This document shows positions 1 through 64,000 of a stretch of DNA of 64,000 nt, one piece after another. Made by a program: the position numbers and the translations under genes. Where the stretch lies: NCBI GenBank assembly GCA_002787775.1, contig PCUW01000050.1, positions 1 through 64,000 of the forward strand, in the 5' to 3' direction. Position 1 is the stretch's first letter; every line of letters starts with the position of its first letter. The stretch comes from Bdellovibrionales bacterium CG12_big_fil_rev_8_21_14_0_65_38_15 (lineage in GTDB: Bacteria; Bdellovibrionota; Bacteriovoracia; Bacteriovoracales; Bacteriovoracaceae). The notes beneath the pieces were generated by a model that was not told the origin of the DNA, ran no database searches, and worked only from the letters and a program-made list of their open reading frames with translations.

Positions 1-1
1 A

Positions 2-328
2 GACAATGACCCAAAGATCATTGATCTTATTTTTAAACTAGCTTGGTGTGAGGGGAAGGATATTGGAGATCCGGATCTTCTCCTTAAATATCCAGAACTG
101 AAATCTCTGGATGTTTTAGCGTCTAGTAAAGAAATGCGTCGAGCTTTAAAGACAAATGTCGCACAAGCTATTGAAAATAAAGTGTTTGGAACACCTACAT
201 TCATTGTGAATGATGAATTATTTTGGGGTGATGACTGTAAGAATGATCTTTTAGACTTCATTGCTGGCAACGATCCACTAGATCGAGAGCACTTTAATAT
301 TTTTCTTGAGCGTTTTGGACGGGAATAA
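2..328 (+). CDS. DsbA/2-hydroxychromene-2-carboxylate isomerase-like protein, C-terminal part
   Basis: The reading frame is open from the first bases of the window to a TAA at 326-328, so only the last 108 residues are seen. The motif FGTPTFIVND followed by ELFWGDD is the cis-Pro loop and C-terminal region of the DsbA-like thioredoxin fold in the HCCA isomerase group (COG3917). That group is glutathione-dependent in known members. The N-terminal active-site region lies outside the window, so the substrate cannot be inferred. It is probably cytoplasmic. Confidence 0.75.
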   Translation, partial: DNDPKIIDLIFKLAWCEGKDIGDPDLLLKYPELKSLDVLASSKEMRRALKTNVAQAIENKVFGTPTFIVNDELFWGDDCKNDLLDFIAGNDPLDREHFNIFLERFGRE

Positions 329-364
329 GAGTCCCTTTAGGCTTATCTAAATAAAGTCATTTGC

Positions 365-370
365 TATACT
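365..370 (+). promoter_or_regulatory. possible -10 element upstream of the SelO-like gene
   Basis: TATACT lies 34 bases before the ATG at 404, and a strong Shine-Dalgarno (GGAGGAG, 392-398) sits between. No good -35 is seen at 17 bases, so this is a weak call. Confidence 0.25.
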
Positions 371-403
371 TATAAGAGTTATTGCCCTTATGGAGGAGCA
401 CTT

Positions 404-2224
404 ATGGCACATGGACGAGCCAGAAAAAATTTAGAAGATGAGTATTCTCAGTTCGATCAAATCGATGGTCGGCATCCGCTTCAAAAAGCTCTTCCAGAAA
501 TGGTTGTATCCTACAGAGTGAGAGAAAGAAAAGGGGCTAGGATAGCGTACTTTAATTTTCACTTGGCCAAAGAAATGGGATTACTTCCAGCTGATCAAGA
601 TGAGGTTATGACACCAGCTCTTGAAAAAAAATTATTAGAAACATTTAGTATCATCATCATTAATGAATTCGATGAAATGAATGGACGAAAGTTTCCTGAA
701 AAAGAAATAAAACCACACCGCTATATGGCGACTCGCTATCTGCAATTACAGCATCCAAATAAAACGGGAAAAACATCTGGGGATGGTCGCAGTGTTTGGA
801 ATGGTCAATTCAAAGGCAAAGGCGGAAAAGTTTGGGATCTATCTTCATGCGGTAGTGGAGCAACATGTCTTTCTCCGGCCACGGCAATTCAAGGCAAGTT
901 TTTTGAAAGTGGTGATCCTTCTATTTCTTATGGTTGTGGATATAGTGAGCTTGATGAAGGTTTTTCTACCGCCTTCTTTTCAGAAATCATGCATCGAAAT
1001 GGTTACTCAACGGAAAGAGCACTACTGGTTCTAGATTATGGTGGGAAAATAGGTTTAACTGTCAGAGTTCATCCAAATCTTTTAAGGCCTTCACATTTTT
1101 TTGCATGGCTAAAGCAAAGTGATCAAAAGGCATTAGAAAAATTAGTTGATCAATGGATCTTTCAACAAGTAAAAAATAAAGTTTTTGTTAATCTACCAAA
1201 GACTAAAGCTGGTCAATACAAGTTATGCCTTGATTGGTTAACTGATCGATTCGCAAGAACATCAGCTAGATTTGAAGATGACTATATTTTTTGTTGGCTA
1301 GACTGGGATGGCGACAATATTTTAATGGACGGCGGTATTATAGATTATGGGTCTATTAGGCAGTTTGGTCTTTTTCATTCTGAATATCGTTATGATGATG
1401 TCGAAAGATATTCAACAACTATTGTCGAGCAAAAACAAAAAGCTAAATATCTAGTGCAAACCTTTGCTCAAATGTTTGATTACCTTAAAACGAGTCAAAA
1501 AAAGAACATCAAGGAATTTTCTAATCATTCCAGTATGACTAAGTTTGATGAAATCTTCGAAGAGCAAAAAGATATAAATCTCTTGGAAAAGATTGGGTTT
1601 AATCAAAAACACACAGAGCTATTGCTAACAAAATATAGAAGTGACGTCTATGAATTTAGAAAAGTCTTTGCTTATTTCGAAACGGCTAAAAGTTCAGAGG
1701 GCCTCATTGAAGTTGCTGATGGTGTAAATCGAAATGCAATTTTCTGTATGAGGGACATCCTTCGTGAATTGCCACAGCTACTACTCGCGAGAGGAGTTAA
1801 CGCTCGCCTTGATGCTGATGAGTTTATTGAAATTATAAGAAGCAGTTATGCTAATGACGATGACGTCAAACTGACACCGACAATGAAAAGCAAAATTACA
1901 CAGTTTCAAGACCTCTACCTAAAATTAGTTGAATTAGTTGGAAAGACTTCAACCGTACTACTAACAATAACGATGAGATCAAGTGTTATTAATAAATACG
2001 ATAGAGTTACAGGGGACGCCGTTACAACTGTTGTTGATAAGGTCATGAATGCAAGACCTAAATTAAGTGCAAATGATATGTATGACGTTTTAAGAGAATT
2101 TACTGAATTTCAAAACCTTGATCCAGACCTTATTCAAAAAAGAGATCATAATAAGAAAAGTAATCGCGAGCGATTGATGAAAACTATGGTCAAGATCGTT
2201 CGTGAGTACCGTGAGGGGCTGTGA
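404..2224 (+). CDS. divergent SelO/YdiU-like protein (pseudokinase-fold), probable loss of the catalytic Lys
   Basis: The start is fixed by the GGAGGAG at 392-398. The 606-residue protein has no signal peptide. Three SelO (UPF0061, protein AMPylase) landmarks can be placed by eye: GDGRS (126-130); RVHPNLLRPSHFF (221-233), matching SelO RVAxSHxRxGxF; and WDGDNILMDGGIIDYG (301-316), matching the metal-binding TDNMSILG...DYGP segment. The usual LKGAGPT loop appears as LSSCGSGAT, which puts Cys149 where the catalytic Lys belongs. The Glu of SIREFL aligns with Thr in FSTAFFSEIMH. The C-terminal ~280 residues are unassigned and mostly helical. It overlaps the peptidase E-like gene downstream, so the two are probably cotranscribed. 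Family membership is inferred by hand alignment; activity is doubtful. Confidence 0.65.
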   Translation: MAHGRARKNLEDEYSQFDQIDGRHPLQKALPEMVVSYRVRERKGARIAYFNFHLAKEMGLLPADQDEVMTPALEKKLLETFSIIIINEFDEMNGRKFPEKEIKPHRYMATRYLQLQHPNKTGKTSGDGRSVWNGQFKGKGGKVWDLSSCGSGATCLSPATAIQGKFFESGDPSISYGCGYSELDEGFSTAFFSEIMHRNGYSTERALLVLDYGGKIGLTVRVHPNLLRPSHFFAWLKQSDQKALEKLVDQWIFQQVKNKVFVNLPKTKAGQYKLCLDWLTDRFARTSARFEDDYIFCWLDWDGDNILMDGGIIDYGSIRQFGLFHSEYRYDDVERYSTTIVEQKQKAKYLVQTFAQMFDYLKTSQKKNIKEFSNHSSMTKFDEIFEEQKDINLLEKIGFNQKHTELLLTKYRSDVYEFRKVFAYFETAKSSEGLIEVADGVNRNAIFCMRDILRELPQLLLARGVNARLDADEFIEIIRSSYANDDDVKLTPTMKSKITQFQDLYLKLVELVGKTSTVLLTITMRSSVINKYDRVTGDAVTTVVDKVMNARPKLSANDMYDVLREFTEFQNLDPDLIQKRDHNKKSNRERLMKTMVKIVREYREGL

Positions 2225-2886
2225 AACTAGTTTTTCACGGTGGCGGTCACGCAGAAGATAATAAGGCGTTAAACTTAGAAGCACTAAGGATGTGTAAGGA
2301 TAATGATCCTGTTATTACGTATATACCTGCATGTTCGATTGATTCGGAAGGTGATTTTCTAGAATTTGCCAAATCATTTCAAGATATAGGCGTCGGTCGT
2401 TTCTTATACTTTCCTATTGATGTTCCATTTGATCAAACCATGTTGATGCAAGTTCTTAAGTCTAATATGATTCACTTATCAGGTGGAAATACATTCTATT
2501 TTTTAAATACAATGAGAAAAGCTAAGCTGATGCCAAGATTAAAAGAATTTGTTCGAAGTGGTGGAGTATTAACGGGTTTATCTGCCGGTGGCATCATGAT
2601 GACTCCTGATATAAGTTCAGCAGGCTATCCGGAGTTTGATTGCGACGTTAATGATGAACATATGAAAGATTTTAGAGCACTGAAACTCGTTAATTTTGAG
2701 TTTTTCCCTCATTATAGAAATTCTAAAAGATATGAACAAGAGCTGATTTCTCAGTCGAAGTTGATTGATTATCCTATCTATGCTGTTCCAGATGGAAATG
2801 GCATCGTTGTTGAATCTGAAAACACTAAGTTTATCGGAAAATGTTTCTGCTTTTATAAAGGGAAAAAAATAGTTATTGGTCGTTAG
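2221..2886 (+). CDS. peptidase E-like protein (peptidase family S51)
   Basis: The protein is 221 residues, cytoplasmic, with no signal. It starts at GTG 2221 in a GTGA overlap with the stop of the SelO-like gene, which indicates translational coupling. LVFHGGGHAEDN at the N-terminus, HLSGGNTFYFL and the nucleophile elbow GLSAGGIMM are the S51 (dipeptidase E/cyanophycinase-type) signatures, with Ser in GLSAG as nucleophile. FFPHYRN and AVPDGNGIVV near the C-terminus also fit the family. Known S51 enzymes cleave Asp-X dipeptides or cyanophycin-derived peptides; the substrate here is unknown. The last 14 bases overlap the convergent COG3146 gene. Confidence 0.82.
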   Translation: MKLVFHGGGHAEDNKALNLEALRMCKDNDPVITYIPACSIDSEGDFLEFAKSFQDIGVGRFLYFPIDVPFDQTMLMQVLKSNMIHLSGGNTFYFLNTMRKAKLMPRLKEFVRSGGVLTGLSAGGIMMTPDISSAGYPEFDCDVNDEHMKDFRALKLVNFEFFPHYRNSKRYEQELISQSKLIDYPIYAVPDGNGIVVESENTKFIGKCFCFYKGKKIVIGR

Positions 2887-4009
2887 ATCTTTTAAAAGGC
2901 AACATTTTTTCTTCAAGGTCATTTTTTATTTCACTTAGTTGTTTCTTTTCTTTAATCAAAAATGCATTAATGGCAGTTTCAAAATTCTCATTTTCAATCT
3001 TATGAAAACTATCAATCAATACAGGCTCAAAGCCTCTAACAAGCTTTTGTTCACCTTGTGCTCCGGCCTCTACAATGCTCAGATTATTTTTAATGGCAAA
3101 TTCAATGGCCCGGTAATAGCAAAGTTCAAAATGTAGATAAGGAACTTCTTCAGTGCAGCCCCAGTAACGACCAAAAAGCTTTGAATCACTTTTAAGATGG
3201 ATGGCGGCAGCAATTGGTTTATTATTTATAGTCGCTTCAATATATAGCATTTGTTCTTTTTGTAATTCGAACCATCTCTCAAAAAAAACTTCATTTAAAT
3301 AAGCTTGAGACCATTTTTTTTGTATCGTCATCAAATAGACATTAGACATAAACTTTGCGTCTTCAGTTTTGATTTGATTCCCCGTTTTTTCATTTATTTG
3401 AATAGATGTATTTTCGAAGATAGCTCGTCTTTCTTTTTTAAAGTTTTTCCTCTTATCCTTTCTCAACATCGCTAGGAAATCATCAAACGTTTTATAATTC
3501 TTGTTTTGGAAATGATACTGAAGTGAGTGACGATGAAAATATTTCGAATGATGATTTAAATCCTTCGTTTCCTTGTTTGAAGTAAAAAGGAGATGAGTTG
3601 ATGAACACTTATAGTCTCTTGAAAGCTCTTTGATCGATTCTAGGAAAATATCTATTGATAAATTTTCTTTAGTAATCATTTTGGGAGCGGAGACAGGAGT
3701 ATGTGGTAGTGCTGCTAAAAGCTTTGGATAATAGTCTAGTCCATATTTCTCATAAGCTTGTGCCCAAGCCCAATCAAAGATGAATTCACCATAACTGTGA
3801 CTTTTTAAAAAAATTGGTAAAATTGCCTTTATAACTCCATCAATTGAATAGTGGAGATAAAATGGAATCCAACCAATTTCTGGACCGATGCACTTACTTT
3901 CTTCCAAAGCTTGATAAAATTCAAACTTTAAAAAAGGATGATTGTCTGGAACACAGGCATTCCACTGATGTGGATTAAAATCAAAAATGGAGTGCTTTAT
4001 ATCAATCAT
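2873..4009 (-). CDS. COG3146 (DUF482) GNAT/FemAB-like acyltransferase
   Basis: This 378-residue cytoplasmic protein has the COG3146 layout: an N-terminal HPFLKFEFYQALEES region, a basic MLRKDKRKNFKKERR segment, and the conserved C-terminal block GRYWGCTEEVPYLHFELCYY followed by EAGAQGEQKLVRGFEP. The family is assigned to the GNAT fold and resembles FemAB peptidoglycan aminoacyl ligases; its true substrate is not established. It is the last gene of the cmoA-cmoB-DUF454 operon and starts in a 4-base overlap with the DUF454 gene. Confidence 0.78.
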   Translation of the reverse strand: MIDIKHSIFDFNPHQWNACVPDNHPFLKFEFYQALEESKCIGPEIGWIPFYLHYSIDGVIKAILPIFLKSHSYGEFIFDWAWAQAYEKYGLDYYPKLLAALPHTPVSAPKMITKENLSIDIFLESIKELSRDYKCSSTHLLFTSNKETKDLNHHSKYFHRHSLQYHFQNKNYKTFDDFLAMLRKDKRKNFKKERRAIFENTSIQINEKTGNQIKTEDAKFMSNVYLMTIQKKWSQAYLNEVFFERWFELQKEQMLYIEATINNKPIAAAIHLKSDSKLFGRYWGCTEEVPYLHFELCYYRAIEFAIKNNLSIVEAGAQGEQKLVRGFEPVLIDSFHKIENENFETAINAFLIKEKKQLSEIKNDLEEKMLPFKRSNDQ

Positions 4010-4383
4010 TGTTTAGCTTTTGAGGGACGAGTCCAGATAAAGAAAAGAACACTAATCCCAATTGTGGTGACGATTGATTTTACCACGATATGAACTTTGA
4101 CAAAAATAAGTGTATAAGAAAAAAGCAAGACAATCATGCTTGTGGCCAAGGCTTTAGCTCTTGGGTTTATAACTCCGTCTCGTTCCCAGTCGCGAATCGT
4201 AGGGCCAAATATCTTGTGGTTTAAAAGCCATTGATGCCAGCGTTCAGAGGATTTTGAAAAACACCAGGCTGCTAATATAGCAAATGGAGTTGTGGGTAAA
4301 ATTGGTAAGAAAATACCGGCCACTCCAAGAATGATTGATATCCAGCCACAACAAAAAAAAATTATTCTTTTGCTGTTCTTCAA
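4006..4383 (-). CDS. ybaN: DUF454 (YbaN family) inner-membrane protein
   Basis: The 125-residue protein has two or three hydrophobic segments: residues ~7-40 with GWISIILGVAGIFLPILP, and ~80-118. The DUF454 signature is present: LPTTPFAILAAWCFSKSSERWHQWLL followed by HKIFGPTIRDWERDGVI. The function of the family is unknown. It lies third in the cmoA-cmoB operon with 4-base overlaps on both sides, so its expression is tied to tRNA wobble modification. No functional link is implied by the sequence. Confidence 0.85.
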   Translation of the reverse strand: MKNSKRIIFFCCGWISIILGVAGIFLPILPTTPFAILAAWCFSKSSERWHQWLLNHKIFGPTIRDWERDGVINPRAKALATSMIVLLFSYTLIFVKVHIVVKSIVTTIGISVLFFIWTRPSKAKQ

Positions 4384-5309
4384 GCTTTCTTCCTTACTTT
4401 TATCATAAAGCGCCTAGGTGCTGGGTGTCCTTCAATTGTTTTGCTTGGATCTTGTGGGTCAAGTCCATCAATCAATGATTGTGAAGGAGGAGGACACCAA
4501 GCTGTTAACCTCTGTTCTTCAGAAGTTAAATCGCTGTCGCTGATAACTTCGATATCGATAAACTTTGCTTTTTCGGCCCAGGAAACTAAACAGGGTAGTG
4601 TTGGTACGAACCAAACATTACCCATTCTGGCGTAACGGTCCTGAGGGAATAAAGCTATAGATTCTGTTCCAGGAATTCCAATCGTTTCAATGATTGCTGT
4701 ACCACCAGGGACCAGAGCCTCACGTATCGCTAGCAGTTGATGGATAGGAGATCGGTGATGGTAAACTATCCCCATATGAAAGATACAGTCCCAGCTATCT
4801 TTCCATTGATCGACATGCTCAACGCCAAACAGATCAAACTTTATATTTTGAAGACCACTTGCTCTTTGAATGAGTTCATATTGAGCTGCAAAGGGAAGGA
4901 CAGGATCAATACCATGGGCAAGTTCAACACCGAGTTCAGCTAAGCGAAATAAAAAATATCCATTATTACAGCCGATATCTAGAACTTTAGCTCCACAAAG
5001 GTTTCCAAGTTGACCTACTAGTCGGTCCCACTTCATATCACTGCGCCATTCAGCATCGATATGTTCGCCGCAAAGTTTAAAGGGACCTTTTTTCCACGGG
5101 ATCAAACTCTTGGCTGATTCAATCCATTTATCTTTATGTTGATCATTTGAATCGCCAACACAAACGATTCCATTTTGTATTTCAAAATGAGCTTCAATAC
5201 GTGGTAAGGCATCTAAGACGGTTCTTATTCTTTGACCATCTTTGCGTTGCCACCACAAATCGCGCTCTAATTTTAATTGTTCAAAGAAGGTCATTTGATC
5301 GCTAGCCAT
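4380..5309 (-). CDS. cmoB: tRNA U34 carboxymethyltransferase CmoB
   Basis: CmoB transfers the carboxymethyl group of carboxy-SAM to 5-hydroxyuridine at tRNA position 34, giving cmo5U. The 309 residues align with E. coli CmoB from SLIPWKKGPF through EWRSDMKWDRL, the SAM-type loop VLDIGCNNGYFLFRL, HMGIVYHHRSPIHQL, FPQDRYARMGNVWF and the terminal DPQDPSKTIEGHPAPRR. The N-terminus is a little shorter than in E. coli. Two starts are possible: ATG 5309 (19-base overlap with cmoA) or ATG 5294 in an ATGA overlap. It follows cmoA, which makes its cofactor. Confidence 0.96.
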   Translation of the reverse strand: MASDQMTFFEQLKLERDLWWQRKDGQRIRTVLDALPRIEAHFEIQNGIVCVGDSNDQHKDKWIESAKSLIPWKKGPFKLCGEHIDAEWRSDMKWDRLVGQLGNLCGAKVLDIGCNNGYFLFRLAELGVELAHGIDPVLPFAAQYELIQRASGLQNIKFDLFGVEHVDQWKDSWDCIFHMGIVYHHRSPIHQLLAIREALVPGGTAIIETIGIPGTESIALFPQDRYARMGNVWFVPTLPCLVSWAEKAKFIDIEVISDSDLTSEEQRLTAWCPPPSQSLIDGLDPQDPSKTIEGHPAPRRFMIKVRKKA

Positions 5310-6013
5310 GCCGCAAAGTTATACCAACGAAAAATCATATCAACCTGAGTGAAGCCTGCCGTCTCTAGCATTGAAATTTGTTGTGTCGGCGTCAGAGGTT
5401 TCATGACGTTTTCTAAAGCTTCGCGTTTTTGGGCAATTTCTAAATCAGAATATCCATGCCTGCGTTTAAAGTCATAATACAGATCAGTAATCATCTCTTG
5501 AATTTGAACTTGGCTTGAAGCAATTTTCTCAGCAAGAACAAAGCGACCGCCAGGCTTTAGAGCTTGATATAGTTTTTGTAATAATGCTGTTCTTTGTTCA
5601 AGAGGAATAAACTGGAGAGTATAATCCATGACTATCATATCGCATGGCTCATAATTCATCGTTAAGAGATCGCCATGAACTAATTGAGCTGGAACATCCT
5701 CATTTACAAGCTTGGCGTTACATTTATCGAGCATGGCCGAAGATGCATCAACACCTATAAGTTTGAGTGTTTTGTTACAGCTTGAAGCAGTCTTGTGCAT
5801 GAGAATGAGAGTTGTTCCGGTCGAACAACCAAGATCGTAAACGGTCGATTCATTTGGTAAGTAACGCCTAACCATATCCGCGACAATCCTATGGACTTCA
5901 CCGTAGTTAGGAATGGAGCGCTCAACCATATCGTCGAACACGGCAGCGACTTCATCATTGAAGCTAAAGTCATTGATTTGATTTTTCTTTTTTCCAAATA
6001 TTTCATCACGCAT
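5291..6013 (-). CDS. cmoA: carboxy-S-adenosyl-L-methionine synthase CmoA
   Basis: CmoA converts SAM and prephenate to carboxy-SAM for CmoB. The 240 residues show the class I methyltransferase fold: the SAM loop VYDLGCSTGTTL, IGVDASSAML, the acidic VHGDLLTMNYEPCDMIVMDYTLQF region, and the CmoA-specific VLAEKI and YYDFKRRHGYSDLEIAQKREALENVM segment. Length is typical (E. coli 247). It is first in a four-gene reverse-strand operon. The ATG at 6013 gives the expected N-terminus, with FNDEVAAVFDDMVERSIPNY matching the family. Confidence 0.96.
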   Translation of the reverse strand: MRDEIFGKKKNQINDFSFNDEVAAVFDDMVERSIPNYGEVHRIVADMVRRYLPNESTVYDLGCSTGTTLILMHKTASSCNKTLKLIGVDASSAMLDKCNAKLVNEDVPAQLVHGDLLTMNYEPCDMIVMDYTLQFIPLEQRTALLQKLYQALKPGGRFVLAEKIASSQVQIQEMITDLYYDFKRRHGYSDLEIAQKREALENVMKPLTPTQQISMLETAGFTQVDMIFRWYNFAAWLAIK

Positions 6014-6254
6014 AGCTAATTTGTTATCACCGTAGAGAGAGCTTTGTCTAAAGACTGTTACAATAAAATTTATGGACAGTAGTTGGAATTTAGACTATAA
6101 ACTTTGGCAGTTTGATATTTAAGGCTAAAATCGACAGGCATATAAGTATTTGTTTTTTAAGGAAATTTTTTTTACAAGAAGCCCCAAATGTTAACATGGT
6201 TGAATGTTTGAGAGCTTAAATACTGCTAAGCTAGTCGTTCATTTAGGATGTTTA

Positions 6255-6917
6255 ATGTTAACAAAAATCAACAGCATGATCTTTTATCTAGGTGATTCAA
6301 GTCCTTGCCAGTCGTTGATTGATTTATGTTCAGAGCAAGTTTTGGACCTTAAGGAATTTCAACAAGCCGATCAATTACTTAAAGGCTTAAAAGTAATAAA
6401 TTTTGAAAATGATAAAGTCGTTGTTCTTATCAATAAGGATTTTTCTAAAGACGACAAAGATAAGATTAATCAATTGTTTTCGATACTAAACGTAAACAGA
6501 TCAAAGGTCATGATTTGCTCTGCCGGAAGAGATATTGATACTTTTTCTTTTGATAACTATCCAAATCTCTTACATCTAAAGGGGGACGATTTTGCAAAAG
6601 ATTGTGCGGCGACGATTGTATCATTTTTTGGTGATCACCAATATGAAGACGTCGTCTTAGATGGAAATTTATTAAGTGGATTAACTTGTAAGCAAAAAGC
6701 ACTCATTCGACTATTTTTAAGTCGAGAAGATAGAGAAATAGAAAGGCATGATATTCTTGTAAATGTGTGGGGAGATATGACCATTCAACCTAAAACGGTT
6801 GATGTTCATCTTTATAACCTAAGGCGTAAAATTCACCGTTACGGCTATCTTATTCGCTCCGAAGGGGGCGGTCGCTGGAAGCTTTTATCTGAGCGAATTG
6901 ATCAAAACGATTCTTAA
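6255..6917 (+). CDS. orphan winged-helix (OmpR/PhoB-type) transcription regulator
   Basis: The protein is 220 residues from ATG 6255, chosen because AGGA (6245-6248) sits 6 bases before it; an in-frame ATG at 6204 has no ribosome site. The C-terminal ~75 residues are an OmpR/PhoB winged helix: LTCKQKALIRLFL, EIERHDILVNVWGD, the recognition helix TVDVHLYNLRRKIHRYG, and the wing IRSEGGGRWKLL. The N-terminal ~125 residues are about receiver-sized, but I see no convincing phospho-acceptor Asp/Lys pattern, so phosphorylation is doubtful. No histidine kinase is adjacent. It lies just upstream of acnA. Confidence 0.8.
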   Translation: MLTKINSMIFYLGDSSPCQSLIDLCSEQVLDLKEFQQADQLLKGLKVINFENDKVVVLINKDFSKDDKDKINQLFSILNVNRSKVMICSAGRDIDTFSFDNYPNLLHLKGDDFAKDCAATIVSFFGDHQYEDVVLDGNLLSGLTCKQKALIRLFLSREDREIERHDILVNVWGDMTIQPKTVDVHLYNLRRKIHRYGYLIRSEGGGRWKLLSERIDQNDS

Positions 6918-6936
6918 TTCTTAACGCTGTAAAACG

Positions 6937-6965
6937 TGGCAATACCTCTAGCAAACGGCTATAAT
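6937..6965 (+). promoter_or_regulatory. candidate acnA promoter
   Basis: The -10 is TATAAT at 6960-6965, a perfect consensus, with TGGCAA (6937-6942) 17 bases upstream as a weak -35. It leaves a ~45-base leader carrying GAGG before the acnA ATG. Confidence 0.4.
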
Positions 6966-7014
6966 TCATCCGTTATTCACATTTGCGTTATAAACGTTAA
7001 GTCGAGGTTTTAGC

Positions 7015-9678
7015 ATGAGCGAAGTTAAGAAGACTCTCAAGGTCGGCTCTAAAGAGTACACCTACTACAGTTTGAAAGAAGCGAAGGCGAAAGGCCTTGG
7101 TGATATTGATAAACTACCTAAAAGTTTAAAAGTTCTTTTAGAAAATCTTCTTCGCCATGAAAATGGTACGACAGTCGTTTGGGAAGACATTAAAGCTGTT
7201 AACGATTGGACTAAAACAAAGAGTTCTGATCGCGAGATTGCATACCATCCTGCTCGCGTCGTTATGCAAGACTTTACAGGTGTTCCAGCAGTTGTTGATC
7301 TAGCAGCTATGCGTGAAGCCATGAATACACTTGGTGGAAATCCAGAAAAAATTAATCCACTTTCACCAGTTGATCTTGTCATTGATCACTCAGTGATGGT
7401 TGAACACTTTGGCGACAAAGAAGCGTTTGAAAAGAACGTAGAAATTGAATACGAAAGAAATATGGAACGCTATAAGTTTTTGAAATGGGGCCAAAAGTCC
7501 TTTAAAAACTTTCGCGTTGTTCCTCCTGGCACAGGTATCATTCACCAAGTTAATCTTGAGTACCTTGCAAAAGTTGTTTGGACAAAAGAAGAAGATGGCA
7601 AAACTGTTGCCTACCCAGACACATGTGTTGGTACTGATAGCCACACAACCATGATCAACGGTCTTTCTGTTCTTGGTTGGGGCGTAGGTGGTATTGAAGC
7701 TGAAGCGGCCATGCTTGGGCAACCAGTGACAATGCTTATTCCTGAAGTTGTTGGTTTTAAATTAAACGGAAAACTTAAAGAAGGCGTAACAGCGACTGAC
7801 TTAGTTTTATTTGTGACTCAAGCTCTTCGTAAACACGGAGTGGTTGGTAAGTTTGTTGAGTTCTTTGGCCCAGGAATGAGTGAGCTTCCACTGGCTGATC
7901 GTGCAACTCTTGCTAACATGGCTCCAGAGTACGGCGCAACTTGCGGCTTCTTTCCAATCGATGACAAGACAATTGAATATTTAAGATTTTCTGGCCGTGA
8001 AGAAGAAACTGTTGCTCTTGTTGAATCTTACGCAAAAGAGCAAGGTCTTTGGACTAATGCAGGAGATGCTGATCCAGTATTCTCGTCTGTTCTTGAACTT
8101 GATCTTGGAACAGTTGAGCCATGTCTTTCAGGTCCTAAGCGTCCACAAGATAAAGTTCTGTTAAAAGATGCAAAAGCATCATTTGAGTCAGTTGCACAAT
8201 CTGGCTTTAATTATCCTGCCGACGTTTTTCAAAAAGAATACGATGTAGAAGGTAAGGATTATAAACTTAAAAATGGTCACGTTGTTGTCGCCGCGATTAC
8301 ATCTTGTACCAATACATCAAACCCATCTGTTTTAATTGCTGCTGGTTTAGTGGCGAAAAAAGCTAATGAGATGGGCATGAAAGTTAAGCCATGGGTTAAA
8401 ACATCTTTAGCTCCAGGCTCTCAAGTTGTGACTGATTATCTGGTTGAATCAGGTCTTCAGCATCACTTGGATGATATGGGCTTTAACCTTGTTGGTTATG
8501 GATGTACCACTTGTATTGGTAACACTGGACCACTTCCAGCTCCAATTTCAAAATGTATTAATGATAACGATCTTCTAGGTGTTTCAGTTCTCTCTGGAAA
8601 CAGAAATTTTGAAGGTCGTATTAGTCCTGATGTTAAAGCAAACTATCTCGCTTCTCCTCCTCTCGTTGTTGCCTATGCACTTGCAGGATCGATGACTGTT
8701 GATGTTTCTAAAGATTCATTAGGTAAAGATAAGAATGGAAAAGATGTTTACTTAAAAGATCTCTGGCCATCAAATGATGAAATCGCCGGTGTGATCTTAA
8801 AGCATTTATCAGCTCAGATGTATGCCAAACGTTATGCTAACGTATTTGAAGGGGACTCGAAGTGGCAAGCAGTGCCAGCTTCTAAAGGTCAGCTTTATGA
8901 CTGGGAAGAGTCTTCAACTTATATTAGAAACCCGACTTTCTTTGAAAATATTAAAGATGGTGCGGTCGATACATTTGAAGTTAAACAAGCACGTTTACTC
9001 GCTTTGTTTGGTGACTCAGTAACGACAGACCATATTTCACCTGCAGGTAATATCAAAAAAGATTCTCCTGCCGGTGCATACTTGACTGAGCATGGAGTTG
9101 CTCCCATTGACTTTAACTCTTACGGCTCTCGCCGCGGTAACCATGAAGTCATGATGCGCGGAACTTTTGCTAATATTCGTATCAAAAACGAAATGATTCC
9201 TGGAGTTGAAGGCGGATTCACTAAGCATATTGAAAGTGGCAAGCAGATGAGTATCTACGATGCGGCCATGGAATATGCTAAAGAAAAGCGCCAACTTGTG
9301 GTTGTCGGAGGTAAGGAATACGGTACAGGTTCTTCAAGAGACTGGGCAGCAAAAGGTACATTCCTTCAAGGCGTAAAAGCAGTACTTGTAGAGAGCTTTG
9401 AACGTATTCATAGATCAAACCTTATCGGTATGGGTGTAATGCCTCTACAATTTCCACAAGGCGTTGATAGAAAAACCTTAAAGCTTGATGGAACAGAACT
9501 TGTTGATATCAAGCCCGTTGGTGGCTTAGCTCCTCAACAAAAAGTAGAAGTGACTTTTACTCGCGCTGATGGATCAAAAGAGACAATCAAAGCCGAGTCA
9601 AGAATTGATACTGTTGATGAACTCAACTATTTTAAAAATGGTGGAATTCTTCAGTATGTTTTAAGAAGATTAAACTAA
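7015..9678 (+). CDS. acnA: aconitate hydratase A
   Basis: Aconitase A interconverts citrate and isocitrate in the TCA cycle using a 4Fe-4S cluster. The 887 residues match the AcnA/IRP-type family in length and order: [59 protein letters not shown], then cluster ligands in [11 protein letters not shown] and [13 protein letters not shown]. The C-terminal swivel domain has [13 protein letters not shown] and [13 protein letters not shown]. The gene stands alone with its own candidate promoter and a strong terminator. Confidence 0.98.
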
Positions 9679-9685
9679 AAAAGAG

Positions 9686-9713
9686 TAGGCGCCTTTTTTA
9701 GGCGCCTATTTTT
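9686..9713 (+). terminator. rho-independent terminator of acnA
   Basis: A perfect stem TAGGCGCC (9686-9693) / GGCGCCTA (9701-9708) closes a T-rich loop and is followed by TTTTT, 8 bases after the acnA stop. Confidence 0.92.
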
Positions 9714-9924
9714 ATATATTTGATCTGATTGTTTTTATGAGTGTTTAGCCAGGATTTAGATCATCAAGACCTTGCACGAAGCATTACTTTAAACTCAATG
9801 TTTCTACTCAACTAATAAATTCTAACTAGGCAGTAAGTATCTATAAATTGGTCCTTTTACCTTGGGCCCGCAAGGCCTAAAATAAGATCACTATTTTCTT
9901 TCCTTCAGATTATCGGAGTTCTGA

Positions 9925-12111
9925 ATGTCTATTTCCCGATCGATACTATTTCTTCTTCTTGTTCCCGCTCTTTCTTTTGGACAGGGCAGCTCGCCCAAGC
10001 AATCTATATCTGAAGCTCAAAAAGATAAGCTTGTAGGAAATATTTTAAAAAACACTCTTGAAACATATCATTATAAGAAACTTAAAATTAATGACGGTCT
10101 GTCTTCAATGGCTTTTGATAAGTTTTTAGAGAAGATTGATTATAGTAAGCAATTTTTAACAAGAACTGATGTTGATAGTCTTTCAAAGTACAGAAAGCAA
10201 CTAGATGATGAAATGGTAAGTGGTAACGTTGAAATTTCTAATGCTGCTGCGGCCATTTTGAAAAAGCGTGTGGCACAGATTGAAGGTTTTAGAGATGACT
10301 TTTTTAAAAAACCTTTTGATTTCACAGATGATGAAACTCTTGAAATGGATCCAAAAAAACGTGAGTGGACAAAAAATGATAAGCAGCTAAAAGAATTATG
10401 GAGAAAAATCTTTAAGAACTCAGTTTTAGGAAATTACTTAGCTTTAAGAGATACAGCACAAGACAAAGATAAAAAGAAAGATGACAAAAAAGCTAAAAAG
10501 AAGAAAGAAGAAAAGAAGCTAACTGATAAAGAAATGTTAGCCAAAGCTCATAAAACAACTTCAGAAAAATACGATAAAATTTTCTCTCGTTTAAAAAAAC
10601 AAGACAGAGAAGATACGCTTGAAAGTTTTTATAATTCTATTACAGAAGTTTTTGATCCACATACTTCCTATTTACCACCAAAAAGAAAGGAAGACTTTGA
10701 TATCGATATCTCTGGTCAACTAGAAGGTATTGGTGCCGTTCTACAAGAAGACGGCTCACAAATTAAAGTCGTTAAAATTGTCCCTGGTGGAGCAGCATGG
10801 AGACAAAAAGAACTTGAAGTTGAAGATGTCATTATGTCAGTTTCAGAAGGGGACGGCGAACCAGTCTCACTTCTCGATATGAGTGTTGATGATGCCGTAA
10901 GATATATCCGTGGTAAAAAAGGTACTGAAGTAAGGCTGTCTGTTCGTAAAGCTGATGGAAGTCGAAAAATCGTTCCAATTGTTAGAGATGTTGTTCAAAT
11001 TGATGCTTCATATGCAAGATCATCAGTCATTGAGCATCCGAAACTTAAAGGCAAGGTCGGTTATATTAAGCTTCCTAAGTTCTATAGAGACTTTGGTGAT
11101 GTCGATAGAAACTGTACTAATGATGTTAGAGATGAACTTCGTCGCCTAAAAGCCGAGAAAGTCGATTCTATCATTCTTGATCTTAGAGATAACGGAGGCG
11201 GAGCACTTGAAGATGCTCGTCAGATGAGCGGATTGTTTATTGAAAAAGGTCCAATCGTCCAAGTTAGAGACCACGAAAATGATGTTTCTGTTTTAGAAGA
11301 CACTGATCCTACAGTTGAATGGGATGGACCGCTTATCGTTCTTGTGAATAGGTTCAGTGCCTCAGCATCTGAGATTTTGGCAGGAGCAATGCAAGACTAT
11401 GGGCGAGCTGTTATTGTCGGAAGTGAACAGACTCACGGTAAGGGAACAGTACAAGTTCTTCTAAGTCTGAATCAAGGACCGCTGACTATGTTTGCTCCGC
11501 AAATGGGAGCTCTAAAAGTTACAATCCAAAAGTTTTATCGTGTTAATGGAGAATCTACTCAATTTAAAGGTATCCGTCCTGATATCGTTATGCCGGATGT
11601 CTTTAGTTATACAAAATCTTTAGAGCAGGACCTTGAGAATGCTCTTGAGTACGACACTATTAGCCCACAAGCCTATAAAAAATGGGATAAATTTAAAACA
11701 GATATTCCAAACCTTAAAAAGCTAAGTATGGAACGATCAAAAAATAATGATCGATTAAATGCCATGCTTGATTATGCCAAGGTTTTAGAAAAGAAAAATA
11801 AAGAAACGGCGACTTCGTTGAAAATGGATAAGGTTCTAGAGCAAGATAAGAACAATGATGTGCTTGCAAAGAAATTTAAGTTTGATGAAGCAAATAAAGA
11901 GATCAAAATTTCAGCATTCGAAGCTTCCATTAAGTCTCATCAAAATATTAAGCCAGGTGATGAGAAACAGTGGAAAGAAGATTTAAAGCAAAGAGGGGAT
12001 GAGTGGATCGAGGTGCTTCAAAAAGACGCCATTCTCGAAGAGGCTCTCTATATCTCTGAGGATTTAACTAATGCTGTTTCTAAGAGTTCTCTTAGTATGA
12101 TGTCAAAGTGA
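9925..12111 (+). CDS. prc: tail-specific (C-terminal processing) protease Prc, family S41A
   Basis: This periplasmic protease degrades proteins with nonpolar C-termini and often trims murein hydrolases or lipoproteins. The 728 residues start with a signal peptide (SILFLLLVPALSFGQ). Next come the N-terminal helical domain, a PDZ domain (~260-345, QLEGIGAVLQEDGSQIKVV), and the S41 core with VNRFSASASEILAGAMQDYG (Ser480) and THGKGTVQ (Lys506) forming the Ser-Lys dyad. A C-terminal helical region follows. Length is close to E. coli Prc (682). An extra Lys/Asp/Glu-rich stretch at ~180-200 is unusual. CGGAG precedes the ATG. Two small genes follow closely downstream. Confidence 0.94.
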   Translation: MSISRSILFLLLVPALSFGQGSSPKQSISEAQKDKLVGNILKNTLETYHYKKLKINDGLSSMAFDKFLEKIDYSKQFLTRTDVDSLSKYRKQLDDEMVSGNVEISNAAAAILKKRVAQIEGFRDDFFKKPFDFTDDETLEMDPKKREWTKNDKQLKELWRKIFKNSVLGNYLALRDTAQDKDKKKDDKKAKKKKEEKKLTDKEMLAKAHKTTSEKYDKIFSRLKKQDREDTLESFYNSITEVFDPHTSYLPPKRKEDFDIDISGQLEGIGAVLQEDGSQIKVVKIVPGGAAWRQKELEVEDVIMSVSEGDGEPVSLLDMSVDDAVRYIRGKKGTEVRLSVRKADGSRKIVPIVRDVVQIDASYARSSVIEHPKLKGKVGYIKLPKFYRDFGDVDRNCTNDVRDELRRLKAEKVDSIILDLRDNGGGALEDARQMSGLFIEKGPIVQVRDHENDVSVLEDTDPTVEWDGPLIVLVNRFSASASEILAGAMQDYGRAVIVGSEQTHGKGTVQVLLSLNQGPLTMFAPQMGALKVTIQKFYRVNGESTQFKGIRPDIVMPDVFSYTKSLEQDLENALEYDTISPQAYKKWDKFKTDIPNLKKLSMERSKNNDRLNAMLDYAKVLEKKNKETATSLKMDKVLEQDKNNDVLAKKFKFDEANKEIKISAFEASIKSHQNIKPGDEKQWKEDLKQRGDEWIEVLQKDAILEEALYISEDLTNAVSKSSLSMMSK

Positions 12112-12118
12112 CCTAGAA

Positions 12119-12343
12119 ATGTTTGATAATAGTGAAATTGAAGAATTATTAAATAAGTTAGAAGATATTGAAGATGAGGTTTTGGCAGCCTCTCTTCTTA
12201 GTGAGTTCAATGCCAAGTCAAAAGTCTTAGGTCAACTTCTCATGAATATTGACACTAGCTTAAGTCACGATGAGTGGAAAAAGAGATGCGACATTGCAAA
12301 AAAAGAACTTGATAGTGTTCTTAGTAAGATTAAAGATTATTAG
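12119..12343 (+). CDS. small acidic helical protein of unknown function
   Basis: The product is 74 residues without signal or membrane segment, rich in Glu, Asp, Leu and Lys, and probably all helix. It starts 7 bases after the prc stop and ends 8 bases before the RDD gene, so it probably belongs to their operon. I see no clear Shine-Dalgarno, so translation may rely on coupling to prc. I do not recognise the family. Confidence 0.6.
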   Translation: MFDNSEIEELLNKLEDIEDEVLAASLLSEFNAKSKVLGQLLMNIDTSLSHDEWKKRCDIAKKELDSVLSKIKDY

Positions 12344-12351
12344 GAATGTAA

Positions 12352-13038
12352 ATGAGCGATAACAAAGACGATGATTGGGATTTTAAAGTAGATCGTGGTG
12401 TTACCCCCCACGATGCTAAAAGTGATATCAAATCAAGACTGGGCAAAAAGCAAAGTCTTGAGGATATCGCTGCTGCTTTTTCAGATGAACCTGAAGCTCC
12501 ATCGGAACTTGTTCTTGATCACGAGGCAACTGTTCCTAGACGTGAAAGGCTTGAAAATTTCAAAAAATCACATGCCTTAGAGCGATATGCTGCTATCAAG
12601 CCTGCGCCGCTTGGACGAAGAATTAAAAGTTTAATGATCGATGTGATTTTTCAGATAGCTCTAATCGGCGCTGGAGTCATAGTTTTCCCTTTTACAAAGC
12701 AATTTCTTGAAAGAAACTTGCCTAGCGGAGTTCTTAGCGAAGTTCCTCATCCCGAAATTGTTTTGCAGTCTATACTTCCAGTATTGTTGTTACTTTTTTT
12801 TCATATTATTCCAACATGCTCATCGCGAAAGTCTCTTGGAAAAAAAATACTTTCAATTCGTATTGGCAGTAAGTTCGAAGATGGAAAAGTTAGCAAGAAA
12901 TGTATCTTTATAAGAGAAGTTATTATCAAGCCATTGAGTTTACTTTCTGTTGTAGGTATTTTAATTATTTTTGTTAATTCAAAAAGAAGAGCTCTTCATG
13001 ACTATATCTGTGGAACTGCTGTCTACGATGAACTTTAG
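12352..13038 (+). CDS. RDD family membrane protein
   Basis: The 228-residue protein has a ~75-residue charged cytoplasmic N-terminus (DDDWDFKVDRGV...), then an RDD domain. The domain shows APLGRRIKSLMIDVIFQIALIG with the conserved Arg and Asp of the first helix, a second hydrophobic segment at ~138-155, SLGKKILSIRIGS, and a third segment ending in SKRRALHDYICGTAVYD. RDD proteins are of poorly defined function; some have been linked to ion transport. AGGAA lies 8 bases before the ATG. The stop overlaps the convergent pilT stop by 4 bases. Confidence 0.87.
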   Translation: MSDNKDDDWDFKVDRGVTPHDAKSDIKSRLGKKQSLEDIAAAFSDEPEAPSELVLDHEATVPRRERLENFKKSHALERYAAIKPAPLGRRIKSLMIDVIFQIALIGAGVIVFPFTKQFLERNLPSGVLSEVPHPEIVLQSILPVLLLLFFHIIPTCSSRKSLGKKILSIRIGSKFEDGKVSKKCIFIREVIIKPLSLLSVVGILIIFVNSKRRALHDYICGTAVYDEL

Positions 13039-14123
13039 TCGACAACCATTTTTTTCATAAAATCTGTTTGTGATGTCGCTGCTGACAATGCCGTCTCTTT
13101 GGAGATAACTCCACGTTCATAGAGATTAATTATATGCTGATCAAATGTTTGTGAACCTTCTCCATCAGGAGTTCTGCCCTGAGCGATGATTGTATTAATC
13201 CTTGAGAGCGGCTCTTTGCCCATAATACATTCTTTAACACCTTGATTGTTAATCATGACCTCTTGAGCAATAACAACTTTCTTTTTATTGATGGCCTTAA
13301 GCATTCGCTGGCTAACGATAGCGGTTAAGTTTTCTGATAATCTTTTTCGAACTTCATTTTGCTCTTCAGGTGGAAACATTGAAATAATTCTTCCAATGGT
13401 ACTGATGGCGTCTGTTGTATGAACGGTTGAAAAAACAGCGTGTCCAGTCTCTGCAGCTTTAAGCGCAATTGCTACGGTTTCTGGATCTCTCATCTCTCCA
13501 ATTAAAATAACATCGGGGTCCTGACGTAGGGCCGATCTTAAAGCGGAGTTAAAGTCCACCGTGTCTCGACCAACTTCTCTTTGGCTAATCTTCGATTTTT
13601 TTTGAGGATGAAGATATTCAACAGGATCTTCAATCGTAACAATATGGCAGCCACGCGTTTCATTGATATGATCAATCATTGATGCAAGCGTTGTACTTTT
13701 TCCTGAGCCTGTAGCCCCTGTAACCATGACTAAGCCACGTCGACGATTGGCAATACTTTTGATAACCGGTGGTAGGCCAAGCTCAGCAATACTTGGTATT
13801 TTCATGCTTACAATTCTTAAAACTATTCCAGTTTTTCCGCTAAAGCGAAAAGAATTGAATCTCAAACGGCACAGATTTTCGATTTCATAAGATCCATCTG
13901 TTTCAGCTAGTTTTTCTATATGTTCTGCAGTGAGATTTTCATTTAAGAGTATGCCTAATAGGTCTAGGATATCGTCTTGAGCAAAAGCTTTTGTTTGTAC
14001 AGGAATGAGTTCTCCGCGAATTCTAAAGGCGGGAGCTTCTCCCATTCTAATGTGAACGTCGCTGGCACCATTATCAACGGCAACTTGTACTAAGCTTTGT
14101 AAGTTTTGTTTACTAAATCCCAT
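13035..14123 (-). CDS. pilT: type IV pilus retraction ATPase PilT
   Basis: PilT hexamers power pilus retraction and twitching motility. The 362 residues show the N-terminal GASDVHIRMGEAPAFRIRGEL domain, Walker A GATGSGKST, the Asp box IVTIEDPVEYLH, Walker B-type DPDVILIGEMRDPETV, the His box AVFSTVHTTDAISTIGRII, and the PilT-type segment AIVSQRML. The AIRNLIRE-like tail motif of canonical PilT is replaced by ECIMGKEPLSRINTIIAQG, so a PilU-like role remains possible. It lies apart from other pilus genes; the ATG is at 14123. Confidence 0.93.
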   Translation of the reverse strand: MGFSKQNLQSLVQVAVDNGASDVHIRMGEAPAFRIRGELIPVQTKAFAQDDILDLLGILLNENLTAEHIEKLAETDGSYEIENLCRLRFNSFRFSGKTGIVLRIVSMKIPSIAELGLPPVIKSIANRRRGLVMVTGATGSGKSTTLASMIDHINETRGCHIVTIEDPVEYLHPQKKSKISQREVGRDTVDFNSALRSALRQDPDVILIGEMRDPETVAIALKAAETGHAVFSTVHTTDAISTIGRIISMFPPEEQNEVRKRLSENLTAIVSQRMLKAINKKKVVIAQEVMINNQGVKECIMGKEPLSRINTIIAQGRTPDGEGSQTFDQHIINLYERGVISKETALSAATSQTDFMKKMVVD

Positions 14124-14185
14124 TGAGATATTTTTCCATGCGCAAGGCGCTTCTTCAACTGAATAGAATAGGTTATTGTATTTCT

Positions 14186-15157
14186 ATGAAGCAAAAAGCC
14201 TTAATCATAAGATTTTCAAGCTTTGGTGATATTATTCAAAGCCTCGCTTGCGTGCCGGATCTGGCACAAGACTATGATATTCATTTTTTGACGAAATCTC
14301 AGTTTGCTGCGCTGCCTTCTCTTCATCCAGATATCACTAAAGTCATACCATTTGATAAAAGTTTAGGTTTACTCGGTTTAGTAAAATTGGCGCTTCAATT
14401 AAGAAAGAATAATTACCATTTTATCTATGATGCCCATGAAAACCCAAGATCGAAGATTGTACGCATGGTTGTTAGTTTTTTTACATCAACCAAGGTTCAT
14501 GTAAGGAACAAGGAACGCTTTAAAAGATTTCTATTTTTTAAATTAAAAAGGCGATCAATTCTTCCGACACCTTATAAAGGGATGTTTTCGTATTGTGAGC
14601 CTGTGAACGTTAAGCCCAGATCCCAGCGATTTAAATTTGAACATCAGATTAGCGAGGATCGTCGTCAATTTTTAGATCAATTTAAGAATAGAATATGCTT
14701 AGTTCCATCAGCTGCGTGGGAGATGAAGCGCTGGCCGCTTGAGCATTGGAAAAGCTTAATTAAATCTTTAAATGGCCCTATGATGATCTTAGGTGGTCCA
14801 GAAGATACTTTTTGTAGAGAGCTTGCAGCCGTTTCTGATCACTGTGAAAACTTAGCTGGTAGTTTGTCATTAGTCGAAAGTTGCTACATTATTTCTATTT
14901 CGAAGGTTATTGTCTCAGCTGATACAGGTTTACTTCATGTCGCTGATATTCAAGAAATTCCGGCGATTGCCTTAATAGGGCCAACCGCCTTCGGTTACCC
15001 TAGTTTTGAATCCTCTGTTGTCATGGAGATTGCAATCGATTGCAAGCCTTGTTCTAAAGATGGAAGAGGAAAGTGCGTTCAATCGACTTGGCAAAAATGT
15101 ATGGTTGATATTTCTCCAAGCCAAGTTAAGCAAAAAATAATTCAGCTTATCGATTGA
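14186..15157 (+). CDS. glycosyltransferase family 9 (heptosyltransferase-like)
   Basis: The 323-residue protein from ATG 14186 begins KALIIRFSSFGDIIQSLACVPDL, the GT9 N-terminal signature of ADP-heptose:LPS heptosyltransferases. Upstream in-frame ATGs would add residues before this conserved start and lack support. CLVPSAAWEMKRWPLEHW, MMILGGPEDTF and SADTGLLHVADIQEIPAIALIGPT match the C-terminal nucleotide-sugar domain. A CKPCSKDGRGKCVQ...KCMVDI tail resembles the usual C-terminal Cys cluster. It probably adds a core LPS sugar at the inner membrane. It is convergent with the deaminase-like gene, overlapping by 16 bases. Confidence 0.87.
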   Translation: MKQKALIIRFSSFGDIIQSLACVPDLAQDYDIHFLTKSQFAALPSLHPDITKVIPFDKSLGLLGLVKLALQLRKNNYHFIYDAHENPRSKIVRMVVSFFTSTKVHVRNKERFKRFLFFKLKRRSILPTPYKGMFSYCEPVNVKPRSQRFKFEHQISEDRRQFLDQFKNRICLVPSAAWEMKRWPLEHWKSLIKSLNGPMMILGGPEDTFCRELAAVSDHCENLAGSLSLVESCYIISISKVIVSADTGLLHVADIQEIPAIALIGPTAFGYPSFESSVVMEIAIDCKPCSKDGRGKCVQSTWQKCMVDISPSQVKQKIIQLID

Positions 15158-16791
15158 ATAGATTTTTTTCTCATATCCCATAGAAGTGCGCTGATATAAG
15201 GTCTTCGATTTTCTTTTGTTGTCACCATAAGAAGCTTTGTAATTTTTAAATTCTCTGGATCTGAAAAGAGAAGTAAAAGCATTTCTTGAAGATAATTCGT
15301 CGATAAGGTGACGTAATTATCAGTACCAACACCAAGCTTTACCCCTTTTTTTTCCCACCATGAAAAAGGATGATCTTTATAATCTGGAAACATGCCAGTT
15401 AGTTTTAGATTTGATGATGGAAGAGCAATCAGCGATACTTGCTTGTTAATCATTCGATTTAAAACGTCATGTTGATAGTGTTCTATCTCTCTAGCTGTAT
15501 GAAACTTAGTTTTAATAAAAGATGTTTCTTCAGCATCTTCTAAAGGTGTTCCATTAAAAAGTTTTTCTTTAACAGAGGTATCATGCCAGGCCATATCGTC
15601 TAGCTCTTCGTGTTCCTGGGTTCCTGCCAGAATAGGTTGTTTTGCTTTATTCATCTCCATGACTCGTTGATAGAGCCTATGAAAATAGAAATTAGGATTT
15701 ATTCCTAAAGATAATCCATGTTCTAACGTATCGATATGCCAAATATTCATAGCATTATCGACTGACTGGACTCCTTTTCTAAGTATCCTCCAAGTTTCGC
15801 CGTGGTGAGATCGAATTCTAAAACCATTATATTGAAGTCTTCTTAAACCTGATCTCATTTCACTAAAATGAATTTTACGATAAAGTTCCTTTTCATCGCC
15901 AACGGTATCGACCTCATTTAATACACCCTTAAGCTCTGGAAATTTTTCTAAAAGATGTAATATGGTATCAACTTGTTGATCAAAATGTTCTCGTTTTGTT
16001 TTAAAGTTTAATGAATCAAAGAAATCGAGTTCTTTTCTAAAACTTGGAGATAAAACATAATTGAAAAAAGGGTATTCATTTTTAAACTTTTTAAACCCTT
16101 CGTTTAGACCTAAAACAACATCTTCTTCAGAGACATCTTCAAGCCCAGGGATTTGCTCAGAGTCCATTTGATTGGCGCGTGACAAGGTGAATTTAAGTCT
16201 TATCATTCCTACGTTGTATTTATGATAAAGTTCACTGGCCATATGGTAGGCAGCATCAACGTGAGCTTGTTTTGAATTAAGAATAAGTTTTGGAAGATAA
16301 AGGATTTTTAAATAAGTTTTAAAAAGCTCACCTTCTTTTAAACGAATGAGATTATCGACATCTGCTTCACAGGTGATCGGGACAGACTTGTCTCCATAAA
16401 CAGCTTTAATTTTCTCTTCATAGACCTTTCCATGTTTTCCTTCTAAAAGGACTTTAAGGCGAGGCCAGATAAACTCCGCTGTCAGTGAGCCTGTTAGATG
16501 GATATGTTCTTCATGGTAGGGTAGAGGAAAGCGTTTAAAGAAGTTAGCAAAAGCATGACTAACAGGATGGCCTAAGAGAGTATCTATATCCACTTCATCC
16601 TGCTGAAAGCCTGATAGAAGTCTTTGGAATTCTTGAATCAATTTTCCATGTGCCGTACTTTTTTTAAGAACTAAGGAATGAGCTAATAGTTCTAACGTAT
16701 CGGAGAGGGAGATCCCGTTTGTTTCACTAACAATTTGAACAAGAAGTGATTCAAGCTCTTTTAACGTTTCTTCACCTTTTTTCATAACCAT
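15142..16791 (-). CDS. adenosine deaminase-like protein with long extra segments
   Basis: Metal-ligand landmarks of the adenosine/AMP deaminase superfamily are in order: HIHLTGSL (His96, His98), RSHHGETW (329-335, the HAGE motif), LEHGLSLG (His358), ALPSSNLKLTG, and DHPFSWWEKKGVKLGVGTDN (ending ~492; Asp491 as the catalytic metal ligand). At 549 residues it is ~200 longer than bacterial Add. The extra length is a ~90-residue N-terminal helical part and an expanded region between ~110 and 325. ADA purine specificity is not proven. The start ATG lies 3 bases after the J-domain gene, so the two form an operon. Confidence 0.83.
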   Translation of the reverse strand: MVMKKGEETLKELESLLVQIVSETNGISLSDTLELLAHSLVLKKSTAHGKLIQEFQRLLSGFQQDEVDIDTLLGHPVSHAFANFFKRFPLPYHEEHIHLTGSLTAEFIWPRLKVLLEGKHGKVYEEKIKAVYGDKSVPITCEADVDNLIRLKEGELFKTYLKILYLPKLILNSKQAHVDAAYHMASELYHKYNVGMIRLKFTLSRANQMDSEQIPGLEDVSEEDVVLGLNEGFKKFKNEYPFFNYVLSPSFRKELDFFDSLNFKTKREHFDQQVDTILHLLEKFPELKGVLNEVDTVGDEKELYRKIHFSEMRSGLRRLQYNGFRIRSHHGETWRILRKGVQSVDNAMNIWHIDTLEHGLSLGINPNFYFHRLYQRVMEMNKAKQPILAGTQEHEELDDMAWHDTSVKEKLFNGTPLEDAEETSFIKTKFHTAREIEHYQHDVLNRMINKQVSLIALPSSNLKLTGMFPDYKDHPFSWWEKKGVKLGVGTDNYVTLSTNYLQEMLLLLFSDPENLKITKLLMVTTKENRRPYISALLWDMRKKSIQSIS

Positions 16792-16794
16792 GAT

Positions 16795-17904
16795 TTATTC
16801 CTGATCAACTTTTAAAAGTTCATAAGCAGCTTTAATTGTTCTAAAATTATCATTCACTTGTTGCATCACTTCGGTTGGGAAACCTTTTGATGCTATTCTA
16901 TCTGGATGCATAATTCGCGCTAGTCTTTTGTAGCGTCTTGACAAAACTCCAGGCGCTGGAATTGCTTCAAAGCCAAGAAGATCAAGTGCTATTTTGGGGT
17001 TTAAACTTTCGCTATCTGGTAATTTGTTAATAGCTTTTATTGTTGCTAACTCTTCTTTAATTGTATCGATGACATCTGTTGTTTTTCTTAACTTCTCTGA
17101 ATCATGTAAAATAGCTTTCCAAGGTAGACTGTCTATTCCAAAACCAAAGAGTTCCATCAGATCAGTTGCTTTTATTGGTTCATTAAAATTAACTAATTTT
17201 TCGACAATATCTTTAGTTCCTATTTTCGTTTTTTCATAAATCCACAAAATCCACGCTTTTTGTAATATCAGGACAGAGGTATGCCAACGTTTTGAAAGAG
17301 TTAAGGCTTCTTTGTATTCAATGTTAGTAAATGTATTTTTTATGATCTCGTGCAAGCTAACCATAATAGAAGCTTCACATAGGTCTTCATAGCCTGAGGG
17401 CTTATTTTTTTCGTTTATTAAATTTGCGTGAATGAGCCCGTAGCGAATTGATTTAATAAAGAGAGACTCGTCGATAGCAAAATCTAAATATTTTTCAAAT
17501 CTTCTTCTAAGTGCCGTAAGTTCTTCAGATTGACCCCATTGAAGAGAATCAAGAAGGTTTAATATTTTCTTTAATTCAACCATATGATCTTTATCGAGAT
17601 CTGTTTTATTGTGTTTTTGGGAGAGGTAGGAAAATTCACTTTTTACAAGCTCTAAATAATCAGCTTTTCTATCATCTTTCTTTGTTTTGCTCGAAGAATG
17701 TGTTGAAGTAACTGCAACGGTACCGGCCGCACCAGTAACTCGTAATAATTCTTCTTTTCTTTTAATCATTGTTTCTAAATCATGGGATGATTTTTTGGAT
17801 TTATAAGGGTTAAAAAACTCACCAACAAAAGGCGCTAATATTTTGGCTATGAGATACATAACCCCTATGATTGTGACAGCTTTTATAGCGAGTTCTATAT
17901 TCAT
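16795..17904 (-). CDS. membrane-anchored protein with C-terminal J-domain
   Basis: The 369-residue protein has one N-terminal membrane segment (~8-28), a long helical middle of unknown family, and a J-domain in the last ~65 residues: LDLLGFEAIPAPGVLSRRYKRLARIMHPDRI, with the HPD tripeptide that stimulates DnaK ATPase, then VNDNFRTIKAAYELL. A C-terminal J-domain behind a membrane anchor recalls DjlA, but the middle does not match it. A DnaK co-chaperone at the inner membrane is likely. The ATG at 17904 has AGG five bases before it. It is first in an operon with the deaminase-like gene. Confidence 0.82.
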   Translation of the reverse strand: MNIELAIKAVTIIGVMYLIAKILAPFVGEFFNPYKSKKSSHDLETMIKRKEELLRVTGAAGTVAVTSTHSSSKTKKDDRKADYLELVKSEFSYLSQKHNKTDLDKDHMVELKKILNLLDSLQWGQSEELTALRRRFEKYLDFAIDESLFIKSIRYGLIHANLINEKNKPSGYEDLCEASIMVSLHEIIKNTFTNIEYKEALTLSKRWHTSVLILQKAWILWIYEKTKIGTKDIVEKLVNFNEPIKATDLMELFGFGIDSLPWKAILHDSEKLRKTTDVIDTIKEELATIKAINKLPDSESLNPKIALDLLGFEAIPAPGVLSRRYKRLARIMHPDRIASKGFPTEVMQQVNDNFRTIKAAYELLKVDQE

Positions 17905-17968
17905 TAAAACCTACAAATTATTATCTAATTTCTATTCATTTTAACAGGAAGTATGGCATGATCATAGG

Positions 17969-18967
17969 ATGCTAGAATGGTCACTTAAAAAAATTGATTT
18001 GCCTCTTAAATTTCCATGGAAAATTGCCAGAGGTACCTCATTATCAAAAACGAACTTTATTGTCACAGTTGAATGCGATGGCAGTAGGGGACAAGGTGAA
18101 GTTGCTTTTAATATCCGATATAATGAGTCGGAAAAACTTATTGAAGAACAGTTTCAATTATTTTTAGATCATGGAGCAGAGGATATTTCCTCTTTAGAAA
18201 AACTCATTGCGCTGGTTAGTGAGCTTGATCTGGCTTGCTCTCTAAGCTTTGGACTTGAATCGGCGATGGCGCATCTCAATGCTCAAATGTCTGATCGCAC
18301 TATTCATCAACTCCTGTGTGTTCCCCAAGTTCATGGCATTCATACTTCATTTTCACTGCCTATGATGGAGCCCTCACAAATTGAGAAGTTCATTTCTGAG
18401 CATAAACTCTCTAGATTTGCCGCACTAAAAATTAAAATTGGAAGTGAGGGTGCTCTAGAAGTTATACAAGAGGTTCGAAAGTTTTATAAAGGGCCTCTTA
18501 GACTTGATGCAAATGAAGCCTATGATGACCCTTCGAGCTTCTTGAATTTAACTGAAAAGTTAAAAGACGTTCCTATACAATTTATAGAACAACCATTCCC
18601 CGCTAAGAACTTTGAAATGTATCGTGAAATTAAAAGCAAATCAGGTTTTCTAATATTTGCTGACGAATCTTTGACGAGTGGTGAAGTCACGCCCGAATTT
18701 AAAGATTTGTTTGATGGAGTAAATGTTAAACTTATGAAAGCTGGTGGATATATGCGTGGGCTCAAGCAGCTAAGAACGGCGCGCGAGCTTGGATTAAAAA
18801 CGATGCTTGGCTGTATGGTTGAAACGAGTCTAGGAATAAGTAGTGCTATGAATATAGCTAATAACGTTGATTTTTATGATCTTGATGGTTGCCTTCTAAT
18901 TTCAAGTGACCCATTTAATGCCATTCAAGAAGATAACGGCACCCTGAACTATAACTACGTCATTTAA
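17969..18967 (+). CDS. L-Ala-D/L-Glu epimerase-like protein (enolase superfamily)
   Basis: The enzyme would epimerise dipeptides such as L-Ala-D-Glu released from murein, for reuse as peptide. Family residues are visible: KIKIGSEG (the KxK acid/base Lys), RLDANEAYDD (metal Asp), FIEQPF (Glu), FADESLTSG (Asp), VNVKLMKAGG (second catalytic Lys), CMVETSLGISS, and the dipeptide-binding DLDG motif near the C-terminus. Length 332 is typical (YcjG/YkfB 321-366). Nearby MltD and lipoproteins fit a wall-recycling theme. The start has no Shine-Dalgarno, only a -10-like CATGAT 6 bases before the ATG. Exact dipeptide specificity is uncertain. Confidence 0.85.
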   Translation: MLEWSLKKIDLPLKFPWKIARGTSLSKTNFIVTVECDGSRGQGEVAFNIRYNESEKLIEEQFQLFLDHGAEDISSLEKLIALVSELDLACSLSFGLESAMAHLNAQMSDRTIHQLLCVPQVHGIHTSFSLPMMEPSQIEKFISEHKLSRFAALKIKIGSEGALEVIQEVRKFYKGPLRLDANEAYDDPSSFLNLTEKLKDVPIQFIEQPFPAKNFEMYREIKSKSGFLIFADESLTSGEVTPEFKDLFDGVNVKLMKAGGYMRGLKQLRTARELGLKTMLGCMVETSLGISSAMNIANNVDFYDLDGCLLISSDPFNAIQEDNGTLNYNYVI

Positions 18968-20208
18968 AAGAAAAATCTCACCTCAAAATCAAATCGAGTA
19001 TAAGTAGGAGTGTTAGTTCCTGCAAAGATTGATTGTCCTGAAAGACTCGCTTGTAGCGGTAGCATAAACGCGCCACGATTATATAAGCCAACGGTGCTGT
19101 AGTTAACTCCAAACCTTGCAGTGTGAGTATCAACAGCAGTATTTTCAGCTAGTATTGAGTTGGCATTTTGATATTCAGATTCGTATTTTGCTTCACCCAT
19201 ATGGCTATATAAGTACTGACCTAATAAGGCCCATTGATCGTTAAAATTCCATTTCGATCCAAGCATGAAATCAACTTTATTTCCAAGCTTTTCCTTAAAA
19301 GTTCCTTTACGATCAGACAAAACAAACTGCGAGCTTTCTGGAATTCTTAACTCTTTATCTGCAGCAATTTGATAAGTGTAGCGAATAGAAGATTCAAGTT
19401 CTAAATGACCTTTAGTAACACCACCACCGATTTCTGCGAAGACGTCAGTTTGACCATCACCAAAAGCAAAGTCTTGTAAAAGATCAGGGTCATCAATTCT
19501 GCCAGTAGGAAAAGTGATACCATAGGTTGCCGCAAGTCCAGCATCCTTCCAATCTGAAAGGCGAATAAGAGTGATAAGATCTACGTCACCCAAACCTCTT
19601 GCTTGCCAAGAACCCAATGGCTTATAGCCATAGAGGTTGGTAACAACTGATTGAATAAGCCCTTCAGTTACACCTAAGTTTTGACCTGACAAAAACTCTT
19701 GAAATGTTGTTTGGAATTGATTGTTAGAGTTTGTTCCGTTTAATATTTGAAGAACCTGAGATTGTGTATCGGCTCCAGTTCTTTGCATATCCATTACAAC
19801 ATTAGCGTTATAAATAGGAACACTCATATAAGTCGTTATACGATCATTTATGCCATAACCAAAAGCGTAGCCTTGAACATTGACTTCTGCACGGCCATCA
19901 ATCTTATATGTCCCAAACGTAAAGGTGTCATAAGCTGATTGCGAAATATTTTGAAGTTCTGAAAAAATATATTCAGAGATAGAACTTGATTCTCTAAGAG
20001 CAGCGGCGTTTAGGTTAACATTAACGTCAAATCCAATTGGCTTGGAATTACTATTGAACTCTTCATCAATTGTACTGGTCATGACTTGGCGAAAAACAGC
20101 AACACGAACACCCTCTGGAAGTGTTGAATAGTAAGCACCAAAGGCGACGCCTGATATGGCAGTCAATCCTAAGGCCAGAGCTAATGATTTAAAGAAGGAT
20201 TTTTGCAT
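18964..20208 (-). CDS. predicted outer-membrane beta-barrel protein
   Basis: The 414-residue protein has a signal peptide (SLALALGLTAISGVAFGA) and a C-terminus ending in alternating aromatic residues and Phe (TRFDFEVRFFF), the outer-membrane barrel insertion signature. The middle alternates short amphipathic strands and Gly/Asn turns; GYGINDRITTYMSVPIYNAN and LAATYGITFPTGRID resemble porin-like transporter families. The ligand is unknown. No Shine-Dalgarno precedes the ATG, but a promoter lies directly against it. The stop overlaps the convergent epimerase stop by 4 bases. Confidence 0.8.
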   Translation of the reverse strand: MQKSFFKSLALALGLTAISGVAFGAYYSTLPEGVRVAVFRQVMTSTIDEEFNSNSKPIGFDVNVNLNAAALRESSSISEYIFSELQNISQSAYDTFTFGTYKIDGRAEVNVQGYAFGYGINDRITTYMSVPIYNANVVMDMQRTGADTQSQVLQILNGTNSNNQFQTTFQEFLSGQNLGVTEGLIQSVVTNLYGYKPLGSWQARGLGDVDLITLIRLSDWKDAGLAATYGITFPTGRIDDPDLLQDFAFGDGQTDVFAEIGGGVTKGHLELESSIRYTYQIAADKELRIPESSQFVLSDRKGTFKEKLGNKVDFMLGSKWNFNDQWALLGQYLYSHMGEAKYESEYQNANSILAENTAVDTHTARFGVNYSTVGLYNRGAFMLPLQASLSGQSIFAGTNTPTYTRFDFEVRFFF

Positions 20209-20214
20209 GGCGTA

Positions 20215-20243
20215 ATTGTATAGAAAACGAACGTGCTTTTAAA
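20215..20243 (-). promoter_or_regulatory. promoter abutting the outer-membrane protein gene (leaderless type)
   Basis: Read on the reverse strand: TTTAAA (20243-20238), 17 bases, TACAAT (20220-20215), then exactly six bases (TACGCC) and the ATG at 20208. Transcription would start at or next to the A of the start codon. No ribosome site is possible. Confidence 0.55.
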
Positions 20244-20321
20244 GAAATTTGTGCGCCGCATGTAAAAATGATACGACAGCCTAAGTGCCTGAAATTATAT
20301 ATGTAAAAAGGATATGGTGCA

Positions 20322-20350
20322 TTGCGACAGTAGCTATTTATCTGTATATT
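20322..20350 (+). promoter_or_regulatory. promoter abutting the lipoprotein gene at 20357 (leaderless type)
   Basis: TTGCGA (20322-20327), a 17-base spacer, TATATT (20345-20350), then six bases (CCATTC) and ATG 20357. No Shine-Dalgarno is present. This is the cleanest example of the layout in the window. Confidence 0.6.
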
Positions 20351-20356
20351 CCATTC

Positions 20357-21082
20357 ATGAATAAAATACGATTTTGGCTACAAATATCTGCCTTGTTTTG
20401 TCTCGTCGCTTGCAGCGCTAAAGAGAGCTTAATTCCTTTAGTTGAGCCGGCTCCACTTTCTGGTACTGAGCTAGAACTTGTCGTTCCTATATCTTCTATT
20501 GATATCCCAGATATCACTCAACAAGTGAATTCGGTCTCTTTAGTAGGCCCGATTTTTAGTAATATCGCCTCATCCCTGGCCGATATGACCTTACATGAAG
20601 AGGATGGCAAAGATGTTCCGGTTGATCCTGTTGTTTTTGAATTTCCCGAGCTAGAAGGTGCTAATTTGGGTGCTTTGAGAGACTTAAGCGTAAAAGCAAT
20701 TAAACTCAATGCTATGGCCAATAACGAAGAGATTTCACTACATTTCTTTAGAAAAATTGAAGTTTATCTTGAAGCAAAAGATAAAGTTTTTGGACATGAA
20801 AATGTAACAGCTGAAGAGGCGATTGCTTTTGTAAATGAAAGCAGCGACGAAAAAGTTGTTAAAGGGCAATTAATCCTATCTTTTGATAGAGATCAACACA
20901 CTTTACGTTGCTTAACACGTTGTATGGATCTTCAAGTTTATGAAGCTGATTGGAAAAACCTATTAGTGAAGGGGAGAAGATTTATCTTAAGAACTCGTGT
21001 TGTGGTTGACTCAATTCCTTCTGCAGATATGAAAATTGGTGGCAGAGTTGTCGTAAGCGGCAAAATTGATCCTGGTTTCTAG
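20357..21082 (+). CDS. predicted lipoprotein of unknown function
   Basis: The start is placed at ATG 20357 because it opens a lipoprotein signal peptide (WLQISALFCLVACSAKES, lipobox LVAC). The longer frame back to GTG 20285 would put 24 odd residues before it. The 241-residue product is about 220 after processing. It contains repeated beta-like segments and two Cys in the C-terminal half (TLRCLTRCMDL). Ser at +2 after the lipid Cys would, by E. coli rules, allow outer-membrane sorting. No family is recognised. The gene is divergent from the outer-membrane protein gene. Confidence 0.72.
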   Translation: MNKIRFWLQISALFCLVACSAKESLIPLVEPAPLSGTELELVVPISSIDIPDITQQVNSVSLVGPIFSNIASSLADMTLHEEDGKDVPVDPVVFEFPELEGANLGALRDLSVKAIKLNAMANNEEISLHFFRKIEVYLEAKDKVFGHENVTAEEAIAFVNESSDEKVVKGQLILSFDRDQHTLRCLTRCMDLQVYEADWKNLLVKGRRFILRTRVVVDSIPSADMKIGGRVVVSGKIDPGF

Positions 21083-21207
21083 TTCCATTTTTCCTTTATA
21101 AATGACAATGCAACAAGGCGAAATAGTTGCCGTTTAAAGGCTAACTAGCATCATGAATAAGAAGTCTCTAAAATAGACTTAAGTGTCTGTTAATTTTGGA
21201 GCCTCAT

Positions 21208-22695
21208 GTGACTAATCTTGTACTGATCTTGCCTCTTGCACTTCTATTAAGCTCTTGTAGCTCGATTTCACAATTTCGATCACAAGCTCAGTCTGATGTT
21301 ACAACTGATATTGAAATCGTTGATGCAAATATCAATGATTATGAAAATCAAGCTGAAAGCGAAGCTTTTGAAGTTGAAGGAACAAAAGACGTTTACGTCG
21401 ATAATAATAATATTTCAGATGATAATATTGCACTTGATTATTCGAAGAAACACTACGATTTTTGGCTTAACTACTTTACTAAAAAAGATCACGAAAGGTT
21501 CTCTCGCCATCTTCAAAACGGTCATAAATTTAAACAGCTCGTTTTTCATATCCTAAAAGAGCATGGCCTACCAACAGACTTGTTCTATGTAGGTTTAATC
21601 GAGTCTGGCTATAACACAAAAATTAAAAGCTCTGCTGGAGCAGCAGGTCCATGGCAATTCATGCCAAAAACTGCAAGACATTATGGTTTACGAGTTGATT
21701 CTCAAGTTGATGAAAGATGGAATATTTATAAATCCACTCACGCAGCCGCTAGATACTTTAGTGATCTCTATAATATTTTTGGTTCTTGGGAACTTGCGAT
21801 GGCAGCCTATAATGCTGGAGAGTACCGAATTATTCGTGCCATCAGAAAAGGCAGAACGAGAAGTTATAAAGTTTTGGTTTCAAAGAAGATGATTCCAAAA
21901 GAAACAGCTTATTATGTTCCAAAGGTCGCCGCAGCAAGACAGCTGGTTCAAAATGAAGAACGCTTTGGATTTTTTCATAACTCTAAAGACTCAGTTTATG
22001 GATCAGCTGCATTGGTCGAGGTTAATGAATCCTTTTCTTTAAAAACGCTTTCTAAACTTTCATCTGTTCCTATTTCAACGTTAAAAGAGATGAATCCCGA
22101 TATTAAAGGTGATCATATTAGAGTTAGGGGAGCGTATGGTTTGCTCGTACCTAAGAGTCAAGCGCAGAAGATTTCTTCAGTTGATTTACCAACAATCAGA
22201 GCTCCAAGAGCAATTGCGAGTAGTAGCTCAAAGCATAAAGTTCGTCGCGGTGAAAATCTAAGTGTTATTGCTAGAAAGTATGGAATAAGTCTTTCTACCT
22301 TGAAAAAAATTAATAATTTAAGAAGCTCAAGAATCTATATCGGTCAACGCTTAACTCTTCCTGGTTCAAGTGCCCAAGCAGTATCAACAGCACAACAGAC
22401 AAAAACACATAGAGTTTCTCGAGGTGAAAATCTATCTGTTATTGCTAAAAAATATGGTGTGAGCATCATAGATATCAGAAAAGCAAATAAGATGAGAGGA
22501 TCAAGAATTTTTCCAGGCCAGAGATTGGATATTCCTGGTTCAAGTATCGTCACTTATCGCGTGAGAAGTGGAGACAATCTAAGCAAGATAGCACAACGTT
22601 TTAACGTATCAGTTGACGAAATTCGCAGAAATAATGGTCTATCTAATAATATTATTTATGCAAATCAAAAATTAAATATTCCAACTGAAGGATGA
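21208..22695 (+). CDS. mltD: MltD-like membrane-bound lytic transglycosylase with three LysM domains
   Basis: The enzyme cleaves the MurNAc-GlcNAc bond of peptidoglycan. GTG 21208 is chosen as start because GGAG (21198-21201) sits 6 bases before it; a TTG at 21196 overlaps that site. The 495-residue lipoprotein has lipobox LSSC (Cys17). Its SLT family 1 domain has the catalytic Glu in GLIESGYNTKIKSSAGAAG, then PWQFMPKTARHYGL and MAAYNAGEYRI. Three C-terminal LysM repeats follow (about residues 344-390, 408-452, 455-499), each starting RRGENLS, SRGENLS or RSGDNLS. E. coli MltD usually has two LysM repeats. Confidence 0.94.
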   Translation: MTNLVLILPLALLLSSCSSISQFRSQAQSDVTTDIEIVDANINDYENQAESEAFEVEGTKDVYVDNNNISDDNIALDYSKKHYDFWLNYFTKKDHERFSRHLQNGHKFKQLVFHILKEHGLPTDLFYVGLIESGYNTKIKSSAGAAGPWQFMPKTARHYGLRVDSQVDERWNIYKSTHAAARYFSDLYNIFGSWELAMAAYNAGEYRIIRAIRKGRTRSYKVLVSKKMIPKETAYYVPKVAAARQLVQNEERFGFFHNSKDSVYGSAALVEVNESFSLKTLSKLSSVPISTLKEMNPDIKGDHIRVRGAYGLLVPKSQAQKISSVDLPTIRAPRAIASSSSKHKVRRGENLSVIARKYGISLSTLKKINNLRSSRIYIGQRLTLPGSSAQAVSTAQQTKTHRVSRGENLSVIAKKYGVSIIDIRKANKMRGSRIFPGQRLDIPGSSIVTYRVRSGDNLSKIAQRFNVSVDEIRRNNGLSNNIIYANQKLNIPTEG

Positions 22696-22707
22696 GGTGA
22701 TGACGTG

Positions 22708-22736
22708 ATAATATCTTCGCTGTAAGATATTATTTT
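22708..22736 (+). terminator. hairpin between mltD and the glycosyltransferase gene
   Basis: A perfect 10-base inverted repeat ATAATATCTT (22708-22717) / AAGATATTAT (22724-22733) with a 6-base loop and TTT after it. It is AT-rich, so it is a weak terminator or leader hairpin; the next gene's GGAGAG starts at 22738. Confidence 0.45.
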
Positions 22737-22747
22737 CGGAGAGTGTC

Positions 22748-23869
22748 TTGAAAATTGGATTTGATGCAAAACGAGTTTTTCATAATTTCAGAGGACTTGG
22801 AAATTATGGCCGTAATCTATTAGAGGGATTAGGTAAAATCTATCCTGAGCATGAATACCATCTTTATAGCCCAACTATTACCGATCCCAGAGCTCTTGAT
22901 TGGTCAAAAAAACATTCTCAGTTCATCACACATGAACCAAATGGTCTTTCGAAGTCGATGCAGTCCATATGGCGTTCCTTTTTATTAACTAACGAATTAA
23001 AAACAAGCGGTCTTGATATTTATCATGGTCTTTCACATGAATTACCAAAAGGAATAGAGAAACTAGATATAAAAAAGATTGTGACTATTCATGATCTCAT
23101 CTATTTAAAATTCCCTGAATATTTTCCTTGGATTGATAGAAAGGTTTATGACAATAAATTCCGACACGCTTGTAATGTGGCTGACATTGTTGTCGCTATT
23201 TGCGAGCAAACAAAGTCTGATATTCTTGAACATTACAACATAAGCCCTGATAAAGTTGTCGTTAAATATCAAAGCTGTCATCATCGGTTCTATAAAAAGC
23301 TTGAAGAGAAGCGCTTAGATGAAGTACGTACCATTTATGATTTGCCTAAAAACTATATTTTATTTGTCGGCGCCATTGAGCAAAGAAAAAATGTTCTTGG
23401 ACTCGTTAGAGCCTTGGCCCATGCGAAGACAGATATGCCCCTAGTTATCGTGGGAGATGGTAATACAAAAAATAAAAAAGAACTTATAAATACTATCGAC
23501 GCTCTAAAGTTAACATCTAGAGTTCTGATTAGATCGAATATATTGTCGATAGACTTACCAGCCGTTTATCAATCTGCCGCTCTTTTTGCTTTTCCTTCTT
23601 TTTATGAAGGTTTTGGGATTCCCATCATTGAAGCTCAGTTTAGTGAAATTCCTGTGATTACTTCACAAGGATCATGTTTTCCTGAAACGGCCGGACCAGG
23701 GGCAATCTATATTAATCCTCATCATCACGAGGACCTCGCTGATGCTATAGATAAAGTTTTCGATGATGAGAGTTTGAGAAGAAATTTGATTCATGAAGGT
23801 CGAAAACACGTTGAGAAGTTTCATCGATCCAATACAACTAAAGAATTGATGAAACTTTATATAGATTAG
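22748..23869 (+). CDS. glycosyltransferase family 4 (GT-B) enzyme
   Basis: The 373-residue cytoplasmic protein begins MKIGFDAKRVFHNFRGLGNYGRNL from a TTG codon (22748) preceded by GGAGAG. The GT4 donor-binding half shows ILFVGAIEQRKNVLGLVRAL and the EX7E-type motif FPSFYEGFGIPIIEAQ. A C-terminal GRKHVEKFHRSNTTKELMKLY helix is family-typical. Such enzymes add sugars from nucleotide donors to LPS, capsule or other glycans; the acceptor is unknown. No other glycan genes are adjacent. Confidence 0.88.
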   Translation: MKIGFDAKRVFHNFRGLGNYGRNLLEGLGKIYPEHEYHLYSPTITDPRALDWSKKHSQFITHEPNGLSKSMQSIWRSFLLTNELKTSGLDIYHGLSHELPKGIEKLDIKKIVTIHDLIYLKFPEYFPWIDRKVYDNKFRHACNVADIVVAICEQTKSDILEHYNISPDKVVVKYQSCHHRFYKKLEEKRLDEVRTIYDLPKNYILFVGAIEQRKNVLGLVRALAHAKTDMPLVIVGDGNTKNKKELINTIDALKLTSRVLIRSNILSIDLPAVYQSAALFAFPSFYEGFGIPIIEAQFSEIPVITSQGSCFPETAGPGAIYINPHHHEDLADAIDKVFDDESLRRNLIHEGRKHVEKFHRSNTTKELMKLYID

Positions 23870-23890
23870 CGCTAATTGACTTAGCGCTAA
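23866..23890. terminator. paired palindromes between convergent genes
   Basis: The self-complementary decamer TTAGCGCTAA occurs at 23866-23875 and again at 23881-23890, so the two copies can pair as a 10-base stem. The first includes the stop codon of the glycosyltransferase. It may act as a bidirectional terminator, although no long T-run follows on either strand. Confidence 0.4.
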
Positions 23891-23898
23891 ATCAAATC

Positions 23899-24279
23899 TT
23901 AGCTTTTACCCATAATTCCGTCGACAGAGTATTTTCCAGCGCCTGTAAAAAACAGGGTTAGAAAAGAAACCATGAACATCATACCAAGTTCTTTTTTAGC
24001 CCATGGGTCAGATCCATGAACGATGCCTATGGCAACAATCATTGTGATAACGAGTGGAACAATGGCCCATCTTGTTTTTAAACCAATAATAACTGCAACA
24101 GAACAAAACACTTCAGCGAATACGGTTAAGGCCAAACTAATATTTGGTCCAACTCCAATGGGATCAGCAAAGCCTGGTGCTATCGTTGAAAAATTGATCA
24201 ATTTTCCCCAGCCATGAGAAAAAAGCATGATGAGTCCAGTAGAAACTCTTAAAATTAATAATCCAACATTTGAATTCAT
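23899..24279 (-). CDS. DoxX family membrane protein
   Basis: The 126-residue protein has four hydrophobic segments. DoxX hallmarks are the N-terminal LLILRVSTGLIMLFSHGWGKLINF, the conserved AEVFCSVAVIIGLKTRWA, and the final FFTGAGKYSVDGIMG. Members are small integral membrane proteins linked to redox stress or quinone chemistry in some bacteria; the activity is unproven. It starts 13 bases after the stop of the M48 protease gene and is probably cotranscribed with it. Confidence 0.88.
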   Translation of the reverse strand: MNSNVGLLILRVSTGLIMLFSHGWGKLINFSTIAPGFADPIGVGPNISLALTVFAEVFCSVAVIIGLKTRWAIVPLVITMIVAIGIVHGSDPWAKKELGMMFMVSFLTLFFTGAGKYSVDGIMGKS

Positions 24280-24292
24280 CTTGATCCCTTTG

Positions 24293-25276
24293 TTAACTTA
24301 GTCTTTGTTTAATTCTATTAAAATCAGCAGAATTAATATCACCTTGATTTGAAACTTGTGAGGCTAATTCTTTCATTTGATTCACTCGTTGTATACTAGG
24401 TGGGTGAGTACTCATAGCATCAGTAAATGTTGCACTAAACTTATCCTGTTTCTTTGAATACTGCTGCTCCATTGCCAGAAGTTTTTCGTAGAATTTTCCA
24501 ACGTAGAGTGGGTGATAGCCAGCAGCGACTGATGTTCTAAAACCAATTCTATCGGCTTCCATCTCGTCTTCTCTAGAATGTGCCATGAACGCAAACTTTT
24601 GAATCAGAAGCCCTCCTGCTGCACCTGCCGCTGCTCCATAAAGAGCAACACGCTTTAGGCATTCTTTATCTTCTTTTTTACAAATAGCTTTGGCCAAGCC
24701 AATACCGGCGGCACCACCAAGTAGAGCGCCACCCAGTCCTAATAAGATACTCTTGGTCTTCTCACTTTTTTCTTTTTGAATTCTTTCGGCCGTATGCCTT
24801 GCTTTGACGTGACCAATTTCATGTCCGATCACTCCGGCAAGTTCAGCTTCATTTTCGGCCATCAAAAGAAGAGGCTTAGTGACATAGATCGCGCCTGCAG
24901 GAAGAGCGAAAGCATTAACCATTTTTGCATCGACGAGGGTAAAACGATATTCGTAAGGCTTGCCACCGATATTATTCGCCCTAACAATTTTATCACCAAG
25001 TTCTTTGATATAAGTCTGTGAGAATTGATCGCGAAGTGGAGGATACTCTTTCTCCATTTGTGGGCCATACTCATCGGCCATCTTTCTTTCTTCTTGTGGA
25101 GTCAGGGCTGCTTGTTGACCGCTATTATCACCCTCCCTCATTCGAGTTTTTTGAACACTTGAACATGCCGCCAATAAGACAGGCAAAGAGGATAAGAAAG
25201 CTCTTCGACCAATTGCCGTAGATGTAAGTGAGCTTAATTCATTATTGAGAAGTTTTAGAGAGTCGTTTTTATTCAT
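24293..25276 (-). CDS. M48 family metalloprotease, Tat-type lipoprotein
   Basis: The 327-residue protein has a zinc site HEIGHVKARH (His152, Glu153, His156) and a downstream ligand region REDEMEADRIGF. N-terminal QEERKMADEYGPQME and AFALPAGAIYVT match the periplasmic Ste24/BepA-like M48 group. The signal is unusual: TAIGRRAFLSSLPVLLAACSS combines a twin-arginine RRxFL motif with a lipobox (Cys38). It probably acts in envelope quality control. A Gly/Ala-rich hydrophobic stretch (~172-215) may insert in the membrane. It lies upstream of doxX in the same operon. Confidence 0.87.
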   Translation of the reverse strand: MNKNDSLKLLNNELSSLTSTAIGRRAFLSSLPVLLAACSSVQKTRMREGDNSGQQAALTPQEERKMADEYGPQMEKEYPPLRDQFSQTYIKELGDKIVRANNIGGKPYEYRFTLVDAKMVNAFALPAGAIYVTKPLLLMAENEAELAGVIGHEIGHVKARHTAERIQKEKSEKTKSILLGLGGALLGGAAGIGLAKAICKKEDKECLKRVALYGAAAGAAGGLLIQKFAFMAHSREDEMEADRIGFRTSVAAGYHPLYVGKFYEKLLAMEQQYSKKQDKFSATFTDAMSTHPPSIQRVNQMKELASQVSNQGDINSADFNRIKQRLS

Positions 25277-25344
25277 GGAGCTAAGTTTAAAGGAGAATTT
25301 CTAGCTTCGCCATGACGCGAGGTTTACCGTGTATATTAGTCAGG

Positions 25345-25369
25345 AAAAAGCCCTCCGTGAAGGAGGGCT
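25345..25369 (-). terminator. rho-independent terminator of the 700-residue secreted protein gene
   Basis: Stem AGCCCTCC (25349-25356) / GGAGGGCT (25362-25369) with loop GTGAA. On the reverse strand it is followed by a T-run. It lies 12 bases past the stop at 25381. Confidence 0.88.
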
Positions 25370-25380
25370 AATAAAAGCTG

Positions 25381-27483
25381 TTAGTTATTAATGATCTCTT
25401 CAACGATCTTGGTGTAATGCTTACGTTTTGGAGCAATTCCAAGGAAAGACTTAAACTTGTCTTTTGCCTTCATTAGAATATTACCAAGTCTAGCATAATG
25501 ACCTTTGGCTTCTTGCGTTTGTTCACGCTTAACTTTTGTATCACGAATCTTTCCAACAACTGTTGAACTCGCTTCTTTCTTGTACATATTTTTTCCACCG
25601 CGACCACTATTTCTAGTTGTTTCGATATCGTTGATTGAAGCGACATACTCTAAAACTTTTTGTGTTTGTGTTCCGGCACCAATTCCTGCTGGGACGACAC
25701 CTTTTGAGTTTGCAAGCAGGTCGAAGTATTCAATTGAATCAGCCGTTGTGTTATTCGATTGAAGTCTAATATTTCTGGCTTCAATTTGCTGATCACCAAG
25801 TTTAAGTTCAAGGTTTCCAGAAATATTTGAAGTGATTAAGGCATAAGGATCAAGTCCTTGAACGTCGATCACTAGTTTTTGAACTTGACCCGGCTCAAGA
25901 GTCGTTCCAGTTGCTTCAAATGTTTTTCCGTTAATCGTAACAGTTGCTTTAACCGCTCTTGGAGTTGTAACTGTTGCAACGTTTTCAGCAGTAACATTGA
26001 TCAAAGCAGAACCACGAAGTGCGTTTAGGCTCGCAGATTGAGCTGTCATTTGAACAAGAAACGATACATTTGTTCCGATACTATCAGTCATTCCGTTTAC
26101 GTTAAGAATGATATTAGCTCTTGCTCTGTTACCTAAGCGAGGATCAACAGTTGCAATTAAACCTGTAGTAAAGACTCCTGACTTAAGCGCTGCAATTGAC
26201 TTCGTTTCAGTTGATCCATTGACGATATCACCTTGAGCTTGAATTCTTAGATCGCTTCCTTTTCCACCAGCATTAACAACTTTAAACTTCATCTTAAGCT
26301 TTTCGCCGGGCTGAATAATACCATCACTATCTTCACCAATAAGTTCAATCAACTCGATTGAAAGCTTTGAGTTATTGCTATAGTCAGCAAAAGTTGCTTG
26401 AAAGCTGTCAGCAAAACTTCTGTGAAACTGATCTTTATAAGAATTGATTGAACGAACTCTGAACTCTTGGTCAAAGGCATCTTGAAGACCACGTGCGCGA
26501 GCAACTTCAGCACCAACTTCAAGGCCAATATCTTCACCGTGCCAAAAACCTAAGTCTAGACCTTCATTAAAGTTTCTTGAGAAACTATAACGAGCTTGGT
26601 GCATGTAGGCTTTTGTAAAGATCGATTGAAACAAGTCTTGAAAGTTTGTAATCAATGATCCATCAGCATTAGTTGGTGCACCTTGATTTAAACGATCGTA
26701 ACGAGTGTAGGCATCAATACGACGATTAAGCCATAAACGCATAATTTCATCTGGTGTATCATAGCGGTTAAATACTGGACGATAGACTCCATCGTTACTG
26801 TACATATCGACGACACGTCTTCTTACTGGTGGTGCGTCTCTATAAGTTCGATCAAAGTCTCTATAAACAATCAATTGTCCATTATAACGATCTCTTCTAA
26901 TAACATCTTGAACCGTTGGAACTTTTCCAACAAAGCGCTCAAATGCATTTCTTTCACCTTCATAAAAAGACTGAGGAACTTGGAAGCGATCGTTTGGTGC
27001 AGAACCAGAATCTACTGCACTATTAAAACGGCTTCGTACTTCCTGGGCTGCAAGTGGAGTTGCATCTTTTTCAGCTTTATCAATTCCCATTTCATCGGCA
27101 ACAGATAATTTATGCTCATAAAATCTAAGCTCACTTGCTCCACGTCTCATTTCACCAATATTGGAAATATTCTTATCGATTCCTTGATTTAAACCCCAAG
27201 CATACCCACGGTGATATCCTTCAATTCTTCCTTCTTGGCCGGCGAAAACATCGGCCATACGTCTAGCTTCAGCAAATGCAAACTGACAAACCTTTAAGTG
27301 GGTTGGTTGATTATTTCTTTCGAAAGCCTCACAATTTGAAAATCTCGCTGGAGGAGAATTTTGAAAATCGTAATCAACGCGTGGGCCATTATAGCGACGG
27401 CCTGATTGTGCGTGGACTTGATCTACGCCAAAAGTTCCTGCGATCAATAATGCCGCAAATGATAGGTAAGTGAGTTGCTTCAT
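25381..27483 (-). CDS. large secreted protein with a CARDB-like domain, function unknown
   Basis: The 700-residue protein starts with a signal peptide (LSFAALLIAGTFGVDQVHAQS) after AGGAG. Residues ~25-370 are helical and rich in Arg, Tyr and Phe, with Gly-spaced helices such as GYHRGYAWGLNQG and LGFWHGEDIGLEVG. Residues ~375-470 resemble a CARDB/Ig-like beta domain: IELIELIGEDSDGIIQPGEKLKMKFKVVNAG. A second beta region (~480-600) follows, then a Lys-rich helical tail. It is probably a periplasmic or surface structural protein. No family is recognised; it has its own terminator. Confidence 0.72.
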   Translation of the reverse strand: MKQLTYLSFAALLIAGTFGVDQVHAQSGRRYNGPRVDYDFQNSPPARFSNCEAFERNNQPTHLKVCQFAFAEARRMADVFAGQEGRIEGYHRGYAWGLNQGIDKNISNIGEMRRGASELRFYEHKLSVADEMGIDKAEKDATPLAAQEVRSRFNSAVDSGSAPNDRFQVPQSFYEGERNAFERFVGKVPTVQDVIRRDRYNGQLIVYRDFDRTYRDAPPVRRRVVDMYSNDGVYRPVFNRYDTPDEIMRLWLNRRIDAYTRYDRLNQGAPTNADGSLITNFQDLFQSIFTKAYMHQARYSFSRNFNEGLDLGFWHGEDIGLEVGAEVARARGLQDAFDQEFRVRSINSYKDQFHRSFADSFQATFADYSNNSKLSIELIELIGEDSDGIIQPGEKLKMKFKVVNAGGKGSDLRIQAQGDIVNGSTETKSIAALKSGVFTTGLIATVDPRLGNRARANIILNVNGMTDSIGTNVSFLVQMTAQSASLNALRGSALINVTAENVATVTTPRAVKATVTINGKTFEATGTTLEPGQVQKLVIDVQGLDPYALITSNISGNLELKLGDQQIEARNIRLQSNNTTADSIEYFDLLANSKGVVPAGIGAGTQTQKVLEYVASINDIETTRNSGRGGKNMYKKEASSTVVGKIRDTKVKREQTQEAKGHYARLGNILMKAKDKFKSFLGIAPKRKHYTKIVEEIINN

Positions 27484-27570
27484 ATAGTCTCCTGAAAGTG
27501 GACGAGTTCTAAATCTAAATAATTTGGTAGTAGACTATAGGATGGCGATGATTTTGACGAGCTGCGTTGT

Positions 27571-27601
27571 AAAAATAACAGGGGGTAAAGAAACCCCCTG
27601 T
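27571..27601 (-). terminator. rho-independent terminator of the yceI-like gene
   Basis: Stem ACAGGGGGT (27578-27586) / ACCCCCTGT (27593-27601), loop AAAGAA. On the reverse strand it runs into TATTTTT. It lies 24 bases after the yceI-like stop. Confidence 0.9.
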
Positions 27602-27624
27602 ATTCATAAAATCAGATACTTATA

Positions 27625-28200
27625 TTACTTGTTGGCTACTAAATTCAGTTTAACTGTGAACTTATCATTGATCATTTTGTCGCCAAGAGACTTAGGATCG
27701 AAGAATTTACCTGAGCCATACTTAATATCGTAAGTTGTTCTATCGATAGAAATATCTCCGTTAACTGTAACTTTATCGCCTTCAGTCTTAACTGAAACTT
27801 CAAAAGTTTGTGGAGCGCTCTTGCCTTTGATTGTTAAAGGACCAGTCACTTTAAACTTGTTGCCAGAAACTTTTTTAGCTGAGTCGATTTTGAAAGTCGC
27901 TGTTGGATGCTTTTCAGCACTGAAAAAATCATCACTCTTAAGGTGTCCAACTAGCTTATCGGCCCATTCACCTTGAAGATCTGTCGTCGTAATAGATGAT
28001 AGATCAATTTGGATTTCTCCGCCCTTTAGGACGCCTTCATTAAGTTCGATCTTGCCTTCTTTGAGTGAAACTTCACCCATGTGGGCTCCACTGATTTTCT
28101 TGCCTTCCCATTCAAGCTTGCTTGCCTTGGCATTGAAAGAGTAGTCTGCTGCTTGAGCGCTAAGACCTAGAGAGAGAATTGCTAGTGTTAAAAATTTCAT
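27625..28200 (-). CDS. yceI: YceI family periplasmic lipid-binding protein
   Basis: The 191-residue protein has a signal peptide ending AQAADYSF and a lipocalin-like YceI barrel. Visible features are YSFNAKASKLEWEGKKISGAHMGEV at the start, LKSDDFFSAEKHPTATFKIDSA in the middle, and GPLTIKGKSAPQTFEVSVK towards the end. Members bind polyisoprenoids or other hydrophobic ligands; some are induced by base stress. GGAGG precedes the ATG. It is a single-gene unit with its own terminator. Confidence 0.92.
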   Translation of the reverse strand: MKFLTLAILSLGLSAQAADYSFNAKASKLEWEGKKISGAHMGEVSLKEGKIELNEGVLKGGEIQIDLSSITTTDLQGEWADKLVGHLKSDDFFSAEKHPTATFKIDSAKKVSGNKFKVTGPLTIKGKSAPQTFEVSVKTEGDKVTVNGDISIDRTTYDIKYGSGKFFDPKSLGDKMINDKFTVKLNLVANK

Positions 28201-28333
28201 ATCGTTGCCTCCAATTTGTTTTTGATTTGTGAGGCTAGTTTACGAGAATTGACTATTAATAAAAGTAATATTTTTAGCTTTAGATCATAGTTTTATTTTA
28301 TAGTTATTCTGGTTTTTTAATAAAAACAAAGAG

Positions 28334-29023
28334 TTAATAAGGAATCAAAGGCATTTCTTGGCATAAAACAGGGACACCCCTCATTTGAACCTTAGCAGCC
28401 ATTCGATCTAATGATGGAGCCACTAGCAAGGCCAAACTCATTTGTTTCATCATTTTCTTGGTCGCCTTTAAAAAGTCTTTTTTGTTTTCTAAAGCTATTG
28501 ACTCATTTCTTTGCATCGCTAACTTTAAACTTCTGGCGGTTGATTCTAAAAAATGCTTAGTGACACAATTATAATTTTTATCTTCAAGATCAATTTCAAT
28601 AATGGCGACAATTTCTGAATACAACTTCGACGCCTGAGACATTTCAAAAGATTTAATCTTTTTTCGAATCTGTTTTAATTTGACCTTATCAAAAGGAATA
28701 AAGGCTTTAGTTGGAATAGGACCTGTTAGTTGAAAGTCAGGAAGTGAATCCATCGAAACAAAGTCTTCACACCACATAGCTAGACCATTATCAATAAGTT
28801 TTTCAGCTGAACGATCAAGAGAAATACTAAAGGGATGCATGATCTTTTCAATGAAGATAAGACGATTAATCACTCTTGCTGCTTCTTTATCATTTCCATT
28901 TTTATATAAAGATCTGTGCTCTCGATTAATTTCAATCGCATCATTAATGTGATCACTGGCACAGTGGTAATCACTGGCAAAAAGCTGAACTGAATAGAAT
29001 AGACACAACAAGAAAAATTTCAT
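28334..29023 (-). CDS. secreted protein of unknown function
   Basis: The 229-residue protein has a signal peptide (FFLLCLFYSVQLFAS) and a mature, largely helical domain. Cys occurs in YHCASD, MWCEDF, YNCVTKH and VLCQEM, which may form two disulfides in the periplasm. AAGGA precedes the ATG. I do not recognise a family. Confidence 0.68.
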   Translation of the reverse strand: MKFFLLCLFYSVQLFASDYHCASDHINDAIEINREHRSLYKNGNDKEAARVINRLIFIEKIMHPFSISLDRSAEKLIDNGLAMWCEDFVSMDSLPDFQLTGPIPTKAFIPFDKVKLKQIRKKIKSFEMSQASKLYSEIVAIIEIDLEDKNYNCVTKHFLESTARSLKLAMQRNESIALENKKDFLKATKKMMKQMSLALLVAPSLDRMAAKVQMRGVPVLCQEMPLIPY

Positions 29024-29157
29024 GAGTCCTTATAAGCCCTAAAATTTAAAATGGCACTGGTGTAGGTAGTTAAGTAATTCGCTAAGTATCTAATATTTGG
29101 TCGTACTCTCTTTTGAGTTACACTTTGCTAAGAGCTTGAAATGACCGATAGGGATGC

Positions 29158-30462
29158 ATGGTGAAATTCTTCTTTCTACTATTCTTCAATCTCAGTTTTG
29201 CTATGGCGATGAATATCGAAATGAAAGATGCTGTGGTTTACGTTGAGCTGCATGACCGCTCTGGTCGAGTGCAATTTGGTAAAGGAATGTTCGTTTCAGG
29301 TATTGGCGAGTTTGCCGTTTTAAAGTCAATCATGGATCCGGCCCTTAAAGACCCTTATGATTATTTATTATCTTTTAGAACAAGTGATGATCGTCCCTTA
29401 ATAGATATTCAATTCTCTTTTTGTGAAAAAGAAGGAGAGCATCCCTATTGCTTTTATAAGGCCAACTATATTCCTTATCGCAGAATAAGTTTTGCAGATA
29501 AGGAGGCAACTCCGGAAAATGAAAAAAAACTCTACTACTTTGCAACTGCAAGCAGTTTAGAAGAAACAAAAGTGGATCAGAAAAACTCCGTCTTTTGGAG
29601 CGTACCAAAGAGTGCTGCTGGGCGAATTCCTGGAACAATCCTCGTTGATTTACAAAATGGAAAAGCTAAAGGAGTTGTTACATCGACGCGTAAAGGCGGT
29701 AACTATCAAGTTATTCCTATTTATAAAAATGTTGAGGGTCTAGGTTCTAAACCTTATGCACCTGTTGAGCAGCAATCAAATAATACTTTGCCAAAGAATC
29801 TTCACGAGAACGAAAAGAATATGCTTCGTATGGTGGCAGATATTAATAAAATGAGTGAAGAGCAAATTAAAAAAGCGATTGAGGAACTCTTCGTTCCCGG
29901 TGGCGTAGGTGCAAGGTCACAACTTAAAAAGAGACAAGATAATAATAAATTCAGTAAAAATGCTAAAGAAGAAGTCGCACTTCAAGCCTCTGCTAGAGGA
30001 GAGCAAGCCAGAAGAGATTTTTTTAAAGTCGAGCAAGAAGCAAAAGAGGCTAAGAATAAGCTTGATGACCAAACTGAAGAGTTGGGTAAATTAGAAAAAA
30101 GACTCGAAGGTAAGAAAGCCTTACAAGATGCCGTTGAATTGAAAATGGAAGGGCAAAAAGAAAACCTTATAGCGACTTCCGTAAAATTAGAAGTTTCAGG
30201 AGATAGTTTACCCGGTGAAGAAAAGGCAAATCTTGAAAAAGAACTTGCTGGACTAAAAGAGGGATTGGAGAAGTCGCAGGGTAAAGCTGGTAAGCTCGCT
30301 AATGAAATTGGAGAGCTTAAAGCTAAAATTGAGGCTTTAAAAAAAGGATTATCGCAGACACAGCAATTATCTCAGGAGTTGGAGCAAAAAGCCGGTGAAG
30401 CGGCCAAAGCAAATGCTGGGGCCATTCAAGGTGCTAAAAATTATCGTGGTGATTTACTTTAA
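29158..30462 (+). CDS. secreted protein: degenerate trypsin-like domain plus long coiled coil
   Basis: The 434 residues have a signal peptide (FFFLLFFNLSFAMA). Residues ~20-200 follow the trypsin-fold pattern: AVVYVELHDRSGRVQFGKGMFVSGIGEFAVLKS, then RIPGTILVDLQNGKAKGVV where GNSGGP would lie. The His and Ser positions are lost, so it should be catalytically dead. Residues ~220-430 are Lys/Glu/Ala heptads, a long coiled coil. The start could equally be GTG 29161, which spaces better from the AGGG at 29150-29153. Function unknown; perhaps a periplasmic scaffold. Confidence 0.68.
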   Translation: MVKFFFLLFFNLSFAMAMNIEMKDAVVYVELHDRSGRVQFGKGMFVSGIGEFAVLKSIMDPALKDPYDYLLSFRTSDDRPLIDIQFSFCEKEGEHPYCFYKANYIPYRRISFADKEATPENEKKLYYFATASSLEETKVDQKNSVFWSVPKSAAGRIPGTILVDLQNGKAKGVVTSTRKGGNYQVIPIYKNVEGLGSKPYAPVEQQSNNTLPKNLHENEKNMLRMVADINKMSEEQIKKAIEELFVPGGVGARSQLKKRQDNNKFSKNAKEEVALQASARGEQARRDFFKVEQEAKEAKNKLDDQTEELGKLEKRLEGKKALQDAVELKMEGQKENLIATSVKLEVSGDSLPGEEKANLEKELAGLKEGLEKSQGKAGKLANEIGELKAKIEALKKGLSQTQQLSQELEQKAGEAAKANAGAIQGAKNYRGDLL

Positions 30463-31049
30463 TCGTTAGCAACAATTGAAGGGGAGCGATGATTCTTTTT
30501 AGCGAATAAAGTTTGATCGATAAGAGTACAAATGCGCTGAGCACCTCTCCACCAACCATCATTATTTCTTAAAGTTACCCAACGAGAACCGACTAAGCGA
30601 GCTCTGATATAGTCGAGTTCATTGATCTGTGAGCTTTCTAATTGGTTGATGCAGTCGTTAAAAACTTCAGCCTCGTGAGAACCTACAAATTTAAAGTCAC
30701 CATAGCGAACGATGGCTTCAACTTCTTTAAATTCGCTTGGACTTGGTGGAGTAATATCAATTGTCTGGGCGGTTTGAAAAAGTTCTGCGCAAAAATGTTT
30801 AGGGTAATGCCAAACACCATCACTGTTATGCAGATGAAGTCTTTTGTTACCATTAAATGAAACGTAGATATCATCAATATGAGCAATTCTCTGTTTAACT
30901 GCAAAATTAATACATTCTGTTTGTAGATCTATTGGATTTTTTGCCAAAAACTCAAAAGAGAAATTTTCAAATCTACCTGTAGCCACAATCGATTGCGCTA
31001 AAGCAAATTGACTCCAAATCAAGATAAGGCAACTCAAAATAAATTTCAT
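30459..31049 (-). CDS. small secreted protein of unknown function
   Basis: From ATG 31049 the 196-residue protein opens with a signal peptide (KFILSCLILIWSQFALAQS); an in-frame ATG at 31073 would add eight residues before it. The mature part has two similar halves, each with an acidic/aromatic FEF or FKF strand, a Cys at ...LQTECIN or ...FNDCIN, a ...RxxHIDD or ...LDYIRA helix, and a second Cys at HFCAELF or RICTLID. This looks like an internal duplication. It begins just after the DUF523 gene on the same strand and is probably cotranscribed. Confidence 0.66.
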   Translation of the reverse strand: MKFILSCLILIWSQFALAQSIVATGRFENFSFEFLAKNPIDLQTECINFAVKQRIAHIDDIYVSFNGNKRLHLHNSDGVWHYPKHFCAELFQTAQTIDITPPSPSEFKEVEAIVRYGDFKFVGSHEAEVFNDCINQLESSQINELDYIRARLVGSRWVTLRNNDGWWRGAQRICTLIDQTLFAKKNHRSPSIVAND

Positions 31050-31054
31050 GTAAA

Positions 31055-31609
31055 CTAGGCTAGAGAATTCCATACTGAATGTAAATCTTCGAGCTGTGAA
31101 CGTTCGGCGTGAAGACTTTGGGCGAAATCTAAAACTTGAGACAGTGTTTCTAGATTGTTTTCCTCAACTATTTTAATACCTTGATATTGCTTGATGACTG
31201 CTTGGGTAAAGACACCACTATAGAGTTTATCATTGGCTAAATTTGGAGAACTTTTATAGGCGCAAGATGGAGATTTCGATTTTACAATCAATGCCGATGG
31301 AGGGGTGAGTTGCGTTATGATTTGATTGCTTGTTCTTTCTGCCAATGCTTTTAGAGATTGGCCTGACTTATTCTCTATAAGATCATCATCCTTCAAACTT
31401 ATTGGTTCTCTAGGAACACCTAACCCCATCTCTAGCTCTGGGCAGATACTATAGTGAGCAAAGACTTTTGAAAGCGTGACAACACCTAGATGAAATTTAT
31501 CCTTACCATCATAGCGAACCTTCTTACCCAATAAGCATGAACTGATCCATAAGACTGGTGAGTCTCGACTTATAAGGGGGTTGTCTGGCAAAATAAGTTG
31601 ATGGGACAT
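31055..31609 (-). CDS. DUF523/TudS-like protein
   Basis: The 184-residue cytoplasmic protein matches DUF523: WISSCLLGKKVRYDGKDK, SICPELEMGLGVPREP and SKSPSCAYKSSPN. The three conserved Cys (in SSC, ICPE and SPSC) are those that hold a 4Fe-4S cluster in the thiouracil desulfidase TudS. A role in desulfurating thiolated nucleobases is therefore plausible but unproven. Its start faces dtd; the divergent ATGs are 28 bases apart. Confidence 0.85.
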   Translation of the reverse strand: MSHQLILPDNPLISRDSPVLWISSCLLGKKVRYDGKDKFHLGVVTLSKVFAHYSICPELEMGLGVPREPISLKDDDLIENKSGQSLKALAERTSNQIITQLTPPSALIVKSKSPSCAYKSSPNLANDKLYSGVFTQAVIKQYQGIKIVEENNLETLSQVLDFAQSLHAERSQLEDLHSVWNSLA

Positions 31610-31615
31610 CCCTGT

Positions 31616-31644
31616 ATCTTAATGCATTAGGAAGACAATGAAAA
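31616..31644 (-). promoter_or_regulatory. possible leaderless promoter of the DUF523 gene
   Basis: Reverse strand: TTTTCA (31644-31639), 17 bases, TAAGAT (31621-31616), six bases, ATG 31609. The -35 lies inside the first codons of the divergent dtd gene. Both hexamers match consensus at only 4 of 6 positions. Confidence 0.35.
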
Positions 31645-32072
31645 TTCTAGTTCAACGAACAAAGTCCGCTAAAGTCACCGTTGATAACGAGATTATAGGT
31701 GAGATTGATCACGGGATGGTTATCTTTGTCTGTCTGGTTCAAGGGGATACTGAGGAGCAGGTTCAAAAAGCAGTCAAAAAAATTGTGCAAATGAGAATCT
31801 TCAGTGATGAAGAAGAGAAAATGAATTTTGATATCGCTCAAACTGGTGGTCAAATTTTGGCCATCTCGCAGTTTACCTTGGCTTGGGATGGGCAAAAAGG
31901 GAATCGACCTAGCTTTGATCAAGCGATGGCACCGGCCCAGGCTCAAGTTTTGTTTAGAATTTTTCTCGATCAACTGCGTGAAAAAGTCCCAGTTCAAACG
32001 GGTCGATTTGGCGCCCATATGAATGTGGAACTTGATAATGATGGTCCAGTAACCTTTTTCCTAGAGTTCTAA
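31638..32072 (+). CDS. dtd: D-aminoacyl-tRNA deacylase
   Basis: Dtd hydrolyses D-amino acids, and also glycine, from mischarged tRNAs. The 144 residues carry the family motifs MKILVQRTKSAKVTVD, LVQGDTEEQVQKAVKKIVQMRIF, the active-site SQFTLAWDGQKGNRPSF (usually SQFTLYADxxKGxRPSF), RFGAHMNVELDNDGPVTF, and the terminal Gly-Pro (NDGP) of the cis-GP motif. Length is standard. AGGAAG precedes the ATG. Confidence 0.96.
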   Translation: MKILVQRTKSAKVTVDNEIIGEIDHGMVIFVCLVQGDTEEQVQKAVKKIVQMRIFSDEEEKMNFDIAQTGGQILAISQFTLAWDGQKGNRPSFDQAMAPAQAQVLFRIFLDQLREKVPVQTGRFGAHMNVELDNDGPVTFFLEF

Positions 32073-32120
32073 TTTCTTAGTTAGTGATACAATCAGATTT
32101 TATTATCAAGGAGTATAGAA

Positions 32121-32288
32121 ATGAAAAAACTAGCGAATATTGTATTCTTAGGTTTATCTCTAATGATGGTGTCTTGTTCTCATATGGGTCATCACGACAG
32201 TAAGTCATGTTGCGGCGAAAATATGCAATGTAAGACTGATAAGAGCTGCTGTAAAAGTGGTCAATGTGAAGTGAAGAAAAAGTCTTAA
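32121..32288 (+). CDS. small Cys-rich lipoprotein
   Basis: This 55-residue protein has AAGGAG (32109-32114) before the ATG. A lipoprotein signal KKLANIVFLGLSLMMVSCS (Cys19) is followed by HMGHHD and a dense Cys pattern: SCCGENMQC and KSCCKSGQC. Removal of the signal leaves ~37 residues with seven Cys, counting the lipidated one, and three His near the N-terminus. A metal-binding or redox role in the periplasm is suggested. No family is recognised. Confidence 0.75.
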   Translation: MKKLANIVFLGLSLMMVSCSHMGHHDSKSCCGENMQCKTDKSCCKSGQCEVKKKS

Positions 32289-32289
32289 G

Positions 32290-32631
32290 TTATTTTGACC
32301 AGCGAGGCTTATCACCAATCTCGTTGGTCCATACTTTTAGTCTAGTGATAATATCGTCAAACAGTCCGCCTTCACTTCTTACAAAAGCTTCAAATTCTTC
32401 TTCTCTGTCTTCTTCATCAAGGCTCATAATCATTCCTTGAGAGACGAAATGATAAACTTCTCCAAAACAATTGGCTTCTACCGAAATAGCAAAAAAGGCC
32501 GCATCACCTGAGATTAAATCTTCTTGATCTTCTTTTGGAATCTGTTCATAACGTGAAATAGGCGAATAATTGAGATCCAATTGTAAGGAAAACCGCGCCG
32601 AGATCTTTTCTTTTTCTAATTCTAGGATCAT
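32290..32631 (-). CDS. small acidic protein of unknown function
   Basis: The product is 113 residues, cytoplasmic, strongly acidic in the middle (SLDEEDREEEFEAFVRSE), with a mixed alpha/beta look and ending in Trp/Arg-rich KPRWSK. Its stop lies 1 base past the small Cys-rich lipoprotein gene and it is transcribed towards it. No Shine-Dalgarno is seen; TAAAAT lies exactly 6 bases before the ATG. No family is recognised. Confidence 0.6.
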   Translation of the reverse strand: MILELEKEKISARFSLQLDLNYSPISRYEQIPKEDQEDLISGDAAFFAISVEANCFGEVYHFVSQGMIMSLDEEDREEEFEAFVRSEGGLFDDIITRLKVWTNEIGDKPRWSK

Positions 32632-32637
32632 GGTGTT

Positions 32638-32643
32638 ATTTTA
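32638..32643 (-). promoter_or_regulatory. possible leaderless -10 of the small acidic protein gene
   Basis: Reverse strand TAAAAT at 32643-32638, then AACACC and ATG 32631. The -35 region is poor. Confidence 0.35.
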
Positions 32644-32672
32644 ACCTGAATTCAAAGCTAGGTGGAATAATA

Positions 32673-33551
32673 ATGAATGAATCTCAAACCAAAAAAGGAA
32701 TTAGCTACGCCGCTTTTGCTTTTTCATTTTGGGGAATCATAGCTATCTATTGGAAGCAAATCTCCTATTTGTCAGCATGGGAATTGCTCTACCATCGAGT
32801 TATATGGGGTGTTTTGCCGATATTAGCTTATGTCTTTTGGACTCGTTCTTGGAAAGACTTTAAAGTTTTAAAAGAGCCTAAAACGTTTTTCTTTGCCTTG
32901 CTGGCGGCTTTTTTAATCATCGCAAATTGGGTGATTTTTATTTGGGCCGTATCAAAAGGACACGTTCTTGAAGTCAGTCTTGGCTATTTTTTAAATCCAC
33001 TCTTGAATATTGTCTTAGGAACGCTGTTTCTAGGTGAGAGCCTTAGACGTAATCAACAAGCAGCGGTTGCACTGGCGGGACTTGGTCTTGCCATTATGTT
33101 TGCTGGAGATTTAGGCGCCCCATGGATTTCATTGGCATTAGCTTCTAGCTTTGCGCTTTATGGATTAGTTCGAAAAAAAGCTCCACTTGGTGCCGCTCAT
33201 GGTTTGATGTTTGAAATGGTTGTCGCAATCGCAGTGATGACTCCATTGGCAGGGCGATTATTCCCATTTGAGTTTGGTGGTTTATCGCTCTCAAACCAGC
33301 TTTATATAACCTTAGCTGGGCCAATCACGATCTTTCCTCTTATCTTTTTTAATAAAGCGGTTAAACTCATTAATTATTCAACGGTTGGAATCATTCAATA
33401 CTTGGCTCCTACATTGCAGTTTTTATTAGCTGTTCTTATTTTTCAAGAACGCTTTACGCTTAGACATGCTGGGGCTTTTGCCTTGATTTGGCTGGCAGTC
33501 GCGTTGTATTTACGCGAGACCTTTCAAAATCATAAGAATAGGGCACAATAG
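32673..33551 (+). CDS. rarD: RarD/EamA family transporter
   Basis: The 292-residue inner-membrane protein has ten hydrophobic segments and the RarD signature order: GISYAAFAFSFWGIIAIYWKQ, LLYHRVIWGVLPIL, VISKGHV-type FIWAVSKGHVLEVSLGYFLNPL, and FNKAVKLINYSTVGIIQYLAPTLQF. Known members are drug/metabolite superfamily exporters; the substrate is unknown. GGTGGA precedes the ATG. The NadD-like gene follows 4 bases after the stop. Confidence 0.92.
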   Translation: MNESQTKKGISYAAFAFSFWGIIAIYWKQISYLSAWELLYHRVIWGVLPILAYVFWTRSWKDFKVLKEPKTFFFALLAAFLIIANWVIFIWAVSKGHVLEVSLGYFLNPLLNIVLGTLFLGESLRRNQQAAVALAGLGLAIMFAGDLGAPWISLALASSFALYGLVRKKAPLGAAHGLMFEMVVAIAVMTPLAGRLFPFEFGGLSLSNQLYITLAGPITIFPLIFFNKAVKLINYSTVGIIQYLAPTLQFLLAVLIFQERFTLRHAGAFALIWLAVALYLRETFQNHKNRAQ

Positions 33552-33555
33552 AGTT

Positions 33556-34248
33556 ATGCAAATGGAGTTTAGAAATTCAGGAGAGGATTTAGAGTTACGT
33601 TTTGAAGTAAGCGATTGGTTCTCTCTTTTGAATCCGCCTGCTTTATCTAAAATTCAAGAAAGCCATATTTTTAAATTTATTGCGAATCAATGGACGCATT
33701 TTGATGGTATCAATAATCCAAAAGTTATTCTTCCTCGAATTTTTTCTCAACCTGAGTCGCAGAGTATTTGTTTTTATCCTGGAAGCTTTAACCCTTGGCA
33801 TGAAGGACATCAGGCCTGTGTTGATTTAACTCCAGTTGAGTCTTTAGTGGTTGTTCCCGATTCAAATCCATGGAAACAAGATGACCGCTTGATAACACTT
33901 AAAACAATTTTAGACCTCATGAAAGCGCTTCCACAAAACACCAGTCTATATCCGGGTTTCATTAATCTTGAAGTCGGTAATCCGACAGTCAGTTGGCTTC
34001 CACAAACTAAGTGGAGTAAGCGCTCTTTGTGTATCGGTGCCGATAGCTTTGTGAATTTAGAAAAATGGAAAGAAGTAAAAACGTTACTGAATTGCTTAGA
34101 AACTCTTTATGTCGTTCCAAGAAATATTGTCGATCAACAAATGACTCAAACAACTCAGATTATTCAAAATCTTTGCCCAGCTTTGAAAATTGAAATTCTT
34201 GCACACCATCAGTTTGAAAACGTATCAAGTACAGATCTTAGAAAATAG
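33556..34248 (+). CDS. nicotinate-nucleotide adenylyltransferase-like protein (NadD family)
   Basis: The 230-residue protein has a nucleotidyltransferase core from ~75: FYPGSFNPWHEGHQACVDL (HxGH ATP site) and the C-terminal FENVSSTDLRK (ISSTxxR motif). SLCIGADSFVNLEKWKEVKTLL matches NadD. If it is NadD it makes deamido-NAD in the cytoplasm. It differs by an N-terminal ~70-residue extension and an early end right after the STxxR motif, so the enzyme may be atypical or a paralogue. It is cotranscribed with rarD and ends at a bidirectional terminator. Confidence 0.78.
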   Translation: MQMEFRNSGEDLELRFEVSDWFSLLNPPALSKIQESHIFKFIANQWTHFDGINNPKVILPRIFSQPESQSICFYPGSFNPWHEGHQACVDLTPVESLVVVPDSNPWKQDDRLITLKTILDLMKALPQNTSLYPGFINLEVGNPTVSWLPQTKWSKRSLCIGADSFVNLEKWKEVKTLLNCLETLYVVPRNIVDQQMTQTTQIIQNLCPALKIEILAHHQFENVSSTDLRK

Positions 34249-34251
34249 GCC

Positions 34252-34286
34252 AAAAAAAAGCTCCCGAGTTGGGAGCTTTCTTTTTT
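34252..34286. terminator. bidirectional rho-independent terminator
   Basis: Stem AAAGCTCCC (34257-34265) / GGGAGCTTT (34271-34279) with loop GAGTT, an A-run before it and a T-run after it. It serves the NadD-like gene on + and rpsD on -. Confidence 0.92.
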
Positions 34287-34312
34287 AAAATAATTTTCAA
34301 GGTAACTATGAA

Positions 34313-34942
34313 CTATTTTACTTTCCAGTAGTATTCCGTTACGAGCTGACCGTTGTACTCGAAAGGAATATCTGATGGTAGAGGATACTCAACCATAGTT
34401 GCTTTCTTCTTGTCAGTACCTTCGATAGTGAAACAAGCTGGAACACCTGACATACGAGGAGATTCAAGACCTTGCTTATAAAGTTGGTTGGCGTAACCTT
34501 TCTCAGTTAGAGAGATAACGTCACCTTTGCTAAGAAGCATTGATGCTCTATCAACTTTCTTACCATTAACCAAAATTTGGCCATGGCTAACCATTTGAGA
34601 AGCAGCAAGCATTGATGGTGCCCAATTCAAACGGAAGATAACGTTAGTTAAACGTCTTTCAAGGTTGATAAGAAGTGTATCCATCCAAGCACGTGAACGA
34701 TCACGCTTAGCTGATTTCACGTAATTCACAAGTTGCTTCTCACGAATTGCGTAGTGATAAACTAGTTTTTGTTTTTCTTTCATACGAACAGCGTAATCAG
34801 AAATTTTCTTACGACGATTTCCGTGAACACCAGGTCCATATGGGCGACGATCTAGAGCACCTGATTTACCAAGTCCTGGTAATTCAAGGCCTAATGCGCG
34901 TTGAAGTTTAAAACGGCTACGTCCGGTAGTACTTTTTGCCAT
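34313..34942 (-). CDS. rpsD: 30S ribosomal protein S4
   Basis: S4 nucleates 16S rRNA folding. From ATG 34942, preceded by GAGGA, the protein is 209 residues; an upstream TTG is less likely. RFKLQRALGLELPG, YGPGVHG, QKLVYHYAIREKQL, and the S4 RNA-binding domain LERRLTNVIFRLNWAPSMLAASQMVSHGQILVNGKKV are clear. The N-terminal zinc-binding Cys cluster is absent, so this is the Cys-minus form. It stands alone rather than in the rpoA operon. Confidence 0.97.
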   Translation of the reverse strand: MAKSTTGRSRFKLQRALGLELPGLGKSGALDRRPYGPGVHGNRRKKISDYAVRMKEKQKLVYHYAIREKQLVNYVKSAKRDRSRAWMDTLLINLERRLTNVIFRLNWAPSMLAASQMVSHGQILVNGKKVDRASMLLSKGDVISLTEKGYANQLYKQGLESPRMSGVPACFTIEGTDKKKATMVEYPLPSDIPFEYNGQLVTEYYWKVK

Positions 34943-35050
34943 GGTCAAATTCCTCTATTACTAAAGTGGCAACAGCTGCAACTGTATAAATTAAGATTGG
35001 TATAGCTATCAAATCGCATGACTATGTGTCAACGAAGTACGACCGAACAA

Positions 35051-35947
35051 TCAAATGTTTAGGCGAGATTTCTCACTTTTATAATGATTTTCCATCAATT
35101 CTTGGTACATGACATGGAGCTTTCTTGTATTTACGCCGGGTTGGGCATTTCCGATAATTTGATCATCAATTTTGACGATGGGCACAATTTCTTTCGTCGT
35201 ACTGGTTAAGAAAACCTCGTCAGCTGCTTTGATTTGCTCCGGTGATATATTCTCTTCCAGCATTTTCAGTCCATTATTTTTGCCCATATCAAGCAGACTT
35301 TGGCGAGTGATGCCACCTAGAAGGCCTGCATCAAGTGGAGGAGTAATAAACGTTTCATCTTTTACCATCCAAATATTGGAGGTTGTCCCTTCACTGACCA
35401 TCCCTTGATGGTTGAGCATGATGGCATCAAAAGCTCCGGCGCGCTTTGCTTCGCCCATGGCAAGAACGTTGTTGAGATAGTTGCCAGACTTAACAGATGG
35501 GTCTGTTGAACGTTGATGATTTCTGACAACATCGGAGATCACCATCCACACACCTTTTTCATACCAATGTCTTGGGTACTCAGGCAGTTCTTTGGTAATT
35601 AAAATAAAGTTTCCAACTTGATCAGCTGTTGGATCAAGGGTGATTTCGCCTTCGCCTCTAGTGCAGACGATTCTGACGTAGCATTTTGTTGAGCCAAGTT
35701 CTTTTACAGTGTTGATCACTTGATTGGTGATTTCGTCTCGATTAAACGGCAGGGGCAAGCCAATTTTACTGGCAGATGATTCTAGTCTGTCTAAATGGGC
35801 TTCCATCATAAATGGAATACCGTTTTTAGTCATAGTGACTTCGTAAACAGAATCTCCATAAAGAAAGCCGCGATCAAAAACGGAAACTGTCGCAAGTTCT
35901 GGGGTGACAACTTTTCCGTTAATATTCACCAATGTTTTAGTACTCAT
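35051..35947 (-). CDS. class IV PLP aminotransferase (branched-chain or D-amino acid type)
   Basis: The 298-residue protein shows the fold IV pattern: SVFDRGFLYGDSVYEVTMTKNG, YVRIVCTRGEGEITLDP, the PLP Lys in DPSVKSGNYLNNVLA, GMVSEGTTSNIWMV, and PPLDAGLLGGITRQSLLD. It may be IlvE (branched-chain amino acids) or a D-amino acid transaminase; the motifs do not settle which. It begins in an ATGA overlap with the upstream rhodanese-like lipoprotein gene. Confidence 0.88.
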   Translation of the reverse strand: MSTKTLVNINGKVVTPELATVSVFDRGFLYGDSVYEVTMTKNGIPFMMEAHLDRLESSASKIGLPLPFNRDEITNQVINTVKELGSTKCYVRIVCTRGEGEITLDPTADQVGNFILITKELPEYPRHWYEKGVWMVISDVVRNHQRSTDPSVKSGNYLNNVLAMGEAKRAGAFDAIMLNHQGMVSEGTTSNIWMVKDETFITPPLDAGLLGGITRQSLLDMGKNNGLKMLEENISPEQIKAADEVFLTSTTKEIVPIVKIDDQIIGNAQPGVNTRKLHVMYQELMENHYKSEKSRLNI

Positions 35948-36432
35948 TCAGTTATCGCCTCAAAGCCTTCAGGCAGCATATCCCACGCTTGAGCGTAGAC
36001 ATGAACAGTTTTAGTTTCTTCTCCACTTGGTGTTATAAATTTTCCACCAGCGTGGGCCCACGCCAATATTCCGCCGTGTAGATTATAAGCTTCAATCCCA
36101 TAAGCGCGTTGTTCACTAACCCAGACAATCGATCTTTGCCCTAAAGTATCAAATCCAACGATCTGCTTGTTTTTATAACTTTCGTAATTAGCTTCGTAGT
36201 CTTCTTTGCTGATTGCCTTTGGAAGAGTTGAGATATTTCTTTCAGCAGCAGTTCTAAGGTCTACAAGTTGAGAGTCGTTAGTTAGGTTCGTAAAACTTAC
36301 TGAAGGAACTCCTGGGTACTGTTTATCCAGCGTGGCTGCCATTGAATTTATAACATGTGCTTTGTCTTTAACCTCTTGAGGCTTTAAACAAGAAAAAAGA
36401 GTGAATAGCATTATTAAACAGATCAATTTCAT
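35944..36432 (-). CDS. rhodanese-like lipoprotein lacking the active-site Cys
   Basis: The 162-residue protein has a lipoprotein signal (LICLIMLFTLFSCLK). A single rhodanese-like domain follows: QLVDLRTAAERNISTLPKAI, GFDTLGQRSIVWVSEQRA, and YNLHGGILAWAHAGGKF. In active sulfurtransferases the loop is CxxGxRS; here the Cys is replaced (FDTLGQRS), so it should not carry persulfide. It is coupled by a 4-base overlap to the aminotransferase gene. A ligand-binding or structural role in the envelope is inferred. Confidence 0.78.
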   Translation of the reverse strand: MKLICLIMLFTLFSCLKPQEVKDKAHVINSMAATLDKQYPGVPSVSFTNLTNDSQLVDLRTAAERNISTLPKAISKEDYEANYESYKNKQIVGFDTLGQRSIVWVSEQRAYGIEAYNLHGGILAWAHAGGKFITPSGEETKTVHVYAQAWDMLPEGFEAITE

Positions 36433-36438
36433 GCCTGT

Positions 36439-36467
36439 ATCATGGCATGGGGCGTGAGTTTTTCCAA
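36439..36467 (-). promoter_or_regulatory. promoter abutting the rhodanese-like gene (leaderless type)
   Basis: Reverse strand: TTGGAA (36467-36462), 17 bases, CATGAT (36444-36439), six bases (ACAGGC), ATG 36432. It is divergent from the promoter at 36479-36508. Confidence 0.42.
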
Positions 36468-36478
36468 GAACAAGACGT

Positions 36479-36508
36479 TTGACGAAGCATGTCTAGAGAT
36501 TAGATAAT
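36479..36508 (+). promoter_or_regulatory. promoter abutting the CFI-box-like protein gene (leaderless type)
   Basis: TTGACG (36479-36484), 18 bases, GATAAT (36503-36508), six bases (TTCAGT), ATG 36515. Both hexamers match consensus at 5 of 6 positions. No Shine-Dalgarno precedes the start. Confidence 0.55.
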
Positions 36509-36514
36509 TTCAGT

Positions 36515-37798
36515 ATGAAGTTTTTGATAATCTTATTAACTGGCTTTCTTAGTCTAAATGCGTGGTCAGACGGAACTGTACGTTTTGCTGACCCTGTAGA
36601 AGATATTGGAGCTGGTTCGGAATCTGTTGTTCGCTTTAATAATGGTGTGGGCTCCAGTTTTATTTTCGCAAATTACGAAAAACCAAGTGGAGACGGGGAT
36701 TCTCCTGGTTCTGCAGCTGAAGGCTATATTCCTTTGACGAATGGTCAAGGCCAAGAAAATCGGGTTTCATTTGCGCAATCCTCATTAGTACCAGACACTT
36801 CGACAGGTATTTTTCAAACACTTGTTACCTCAGTCAATGATACAGGCAGTGATCGTAGGCTTTATGTTGCCGTTCAAGATCCAAGCGATACAACTGATTA
36901 TTGTATTGTTGGTGGGGGAACAGTTTTTAGTTCAAGTACTTCTGAAGTTTTATCATGGGTTCAAGCTAGCTTGTCAGAAGTTTGTGCTTCAATTGATTGT
37001 ACAACACTCGCCAACCCTTCAACATCAAAAACCAAGCAATTTCTTTTTTACTATTTTTTAACTGAGAATACTTTCAGCACTAGAACATGCGAAAACTTTA
37101 ATACTAGTGAAACTGGCGGAGTCTATCTCAAAGGTAATTTTAGTGTAAGGCTACCGACTTCGGCCTTAGTCATCAATGAACTTCGCCGCGGAGACGGTAG
37201 ATTAAAAGCACTTTTTACAGGTGCAACTATATCAGACTTTAATCGTACTTTAGCTTTAGTCAACGGAACGGGAGCGACGATAACAGCTGGTGGTAATACT
37301 GGAACTCAGCTTAACGTTTCTGGAACAGAGCTCATTGATTTAGAAATTGCATCCACGGCAGCTGAAGCGAATATCAAACCACTTGTAAACAATGTTCTTT
37401 ATAGTATTGGCTTGGTGATTGAAGATAAATATCAATTAACCACAGTGATTTCAAACGTGCCGGCTTCTGTTGCTCCGGCCGAGATTGAAGCTTTATTAGA
37501 AAAACAGGCTTGCTATATTCTTTCGGCGGGCTTTGGCGAAAAGCATTTCATCACAGACTACTTTAGAGGACTTCGAGATAAGGTTCTTTTAAAAACTGAT
37601 CTGGGTTCAAGTTTTGTGGCTTGGTATTATAAAACTGCGCCTTATTACACCGCGACCATCTATAATTCACCAGCGATTTCCTTTATGGTGCGCTGCTTAG
37701 CTTACATCGCTTGGTTTGTTTTAAATTTAATTTTAATCTCAATCCCAATAGTTCTCATAACTTTCATCTTTCAGAAGTTTTCCACAAAAAGCATTTAG
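36515..37798 (+). CDS. exported protein with a CFI-box-like C-terminal segment
   Basis: The 427 residues comprise a signal peptide (FLIILLTGFLSLNAWS), a ~300-residue beta-rich Ser/Thr/Gly domain, and a C-terminal region ACYILSAGFGEKHFITDYFRGLRDKVLLKTDLGSSFVAWYYKTAP with a membrane segment and a short basic tail (KFSTKSI). That C-terminus aligns with the recurrent CFIATAAYG...LRxFRDxxLLxxxxGxxFVxxYYxxSP module seen on exported proteins of delta-type proteobacteria. Its role is thought to be anchoring or sorting. The Cys is kept but the box is degenerate. The N-terminal domain is unassigned. Confidence 0.75.
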   Translation: MKFLIILLTGFLSLNAWSDGTVRFADPVEDIGAGSESVVRFNNGVGSSFIFANYEKPSGDGDSPGSAAEGYIPLTNGQGQENRVSFAQSSLVPDTSTGIFQTLVTSVNDTGSDRRLYVAVQDPSDTTDYCIVGGGTVFSSSTSEVLSWVQASLSEVCASIDCTTLANPSTSKTKQFLFYYFLTENTFSTRTCENFNTSETGGVYLKGNFSVRLPTSALVINELRRGDGRLKALFTGATISDFNRTLALVNGTGATITAGGNTGTQLNVSGTELIDLEIASTAAEANIKPLVNNVLYSIGLVIEDKYQLTTVISNVPASVAPAEIEALLEKQACYILSAGFGEKHFITDYFRGLRDKVLLKTDLGSSFVAWYYKTAPYYTATIYNSPAISFMVRCLAYIAWFVLNLILISIPIVLITFIFQKFSTKSI

Positions 37799-37803
37799 TT
37801 GAC

Positions 37804-37856
37804 CTCCTAAACGGACTAGGAGTAGTGTCCTCCCACATTTTACTGATGTCGGGGGA
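37804..37856 (+). promoter_or_regulatory. two leader hairpins, the second covering the ribosome site
   Basis: CTCCTA (37804-37809) pairs with TAGGAG (37817-37822). GTCCTCCCACAT (37827-37838) pairs with ATGTCGGGGGAC (37845-37856) with one wobble and one mismatch, hiding the GGGGGA ribosome site of the gene at 37860. A translational control is possible but unproven. Confidence 0.4.
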
Positions 37857-37859
37857 CTC

Positions 37860-38231
37860 ATGATACGCCAACTTATTTTGGTTTTAAGCTTATTGTTATT
37901 GGTTGCTTTAAACGCTGAAGCTCGTACTTATATTCAGTGTGCAGGAAGTTCATCTGATCGTGCTGTTGTGAATGTTGATGGCGCAAAGTCCACTTTGTTT
38001 ATGACTTCAGGTGTAGATGATCCAAATGAAATTAGAATTCTAAAGAAAATTAAAATTCACCTTGAAAATGATACTAACGTTGAATTCATGAGTGAAGATG
38101 AAGAGCTATTAGTTTCTGTTCCTAAAACTGCTATTGGTCAGATTTTAAATTATTTCAAAGTGACTCTAACATTTCTTGAGTCAGACTATGACTACGTTCT
38201 AACTTGCTATTCAAACGTATTTAAAGATTAA
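37860..38231 (+). CDS. small secreted protein of unknown function
   Basis: The 123-residue protein has a signal peptide (LVLSLLLLVALNAEA) and a mature ~100-residue beta-rich domain with two Cys (YIQCAGS and VLTCYSN) near its two ends, probably forming a disulfide. The product is likely periplasmic or surface. A GGGGGA site precedes the ATG and a strong terminator follows. No family is recognised. Confidence 0.72.
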   Translation: MIRQLILVLSLLLLVALNAEARTYIQCAGSSSDRAVVNVDGAKSTLFMTSGVDDPNEIRILKKIKIHLENDTNVEFMSEDEELLVSVPKTAIGQILNYFKVTLTFLESDYDYVLTCYSNVFKD

Positions 38232-38256
38232 AATAAATATAGATAGATCACTAAAG

Positions 38257-38280
38257 AACCCGCTTAGAGCGGGTTTTTTT
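38257..38280 (+). terminator. rho-independent terminator
   Basis: Stem AACCCGC (38257-38263) / GCGGGTT (38269-38275) with loop TTAGA, then a T-run to 38280. Confidence 0.92.
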
Positions 38281-38339
38281 ATGCCTAAAAAAGCGTCTTA
38301 ATCAAGTTTAAATCCCATAGCTATTATTAAAACTTAATA

Positions 38340-38372
38340 CAGTAATTTATGTAGAAGATTAGTAAATTACTG
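38340..38372. repeat. inverted repeat 1 upstream of the GspG-like gene
   Basis: A perfect 10-base pair CAGTAATTTA (38340-38349) / TAAATTACTG (38363-38372) with a 13-base loop. Confidence 0.8.
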
Positions 38373-38376
38373 ATAT

Positions 38377-38414
38377 TGAATTATAATATTGATATTTTAG
38401 AAAATTATAATTCA
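38377..38414. repeat. inverted repeat 2 upstream of the GspG-like gene
   Basis: A perfect 11-base pair TGAATTATAAT (38377-38387) / ATTATAATTCA (38404-38414) with a 16-base loop. Each arm contains TATAAT or its equivalent, so a -10 element may lie inside (38382-38387 or 38406-38411). Confidence 0.8.
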
Positions 38415-38430
38415 GCATAACAAATTGCAA

Positions 38431-38441
38431 CCGGCCAAGTG
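38431..38441. repeat. left copy of the flanking inverted repeat
   Basis: CCGGCCAAGTG here is repeated in reverse complement at 39074-39084, beyond the GspG-like gene. Similarity continues inward with GCTGG and GGAACC. The surrounding DNA is AT-rich, so the GC-rich match stands out. Confidence 0.7.
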
Positions 38442-38445
38442 TGCT

Positions 38446-38482
38446 GGAACCATTGTTGGAACCATTGTTTGGAACCATTGTT
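38446..38482 (+). repeat. tandem repeat, three copies of GGAACCATTGTT
   Basis: Exact copies lie at 38446-38457, 38458-38469 and 38471-38482 (one extra T before the third). They sit directly before the ribosome site of the gene at 38502. Their number could vary between strains. Confidence 0.9.
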
Positions 38483-38501
38483 GAAATTAAAAGGTGTGTA
38501 A

Positions 38502-39035
38502 ATGCATAAATTATTAAGTTGGCACAAGATATTAATTGTTTTTATTGTGACTCTCTTTTTGGTCGGAGGTTTGAGCTACTATTTTTATCGCAACTATTTG
38601 GATGATAGAACGACTACAGAAGAAGCTAATGTTGGTATTGTCAATTTGCGAAGGGGAATGACTAAAATAGCAATTGCTAAATCTAATATGAGGGTAGCTT
38701 CTTATTTAGTTGGATACATATCAAAATGTAAGCGTTTTCCCGAAAATCTTCAGGGTTTTTATAAACCAATCGAAGGTGAAAAACCCACGTCTTGCAACCC
38801 TTTCCCTGTTAATGTTAAAAAACCTTGGCTTGATCCATGGGGGCGAAGTTATGAAATTCGCTATGATCGAGATCGAAAAAAACTACAGATTAGAAGCCTG
38901 GGGCGATATTGGTGGTGGCCTTGGGATAATATTCAAGATGAAACCAATCTCGCAGTTCCTACTGATTTAGTTGAACCAGAAAGACAAAAGTGTGATCAAG
39001 GATTGGATTGTATTTATAGCCGCGGTTGGCATTAA
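38502..39035 (+). CDS. GspG-like (major pseudopilin C-domain) membrane-anchored protein
   Basis: The 177-residue protein has one N-terminal membrane helix (~9-29) with a short HKLLSWHK lead. There is no prepilin peptidase motif (GFTLIE). The C-terminal half has KPWLDPWGRSYEIRYDRDRKKLQIRSLGR, which mirrors the DPWGxPYxYR...LxSLGxDG region of GspG type II secretion pseudopilins. CNPFP and CDQGLDC may form disulfides. AAAAGG precedes the ATG. No other gsp gene is near. It is framed by inverted repeats. The function is an inference from one motif. Confidence 0.62.
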   Translation: MHKLLSWHKILIVFIVTLFLVGGLSYYFYRNYLDDRTTTEEANVGIVNLRRGMTKIAIAKSNMRVASYLVGYISKCKRFPENLQGFYKPIEGEKPTSCNPFPVNVKKPWLDPWGRSYEIRYDRDRKKLQIRSLGRYWWWPWDNIQDETNLAVPTDLVEPERQKCDQGLDCIYSRGWH

Positions 39036-39042
39036 CCTACAA

Positions 39043-39091
39043 AATTCTTCCAAAATAGGTTCCAAGCCAGCTTCACTTGGCCGGAAGAATT
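39043..39091. repeat. nested hairpin holding the right copy of the flanking inverted repeat
   Basis: Outer stem AATTCTTCC (39043-39051) / GGAAGAATT (39083-39091); inner stem CCAAG (39062-39066) / CTTGG (39076-39080). CACTTGGCCGG (39074-39084) is the reverse complement of 38431-38441. Confidence 0.75.
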
Positions 39092-39122
39092 GTTTACGTA
39101 AAAGTGCGTGGGAAATTATTGG

Positions 39123-39149
39123 AAAAAAAAGACCCGCTTGAAGCGGGTC
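39123..39149 (-). terminator. rho-independent terminator of the bolA-grx operon
   Basis: GACCCGC (39131-39137) / GCGGGTC (39143-39149) with a T-run on the reverse strand (A-run 39123-39130), just after the grx stop. Confidence 0.9.
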
Positions 39150-39156
39150 ATCTTAT

Positions 39157-39522
39157 TTAAGCTTTTAGAGTTTCTTCAAGTTCACCGTTATCATAAAGTT
39201 CACTGATAACATCGTTTCCACCAATCAATTTTCCGTTCACATAAAGTTGTGGAAACGTTGGCCAGTTAGAAAATTGTTTAACACCGTCGCGAATATCCCA
39301 GTCAGATAAAACGTCGAAAGTTTTATAATTAGCACCAATTGAATTAAGAATTCCTACAACATTGGCAGAGAATCCACATTGAGGCATTGAAGGGTTTCCC
39401 TTCATGAATAAAAAGATTGTTGAACTAGTCACAAGTTCTTTGATTCTTGTTTGAGTGTCAGCATTAGGATTCGTTTCCTTAGCTTGTTCTCCTTGTCCGA
39501 TTACATTAAATGGATTGCTCAT
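39157..39522 (-). CDS. grxD: monothiol CGFS glutaredoxin (Grx4/GrxD family)
   Basis: Grx4-type proteins carry and hand over 2Fe-2S clusters, usually with a BolA partner. The 121 residues contain the active site MPQCGFSANVVGIL, KGNPSMPQCG, FDVLSDWDIRDGVKQFSNWPTFPQLYVNGKLIGGNDVI (TFPQ cis-Pro and the GG glutathione site). There is a ~25-residue N-terminal extension. It follows a bolA gene by 8 bases, the classical pairing. Confidence 0.95.
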   Translation of the reverse strand: MSNPFNVIGQGEQAKETNPNADTQTRIKELVTSSTIFLFMKGNPSMPQCGFSANVVGILNSIGANYKTFDVLSDWDIRDGVKQFSNWPTFPQLYVNGKLIGGNDVISELYDNGELEETLKA

Positions 39523-39530
39523 ATTGACTC

Positions 39531-39785
39531 CTAAGAGATAAGACCGCGCTCACGCGCTTTAGTTGTTGTCATTGTTTTTAATTGAACCGCATGAATTTCG
39601 CTTTTTAATTTTTCTTTTAAAATATCCATCACAATTCTGTGCTGATCAAGTAGTGCTTTGCCTTCAAAGACATCGCTAATGATTTGAATACCTAAATGAT
39701 CACGTGTTCCAGTCAGATCCGAAACTGTAACTTGGGCATCTTTAATATGTGATTTTAAAAAAAGTTCAAGTTCTTCAAAATTCAT
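39531..39785 (-). CDS. BolA family protein
   Basis: The 84 residues fit the BolA class II fold: a helix-strand start EELELFLKSHIKDAQVTVSDLTG, a strand HLGIQIISDVFEGKALLDQHRIVMDILKEKL (with the RHR/QHR-like helix), and SEIHAVQLKTMTTTKA at the end. BolA proteins bind a 2Fe-2S cluster together with CGFS glutaredoxins, and grxD follows directly. It overlaps the upstream membrane protein gene by 4 bases. Confidence 0.93.
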   Translation of the reverse strand: MNFEELELFLKSHIKDAQVTVSDLTGTRDHLGIQIISDVFEGKALLDQHRIVMDILKEKLKSEIHAVQLKTMTTTKARERGLIS

Positions 39786-40189
39786 AGGGAAGCTCCATTG
39801 GGTGAGGCTACGAAGAAGCTAGTAATAAACACTAAAGTTCTAAGGATGATGGTTGAGATACCTAGAGCTTTATGTTTTCTTCTAATCCCTTTTTCGCCGC
39901 GTAGTAATTTTCTGCCAGTAAAGACCATAAAGCCATAAAGAACGACACATGCAATCGCCATGGAGACGTGAATATTAAGGATCATTGATTTGCTGCCAAG
40001 CATTGATTCAGAAGCTTTAACGATAGCGTTTCGTGTTAACTCAATTTGTAGAATAAGAAGAATATCCCAAATCATGGCGCTGCTCATCAATTTTACATGG
40101 ATCTTTCTATTTCTCTTAAAGATTACACCGACATACATAAGTGCCAGAATACATACCGATTGTAGTTGAAAGATAACTGCGCTGCTCAT
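39782..40189 (-). CDS. four-helix membrane protein, possibly DUF420-like
   Basis: The 135-residue protein has four hydrophobic segments (~5-23, 35-50, 70-92, 108-128). Conserved-looking His in RKIHVKLMSSAMIWD and LNIHVSMA sit at helix starts, and RRKHKALG precedes the last helix, the layout of DUF420-type membrane proteins. Function unknown; heme or copper handling is possible but unproven. It is first in an operon with bolA and grxD. AAAGAGG precedes the ATG. Confidence 0.68.
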   Translation of the reverse strand: MSSAVIFQLQSVCILALMYVGVIFKRNRKIHVKLMSSAMIWDILLILQIELTRNAIVKASESMLGSKSMILNIHVSMAIACVVLYGFMVFTGRKLLRGEKGIRRKHKALGISTIILRTLVFITSFFVASPNGASL

Positions 40190-40285
40190 CGAAGTGGCCT
40201 CTTTAACAATACATTTTACAATGCTTTGGTTATAAACGATTTAGGTCATGGCAGCAATCTGTTTAGGCATGTAATAAGGAAATCT

Positions 40286-43180
40286 ATGGCAAGCGGCGAG
40301 AGTTTAGGCAGATGGGCCTTAATTGATATTGAAACTTCTGGAATTGATCCAGGTTACGACGAAATTATTGATATCGGCTTTTTGCAATTTGAAGGCGCCA
40401 AACTCGTTCGCACTTATGAGTCCCTTGTTCGTTATGACCAAGAAGTTCCTCATATCATTAAAAAATTAACAGGTATTACAACCGAAATGGTGAAGCATGC
40501 TCCGGCTTGGAGCAAAGTTGAGCCAGAAGTCATGGACCTCTACGGCCATAACTTAATTGCTCATAATTCTGATTTTGAGAAGAGCTTTTTAGATAAAGAC
40601 TTCTCGAAACTCTCTGCTCATGGCGATAGAGAGCAGTGGTTAGATAGTATTTTTTTTCTTGCCGTCCTTTATCCTGAAAGAAGTTCGTACAAATTAGAAA
40701 ATTTTATCGTTGATTGGAAGCTGGCGGATAAAGAAGAGCACAGAGGTCTTTCTGACTCTAGAGATCTTCTTAAGGTCATACTTTTGGCCGTTTATCATGC
40801 CAGAAAAGATCCAGAACGTTTTCAAGCTGTTCTTGCCGGTGCTGTTAAACATAATTTTGAAAAAAATTGGTTTTATAAATTCTTGAATTTAGATTTAATC
40901 GATCTTAAAGATATCGCTGAAGCGATTGATTTTGATCTAGATGCTGCATTTGAGTTAGCCTTTAAAAAAGCAGATCTTATTGAAGCGAATGACTTTACAC
41001 CTCGTTATGATTTTTCATTTGATGGCGAGCGCATCAAAGAAGTTTTTCGCGGCGAAGACAGGCTTCGTGAAATATTCCCCGGCTATATTTATCGTCCAGC
41101 TCAAGAAGAACTTTCTTTAAGAGTAGGGCAGTGTTTTAAAAATAGTGTCCATGCTTTAGTCCAGGCACCAACAGGAACCGGTAAAACGGTTGGTTATCTT
41201 GTGCCATCGGCCCTTTTTAGTTTGGCCGAAAAGAAACAAGTTCTTATTTCAACTGGTACTAAAACTCTACAACATCAATGTATGAGCAAAGATGTGCCTC
41301 AGCTTAGAAAAATTCTAGGCCTTTCTGAAGATAAGCTGAAAATTAAAAGATTAGTGGGAAGTAATAATCATCTTTGTGAACTTCTTTTTAGACAAGATGA
41401 TGATGACTCACTTTTAAAAGAGCAGGACTTTCAGTCTCGCTTTACCAATTTCTATTTTGAAATGGTTTTTTTCTATAATTCACGCGTGACAGGGGACGAT
41501 AAGATTCTAAGAGCTGATCTTCCGTATATGTTTAAGATTAAGTTTGAAAAATTTGCTAGCAAAGAAAAAGAACTTGCCGTTGATTTTAGAGCATGTGCAG
41601 GCAGTAAATGTCCTTTTAAAACAGAATGCTCATATCTAGGTGGTTTAAGAGAAGCTAGAGAAGCCGACATCGTTGTTGGAAATCACGCCCTGATGTTCTC
41701 ATGGCCTAGAGGATTTCCAAGACCTGCTCATATTGTGGTGGATGAAGCTCACAAAATTGAAGAAGAAACCACTCGTGCCTTCACCCATGAAGTTGATGAA
41801 GATGCCATGAACTCGCTCATGAAAAACCTTCAAAATGGACAAGGAACAGGATCTCTTTATTATCTATTAGCTCAATTTGAAGCTGAGCACGGATCTAGTA
41901 CGCCAAAGATTAATTCGATTAGAGAGTCTTCACAGCAAACCATGGTGATGCTGCAAGATCACACGCTTGGCCTTCGCGATTTAGTTGAGAGATATTTTAA
42001 AAAGACATCTTCAAGATTTACCGATCAATTTTGGAATGAACTTCCAATGGTTGGAGGGCGAACTCAATCTGATGTGCTCGGTACTTCAATCTTTAATCAT
42101 TTAGATTCAGTTAAAAATATTCTGGCCCATTTTAATGATGTCTTACTGCCATATTCTATGATGTGGGAAAGTAAGGATATGGAAAACGATAACCAGGCCC
42201 AAGCCTTTACTCGTTTTGAATCTTTTGTCGGGCAAGTTCAAGATATCTTAGGTGCACTTGATACAATAATAAGCCATAAAGAGGGATACGCTCATTCCAT
42301 GCGTTTTCACGATCGTTACGGCTATATCTTTAGTGCCGCACCAATTGATGTTGGTCGTGCTGTTCACGATAATCTTTTGCAAACCTCTGCTGCCGTTGTC
42401 TTTACTTCGGCCACTCTTGGAAATGCCAAAGGTGATATGGGAGCAAAAGGTGTTGAGTGGGCAACAGGTTACTCTTACTTAGAGTCCGATCGAAGATTTA
42501 AACAAGGCTTCTTTTTACCTGCGCCGTATGATTATGAAAATCGCACACGCGTCTTTTTATGTGATGATGTTCCAAAGCTTTATGAACCAGGTTTTGTGCC
42601 AACGGTTTTAAAAGATATTATTCCACTGATTCGTGATCTTGGTGGACGAAGTCTATTATTGTTTTCAGCTAAGGCTCGCTTTGATATTGCCTGTGAGCTT
42701 TTACTAAAAGCCTTTGATGGCGAGATACCGGTTTTCGTTCAAGGCATGGGAAACAATGTTGTTGAAGAGTTTAAACGCGCACCTTCAGGCATTTTAATAG
42801 GGATGGAGAGTTTTGGAGAAGGGATTGATATTCCTGGTGAAGCTTTGCAATTTGTTTTCGTTGATAAGATTCCTGATCTTAGAAAAGATCTAGTGATTGA
42901 TAAACGTCAAGACTTCTATGAAGCAGGTCTTGGTAATGCCTTTACCGACTATTACCTTGCCCACAGAACACGTAGTCTGCACCAAAAGTTAGGAAGATTA
43001 CTTCGAACTGAAAGTGATTTTGGTGGCGTGATCGTGGTTGATTCAAGAGTGAAAGGCTGGAAGGGTAGAACCATGCAAACACTTTTAAAGCTCATGGAAC
43101 CTTATAAAATCAGACGAACGAATATCAAAGAAGCTTGTGAATCAATTAAAGAATTCGTTTCAGAGAATTCGAAGAATTAA
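40286..43180 (+). CDS. dinG: exonuclease-DinG family helicase fusion
   Basis: Start ATG 40286 is set by AAGGA (40276-40280). The 964-residue protein has an N-terminal DnaQ-type DEDD exonuclease domain (ALIDIETSGIDPG, then AHNSDFEKSFL and HRGLSDSRD). The helicase part has Walker A QAPTGTGKTVGYL, a four-Cys cluster site (SNNHLCELL, ACAGSKC, TEC), VVDEAHKIEEE, FTSATLG, and motif VI YYLAHRTRSLHQKLGRLLR. This is the DinG/XPD Fe-S superfamily 2 helicase of Bacillus-type architecture. It probably resolves replication blocks or R-loops. It stands alone. Confidence 0.95.
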   Translation: MASGESLGRWALIDIETSGIDPGYDEIIDIGFLQFEGAKLVRTYESLVRYDQEVPHIIKKLTGITTEMVKHAPAWSKVEPEVMDLYGHNLIAHNSDFEKSFLDKDFSKLSAHGDREQWLDSIFFLAVLYPERSSYKLENFIVDWKLADKEEHRGLSDSRDLLKVILLAVYHARKDPERFQAVLAGAVKHNFEKNWFYKFLNLDLIDLKDIAEAIDFDLDAAFELAFKKADLIEANDFTPRYDFSFDGERIKEVFRGEDRLREIFPGYIYRPAQEELSLRVGQCFKNSVHALVQAPTGTGKTVGYLVPSALFSLAEKKQVLISTGTKTLQHQCMSKDVPQLRKILGLSEDKLKIKRLVGSNNHLCELLFRQDDDDSLLKEQDFQSRFTNFYFEMVFFYNSRVTGDDKILRADLPYMFKIKFEKFASKEKELAVDFRACAGSKCPFKTECSYLGGLREAREADIVVGNHALMFSWPRGFPRPAHIVVDEAHKIEEETTRAFTHEVDEDAMNSLMKNLQNGQGTGSLYYLLAQFEAEHGSSTPKINSIRESSQQTMVMLQDHTLGLRDLVERYFKKTSSRFTDQFWNELPMVGGRTQSDVLGTSIFNHLDSVKNILAHFNDVLLPYSMMWESKDMENDNQAQAFTRFESFVGQVQDILGALDTIISHKEGYAHSMRFHDRYGYIFSAAPIDVGRAVHDNLLQTSAAVVFTSATLGNAKGDMGAKGVEWATGYSYLESDRRFKQGFFLPAPYDYENRTRVFLCDDVPKLYEPGFVPTVLKDIIPLIRDLGGRSLLLFSAKARFDIACELLLKAFDGEIPVFVQGMGNNVVEEFKRAPSGILIGMESFGEGIDIPGEALQFVFVDKIPDLRKDLVIDKRQDFYEAGLGNAFTDYYLAHRTRSLHQKLGRLLRTESDFGGVIVVDSRVKGWKGRTMQTLLKLMEPYKIRRTNIKEACESIKEFVSENSKN

Positions 43181-43905
43181 TCTTTATCAAGATCATTTAA
43201 GAACTTAATTTGAATTCTCGTACCATCATCACTTTTAATAATATAGGGGATGGTTGCATGTTTTGAGATATGAACTTTAAGCGCTTGTGGATTATCGACG
43301 ATGTCATTATTATCTTCAAAAAGTCTGTAATGTGTCGCTTGAACAGAGTGGCCATCAATAACAACATTTTCAGTACCAGTTCCAACTCTTTGCATGGCTA
43401 TGATTTTAACCTGTGGAACGGCTTCAAATTTCCATTTATTATCTGTTTGAATGAGGTGATATAAGTTTTTTGATGTTGTATCTTCTTTTTTTGATTTTAA
43501 ATAAACCATACTCGAGCAGGCCGCAGGTGTGGCGACATGGAATTTAGAACTAATCGGAATTTGTGCTTCTTCGCTTTCGTTTGCCGTATCAAAAGTGTAG
43601 AGCACTGTTGATGTTGCTTTTTGGTATGTATATGTTTCTGTCGCAAAGTCTTTACCAAGCGATCTGACCACTTTGACAAATGATGGGACAAAGTCTTTGT
43701 TAAGCTTAACATCGACATTAACGGTCAAAAGCTCGCCTGTAGCAACGCGTGAATGAATATCGGCGTAGTAAGACATAGAGAAGTCTTGTCTATCGCGGTA
43801 AACCTCAAAAGTTTCTTCTGAGTAGATATTGTTAAAACGGTAGTAATTGTAGCTTCCACGAAGGATTTTATCGCCGCGAAGAATGAGTTGCTTGAGTCTT
43901 TCCAT
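43177..43905 (-). CDS. conserved-looking protein of unknown function
   Basis: The 242-residue protein has no signal peptide and many beta-like segments (ETFEVYRDRQDFSMSYYADIHSRVATGELLTVNVDVKL), with the final VKVHISK-like and IQIKFLNDLDKD strands. It recalls lipid-binding or DUF3108-like half-barrels, but I cannot assign it. Its stop overlaps the dinG stop by 4 bases. The ATG has no Shine-Dalgarno and a TACAAT 6 bases upstream. Confidence 0.62.
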   Translation of the reverse strand: MERLKQLILRGDKILRGSYNYYRFNNIYSEETFEVYRDRQDFSMSYYADIHSRVATGELLTVNVDVKLNKDFVPSFVKVVRSLGKDFATETYTYQKATSTVLYTFDTANESEEAQIPISSKFHVATPAACSSMVYLKSKKEDTTSKNLYHLIQTDNKWKFEAVPQVKIIAMQRVGTGTENVVIDGHSVQATHYRLFEDNNDIVDNPQALKVHISKHATIPYIIKSDDGTRIQIKFLNDLDKD

Positions 43906-43911
43906 ACCAGT

Positions 43912-43917
43912 ATTGTA
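43912..43917 (-). promoter_or_regulatory. possible leaderless -10 of the gene starting at 43905
   Basis: Reverse strand TACAAT (43917-43912), then ACTGGT and ATG 43905. The -35 is weak (CTGGTT at 17 bases). Confidence 0.4.
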
Positions 43918-43951
43918 TCTTTATTTTAAAATTTAACCAGCGAGGTTTTCT

Positions 43952-44308
43952 GTGCCTTATGAAGTCTACAAATTACTCCATATCATTTTTGTTGTTCTCT
44001 TTGTTTCTGGCGCAGCGATCATGCTTTACGCTGATCCAGTTAGTAAATTCTGGAAAATCCTGACTGGAATCGTAAGTTTTTTGATCTTTGTTGCTGGTAT
44101 GGGCTTAATGGCACGACTGGGTGTAAGCCACACAGAAGGATGGCCGACTTGGATTAAAGCTAAAGTTACTATTTGGCTTATTGCTGCTGCATTTGCACCG
44201 ATCGCTGCTAAGCGCATGAGAGCTCATCGCCACCTCGCTTTTGGTATCTTAATGGGCTTAGTCTCTATCGCGATCTGGTTGGCGATTTTTCAACCAATGT
44301 CTGCCTAA
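43952..44308 (+). CDS. small four-helix membrane protein of unknown function
   Basis: It starts at GTG 43952 after GCGAGG. The 118 residues hold four membrane segments: LLHIIFVVLFVSGAAIML with a His near the first helix, WKILTGIVSFLIFVAGMGLMA, TIWLIAAAFAPIAA and FGILMGLVSIAIWLAIF. HTEGWPTWIKAK lies between helices 2 and 3 and RMRAHRHL before helix 4. The shape resembles SirB/CopD-like proteins. It precedes the MATE gene by 3 bases and is likely cotranscribed. Confidence 0.65.
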   Translation: MPYEVYKLLHIIFVVLFVSGAAIMLYADPVSKFWKILTGIVSFLIFVAGMGLMARLGVSHTEGWPTWIKAKVTIWLIAAAFAPIAAKRMRAHRHLAFGILMGLVSIAIWLAIFQPMSA

Positions 44309-44311
44309 GTC

Positions 44312-45589
44312 TTGTTAGAGATTCTTTTATTTTCTCTACCTTCGATTGCGGCTTCACTTTTGGAGCCGCTCGCAAGTGTTGTTGATACTGCACTTGTTGG
44401 ACATCTTGATACGACCTTATTAGCTGCTCTTGCCATTGGGACAACGATTCTTTCAAGTTTTACTTGGATGTTTAATTTCTTAATCCACGCTTCCACTCAA
44501 GCGATTGCATCCGCAAAAAATATACCTCTTGGTTCACGCGCCAATGTCAGCTTTAGCATCGCTATTATTGTTAGTCTTTTAACCTGCTTATTTTTATACC
44601 TATTTAGATTTAATCTCTATGAGCTCGTTGGCGCCCAAAAAAATCAATTCGATTTAATTGATCAATATTTTCTTGTTCGCGTCTATGGACATCCCGCTGC
44701 TATTCTTTATATGACGGCTTTATCTATTCTTAGAGGTCTATCGAAAGTTCGTACAGCACTCTGGTTTGTACTTTTCACTACTGTGATCAATATCTTTTTC
44801 ACATGGTTGTTTCTTTATCATTTCGAAATGGGCATCAATGGTGCAGCCTTTGGAACAGTTATTTCAAACGTGGTAGGAACAAGCATCACGTTGATAGCCT
44901 TAGGTATGAATGAAAAAGTGCGCGATGGATTTTTTAAAACTCCTCCATTAGAGCAGTGGCTTAGTTTTGGTAAAAACTCTCTTGATTTATTTGGCAGGTC
45001 GGCTGCCATCACAGGATCTTTGTTTTTAGCAGCTAGGTTTGCTACTCAATTAGGCGAAGTTAATCTCGCCGCTCATCAAATCCTTTTACAAGCTTGGCTT
45101 TTTGTTTCTTTCTTTATTGATGGGATTGCAATTACTGCCAATATCAAAGGCTCTGAATATTCCAAAGACCTAAATCTTTCAGCGCTAAAAATTTTAATCA
45201 AACGAGTTTTAATTCTTGGAGGTGCTCTCGGTGCTGTTTTCTCTGTCATCTATTTTATCTTTGATCAACAAACACAACGAATATTTACGGATGATGCCTT
45301 AGTCTTAACTCATTTAAGAAACCTGTGGTGGCTCATCGCTATTTCACAAATTCCAAACGCCTTGGCTTTTGTTTATGACGGAATTCTATTTGGACTTGGG
45401 GATAATGGTGGATTTAAATGGGTAAGACGCTGGATGCTTACAGGAGCGATCTTTGTCTTTTTTCCAATTGCTTATTTTGGGTCAGGTCTTTTTGCGATAT
45501 GGTTAGGACTCATTTGTTTAAATATATTTAGGCTCATAACTGGGTTTTGGACAACTCGCTTCATTGTGAGTGGGATGAAAACGATATGA
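44312..45589 (+). CDS. MATE family efflux transporter
   Basis: MATE proteins export drugs or metabolites using Na+ or H+ gradients. The 425 residues carry twelve hydrophobic segments and typical motifs: SLPSIAASLLEPLASVVDTALVGHL, LAALAIGTTILSSF, YFLVRVYGHPAAILYMTALSILRGL, and the second half LAAHQILLQAWLFVSFFIDGIAI. The first codon is TTG 44312, 3 bases after the preceding stop, so translation is probably coupled. Length is slightly short of the usual 440-460. Confidence 0.9.
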   Translation: MLEILLFSLPSIAASLLEPLASVVDTALVGHLDTTLLAALAIGTTILSSFTWMFNFLIHASTQAIASAKNIPLGSRANVSFSIAIIVSLLTCLFLYLFRFNLYELVGAQKNQFDLIDQYFLVRVYGHPAAILYMTALSILRGLSKVRTALWFVLFTTVINIFFTWLFLYHFEMGINGAAFGTVISNVVGTSITLIALGMNEKVRDGFFKTPPLEQWLSFGKNSLDLFGRSAAITGSLFLAARFATQLGEVNLAAHQILLQAWLFVSFFIDGIAITANIKGSEYSKDLNLSALKILIKRVLILGGALGAVFSVIYFIFDQQTQRIFTDDALVLTHLRNLWWLIAISQIPNALAFVYDGILFGLGDNGGFKWVRRWMLTGAIFVFFPIAYFGSGLFAIWLGLICLNIFRLITGFWTTRFIVSGMKTI

Positions 45590-46239
45590 AAGGTGCCGAT
45601 GGATTCGATCAAAGCTATTGGGATAAAAACTACGCCGAACCAAAAGAGATGGACGGTATTGGAAATGCAAAAAACCACGCGAATTACTTAAAAAGTTATT
45701 TTGAGCTTGAAGGCGTTGAGATTAATAGTGTTATTGATCTTGGTTTTGGGCTTGGTCATTTAAGCGCTGCTGTAATTAGAAAGTTTAAGCCTTGGCGCTT
45801 TCATGGGCTTGAGCCATCTGAGCCTGCCTATAAAAAGGGTGGGGCTCGTATTTCAAAGCTGCCTTACTCAAAATTGAAACTCGATTGCACAGATCTTTTG
45901 ACTTGGGCAAAAAAACAGCCAACTGATGCACGTTATTTTGATTTAGGAATATGTACGTCCGTTTTTCAATATCTAACTGATCAAGAAATAAAAGTAAGTC
46001 TGCCTATTATGGCCCGTATGTTTCGCTACCTTTACCTGACGGTACCAACTGATATTGAGCTAAATAAACAGATTGAAGATTTGAACTTTTATGATGATTT
46101 AGCGATACGTCGATCAAGAACAGAATATTTAAAACTTTTAGCTCCCCATTTCACCTTGGTCTCGAGTAGAATCTGGGAGTCAAAAAATCATTTTAATGAA
46201 GATAATACAGAGCTATCCGACTTGCTCTACAGAATATAA
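45586..46239 (+). CDS. class I SAM-dependent methyltransferase, substrate unknown
   Basis: Start ATG 45586 lies in an ATGA overlap with the MATE stop; a TTG 13 codons upstream is less likely. The 217 residues include SYWDKNYAEP, the SAM loop VIDLGFGLGHLSAAV, the acidic FHGLEPSEPAY (motif II), and DLGICTSVFQYL. The C-terminal half is helical with RRSRTEYLKLL. It lies between a MATE transporter and ychJ; the target cannot be guessed. Confidence 0.82.
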   Translation: MKGADGFDQSYWDKNYAEPKEMDGIGNAKNHANYLKSYFELEGVEINSVIDLGFGLGHLSAAVIRKFKPWRFHGLEPSEPAYKKGGARISKLPYSKLKLDCTDLLTWAKKQPTDARYFDLGICTSVFQYLTDQEIKVSLPIMARMFRYLYLTVPTDIELNKQIEDLNFYDDLAIRRSRTEYLKLLAPHFTLVSSRIWESKNHFNEDNTELSDLLYRI

Positions 46240-46248
46240 GGAAGATTT

Positions 46249-46740
46249 ATGTCTGAGAAATGTCCATGTGCATCAGGTAGTACTTACGAAGATTGTTGTG
46301 CTCCTTACCACGCAGGTAAAGCTTGGCCAGACTTTCCTGAAAAGTTAATGCGTGCCCGCTACTCAGCTTTTGCTAAGAGTGAAGTTCAGTTTCTTCATGA
46401 TTCACTTCATCCTGAACACCGCGAAGAGTTTGACATCGATGGTATGAAATCTTGGGCTGATAGTTCGACATGGACTGGACTAGAAATTATGGAAGCCTTC
46501 TCTGATGAAGAAGAACCAGAAACAAAAGGTCATGTGGAATTTTGCGCTGCGTATGAAATCAAAGGACAACATTTTGATCACCATGAACTTTCTCATTTCG
46601 AAAAAAATGACGGAAAGTGGTACTACGTCGATGGTGAGGTCTTTCATACACCAATTAAAAGATCTGAATTAAAAGTTGGACGCAATGACCCATGCTCATG
46701 TGGTTCAGGGAAGAAATACAAAAAATGTTGTGGTCGCTAA
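46249..46740 (+). CDS. ychJ: YchJ family protein with SEC-C motifs
   Basis: The 163 residues have an N-terminal Cys motif [19 protein letters not shown] and a C-terminal SEC-C motif [19 protein letters not shown], both zinc-binding Cys clusters. Between them is a middle YchJ domain ([22 protein letters not shown]...WTGLEIMEA). The family (UPF0225) is of unknown role; SEC-C modules bind zinc and sometimes SecB or ribosomes. AAGGAAG lies before the ATG. Confidence 0.93.
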
Positions 46741-46882
46741 AAAGTATTGAGTTGCAACACGTTAAAAAACTTAGACAAGTATCTAAAATTCCTGATGTCA
46801 TTATACGGACAATCTGTTATTTTTTGCCTAAATTACGATTCAAAATTTGTTACAAACCTTCAACCAGGTTTTTGGTACTGCC

Positions 46883-48211
46883 ATGATCCACAAAATTAAA
46901 AAGGGTCTTGATCTGCCCATCTTAGGTCATCCGAAACAAGCCATCGAAAAAGGACGTGCGGTTAAAACTGTTGCACTCTTAGGTCCTGATTACGTTGGTA
47001 TGAAACCATCTATGCTCGTTAAAGAAGGTGACAAAGTAAAACTTGGTCAACCTGTCTTTGAGTGTAAAAAAGTTCCTGGAGTTATTTATACTGCTCCTGC
47101 ATCTGGAACTGTTAAGGCCATTACTAGAGGAGAAAAACGTGTTTTTCAAAATCTAGTGATTGAAATTGACGGTGATGGAATGGATCAAGTTTCTTTTACA
47201 AAATCAAAAGATGATGTTGAAGGACTTTTAATCGAGTCAGGTCTTTGGACTTCAATTAGAACACGTCCATTTTCAAAATCGGCTACACCTGGCACAAAAC
47301 CTCATTCAATTTTTATTACAGCGATTGATACAAATCCGCTTGCTGCTTATCCAGAAGTCGTTATTAAAGATAATGCTGAAGCTTTCTCTCTAGGGATTAA
47401 AAAGCTTTCAACACTAACTGATGGAAAAACATTTGTTTGTGTTCGCGGTGGAAGTCATATTGAAGTTCCAAGCGAAGGTAATATTGAAAAACAAGAATTC
47501 TCTGGTGTTCACCCTGCTGGAAACGTAGGTACACATATTCACTTTTTAGATCCAGTCGGTGCTAAGAAAGTTGTTTGGCACGTTGGTTATCAAGACGTTA
47601 TTGCCATTGGTAAGCTTTTTACTGACTCGAAACTAAATGTTGATAGAGTTGTTTCAATCAGTGGTCCAATGGCGACTCAACCTCGTCTTGTTAAAACTCG
47701 TCTTGGTGCTTGTCTTTGTGACCTATTAGAAGGCGAAGTGAAGTCAGGCGACGTTCGTCGTGTTTCAGGTTCAGTCTTTAACGGTCGTGTTGCTGCTAAC
47801 AACCCATTTTGTTATCTTGGAAAGTTTCATCAACAAGTCACTCTTCTTGAGGAAGGCCGTCACCGCGAATTCTTCGGTTGGCATTCTCCAGGTTTTGATA
47901 AATTTTCAATTAAGAGCGTTTTTGTTTCAAAACTATTCCCAAATAAGAAATTTGCCTTCGATACAAATACGAACGGATCTCCAAGAGCGATCGTTCCTGT
48001 CGGTAGTTACGAAAAAGTTATGCCTTTAGATATTTTGCCAACACAACTTCTACGTTTGTTGATGGCAAAAGATACTGATGGAGCTCAAGAGCTTGGAGCT
48101 TTGGAGCTAGACGAAGAAGATTTAGCACTATGTACTTATGCCGATCCGGGAAAAACGGATTTTGGACCAGTGCTTAGAGAAAGTCTCAATATTATTGAGA
48201 AGGAAGGGTAA
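46883..48211 (+). CDS. nqrA: Na+-translocating NADH:quinone reductase subunit A
   Basis: NqrA is the peripheral cytoplasmic subunit near the quinone site. Start ATG 46883 gives the family N-terminus [19 protein letters not shown]; a longer in-frame start at 46847 is unsupported. The 442 residues include [46 protein letters not shown], and [19 protein letters not shown]. The stop TAA shares its last base with the nqrB start, so translation is coupled. It is first of six nqr genes. Confidence 0.97.
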
Positions 48212-49422
48212 TGAAAGCGCTAAGAACATTTCTTGATGGACAACATCATCATTTTGTTAACGGTGGAAAACTAGAGAAGCTTTATCCTCTATACGAAGCC
48301 ATCGATACTTTTATCTATTCTCCAGACTCAGTGACTGAAGGTAGAACACATTTAAGAGATGGACTTGATCTTAAAAGATTAATGATCACAGTCGCCTTTG
48401 CTCTTATGCCAGCAATTATGTTCTCAATGTGGAACACTGGCTATCAAGCTAATTCAGCTCTGGCCCAGATGGGACTTGAGCAAGCCGTTGGATGGAGAGG
48501 AGAAGTTCTTGCCATGCTGGGGCTTGGTTTTAGTCCATCGAATATTTTAGCCTGCTTCATGCACGGTGCTCTTTATTTTGTTCCAATCTTTTTGGTAACG
48601 AATATCGCCGGTGGTATTTGCGAAGCAATTTTTTCTAGTGTTAGAAAGCATGAAATCAATGAAGGCTTTCTTGTAACAGGTCTTCTTTATCCATTAACAC
48701 TTCCTGCAACGATTCCTCTTTGGCAGGTTGCTGTTGGAATTATTTTTGGTGTTGTTATTGGTAAGGAAATTTTTGGTGGAACGGGTAAAAACTTTTTAAA
48801 CCCGGCTCTAACTGCTCGTGCCTTCTTGTATTTTGCTTATCCTGCTCAAATTTCAGGTGATGCAGTATGGGTTGCAGTTGATGGTTACACTTCAGCCACA
48901 GCACTAGGTGTTGCTGCTCAAGGTGGAATTTCTGCGGTCACGGCGCAGTTTAGCTTTATGGATGCATTCTTTGGAATGATTCCTGGCTCATTAGGTGAAA
49001 CTTCAACGATTGCAATATTACTCGGAGCCGTTTACCTTATTTCAAGTGGAATTGGTTCTTGGAGAATCATGCTTTCAGTTCTAATTGGAGCTGTTGGTTT
49101 TGGCTTTCTTCTTAATACAATTGGCTCAACCACAAATCCTATGTTCTCTGTTCCATGGTATTGGCATCTGGTGCTTGGAGGTTTCGCCTTCGGTACGGTT
49201 TTCATGGCAACGGATCCAGTGTCTGCTTCTATGACTCATAAAGGTCAATGGTTTTACGGTATCCTTATTGGCGTGATGACTATTCTTATTCGTGTCATCA
49301 ATCCAGCGTATCCTGAAGGGATTATGCTCGCCATTTTATTTGGTAACGTATTTGCTCCTTTAATTGATTGGTTTGTCACTCAAGGCAATATCAAACGTCG
49401 CCTAGCGCGCACTCAAGTTTAG
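48211..49422 (+). CDS. nqrB: Na+-translocating NADH:quinone reductase subunit B
   Basis: NqrB is the main membrane subunit with covalent FMN and part of the Na+ path. The 403 residues have about ten membrane helices. [22 protein letters not shown] and [18 protein letters not shown] are conserved. The flavinylation motif reads [11 protein letters not shown], close to Dxx(S/T)GAT but with Ser in place of Gly. The ribosome site is AAGGAAGGG at the end of nqrA. The next gene starts 12 bases downstream. Confidence 0.97.
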
Positions 49423-49434
49423 GCGGAGGACTAT

Positions 49435-50238
49435 ATGAATAACGATTCAGTTGCCAAAACATTTATTGTCGCCACACTTCTTTGTGCTGTTTGTGCCGTC
49501 CTCGTTGCCGGTTCAGCGGTTTCTTTAAGACCTATGCAAGAAGCCAATAAAGTTCTTGATGTTAAGAAAAATCTTTTAATGGCCGCCGGTCTTATTAAGG
49601 GAAATCCTAGCGCTAAAGATATTGAAGCCGCATTTGCCAATATCGAGACAAAGGTTATCAATATTGAAACAGGTGAAGAAGTTTCAGATATTGATCCAGA
49701 ATCTTATGATCAACGAGCAGCTTCAAAAGATCCAAAAATGTCAGTTTCTATTCCTTCTGGAAAAGATATTGCAAAAATTAAATCACGTGCAAAGTACGGA
49801 AAAATTTATTTTTACAAACCACAAGGCAATGTTGAAATGATTATCCTGCCAATTCATGGCAAGGGTCTTTGGTCGACTCTTTGGGGTTTCATGGCACTGT
49901 CTAGCGACGTTAATACTGTTAAAGGTATTGGCTTTTATGAGCACGGTGAAACTCCTGGTCTTGGTGGAGAAGTGGATAATCCAAGATGGAAGGCTCAATG
50001 GGCCGGCAAGAAAATTTATGATGAACAAGGTCACCCAGTTATTGATGTCGTTAAAGGTCAAGCCCCAGATGGAGCTGAACATAAAATTGACGGGCTCTCT
50101 GGAGCAACAATCACTTCAGGTGGTGTCGAAAACCTTGTTAATTATTGGTTCGGCGATAATGGTTATCAAAAATACCTAAATAGCTTTAAACAATCACAAA
50201 CTGAATCAACGAATGATTCAGTTTCAATGGCACAATAA
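49435..50238 (+). CDS. nqrC: Na+-translocating NADH:quinone reductase subunit C
   Basis: NqrC carries a covalently bound FMN on a periplasmic domain, attached by ApbE. The 267 residues have one N-terminal membrane helix ([19 protein letters not shown]), then [31 protein letters not shown] and the flavinylation motif [17 protein letters not shown], with Thr as acceptor. The preceding GGAGGA is a good ribosome site. Confidence 0.97.
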
Positions 50239-50249
50239 GGAGAGAGGGG

Positions 50250-50870
50250 ATGAGTATTAAAAAAACCCTTTTCGGACCAATGTTTGAAAATAACCCTATC
50301 GCACTTCAAATCTTAGGGATTTGTTCGGCTTTAGCAGTTACAACAAAAATGGAATCTGTAATGGTCATGGCGCTAGCGGTTACGCTAGTGACTGCTGTAT
50401 CAAATTTTTGTGTCTCTATTATCAGAAATCACGTCCCAAGTGCGATTCGTATTATTGTGATGATGACTGTTATTGCATCACTCGTGATTGTAACGGATCA
50501 GTTACTTAAAGCTTTTGTCTATGACATCGCCAAAAGTATGTCTGTTTATATCGGCCTAATTATTACAAACTGTATTGTGATGGGTAGAGCAGAAGCTTAT
50601 GCCATGAAAAATGGACCGATCATGAGCTTTCTTGACGGTCTTGGAAACGGAATTGGCTATTCATTAGTTTTAATCTTTGTTGGAGTTTTTAGAGAGCTTT
50701 TTGGATCAGGAAAACTTTTTGGTTTCTCAATCCTTCCTCTAACTAACGAAGGTGGCTGGTATCAAGGTAACGGTTTGATGCTTTTATCACCATCAGCTTT
50801 TTTTCTTATTGGATTCTTTATCTGGGGACTTCGCACTTGGAAAAAAGATCAAATTGAACAAAGTAATTAA
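50250..50870 (+). CDS. nqrD: Na+-translocating NADH:quinone reductase subunit D
   Basis: The 206-residue subunit has six membrane helices and pairs with NqrE in the ion-translocating core. [26 protein letters not shown] and [17 protein letters not shown] contain the conserved Cys that help hold the intramembrane 2Fe-2S site. [16 protein letters not shown] and [21 protein letters not shown] follow. GGAGAGAGGGG lies before the ATG. Confidence 0.97.
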
Positions 50871-50881
50871 GAGAGTTAAAT

Positions 50882-51493
50882 ATGTTACAACATCACCTTA
50901 GTATTTTAACAAACGCCGTTTTTATCGAAAATATGGCTTTATCTTTCTTCCTTGGAATGTGTACTTTTATTGCCGTTTCAAAGAAAGTTAAAACTGCCAT
51001 TGGCTTGGGTATTGCGGTTGTCGTGGTTCAAACCATTACCGTTCCAGCCAATAATCTTATTTATAATAATCTTCTTAAGGGTGGAGCTCTTGCTTGGGCC
51101 GGTATGCCAAATACTGACTTAACTTTTCTAGGTTTGATTTCATATATCGGTGTTATCGCCGCTATCGTTCAAATTCTTGAAATGACTCTTGATAAGTATG
51201 TGCCTTCACTATATGCGGCTTTGGGAATTTTCCTTCCCCTTATCACAGTGAATTGTGCCATTTTAGGTGGATCACTTTTCATGGTTGAGCGTGATTATAC
51301 TTTCGCAGAAAGTGTAACTTATGGCTTTGGTTCAGGTCTTGGTTGGGCAATTGCGATTATGGCACTTGCAGGTATTAGAGAGAAGATGAAGTATAGCGAT
51401 GTTCCTGAAGGACTACGTGGTTTAGGTATTACCTTTATCACCGTGGGACTGATGGCCTTAGGCTTTTTATCATTTTCAGGTATTCAACTTTAA
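50882..51493 (+). CDS. nqrE: Na+-translocating NADH:quinone reductase subunit E
   Basis: The 203-residue membrane subunit is homologous to NqrD in inverted topology. [30 protein letters not shown] and [20 protein letters not shown] carry the conserved Cys residues, and [38 protein letters not shown] is a family hallmark. GAGAG precedes the ATG, 11 bases after nqrD. Confidence 0.97.
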
Positions 51494-51515
51494 TTATTAG
51501 TTAATAGGATTCGGT

Positions 51516-52739
51516 ATGAACGAAATCATCCTTGGCGTCTCAATGTTTACCGCGGTCATCTTGGCCTTGGTCTGTATTATTCTCGTTGCGAAAAGCAAGT
51601 TAGTTTCAAGCGGAAATGTTGAGCTTGTTATTAATGGAGAAAAAACAGTGTCTGTCGCAGCTGGTGGCAAACTTTTAAATATTTTAGCTGATCAAAAGCT
51701 ATTTGTTTCTTCGGCCTGTGGTGGTGGTGGAACTTGCGGCCAGTGTAAAGTTCATATCCATTCTGGTGGTGGAGATATTCTTGAAACAGAAATGTCTCAT
51801 ATTACAAAAAGAGAAGCTAAAGAAGGCTGTCGTCTTTCATGTCAGGTTGCCGTTAAAAACGATATGAAGATCGAAGTTCCTGAAGAAGTTTTTGGTGTGA
51901 AGAAATGGGAATGTACTGTTCGCTCTAACCATAACGTTGCAACATTTATTAAAGAGCTCATTCTCGAGTTGCCACCAGGTGAAGCAGTTCCATTTAGAGC
52001 TGGTGGATTTATTCAAATTGAACGTCCAGGCGGTCTAACTTTTGATTATAAAGATTTTATTATTGAAGAAAAATTCCATGAAGATTGGGATAAATTCAAT
52101 ATCTGGCAGTACAAAAGCTATACTGAAGAAGATGTCATTAGAGCTTACTCAATGGCTAACTACCCAGAAGAGAAAGGGATCATTATGCTTAACGTGCGTA
52201 TTGCTTCTCCTCCTCCACGTCTTCCAAATGTTGCTCCAGGAAAAATGTCTTCATATATCTTTGGTTTAAAACCAGGTGATAAGACAACGATTTCAGGTCC
52301 ATTTGGTGAATTCTTTGCTCGCGATACTGATAAAGAGATGATCTTCGTTGGTGGTGGTGCTGGTATGGCGCCAATGCGTTCACATATTTTCGATCAACTT
52401 AAGCGTATTCATACAAAGAGAAAGATGACTTTCTGGTATGGTGCTAGATCTAAACGCGAAATGTTCTATGTTGAAGACTTTGATGGTCTTCAAGCTGAGA
52501 ACGATAACTTTAAATGGTATTGTGCTCTATCGGAACCTCAACCGGGTGATGACTGGAAGGGTGATACAGGCTTTATCCATAACGTACTTTATGAAAACTA
52601 TTTAAAAGATCATGAAGCTCCAGAAGATTGTGAATACTACCTCTGTGGTCCACCTATGATGAACCAAGCGGTTATTAATATGCTTCTGTCTCTAGGTGTA
52701 GAAAGAGACGATATCATGTTGGATGACTTCGGCGGCTAA
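51516..52739 (+). CDS. nqrF: Na+-translocating NADH:quinone reductase subunit F
   Basis: NqrF accepts NADH electrons through FAD and a 2Fe-2S cluster. The 407 residues show an N-terminal membrane helix (~3-24), the ferredoxin domain [16 protein letters not shown] with a fourth Cys in CRLSCQV, the FAD motif [10 protein letters not shown], the NADH-binding [17 protein letters not shown] and the C-terminal [13 protein letters not shown] and [10 protein letters not shown]. It closes the nqrABCDEF operon at a terminator. Confidence 0.98.
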
Positions 52740-52747
52740 CTGACGCG

Positions 52748-52774
52748 AGCCATGAATAATTTCATGGCTTTTTT
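52748..52774 (+). terminator. rho-independent terminator of the nqr operon
   Basis: Perfect stem AGCCATGAA (52748-52756) / TTCATGGCT (52761-52769) with a 4-base loop and a T-run to 52774, 8 bases after the nqrF stop. Confidence 0.9.
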
Positions 52775-52786
52775 AAAAGGAATAAA

Positions 52787-53809
52787 ATGCTAAAAATTCT
52801 TTCACTTTTAGCTCTATTACTTTCTTGTACTAAAACAGATGTTCCTGATCAGTTGTCCCTATTTGGTAAAACCATGGGGACAACATTTTCTATAAAATAT
52901 TATCCAGCAAAAGAAACTCCAGCCAGTGAAGAGCTTTTGAGATTGGTTAATGAGAAACTCATTTCTATTAATATGGAGATGTCGACCTATATCGATCAAA
53001 GTGAAATTCAAAAATTTAACAAGCAAAAAACCTTAGATAGTTGGTTTAAAGTTTCTCCAGGATTCCATTGGGTGACGAAACTTGCTGTCGCTTTAGCTGA
53101 AAAGACCGATGGAATTTATGACCCAACGGTTGGTCCTTTAGTGGACCTATGGGGATTTGGAAAAAATAAAACGAAAACTATTCCATCAGCTCAAGAGATT
53201 GAAAGAGCCAAGCAGATGGTTGGATACAAAAAAATAATTATTCACGATACAGAAGCCATGATTCGAAAAACCCAAGCCGACGTCAGATTAGATTTATCAT
53301 CAATCGCTAAAGGTTGGGGAGTTGATGAAGTTGGACGTGTTCTTGAGATTCATGGAATTGAAAGTTATATGGTCGAGATTGGTGGTGAAATTAGGGCCAA
53401 GGGATTAAAGGCCGACAAGACTCAGTGGCAACTAGGAATAACATCACCGGACTCAAAAGGTTTTGATTCGGTGCAAAAGATTGTGCTTCTTAAGGATGCT
53501 GCTCTTGCCACCTCTGGTGATTATCGAAACTTCTATGAGATTGATGGAAAACGATATTCCCACGTTATAGACCCTAGAACTGGTTCACCAGCACTCAGCA
53601 CGATTGCAAGTGTCTCTGTGATCGAAAAAAGTGGAGATTGCACACAGGCCGATGGGCTAGCGACCGCGCTTTTAGCAATGGGACTTGAGGGAGCGCAAAA
53701 ATTTGCCCTAGATAATCAATTACCTGTGTTTATTGTCTATCATAGCGGTGAGGAAGAATATTCAGAGTGGATGACACCTGAATTTTCTGGGTATATTAAA
53801 AAGAAATGA
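52787..53809 (+). CDS. apbE: FAD:protein FMN transferase ApbE (lipoprotein)
   Basis: ApbE attaches FMN to Thr in NqrB and NqrC. The 340-residue lipoprotein has signal LSLLALLLSCTKTD (lipobox Cys). GKTMGTTFSIKYYPA, YDPTVGPLVDLWGFGK, the Mg/FAD site RLDLSSIAKGWGVDEVGRVLE, GGEIRAKG, and HVIDPRTGSPA are the ApbE signatures. It lies just past the nqr terminator and overlaps nqrM by 4 bases; together they form the maturation unit of NQR. Confidence 0.96.
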   Translation: MLKILSLLALLLSCTKTDVPDQLSLFGKTMGTTFSIKYYPAKETPASEELLRLVNEKLISINMEMSTYIDQSEIQKFNKQKTLDSWFKVSPGFHWVTKLAVALAEKTDGIYDPTVGPLVDLWGFGKNKTKTIPSAQEIERAKQMVGYKKIIIHDTEAMIRKTQADVRLDLSSIAKGWGVDEVGRVLEIHGIESYMVEIGGEIRAKGLKADKTQWQLGITSPDSKGFDSVQKIVLLKDAALATSGDYRNFYEIDGKRYSHVIDPRTGSPALSTIASVSVIEKSGDCTQADGLATALLAMGLEGAQKFALDNQLPVFIVYHSGEEEYSEWMTPEFSGYIKKK

Positions 53810-54048
53810 TGACTGAATATTTTATTATTACATTGGTTTTTCTATTTATCTTCATGGCGGCCATGGGCGTCGGATATTTATTTAAGGGCAATGAGCTTAA
53901 AGGTTCTTGCGGTGGTCTTGGCAAGATCATGGGCGAAGATTGTAATTTTTGTGACAAAAAGACTGAGTGCAATGCTCAAGATGAAAGTCATGCCTGCGAA
54001 AGTCCGATCAAGATTGATGCTGGGCATACCTACCTCGTTCAACAGTAA
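53806..54048 (+). CDS. nqrM: NQR maturation factor NqrM (DUF539)
   Basis: NqrM is needed to assemble the iron site of NqrD/NqrE. The 80 residues have one N-terminal membrane helix (YFIITLVFLFIFMAAMGVGYLF) and the family pattern GNELKGSCGGLGKIMGEDCNFCDKKTEC with four Cys. It is coupled to apbE by a 4-base overlap (ATGATG), which confirms a dedicated NQR assembly pair. Confidence 0.93.
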   Translation: MMTEYFIITLVFLFIFMAAMGVGYLFKGNELKGSCGGLGKIMGEDCNFCDKKTECNAQDESHACESPIKIDAGHTYLVQQ

Positions 54049-54110
54049 TTTTTAGATCCAAATATTAAGAAAACTTGTACTGCAGTTGTTGCCGTCTACT
54101 TAGTTTAGTC

Positions 54111-54139
54111 TTCACTAAATGCTATCCTGAGCCTATAGT
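54111..54139 (+). promoter_or_regulatory. candidate promoter of the sucA-sucB-lpd operon
   Basis: TTCACT (54111-54116), 17 bases, TATAGT (54134-54139), about 100 bases before the chosen sucA start. Confidence 0.4.
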
Positions 54140-54236
54140 CTCGCATAGTTGGCCTACTTTCTTATTGATTTAGGACGAGTAGGGATTGTTTATTAAACTT
54201 CTTATGCCCAAAATTTGGGGAAGTGGATTTCACAAG

Positions 54237-56960
54237 ATGAAACGACAAGATTTTACTCATCTTTCAGCCTCCGACATTACTTATATTGATGGTCTCTACG
54301 AAGACTACAAATCAAATCCAGATTCGATTGAAGAAACCTGGAAAATGTTTTTTCAAGGTTTCGAATTTCAAGGACTATCGTCTGGTGGAGAATTTGATGA
54401 ATCTAAAATGCGAAAAGAGTTTAATGTTTTTCGCTTAATTCAAAGTTATCGCTCTCGTGGACATCTCGTTTCAGACACAAACCCAATTCGTCCAAGAAGA
54501 GATCGTGATGCAAGAATCTCTTTTGATCATTTTGACTTATCAACAGACGATCTTGATAAGCCATTTATGTGTCCTGAATTTGTAGGCCTTGCAAAAAATT
54601 CAACTCTAAGAGAAATCCTCGATCACCTTCGCGCTATTTACTGCGGTAAAATTGGTGTTGAGTACATGCATTGTCTCAATACTGATGTTCGTCGTTGGTT
54701 TAGAGAAAAATATGAATCAGAAGCTAAGAATCTAAACTTTCCACTTGAAAAGAAAAAAAGAATTCTTAGAAAACTAAATGAAGCCAATGTTTTTGAAAAC
54801 TTTCTTCAAAGTAAGTTCATTGGCCAAAAAAGATTCTCTTTAGAAGGTGGTGAAACGACCATTCCTGCGCTTGATGCCATTATTAATCATGGTGCAAAAC
54901 ATGGTGCTAAAGAATTTGTCTTTGGAATGGCCCATAGAGGTCGCTTAAACGTTTTAGCTAATATCGTCGGTAAAACTTATGAGTATATTTTCTCTGAGTT
55001 TGAAGGCGGCTCAATGGAAGAAAAAGCACAGGCTGGTGACGGGGATGTGAAATACCATATGGGTTTCACCTCAATTAAAGAATCAGCCGATGGTCATGAA
55101 GTCTACCTTAAAATTTTACCAAACCCATCGCATCTTGAAGCTATTGCTCCAGTGGTCATGGGCTACAACAGAGCTCAACTTGATCATGCTTATCATGGTG
55201 ATGAGAGTAAAATCCTGCCAATCATTATTCATGGTGATGCCGCTGTTGCAGGACAAGGTATTGTTTATGAATGCTTACAAATGAGTGAGCTTCCAGGATA
55301 TAGAGTCGGTGGCTCCATCCATTTTGTGATTAATAACCAAATTGGTTTTACCACTGACTTTGTTGATGGCCGAAGCACTCATTACTGCACAAGTGTTGCA
55401 AAAATGCTTGATTGTCCAGTCATTCATGTCAATGGTGATGAACCTGAGTCAGTTGTGTATGCCGTAGAATTAGCAACTGAGTTTAGACAAAAGTTTAAAA
55501 AAGATGTTTTCGTCGATATGGTTTGTTACAGAAAACATGGTCACAATGAAGGTGATGAGCCTAAGTACACTCAGCCACATCTTTATGGTCTAGTGGCAAA
55601 ACATAAAAACCCAAGAGAAGTTTATATTGAAAAACTTCTTGCAGCGGATCCAGAAGTTAAAAGCCTTGCAAAGCAAATGCAAAAAGAATTTAAAGATCTA
55701 CTTTCTGATCGCTTAAATAATGTTAAACAAAAAGAATTACCAAATCGTAAAAAAGGTCCACACAAAGAGTGGGAAAAATTACGTTTTAGTAAACCTGGTG
55801 ACTTTGATGAAAAGGTTAACACAGGGGTTGATCGTAAGATTCTCGATAAAATTATGTCGGCCATGACAAAGGTTCCGGAAGGGTTTAATACTCTTAAAAA
55901 AGCGCAAAAAATTCTTGATGATCGTGCCGCTTCTTGGTCAAACGATTCAGTTGATTGGGCGATGGCCGAGCTATTGGCATACGGAACAGTTTTAAATGAA
56001 GGCTTCGGTGTTCGTTTTTCTGGTCAAGATGTTGTCAGGGGAACTTTTTCTCATCGCCACGCTAAAGTGTTTGATGAGATGACGAGTGAAGCTTACTGCG
56101 GACTTGATCATATTCAAGAAAAACAAGGCCAATTTAGTATTTATAATTCACTTTTATCTGAATACGCCGTTTTAGGATTCGAGTATGGCTACTCTCAAGG
56201 AAGTCCACACTCGCTCAATATTTGGGAAGCCCAATTTGGTGATTTTGCCAACGGTGCACAGATCATGATCGATCAGTTCATCAGTGCAGGTGAGACCAAA
56301 TGGCGCAGAATGTGTGATCTCGTTATGCTTTTACCTCATGGCTATGAAGGTGCCGGGCCGGAACATTCATCGGCCAGAATGGAGCGTTTCTTGCAATTAT
56401 GTGCAGAGGATAATCTAGTTATTGCCAACTGTACGACAGCGGCTAACTTCTTTCATGCGCTTCGAAGACAAATTAAATGGGAATTTAGAAAGCCTTTGAT
56501 TGTGTTCACACCAAAATCTCTGCTTAGAGATTCACGTGTGACTTCTTCTATTGATGATCTTGTTAAAGGTCAATTTCAAGAAGTGATCGATGATAAAGCA
56601 GCTGATCCTAAAAAAGTTAAAACGGTATTGTTGTGTACTGGGAAGATTTATTATCAGTTACTAGAAAAGAAGAATCAAGAAGATCGAAGCGATGTCGCGA
56701 TTGTGAGACTCGAGCAAATTTACCCATTACCTGAAAAGCAGATTGATGCCGTCCTTAAAAAGTATAAGGGCGCTAAAAATCTTCGTTGGGTACAGGAAGA
56801 GCCTTTAAATATTGGGGCTTGGACTTTCCTGATGAGATGGCGTGAACTTTTTGGAAACTTTGAATGTGTTTCCAGAAAAAGTGCGGCTTCACCGGCGACA
56901 GGTTTTGCCTCTGTCCACCAAAGAGAACAAGAAGAAATTTTAAAGAAAGCATTTTTATAG
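54237..56960 (+). CDS. sucA: 2-oxoglutarate dehydrogenase E1 component
   Basis: E1 decarboxylates 2-oxoglutarate with thiamine diphosphate and passes the succinyl group to E2. From ATG 54237 it has 907 residues; in-frame starts at 54204 (ATG) and 54186 (TTG) would lengthen it, and none has a strong ribosome site. The N-terminal YIDGLYEDYKSNPDSIEETW is the E2/E3-binding helix of the family. GMAHRGRLNVL, HGDAAVAGQGIVYE, INNQIGFTTD, RKHGHNEGDEPKYTQPHLY, SAGETKWRRM and LLPHGYEGAGPEHSSARMER follow. Confidence 0.96.
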   Translation: MKRQDFTHLSASDITYIDGLYEDYKSNPDSIEETWKMFFQGFEFQGLSSGGEFDESKMRKEFNVFRLIQSYRSRGHLVSDTNPIRPRRDRDARISFDHFDLSTDDLDKPFMCPEFVGLAKNSTLREILDHLRAIYCGKIGVEYMHCLNTDVRRWFREKYESEAKNLNFPLEKKKRILRKLNEANVFENFLQSKFIGQKRFSLEGGETTIPALDAIINHGAKHGAKEFVFGMAHRGRLNVLANIVGKTYEYIFSEFEGGSMEEKAQAGDGDVKYHMGFTSIKESADGHEVYLKILPNPSHLEAIAPVVMGYNRAQLDHAYHGDESKILPIIIHGDAAVAGQGIVYECLQMSELPGYRVGGSIHFVINNQIGFTTDFVDGRSTHYCTSVAKMLDCPVIHVNGDEPESVVYAVELATEFRQKFKKDVFVDMVCYRKHGHNEGDEPKYTQPHLYGLVAKHKNPREVYIEKLLAADPEVKSLAKQMQKEFKDLLSDRLNNVKQKELPNRKKGPHKEWEKLRFSKPGDFDEKVNTGVDRKILDKIMSAMTKVPEGFNTLKKAQKILDDRAASWSNDSVDWAMAELLAYGTVLNEGFGVRFSGQDVVRGTFSHRHAKVFDEMTSEAYCGLDHIQEKQGQFSIYNSLLSEYAVLGFEYGYSQGSPHSLNIWEAQFGDFANGAQIMIDQFISAGETKWRRMCDLVMLLPHGYEGAGPEHSSARMERFLQLCAEDNLVIANCTTAANFFHALRRQIKWEFRKPLIVFTPKSLLRDSRVTSSIDDLVKGQFQEVIDDKAADPKKVKTVLLCTGKIYYQLLEKKNQEDRSDVAIVRLEQIYPLPEKQIDAVLKKYKGAKNLRWVQEEPLNIGAWTFLMRWRELFGNFECVSRKSAASPATGFASVHQREQEEILKKAFL

Positions 56961-56981
56961 AAAATATGATGAGGAAGCCCT

Positions 56982-58196
56982 ATGAGTATTGAAGTTAAGA
57001 TTCCACAAATTGGAGAGTCTGTAACAGAGGTCACACTAGCCAGTTGGTTAGTTGCTGACGGTGATCAAGTTGATGAAGGTGATAACCTTTGTGAAATTGA
57101 ATCAGACAAAGCGAATATGGAACTGCCTGCAGAGACCGCAGGTGTCATTACGTTTAAAGCTAGTGAAGGTGATGAATTAAAAATCGGCGCCGTCATCGCA
57201 ACAATTGAGCCAGGTGCAGGAACTAAAAAAGCGGCTCCTAAAGCTGAAGCTCCTAAAGCTGAAGCCAAAGCTTCAGCGCCAGCAGCTTCATCTTCAACAG
57301 GTGATAAAAACTTTCCTTCACCAGCAGCAAGAAAAATATTAGATGAAAAAGGTGTCTCAGCAGATTCAGTGAGTGGCACAGGAAAAGACGGTCGTATCAC
57401 TAAAGGTGATGCACTCGGTGCAAGCCAGAGTAAGCCTGCTGCTGCGTCTAAACCTGCAGCTGATATTAAACCAGCAGTTGCAGCTGGTGGTGCCGTTAGA
57501 ACTAAACGCGTCGAAAAGATGACTCGTTTAAGAAAAACCATTGCTGCAAGATTAACGGAAGCCAAAAACTCTACGGCCATGCTAACGACTTTTAACGAAG
57601 TCGACATGTTCGAGGTGATGGAATTACGTAAGCGTTATAAAGAAGAATTTCAAAAAAAGCATGACATCGGTCTTGGCTTTATGAGCTTTTTCACTAAAGC
57701 GTGTTGCTTAGCTCTTCAACAAGTTCCAGGAGTGAACGCCCAACTTGATGGGGACGATATTATTTATCATGATTATTGTGATGTCGGCGTTGCGGTTTCA
57801 ACTCCACGCGGACTTGTAGTACCTGTTGTAAAAAATGCTGAGAGTCTTTCGATGGCACAGATTGAAGGCGAGATTAAACGTCTTGCACTTAAAGGTCGTG
57901 ATGGAAAACTTACTATTGATGAAATGCAAGGTGGAACATTCACTATTACAAATGGTGGTGTATTCGGTTCAATGCTTTCAACTCCAATTTTAAATATCCC
58001 ACAATCAGCTATTCTTGGAATGCACAATATTGTTGAGCGTCCAGTGGCATACAAAGGTCAGGTCGTCATTCACCCAGTGATGTATCTTGCACTTTCTTAT
58101 GATCACCGCGTGATTGACGGTAAAGAATCAGTGACATTTCTTAAAACAGTTAAAGAAATGATTGAAGATCCTGCTAAAATGCTTTTAGGAATTTAA
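56982..58196 (+). CDS. sucB: 2-oxoglutarate dehydrogenase E2 (dihydrolipoyl succinyltransferase)
   Basis: E2 forms the core of the complex and makes succinyl-CoA. The 404 residues comprise an N-terminal lipoyl domain with ESDKANMEL (lipoyl Lys43), an Ala/Pro/Lys-rich linker with repeated APKAEA, and an E3-binding domain [32 protein letters not shown]. The catalytic domain ends [15 protein letters not shown] with His375 and Asp379. It lies 21 bases after sucA. Confidence 0.97.
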
Positions 58197-58205
58197 GGAT
58201 AACTT

Positions 58206-59615
58206 ATGTCAAAACAAGAATATGATGTTGTTGTAATCGGTTCAGGTCCTGGTGGTTATGTCTGTGCCATTCGTTGCGCCCAGCTTGGTCTTAAAACTGC
58301 CATTGTTGAAAAATATTCAACTTTAGGTGGAACTTGTTTAAACGTCGGTTGTATTCCTTCAAAAGCTTGGCTTGATTCTTCTGAGCGCTATCATGAAACC
58401 GTTCACACTCATGCTGATCACGGGATTAAAGTCTCTAAGGTTGAATTAGACTTTAAAAAAATGAGAGATCGCGTGAAAGCGGTTGTGAACGATAATGTCG
58501 GTGGTGTTTCTTTCTTGATGAAGAAAAATAAGATTGATGTTCATCAAGGCATGGGCTCTTTTAAAAGTGCCAACGAAGTTTTAGTTAAAGGTGACAAGGG
58601 CGAGACAGTTCTAGCTGCCAAAAATATTATCATTGCTACTGGCTCAAAACCTTCAACGCTTCCAGGAATTGAAATTGATAAAAAAACAGTCATTACTTCT
58701 ACTGAGGCTTTGTTTTTAGATAAGCAGCCAAAAAGTTTAGTCGTGATTGGTGGTGGAGTGATTGGTTGTGAGATGGCTTCTGTTTATGCTCGTCTTGGAA
58801 CAAAAGTAACAATTGTTGAATACGCAGACTCTTTAATTGGCACCATGGATAAAGATTTATCTAAAGTCTTAACCAAGGTATTTAAAAAAGATGGAATTGA
58901 ACTTCTAACAGGTCATGCCGTTTCAAGTGCTAAAGGTTCAAAGTCTAAAGCAGTTGTTGTGGCAAAGAATTTAAAAAAGGGCGAAGAGATCACCATTGAA
59001 GCAGAGATGTGTTTAGTTGCCGTTGGTCGCCGTCCTTTTGTCGAAGGATTAAATCTAGAGGCGGCTGGTGTTCAGCTTGATGAACGCTCACGAGTTAAAA
59101 CGGATGATCATTTAAGAACAAATATTTCTAATATCTATGCCATTGGTGATGTGGTCAAAGGCGCGATGCTGGCCCATAAGGCCGAAGAAGAGGGTGTTTT
59201 TGTGGCCGAGCTTATCGCCGGACAAAAACCTCATATTAATTACAATCTTATTCCTGGTGTTGTTTATACTTGGCCTGAAGTTTCAGCAGTTGGTGCAACT
59301 GAAGATGAGCTTAAGAAACAGGGGATTGCTTATAAAGTCGGAAGTTTTCCTTATAAAGCATCAGGTAGAGCACGCGCTTCAAATGAAAGTGAAGGGCTTA
59401 TTAAGGTTTTAGCGGATGCCTCAACCGATGAGATCCTTGGTGTTCATATGGTCGGTGCTCGTTGTGCTGATATGATTGCTGAAGCCGTACTTGCCATGGA
59501 GTTTAGAGCTTCGGCCGAAGATGTCGCTCGTACTTGTCATGCACATCCAACCTATACAGAGACTTTCAAAGAAGCCTGTATGGCGGCCAGTGAGAATCGC
59601 GCGATTCATATCTAA
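58206..59615 (+). CDS. lpd: dihydrolipoyl dehydrogenase (E3)
   Basis: E3 reoxidises the lipoyl arm of E2 with NAD+. The 469 residues show the FAD site VVVIGSGPGGYVCAIRCAQLG, the redox pair GGTCLNVGCIPSK (Cys44, Cys49), the NAD fold VVIGGGVIGCEMASVYARLG, and a C-terminal HAHPTYTE with the catalytic His-Glu. It is the last gene of sucA-sucB-lpd. Its stop abuts the convergent lipoprotein gene with no terminator between. Confidence 0.97.
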   Translation: MSKQEYDVVVIGSGPGGYVCAIRCAQLGLKTAIVEKYSTLGGTCLNVGCIPSKAWLDSSERYHETVHTHADHGIKVSKVELDFKKMRDRVKAVVNDNVGGVSFLMKKNKIDVHQGMGSFKSANEVLVKGDKGETVLAAKNIIIATGSKPSTLPGIEIDKKTVITSTEALFLDKQPKSLVVIGGGVIGCEMASVYARLGTKVTIVEYADSLIGTMDKDLSKVLTKVFKKDGIELLTGHAVSSAKGSKSKAVVVAKNLKKGEEITIEAEMCLVAVGRRPFVEGLNLEAAGVQLDERSRVKTDDHLRTNISNIYAIGDVVKGAMLAHKAEEEGVFVAELIAGQKPHINYNLIPGVVYTWPEVSAVGATEDELKKQGIAYKVGSFPYKASGRARASNESEGLIKVLADASTDEILGVHMVGARCADMIAEAVLAMEFRASAEDVARTCHAHPTYTETFKEACMAASENRAIHI

Positions 59616-60728
59616 TTAATGAATAATTTTTTCTAAGAGTTGGCGACAAGTTCCTTGTCCGCCAATTCCTGTTTGAAGTTTTTGTTCAACAGGTGAGAGC
59701 ATATTAACGAAGTGATTCCACACATCATCTCGATTTGCTGTTCCTTTTCTCCAACTATCGGCCAGCTCGTGTGACCAAAACCAAGGATGATCTTGCTTGG
59801 AATAAAACCATCTCGAGTCATAAACCGTACTTGGTATTTTAATATTTTTGTCATAGCCCCACATATTAAAGGGGACCTGCTTTTTAATATCAATCAGTGG
59901 TAAATCATCTTTAACAACATAGTGACCAAAGTCATAAATGCCTCGGTGATCAAGAGTGCCTTGAATATTTTCATTTGGATCAATACCGTATGTTCTAAGC
60001 TTTGCTTGCAGCTGTGTACGCTTTGGATCTGGAAGCCATTCAGAACCACTGTAGGGTCTAACATGAGCTTGTCTTACATAGAGTCCAGCTGGAGAAGTTG
60101 AACCATCTGCGTGAAGGACTTCAAATCCAGCATCAATAACTGCATAGGAGCCAACTGTTTTAAAATCTTGCCCATTATCCTTAAGTACTCTTCTCATGAG
60201 GTTTTCGTAGAGAAATTCACGAATACTTTCACCTAAAGTGGCGACACCATTTCCGTGATCAGCCTGCGAAGGCCTAAGGCTTCCACTTCCTTTGACGTCC
60301 ATTAGGCCCAAGGAAGAGCCAGAAACTGGATCGTTCATATCAAAGACTAAGGCACGTCCATACTTTGGAGGACGTAAAGCCTCTCTCGTCTTATCCGTAA
60401 TTTTAATGGGGGTGTTAACTCTGTGTTGATTGGCTTGTGGCTTTGAAACATAAGCCAGATTTTCTAAAAGCCACTCATCGATTTCATGATTGGGAAGATG
60501 TTGAATCGTTGGAAAATCTCTTCGCACTAGGTCATAGTCTACAATGACAATCTTAGCATCGCGCAATCGAACAACTTCTTCACTTTGTGTTGAAGGGTGA
60601 ACAACATTAATGTCTCTTTCAGGAGTAATATTCCAGAAATCTTCATCACTTGCTGGAAATCTCGCCGTTTTTTGCTCACATGAACTGATCAGTATCACTA
60701 GAAACGTAAGAGTTAGAAGGCTTTTCAT
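59616..60728 (-). CDS. exported SelO-like lipoprotein
   Basis: ATG 60728 opens a lipoprotein signal (SLLTLTFLVILISSCEQK, Cys17); a GTG at 60734 is the only alternative. The 370 residues align by eye with SelO protein AMPylases: LMDVKGSGSLRP (145-153; Lys146 as the SelO catalytic Lys), ESIREFLYENLMRR (Glu171 as its ion-pair Glu), AGLYVRQAHVRPYS (214-227), and GTLDHRGIYDFGHYVV (258-272; Asp260 and the DFG Asp as metal ligands). Known SelO proteins are cytoplasmic or mitochondrial, so a secreted member is unusual. The C-terminus is Trp-rich. Function inferred from residue pattern only. Confidence 0.68.
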   Translation of the reverse strand: MKSLLTLTFLVILISSCEQKTARFPASDEDFWNITPERDINVVHPSTQSEEVVRLRDAKIVIVDYDLVRRDFPTIQHLPNHEIDEWLLENLAYVSKPQANQHRVNTPIKITDKTREALRPPKYGRALVFDMNDPVSGSSLGLMDVKGSGSLRPSQADHGNGVATLGESIREFLYENLMRRVLKDNGQDFKTVGSYAVIDAGFEVLHADGSTSPAGLYVRQAHVRPYSGSEWLPDPKRTQLQAKLRTYGIDPNENIQGTLDHRGIYDFGHYVVKDDLPLIDIKKQVPFNMWGYDKNIKIPSTVYDSRWFYSKQDHPWFWSHELADSWRKGTANRDDVWNHFVNMLSPVEQKLQTGIGGQGTCRQLLEKIIH

Positions 60729-60832
60729 AGGCACTTATCGGCTAATAGATATTGATACTTGAACAACAAAGTCGGAATAGGACTTTTCCTTTACAGTTCA
60801 CTGTTAAATTGCGGAAAATAAAGGGGAAAGTA

Positions 60833-60922
60833 TGGTGCCCGAGACGAGACTTGAACTCGTACGGAATGATTAATTCCGAGGGATTTTAAATCCCTTGTGT
60901 CTACCGATTTCACCACCCGGGC
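60833..60922 (-). tRNA. tRNA-Leu (anticodon UAA)
   Basis: Read on the reverse strand from 60922 to 60833, the acceptor stem GCCCGGG pairs with CTCGGGC followed by ACCA, so CCA is encoded. The D arm has TGAAATCGGTAGACA. The anticodon arm is AGGGA-TTTAAAA-TCCCT with anticodon TAA. A long variable arm CGGAATTAATCATTCCG is the class II mark of Leu, and the T arm has GTTCAAGTC. The full length of 90 bases is right for tRNA-Leu. Confidence 0.97.
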
Positions 60923-60931
60923 AGGAAGATG

Positions 60932-60960
60932 ATTCAAGGATGAACGTGATTTTCGACCAA
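60932..60960 (-). promoter_or_regulatory. candidate tRNA-Leu promoter
   Basis: Reverse strand: TTGGTC (60960-60955), 17 bases, TTGAAT (60937-60932), ten bases before the tRNA 5' end. It overlaps the first codons of the divergent lipoprotein gene. Confidence 0.4.
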
Positions 60961-62511
60961 ACTCGTAGTTTCTGTCAATTAACCTTAGCAATATTTTTTT
61001 TATGCTACGGCTGTAGTTCTAATAATATTGTAGAAAATAAGCCGTTAGAAATTAAAGCTGTTTATAACGAGCTGCAACCTAATACTGTAGAAGCTAAGCC
61101 TGATGGCACTGTTGGGCCTCACTTGTTTTTTGACCCTGCGCCATTTGCTCATCCAGAAGATAAATCAGTCAATGTTATTATTTTAACTCCTGCAGCGTCG
61201 CTGCACGGCTACGGACTAGATACTCGATCAGGTTCGCTCTATCGTCAGCGCTTTTATTGTGAGCATAAAGATATCTGGAATAATTATAATGACGAGTTAT
61301 CAACACCTCCATTTTCCATAGCTGTAGTTCCAAGAACACTAGACGCTTTAGGTGAACCGCAACAAACATTTGTTTTTGGTAATTCTAAATATCTAGACCA
61401 ACCTAGTAGTGAAACACTTACTCATCGAGTTCGAATCGTTGGAGGGGTGATTAGGCAAGTCTGTAGAGATTACCCATGTGCAACCACAGAAAGGTGGTTA
61501 TCAAATATGCAGTTGATTGCAGTCAATTCACAAGATCCTAAGTTTAAAGATGTTCAAGATTTAGCTTCTTTAAAATCAAAAGTTGATTGGGAAGAATCTC
61601 TTGCTTGGATGCAAAATGGATTCGGCGTTACTTTAGCAGGTACAAGACCTGAGCCTGTTTATAGAGTGACAGGTGAAGTCGATGCAAATAGAGCTCTTTC
61701 TTATTTTTTAAAAAAGAACCGAGAAATAAATTTTGAAGAACAAAAAAGTATTTCCAAAAGTTGTAATATTCTCTATGAAGATCTTTGGCAAGGCTCTCAA
61801 AGAGTTAGAAAAGCTATAGCAAAAAGAAAGGAAATGCTTACGAGTGGAAAAGCAGGAACAGAAGAACTCTTAGTTGAGTACTCTGATCTTGAACGATTAA
61901 ACCTCACAAAAGAACAACGTCAAGCGGATGCCATTAATAAGAAATTTGAAGTAAAGAAGAGTCGTAGTGAATATGACTTTGCTAAATTCTTTGGAAATTT
62001 CCATGAAAATTACGGCAAAAGATACAAAACTTGTATGCGTTTTGTAAGGCCTGCTAGCATTGCTAAAGATGAGGAACGATTTTGGTTTTTTGCCTTTGTT
62101 GATTTATTCATGGGACTTGAAGACTTGGGTTGGTCATATCGATGTTCTAGAAGAGCATGGTTGGAAAATCCTAAGAAATCTGATGGCACAAGACTTTTTA
62201 CTAATTCTTTTGAAAAAAGTTGTACCGTTAATGAGCTTGATTTAGCTTTTGATATGGCCGTTACGGTCATGAGTGGTGAAAGAAATGCCAAGCGTCCTCA
62301 CATGAGATTTATTGGATATGATTCTGGCGCCAATGGTAGCCATGAAAAAATTTATGGTTGGGTTCATGAAGATGGCAAAGAACTTGTTTGTACAGATGAA
62401 GAACAAGCAAAATTTCTAGAAAAAGATCGTACCGTTATTTTTCCAAGTGATGTGAGTTGGAAAAGTTTTAGAGTCGAAGAAAAAAGGTCGAGATATGACA
62501 TTATCAGATGA
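60940..62511 (+). CDS. lipoprotein of unknown function overlapping nuoB
   Basis: The start at ATG 60940 gives a lipoprotein signal (QLTLAIFFLCYGCSSNN, Cys25). AGGAAG lies 11 bases upstream, and longer frames would run into the tRNA. The 523 residues contain a ~270-residue mixed domain with several Cys, a Lys/Glu-rich helical middle (~290-360), and a C-terminal part with WSYRCSRRAW. No family is recognised. The last 17 bases overlap the nuoB start, so the protein is coupled to the complex I-like genes. It may be an assembly or anchoring factor, but nothing in the sequence proves it. Confidence 0.75.
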   Translation: MNVIFDQTRSFCQLTLAIFFLCYGCSSNNIVENKPLEIKAVYNELQPNTVEAKPDGTVGPHLFFDPAPFAHPEDKSVNVIILTPAASLHGYGLDTRSGSLYRQRFYCEHKDIWNNYNDELSTPPFSIAVVPRTLDALGEPQQTFVFGNSKYLDQPSSETLTHRVRIVGGVIRQVCRDYPCATTERWLSNMQLIAVNSQDPKFKDVQDLASLKSKVDWEESLAWMQNGFGVTLAGTRPEPVYRVTGEVDANRALSYFLKKNREINFEEQKSISKSCNILYEDLWQGSQRVRKAIAKRKEMLTSGKAGTEELLVEYSDLERLNLTKEQRQADAINKKFEVKKSRSEYDFAKFFGNFHENYGKRYKTCMRFVRPASIAKDEERFWFFAFVDLFMGLEDLGWSYRCSRRAWLENPKKSDGTRLFTNSFEKSCTVNELDLAFDMAVTVMSGERNAKRPHMRFIGYDSGANGSHEKIYGWVHEDGKELVCTDEEQAKFLEKDRTVIFPSDVSWKSFRVEEKRSRYDIIR

Positions 62512-63013
62512 TCTTTTAGATCGTTTAGTACTTACAACTTCAAGTCACTCTTTTTTAAATTGGCTTGAAGTAAAATCGAGAGACACATCACCTTGGGTCT
62601 TTCCCTTTGGATTATCATGCTGTTCTCTAGAACATGCAGCAGCTTTTCATACGTCTGTTCTTATCTCTGACAACCAATCCAGTCCTCAAAGAGTTAGACC
62701 TGAAGAAGCTGATTTGATGATTTTTGGTGGCTCGGTGACAACTAAACTCTTGCCTATCCTAAGTGAAATTCATGGACGATTAAAAGAGCCAAAATGGGTT
62801 ATGAGTATTGGCGCTTGTGCTGCAAGTGGTGGACTCTATGCTGAAGGTTACTCCGTTCTTCCTGGAATGAGCCAACATTTCCCCATTGATGTTTATGTTC
62901 CAGGTTGTCCGCCCGGACCTGAGCAATTAGTAGAAGGCTTTAGTATTATAAGACAAAGAATGAAGAAAAATATTAGTAGTTGGTTATTAGATCAAGAAAG
63001 AGCTCAATTGTGA
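62495..63013 (+). CDS. nuoB: NuoB-like subunit of a complex I-related enzyme
   Basis: NuoB holds iron-sulfur cluster N2 next to the quinone site. The 172 residues keep its four ligands: FGLSCCSLEHAA (Cys-Cys), GACAASGG and VPGCPPGPEQLVEG, with ADLMIFGGSVTTKLLP and PKWVMSIGA between. Unlike classical operons, no nuoA lies upstream; an unknown lipoprotein gene overlaps its start instead. The start ATG 62495 is within that gene. The stop TGA overlaps the GTG start of nuoCD. Confidence 0.9.
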   Translation: MTLSDDLLDRLVLTTSSHSFLNWLEVKSRDTSPWVFPFGLSCCSLEHAAAFHTSVLISDNQSSPQRVRPEEADLMIFGGSVTTKLLPILSEIHGRLKEPKWVMSIGACAASGGLYAEGYSVLPGMSQHFPIDVYVPGCPPGPEQLVEGFSIIRQRMKKNISSWLLDQERAQL

Positions 63014-64000
63014 AAATCCTTGATTCTTTAAATAAGAATTTTCCAACGTTAGACTTTAAAGAGTCATCTGGTTTGTTACATGTAAACCTGGATAATATAA
63101 TTGTTTATGATGTCGTTAAATTATTAAAAAAAGACTTTGGATTTATTTTTCTCCTTGATATTTTTGCCACCGACCATTTGAATGACTATTCAAGTGGAAA
63201 GTGTGAAAAACGATTTACCGTGACTTATCACTTGCTGCACCTCGAAGAACATAAACGTATCTCTGTTAATGTTGATCTAAATGAGCACGAAACGATTCAG
63301 AGTTTCTCAGAGTTATGGCTTAATTCTAAGTGGCCTGAGCGAGAAATTGCTGAAATGTTTGGAATAAATTTTGAAAATCATCAAACTTCTAAATTATTAA
63401 CGTCTGATTATATAATTGGCTATCCACTTCGAAAAGACTGGGTCTATCAAGCTAAAAGTCATCAAGATTTAGTTTTTAAAAAACCAGAATTTTCATGGCT
63501 TCCAGAGATTGGTGATGATGAAAGATTGTGCCGACAAGTTATCGATCTAAGTCCTTCTCATCCTGCTATTCAAGGTACATTTGTTGTTCGGGCCGAAGTC
63601 TTAGGTAATAAGGTTAAGCGAGCTTTAGTAGAAATTGGATTACAGCATAGAGGTGTGGAGAAAATTTCAGAATCAAAACACTACGGACAGTTTATTCCTT
63701 ACGCTGAAAGATTAAATTTTTCTTCTCCAATGATGGGCGCTATTGCTTGGGCAAAAACTGTTGAAGAGGCTATTGAAATTGAAATGACTGATCGCTGCCA
63801 AGCACTTCGAATGATAATGATGGAATTATCTCGAGTTTTAGATCATTCCACCAGTCTTGCGGCCATGGCGCAAGATCTTAGAGCTTGGGATGCCTCGGTC
63901 ATTTTTCAACGAATTAGAAGTCATGTAAGTGCTTTATTTTTGTCATATACTGGTTCGAGACTAATGGGATCTTCTGTACGTATAGGTGGAATGGTTCATG
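63010..64000 (+). CDS. nuoCD: fused NuoC-NuoD-like subunit, partial
   Basis: It begins at GTG 63010 in a GTGA overlap with nuoB and stays open to the window edge (330 residues seen). Residues ~1-150 are NuoC: SKWPEREIAEMFGINFENHQ and GYPLRKDW. The rest is NuoD: DLSPSHPAIQGTF, VEIGLQHRGVEK, HYGQFIPYAERLNF, MMELSRVLDHS, TGSRLMGSSVRIGG. Two quinone-binding residues of Thermus Nqo4, His38 and Tyr87, align with Gln (codon 63571-63573) and Phe (codon 63718-63720). C/D fusions are known in other bacteria. Confidence 0.9.
   Translation, partial: MKILDSLNKNFPTLDFKESSGLLHVNLDNIIVYDVVKLLKKDFGFIFLLDIFATDHLNDYSSGKCEKRFTVTYHLLHLEEHKRISVNVDLNEHETIQSFSELWLNSKWPEREIAEMFGINFENHQTSKLLTSDYIIGYPLRKDWVYQAKSHQDLVFKKPEFSWLPEIGDDERLCRQVIDLSPSHPAIQGTFVVRAEVLGNKVKRALVEIGLQHRGVEKISESKHYGQFIPYAERLNFSSPMMGAIAWAKTVEEAIEIEMTDRCQALRMIMMELSRVLDHSTSLAAMAQDLRAWDASVIFQRIRSHVSALFLSYTGSRLMGSSVRIGGMVH

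Follow-up and report, generated by a model that had tools for sequence, protein, structure and literature searches.

The GspG-like gene of the window, the 64,000-nucleotide stretch of contig PCUW01000050.1 of Bdellovibrionales bacterium CG12_big_fil_rev_8_21_14_0_65_38_15 that was analysed, is found in a block that is missing from a same-genus genome. Because the whole block is missing from this nearest relative, the locus is considered a real mobile-DNA scar, and one of a broadly known kind. Members of a dispersed repeat family, here called arms, flank the gene. The explanation that we favor, with moderate confidence, is that the gene is an accessory one whose block is flanked by miniature elements of transposase origin. 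These elements would form a TIRtron-like family that probably arose from a Y1 (HUH) transposase on contig C22 of the same genome. This is a further repeat family of transposase origin, from a lineage that appears to be near Bdellovibrio, to judge from one named protein match.

The repeat pair and its locus

The CCGGCCAAGTG pair pointed out by the first-pass annotation is exact, at 38431-38441 (+) and 39074-39084 (-), and encloses an ORF of 177 aa (38502-39035). The inward similarity of the two copies (GCTGG, GGAACC) is also confirmed in the letters. Taken alone within the window, the 11-mer pair is only mildly unusual, with 2 matches at one mismatch or fewer, compared with a shuffle mean of 0.30; 2 matches were reached in 4 of 100 shuffles. 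It is the existence of a dispersed family that marks the pair as non-chance. Going outward from the gene, the arm sequences are GGTTCCAGCACACTTGGCCGG (from 38451 leftwards) and GGTTCC..CACTTGGCCGG (from 39057 rightwards); the left arm is 51 bp upstream of the gene and the right arm 22 bp downstream. The features of the locus are as follows.

38258-38274, + strand: intrinsic terminator stem left of the insert, ACCCGCTTAGAGCGGGT then a T-run, serving the gene that ends at 38231
38283-39126, no strand: inserted block, approximate edges, absent from the same-genus genome
38284-38417, + strand: copy of a PilZ gene 3' end and downstream DNA, joined to the left arm; matches contig C42
38418-38451, - strand: left arm, L type, GGTTCCAGCACACTTGGCCGGTTGCAATTTGTTA, interior side leftward; 32.7 bits with a profile that contains this arm
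38445-38486, + strand: three GGAACCATTGTT-type direct repeats (repeat family D1) adjoining the left arm
38502-39035, + strand: GspG-like gene, 177 aa, with T2SSG and TIGR01710 matches below cut-offs
39057-39113, + strand: right element, a compact dimer composed of an arm GGTTCC..CACTTGGCCGGAAGAATTGTTTACGT and a degenerate inverted second arm
39132-39148, - strand: terminator stem right of the insert, that of the glutaredoxin gene, ACCCGCTTGAAGCGGGT after an A-run

The left arm and its outer flank recur at C22:3563-3654 (82%) and C22:4862-4909 (90%). The right element (20.6 bits) has the layout of C23:71236-71288 and of a same-genus copy in L077/L085. Copies of GGAACCTATTTT, which resemble the three GGAACCATTGTT-type repeats of the window, adjoin the arm at C22:1854.

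A dispersed family of arms

Further copies of the repeat are found in the same genome (3.3 Mb in 68 contigs; assembly 92.7% complete) by 11-mer, pattern, and profile searches. The exact 11-mer occurs nine times in the 3.3 Mb, and one of these occurrences, inside a coding gene on C16, is not a family member. The pattern AAGTGTGYTGGAACC has 25 matches at two mismatches or fewer, compared with nine for a reversed control. A profile built from 15 arms was run over nine genome stretches to which pattern matches pointed, rather than over the whole genome, and it detects 14 arms above 20 bits on five contigs: six on C22, three on C23, two on C42, one on C33, and two in the window. The profile includes 13 of these 14 arms; the right-hand arm of the window, which is not included, is recovered at 20.6 bits (E 5.6e-5), and the best score in shuffled DNA is 8.4 bits. 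Further arm copies are present in one same-genus genome, and the overall copy number is low.

Some arms stand alone and others are paired in compact elements of 35-55 bp; the arm heads in this family are GGTTCC or AGTTCC. The compact elements are those at C22:1821-1854, at C23:71236-71288, and from C23:73402 onward, the right copy of the window, and the same-genus copy in L077/L085. At 18 tabulated arm edges, the nearest exterior ORF presents its 3' end in 11 cases and its 5' end in seven; for one of these seven (C23c), the chosen ORF is on the opposite strand and overlaps a same-strand ORF that ends at the site. All three L arms face the 5' sides of genes or gene fragments.

The 12-mer ACACTTGGCCGG has 14 matches in 10 genomes other than this one and the same-genus genome. 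These were rejected as members, as the longer motif is absent by eye, and are taken to be chance or coding matches; one of the three same-genus matches is likewise of this type.

The GspG-like gene and its paralogues

The GspG-like gene encodes a protein of 177 aa with an N-terminal hydrophobic segment that is recognizable by eye. It matches the Pfam family T2SSG (E 0.0031; 18 bits, cut-off 21) and TIGR01710 (E 0.019; 15 bits, cut-off 88.85), so the curated cut-offs for membership among the GspG major pseudopilins are not reached. Two further copies are found in the genome, both on C22 (45% and 34% identity), and all three are bracketed by the same arms, with the L type upstream and the R type downstream. 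In two of the three copies an arm lies 17-22 bp past the stop codon. The DNA between the left arm and the gene is different in each copy. The C-terminal 69 columns of the three copies are 51-77% identical (53, 35, and 42 of 69), and the N-terminal parts are 23-26% identical (24/102, 24/94, and 25/108).

No GspG-like gene is found in the 58 relatives searched. One outside relative of the protein occurs in the Bdellovibrio sp. CG22 MAG, where a pattern scan that allowed up to six substitutions finds no arms. The gene there (L083:6004-7769) precedes one for a membrane protein and, by eye, a HigB/HigA-like toxin-antitoxin pair. Searches of solved structures with the three paralogues give no credible match, and the viral contigs searched contain no relative of the protein. 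An AlphaFold model made from two sequences has a pLDDT of 43.8, which is too poor for a fold search.

Two Cys-rich ORFs on C22 (L024:1425-1841 and 4524-4874) are 37% identical and belong to no Pfam family. Each is directly upstream of a GspG-like gene and starts at or in an arm, and both resemble 3' fragments of a longer gene. An arm that represents a conserved coding join within such a longer gene was considered and rejected, because the two ORFs read through the arm in different frames.

An empty site in a same-genus genome

The corresponding stretch of the same-genus genome (L147) preserves the gene order of the locus: two upstream genes (65% and 69%), glutaredoxin (83%), BolA (83%), DUF420 (83%), and a helicase-like gene (75%; named DinG by eye). 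Between the upstream gene and glutaredoxin are a short spacer and one terminator, with neither a GspG-like gene nor an arm. Among 24 glutaredoxin loci from 37 genomes, only the present one has a GspG-like gene within the fetched stretch.

In the window, two terminators with the same stem surround the block, and no other such stem occurs in the 64 kb (mean by chance, 0.04). L147 has one terminator, to which both can be aligned. The paired terminators may represent a target duplication, some 25-30 bp long, or may have arisen independently. Both checks that the first-pass annotation had proposed favor mobility, because copies of the repeat are dispersed and the locus is cleanly empty in the same-genus genome, which is the one close relative compared. 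The block, of about 840 bp, would have entered an intergenic terminator region in the lineage of this genome, and a gain in this lineage seems a better account than a loss in the relative.

A captured PilZ gene end

The DNA to the left of the left arm derives in part from a host gene. Positions 38287-38412 match C42:121942-122067 (126 bp, 78%, E 1.4e-22), and the match starts in the last codons of a PilZ gene on C42. On C22, this piece recurs with a longer portion of the gene end, flanked by an R arm and an L arm (82% match to C42 over 76 bp). The C42 gene ends in VASSSKKAA, and the C22 copy reads MATSSKKAA before its arm. The captured end can be assigned to the PilZ gene because the same-genus orthologue (71% identity) ends alike, in VSSSSKKAA. 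The C42 DNA past the stop codon has no similarity above shuffles in the same-genus genome, so captured host DNA is certain only for the last PilZ codons. A run of N at L024:3663-3693, inside the C22 element that carries the PilZ end, is an assembly gap or a masked stretch.

A candidate source transposase

The first-pass annotation remarked that no transposase is present. This holds locally, for the ORFs of the window as judged by eye and for Y1 transposases on the contig, but a candidate is found elsewhere in the genome. The start of contig C22 lies inside a Y1 (HUH) transposase gene (PF01797, E 7.6e-7, 29.7 bits, cut-off 23). The encoded protein also matches the REP-associated tyrosine transposase family NF047646 (E 9.2e-19) at 67.8 bits, under the cut-off of 80; the gene is truncated by the contig end. 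The gene starts at ~506, and an R arm (C22:626-591) is found about 100 bp upstream; C42 repeats the arm, the upstream region of the transposase gene and its first codons (143 bp, 89%). The only other Y1 gene in the genome, on C48, is accompanied by a different repeat, GTGCCATGCACC... Because the contig end removes the 3' end of the C22 gene, an arm on its far side is out of sight; the evidence linking arms and transposase is the one upstream arm, together with the sister loci.

Relatives of the C22 transposase are found in 28 of 59 genomes, this one included. Of the 30 sister loci listed, 20 were scored for inverted repeats flanking the transposase gene. A score of at least 14 is reached at 14 of the 20, compared with 8 of 380 mismatched upstream/downstream pairs; the other six have no clear flanking repeat. 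The transposases of sister genera carry inverted repeats of their own, with outer-edge starts of GGTACG, GTGCCA, GGTTCC, and similar sequences. Such flanking repeats agree with what the consulted parts of the TIRtron/TIRYT literature describe (PMC3733652, PMC6006769). In the same-genus genome, whose assembly is 74% complete, arms are present and no transposase is detected. The RAYT/TIRYT-type gene on C22 is the likely source of the arm family, and we infer that its product made the arm copies.

Polarity of the arms and a proposed origin

At transposase loci, the arm reads GGTnCC.. at the outer edge and proceeds inward to the transposase. This comparison places the interior of an element beyond CCGG, and the GspG-like gene of the window therefore falls outside both arms. 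A pair of arms at C22:6023 and C22:4862 has the opposite facing, with a winged-helix gene and a weak nucleotidyltransferase-like gene between them, as would be expected for a true non-autonomous element. The inserted block passes the left arm by ~150 bp and the right arm by some tens of bp. The mobile unit is not arm-gene-arm.

The C22 transposase probably spread miniature noncoding copies in trans, many of them to the 3' side of genes, and these copies would be the single arms and the compact two-arm elements of 35-55 bp. The GspG-like gene would lie between two outward-facing remnants, namely the left arm with its PilZ end and the compact two-arm element on the right. Rather than being cut at the two inner arms, the block perhaps entered by recombination or was carried within a larger mobile segment.

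Relation to known systems

As in TIRtrons (Di Nocera, De Gregorio, and Rocco 2013, PMC3733652), Y1 transposases related to RAYTs are flanked by terminal inverted repeats at 14 of the 20 sister loci scored, with one arm visible on C22, and the repeat family is of modest size, with singles, dimers, and clusters. Both a RAYT-like Y1_Tnp transposase and dispersed repeat copies are found here. In contrast, the GGGGWSAS motif that the consulted description gives as common to TIRtrons is not seen; arms here start with GGTTCC, GTGCC, GGTACG, and similar sequences. Nor does that description, to the extent consulted, mention the capture of host gene ends or accessory genes bracketed by repeats, both of which are features of the present loci.

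The sister loci resemble RAYT systems with REP/BIME sequences, in which the transposase gene lies between two inverted repeats (Nunvar, Huckova, and Licha 2010, PMC2817692). The portion of that report consulted notes that REP copies are sometimes concentrated near the rayt gene, which is reminiscent of the arms here, and that a rayt 3' end was taken into inter-REP DNA, a precedent for gene-end capture. Compared with REP/RAYT systems of the GTAG type, the arms lack a GT(A/G)G head and a significant single-arm hairpin, and are few. The compact inverted doublets resemble REPINs as presented in the consulted part of Bertels and Rainey 2011 (PMC3116915), but copy number is low here and, among the compact sites folded, only C22:1819-1856 folds clearly. 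In open-licence literature, no paper joining RAYT and Bdellovibrio was found, and nothing on RAYT with a passenger gene appeared relevant by title and the start of the abstract. With its clean empty site and captured gene end, the locus can serve to test whether transposases that look domesticated still mobilize DNA beyond their own tiny repeats.

Alternative explanations

The arms might serve only as portable homology, in which case unequal homologous recombination moved or duplicated the GspG-like block without a transposase. Long, identical or near-identical arm flanks on C22 (41 bp at 100% and 70 bp at 90%) fit this idea, as does the C22 order of element, gene, and element in constant orientation. 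However, the empty site in L147 has no arm, so that, apart from the terminator stem, no homology for recombination is visible there, and we consider this explanation rather unlikely.

Another proposal is that the arms are the true ends of an arm-gene-arm cassette that a transposase excises and inserts in trans, close to the small cassette moved in trans of the first-pass annotation. The L arms upstream and R arms downstream of all three GspG-like copies, the arm 17-22 bp behind the stop codon in two of them, and the clean absence at the same-genus site would be expected for such a cassette. However, the polarity is the reverse of that at the transposase loci, the block overruns the left arm with the PilZ end and also overruns the right arm, and the sequence from arm to gene on the left is unlike in each copy. 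This explanation is therefore unlikely. What survives of the earlier proposal is movement, given the further copies, the clean presence and absence, and a candidate transposase on C22 that could act in trans; the repeats as cassette ends are not supported by the polarity and the block edges.

More speculatively, a transposase of the RAYT/TIRYT kind might run an integron-like trade, in which units of a gene and its 3' arm are copied in trans together with neighboring host gene ends. The units could include the GspG-like genes, the gene pair at C22:4862-6023 inside correctly facing arms, and a lipoprotein-like gene on C42. On this view, the window block, which reads as the right part of an element, the gene, and the left part of an element, would represent a circle of gene and element that had reopened within the element. 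We regard this scheme as improbable.

Integron-type gene cassettes, with an attC-like site behind each gene, are a very improbable explanation. Arms are often shortly past the stop codons of small accessory genes in one orientation, as on C23. However, no integrase exceeds the TIGR02249 cut-off in the 92.7%-complete assembly, and the best match lacks profile positions 180-236. Sites of the attC type have the core triplet AAC/GTT, but the arms show no such conservation, with GTT or GCT and CAAC or CAGC.

Paired regulatory structures at both ends of one mRNA, the other suggestion of the first-pass annotation, would suit arms 51 bp upstream and 22 bp downstream of a gene, but they are equally hard to credit, as the arms fold no better than shuffles, copies flank many other genes on either side in places without a GspG-like gene, and no Rfam family is matched at its gathering score. 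For the left copy, folding is poorer than in shuffles (z 1.67), and the hairpin said to contain the right copy is weak (z -0.29). Single arms in general do not fold significantly compared with shuffles, and among the compact sites folded only C22:1819-1856 is clear (z -3.64). At a permissive threshold, Rfam gives sub-gathering, chance-like matches, mostly around terminators.

Other observations on C22 and C23

Contig C22 also includes a region that resembles an integrative element (L024:8431-15314), with a tyrosine recombinase, a TraD-like coupling protein, and an ORF6N gene nearby; no tRNA or tmRNA was found on the contig. On C23 (L052:10525-12312), several ORFs have the motif GGDGNLYRYV.NDP, which we take to be the end of an RHS-type core, followed by differing C-terminal parts like displaced toxin ends. 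These ORFs adjoin small genes that are possibly immunity genes, and repeat arms are found among them.

Follow-up and report, generated by a model that had tools for sequence, protein, structure and literature searches.

A second complex I-like soluble arm, encoded behind a lipoprotein gene and without its own membrane arm, in a relative of Halobacteriovorax

The window, by which we mean the whole 64,000 nt stretch analysed here (Bdellovibrionales bacterium CG12_big_fil_rev_8_21_14_0_65_38_15, PCUW01000050.1:1-64000), ends within an operon that continues on contig C52 and belongs to a genus in the family of Halobacteriovorax. The left boundary of the locus is a divergent tRNA-Leu(UAA) gene detected by ARAGORN (60833..60922, minus strand). 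The first gene of the operon, on the plus strand, encodes a lipoprotein of no known family (60940..62511, the start codon being a guess in an ORF that opens at 60895), and is overlapped by an intact frame for a NuoB-like protein of 172 aa, here NuoB' (62495..63013, plus strand; NCBIfam nuoB, 1e-38). This is followed by an intact frame for NuoCD' (567 aa, plus strand; nuoC 8e-23, nuoD 4e-103), of which 62980..64000 lies in the window and which ends at 64683 on C52. Beyond the window edge stand NuoE' (133 aa, 64680-65081), NuoF' (369 aa, 65084-66193), NuoG' (434 aa, 66187-67491) and NuoI' (144 aa, 67488-67922), each of the genes from NuoE' to NuoI' touching or overlapping the next, and an aat-like gene on the opposite strand bounds the operon 3' of NuoI'. 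The gene order is thus lipoprotein-B'-CD'-E'-F'-G'-I', a whole soluble arm. Both Pfam and NCBIfam recognise the operon genes as the hydrophilic subunits of complex I, E', F' and G' scoring weakly. An initial reading made from the sequence alone had remarked that nuoA is not upstream of NuoB' and that a lipoprotein ORF stands in its place; this holds, and between the right edge and the end of NuoI' there is likewise neither nuoA nor any other gene for a complex I membrane subunit.

The same sequence-only reading had proposed that the quinone site is altered, and alignment with the NuoD of E. coli, with the other NuoD of the genome itself and with 80 relatives bears this out. The quinone head group is bound by His38 and Tyr87 (Thermus Nqo4 numbering), which also supply its protons (PMC5938582). 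At the first of these positions NuoCD' has Gln198 (63571..63573, plus strand), SHPAIQG aligning with HPATHG, and at the second it has Phe247, ERLNF aligning with DRLDY (Asn246-Phe247, 63715..63720, plus strand). The accompanying change of Asp86 to Asn is present as described, but it is not unusual, DRLNY being found also in intact 14-subunit operons of the phylum (L050, L053), and being common to intact complex I of the phylum it is uninformative. The four Cys ligands of cluster N2 are kept in NuoB' in the order CC...C...C, as had been noted, namely C42-C43 (62618..62623), C108 (62816..62818) and C138 (62906..62908), all on the plus strand.

The large subunits of energy-converting hydrogenases and of Ehr complexes are related to NuoD, and in these systems the catalytic ligands can be lost while membrane subunits are kept. 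A hydrogenase reading of the window was nevertheless rejected: the best NCBIfam and PDB matches of NuoD' are complex I NuoD/FpoD, formate hydrogenlyase and membrane-bound hydrogenase rank far below these, NuoCD' thus matching group-4 hydrogenases far less well than complex I, and the translated NuoD' part shows no paired CxxC nickel ligands.

The site of electron entry is also changed. In NuoF', the sole NuoF found by a search of the genome, the glycine-rich FMN motif GRGGAGFPTG is replaced by YGRSLES and the NADH motif NADExEPGT by NLASVEPGM. The two motifs are lacking in both members of the window genus, which is represented by two members with NuoCD' only ~66% identical between them; the FMN/NADH motifs are present in NuoF of relatives in genus g4 and g29. 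All the Cys ligands of clusters N1a, N1b, N2, N4, N5, N6a, N6b and N7, and three of the four of N3, align in both window-genus members. Because the FMN/NADH motifs are lost, the Fe-S cysteines kept and the quinone ligands gone, the window copy is a wire with neither known terminal.

Elsewhere the genome encodes an ordinary 11-subunit complex I, with nuoB, C, D and I on contig C7 and nuoA, H, J, K, L, M and N on contig C58. The NuoD on C7 has a normal quinone site (HPATHG and RLDY), and the C58 membrane subunits are of the conserved type that is found with BCDI throughout the family. C58 carries the genome's single NuoH and all three of its antiporter subunits, and searches with NuoH and antiporter subunits found no second membrane arm in the assembly, which is 92.7% complete. 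Since the only NuoH lies on C58 with the BCDI-linked cluster, the window operon constitutes a second soluble arm without its own membrane arm. One of the two possibilities raised at the outset, that of a diverged paralogue, is borne out by the presence of this canonical 11-subunit set with normal residues and by the separate clade formed by the window genes. A full NQR nearby had also been reported correctly: a six-gene NQR set with an ApbE-like gene, as read from ORFs, occupies 46847-53809. The NQR and the 11-subunit complex I amount to two NADH- or quinone-linked energy converters in the cell.

The lipoprotein has the lipobox LCYGC and nine invariant Cys, the lipidated one included. It has no Pfam family at E<=0.001, no NCBIfam match and no PDB relative, a match to 1qez (E 0.02) being discarded as at chance level, and an AlphaFold model built from two sequences has a mean pLDDT of 34. 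We surveyed 129 genomes of the family, the only one sampled in its class, and found the gene in 109 of them, with two weak matches in the 240 genomes that represent the rest of the phylum. Wherever a fetched locus holds both genes (86/86), the lipoprotein and NuoCD' genes are adjacent on the same strand, NuoB' usually lying between them and the median gaps being 7 and -7 nt. On its left side the locus is flanked by the divergent tRNA-Leu(UAA), in the window and in each of the 16 relatives' loci that were scanned, and on its right side, in 79 loci, by a convergent arginase-like gene. One group of the family has a gene for a desaturase-like membrane protein downstream of NuoI' and co-oriented with it (L188 4345-5523 and 17 other loci). 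The hexamer TGTCAA (codons TGT CAA) is identical in 68/68 loci whose lipoprotein has a Cys-Gln pair; its candidacy as a regulatory element of the lipoprotein gene was dropped in favour of a -35 box of the tRNA-Leu gene, given that its reverse complement, TTGACA, is situated ~51 nt upstream of the divergent tRNA-Leu. Within the window the start of the lipoprotein gene overlaps the apparent promoter of that tRNA gene (60833-60979). The lipoprotein gene of the sister genome G113 lies in two frames separated by one TAG (L046 12436-14064), either by mutation or by assembly error.

Across the family the operon forms a graded series, for which residues were counted in 80 operon NuoCD' sequences (11 from operons with canonical EFG and 69 others) and N2 and NuoI cofactor ligands in 79 rows. 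His38, Tyr87 and N2 are retained by every one of the 11 operons with canonical EFG, and their genomes have at least two NuoH; the two genomes examined, G004 and G070, carry a second A-H-J-K-L-M-N set directly after the C58-type set, as does G065 a second such set, this genome having been analysed without its NuoCD row and standing outside the tree. Outside this group none of the 69 operons retains both His38 and Tyr87. G057 has lost EFG and His38, with a divergent second membrane set still present; this arm (L261 16493-19901) is strongly diverged, its NuoL-like protein being 28% identical to that of E. coli, as if in the middle of loss. The window genus follows, in which the second membrane set is missing, the FMN site is broken and Gln replaces His38, and then Halobacteriovorax and others, with B'-CD'-I' only and Lys at position 38. 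The N2 cysteines are absent in 37/79 rows, corresponding to ~8 changes on the tree, and the NuoI Cys motifs in 22/79 (~4 changes). Among the decaying parts in relatives is also the HPxxHG loop of NuoD', which belongs to the quinone cavity. A few loci hold the lipoprotein and CD' only, and at four (L207, L213, L215 and L222) the lipoprotein gene stands alone at the same place, so that some lineages can do without the Nuo' proteins. Two genomes that are each 99% complete, G026 and G028, keep the lipoprotein and CD', and in neither was a NuoH or an antiporter subunit detected. G026, for which contamination is estimated at 9%, has two lipoprotein-CD'-I' clusters (L210, L211) and no detectable complex I membrane subunit.

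In a tree of NuoCD sequences all 80 members of the operon fall into a single clade (SH-aLRT 100). It adjoins a clade (92) of Bdellovibrionales with B-CD-E-F-G-I clusters, and the two, together with L058 and then the phylum's 14-subunit operons, constitute the Bdellovibrionota portion of the tree. The tree is the product of a quick search and contains several long branches, such that placements inside the fast clade are unsure. Bdellovibrionales possess a separate membrane operon, whose NuoH is similar to the one in the second set of G004 or to those of the 14-subunit operons. Because these neighbours have B-CD-E-F-G-I together with a separate membrane operon, the comparison supports an ancestral complex I divided between two operons, one of which survives in the window lineage.

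The Nuo' genes are under purifying selection, cofactor-less copies included, with dN/dS of 0.06-0.20 where dS is measurable. By the Nei-Gojobori method, applied to the closest cofactor-less pairs given that dS is saturated in many others, dN/dS is 0.18 for NuoB' and 0.20 for NuoI' in the pair L188/L189, and 0.06 for NuoCD' and 0.09 for NuoI' in the pair L196/L199. In redox-complete members the conservation of the Nuo' proteins exceeds that of the lipoprotein; several cofactor-less pairs show equal conservation or the opposite order.

We consider it likely that the operon encodes an orphaned soluble arm which has lost its membrane half and has been kept for a role tied to the operon's lipoprotein rather than for energy conversion. 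The starting point is a complex I with its soluble half (B-CD-E-F-G-I) and its membrane half (A-H-J-K-L-M-N) in two operons, the latter of which was lost in the window lineage. With the FMN/NADH motifs gone, the usual oxidation of NADH is no longer possible in the arm, and neither is the usual reduction of quinone, given the loss of His38 and Tyr87 and the lack of an own NuoH. The analysis shows the gene order, the loss of these sites and of the membrane arm, the ancestry and the purifying selection, whereas the complex described next, where it resides, its tie to the lipoprotein and its non-redox role are inferred. The arm would then have been retained through an acquired role connected with the lipoprotein encoded first in the operon. 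The proteins might form a small cytoplasmic complex, B'-CD'-I' (with E'F'G' in addition in the window), probably held on the inner membrane by the hydrophobic N-terminal helix of NuoI' and acting as a scaffold or regulator of the lipoprotein's process, not as an energy converter.

Several considerations lead to this view. Docking on a membrane arm is not the general role, because G026 and G028 keep the operon without NuoH or antiporter subunits, and electron transfer is not the general role, because ligands have been lost in many lineages. The lipoprotein and the NuoCD' fold persist, and we therefore propose a protein module serving the process in which the lipoprotein takes part. The link between the lipoprotein and the Nuo' proteins is suggested by gene order. 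A lipoprotein faces the periplasm or the outer membrane, whereas the Nuo' proteins should be cytoplasmic, and with the two in different compartments a direct contact is not obvious. More tentatively, and as somewhat short of probable, we suggest that throughout the family NuoB, NuoCD and NuoI have been exapted as a non-redox module for a lipoprotein-dependent process in Bdellovibrio-like bacteria, the membrane arm having been lost first and the flavin, quinone and Fe-S sites afterwards, independently in several lineages and under purifying selection.

The alternative that survives best, although we regard it as unlikely, is that the operon is still a soluble redox enzyme in which a new donor and a new acceptor are joined by the Fe-S wire of complex I. 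It draws on the retention of eight complete sets of cluster ligands and three of the four N3 Cys in two members as divergent as those of the window genus, where the conservation of all aligned Fe-S ligands but one fits continued electron transfer and speaks against repurposing; in this genus the Fe-S chain may still serve in redox chemistry or sensing. Pfam, however, finds no new donor domain in E', F' or G', and most relatives are without E'F'G', many of these having then lost N2 or the NuoI clusters and yet kept the operon. The other possibility raised by the sequence-only reading, that of a relative of complex I which passes its electrons to a different acceptor, is unsupported as a general account: the entry motifs of NuoF' are gone and there is no own membrane arm, and relatives that lose N2 and the NuoI clusters still keep the genes.

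That the Nuo' genes are decaying remnants beside a useful lipoprotein gene, heading for loss, appears quite improbable. Such an account would be in keeping with the series found at one locus, from lipoprotein+B-CD-E-F-G-I through lipoprotein+B-CD-I and lipoprotein+CD to the lipoprotein alone, and with the long branches in the fast clade, but the frames of the Nuo' genes are open in tens of genera, the low dN/dS extends to cofactor-less copies where dS can be measured, and CD' is retained after loss of N2 and the NuoI clusters. It is very improbable that the arm docks on the single C58 membrane arm as an alternative to BCDI, switching its mode. The genome does have one membrane arm for two soluble quinone modules, but the C58 arm already has its own BCDI module, the operon occurs in G026 and G028, in which NuoH and antiporter subunits are undetected, and the loop of NuoD' that forms part of the quinone cavity decays in relatives. 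An ordinary complex I whose operon is split, its membrane genes lying elsewhere, as is true of G004, G070 and Bdellovibrionales, is next to impossible, an own membrane arm having been ruled out by the NuoH and antiporter searches (one NuoH only) unless a second arm lies in the 7% of the genome that is missing, in which case the loss of the FMN site and both quinone ligands would still oppose it.

The orphaned arm that we favour may be set beside known systems. Like the peripheral arm of respiratory complex I, it comprises all hydrophilic subunits in the same order, with the Fe-S ligands kept in the window, but it differs in having no membrane arm of its own, no FMN/NADH motifs and no quinone ligands, and in the lipoprotein gene at its head. 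Another counterpart is the split complex I of Bdellovibrionales (L058, L059, L060, L067), which shares the soluble B-CD-E-F-G-I operon without membrane genes and falls in the neighbouring NuoCD clade; that enzyme, in contrast, has a canonical F, His38, Tyr87 and a separate membrane operon, and its operon is not preceded by a lipoprotein gene. The genome's other set, on C7 and C58, resembles the Desulfitobacterium system (PMC11238625) in consisting of B, C, D, I, A, H and J-N without EFG, whereas the window operon is the reverse, with EFG-like genes present and membrane genes absent.

All parts of the operon are recognisable as complex I subunits, and a non-redox role, if shown, would be a clear exaptation of a respiratory enzyme. 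The hydrophilic arm of complex I is usually viewed as existing to feed the proton pump. Here the living lineages of a single family range from the complete enzyme to a relic without cofactors on which selection still acts, and this graded series allows a test of which parts of the arm serve beyond electron transfer. The lipoprotein, almost absent outside this bacterial family, likely points to a lineage-specific function. There is also a warning for annotation: the name NADH dehydrogenase, which these genes will receive, cannot be correct for them in many of the genomes. Our search of the literature on Bacteriovorax/Halobacteriovorax complex I, membrane-less arms and cofactor loss, in which subscription papers were partly covered, found no description of the operon.

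A further variation in the electron input part of complex I was encountered in Deltaproteobacteria bacterium RBG_16_54_11 (L066 5249-9784). In its complete-looking nuo operon the place of nuoE/nuoF is taken by proteins of 410 aa and 244 aa, the former matching the C-terminal part of NuoF only and the latter matchless, which perhaps represent another electron input module.
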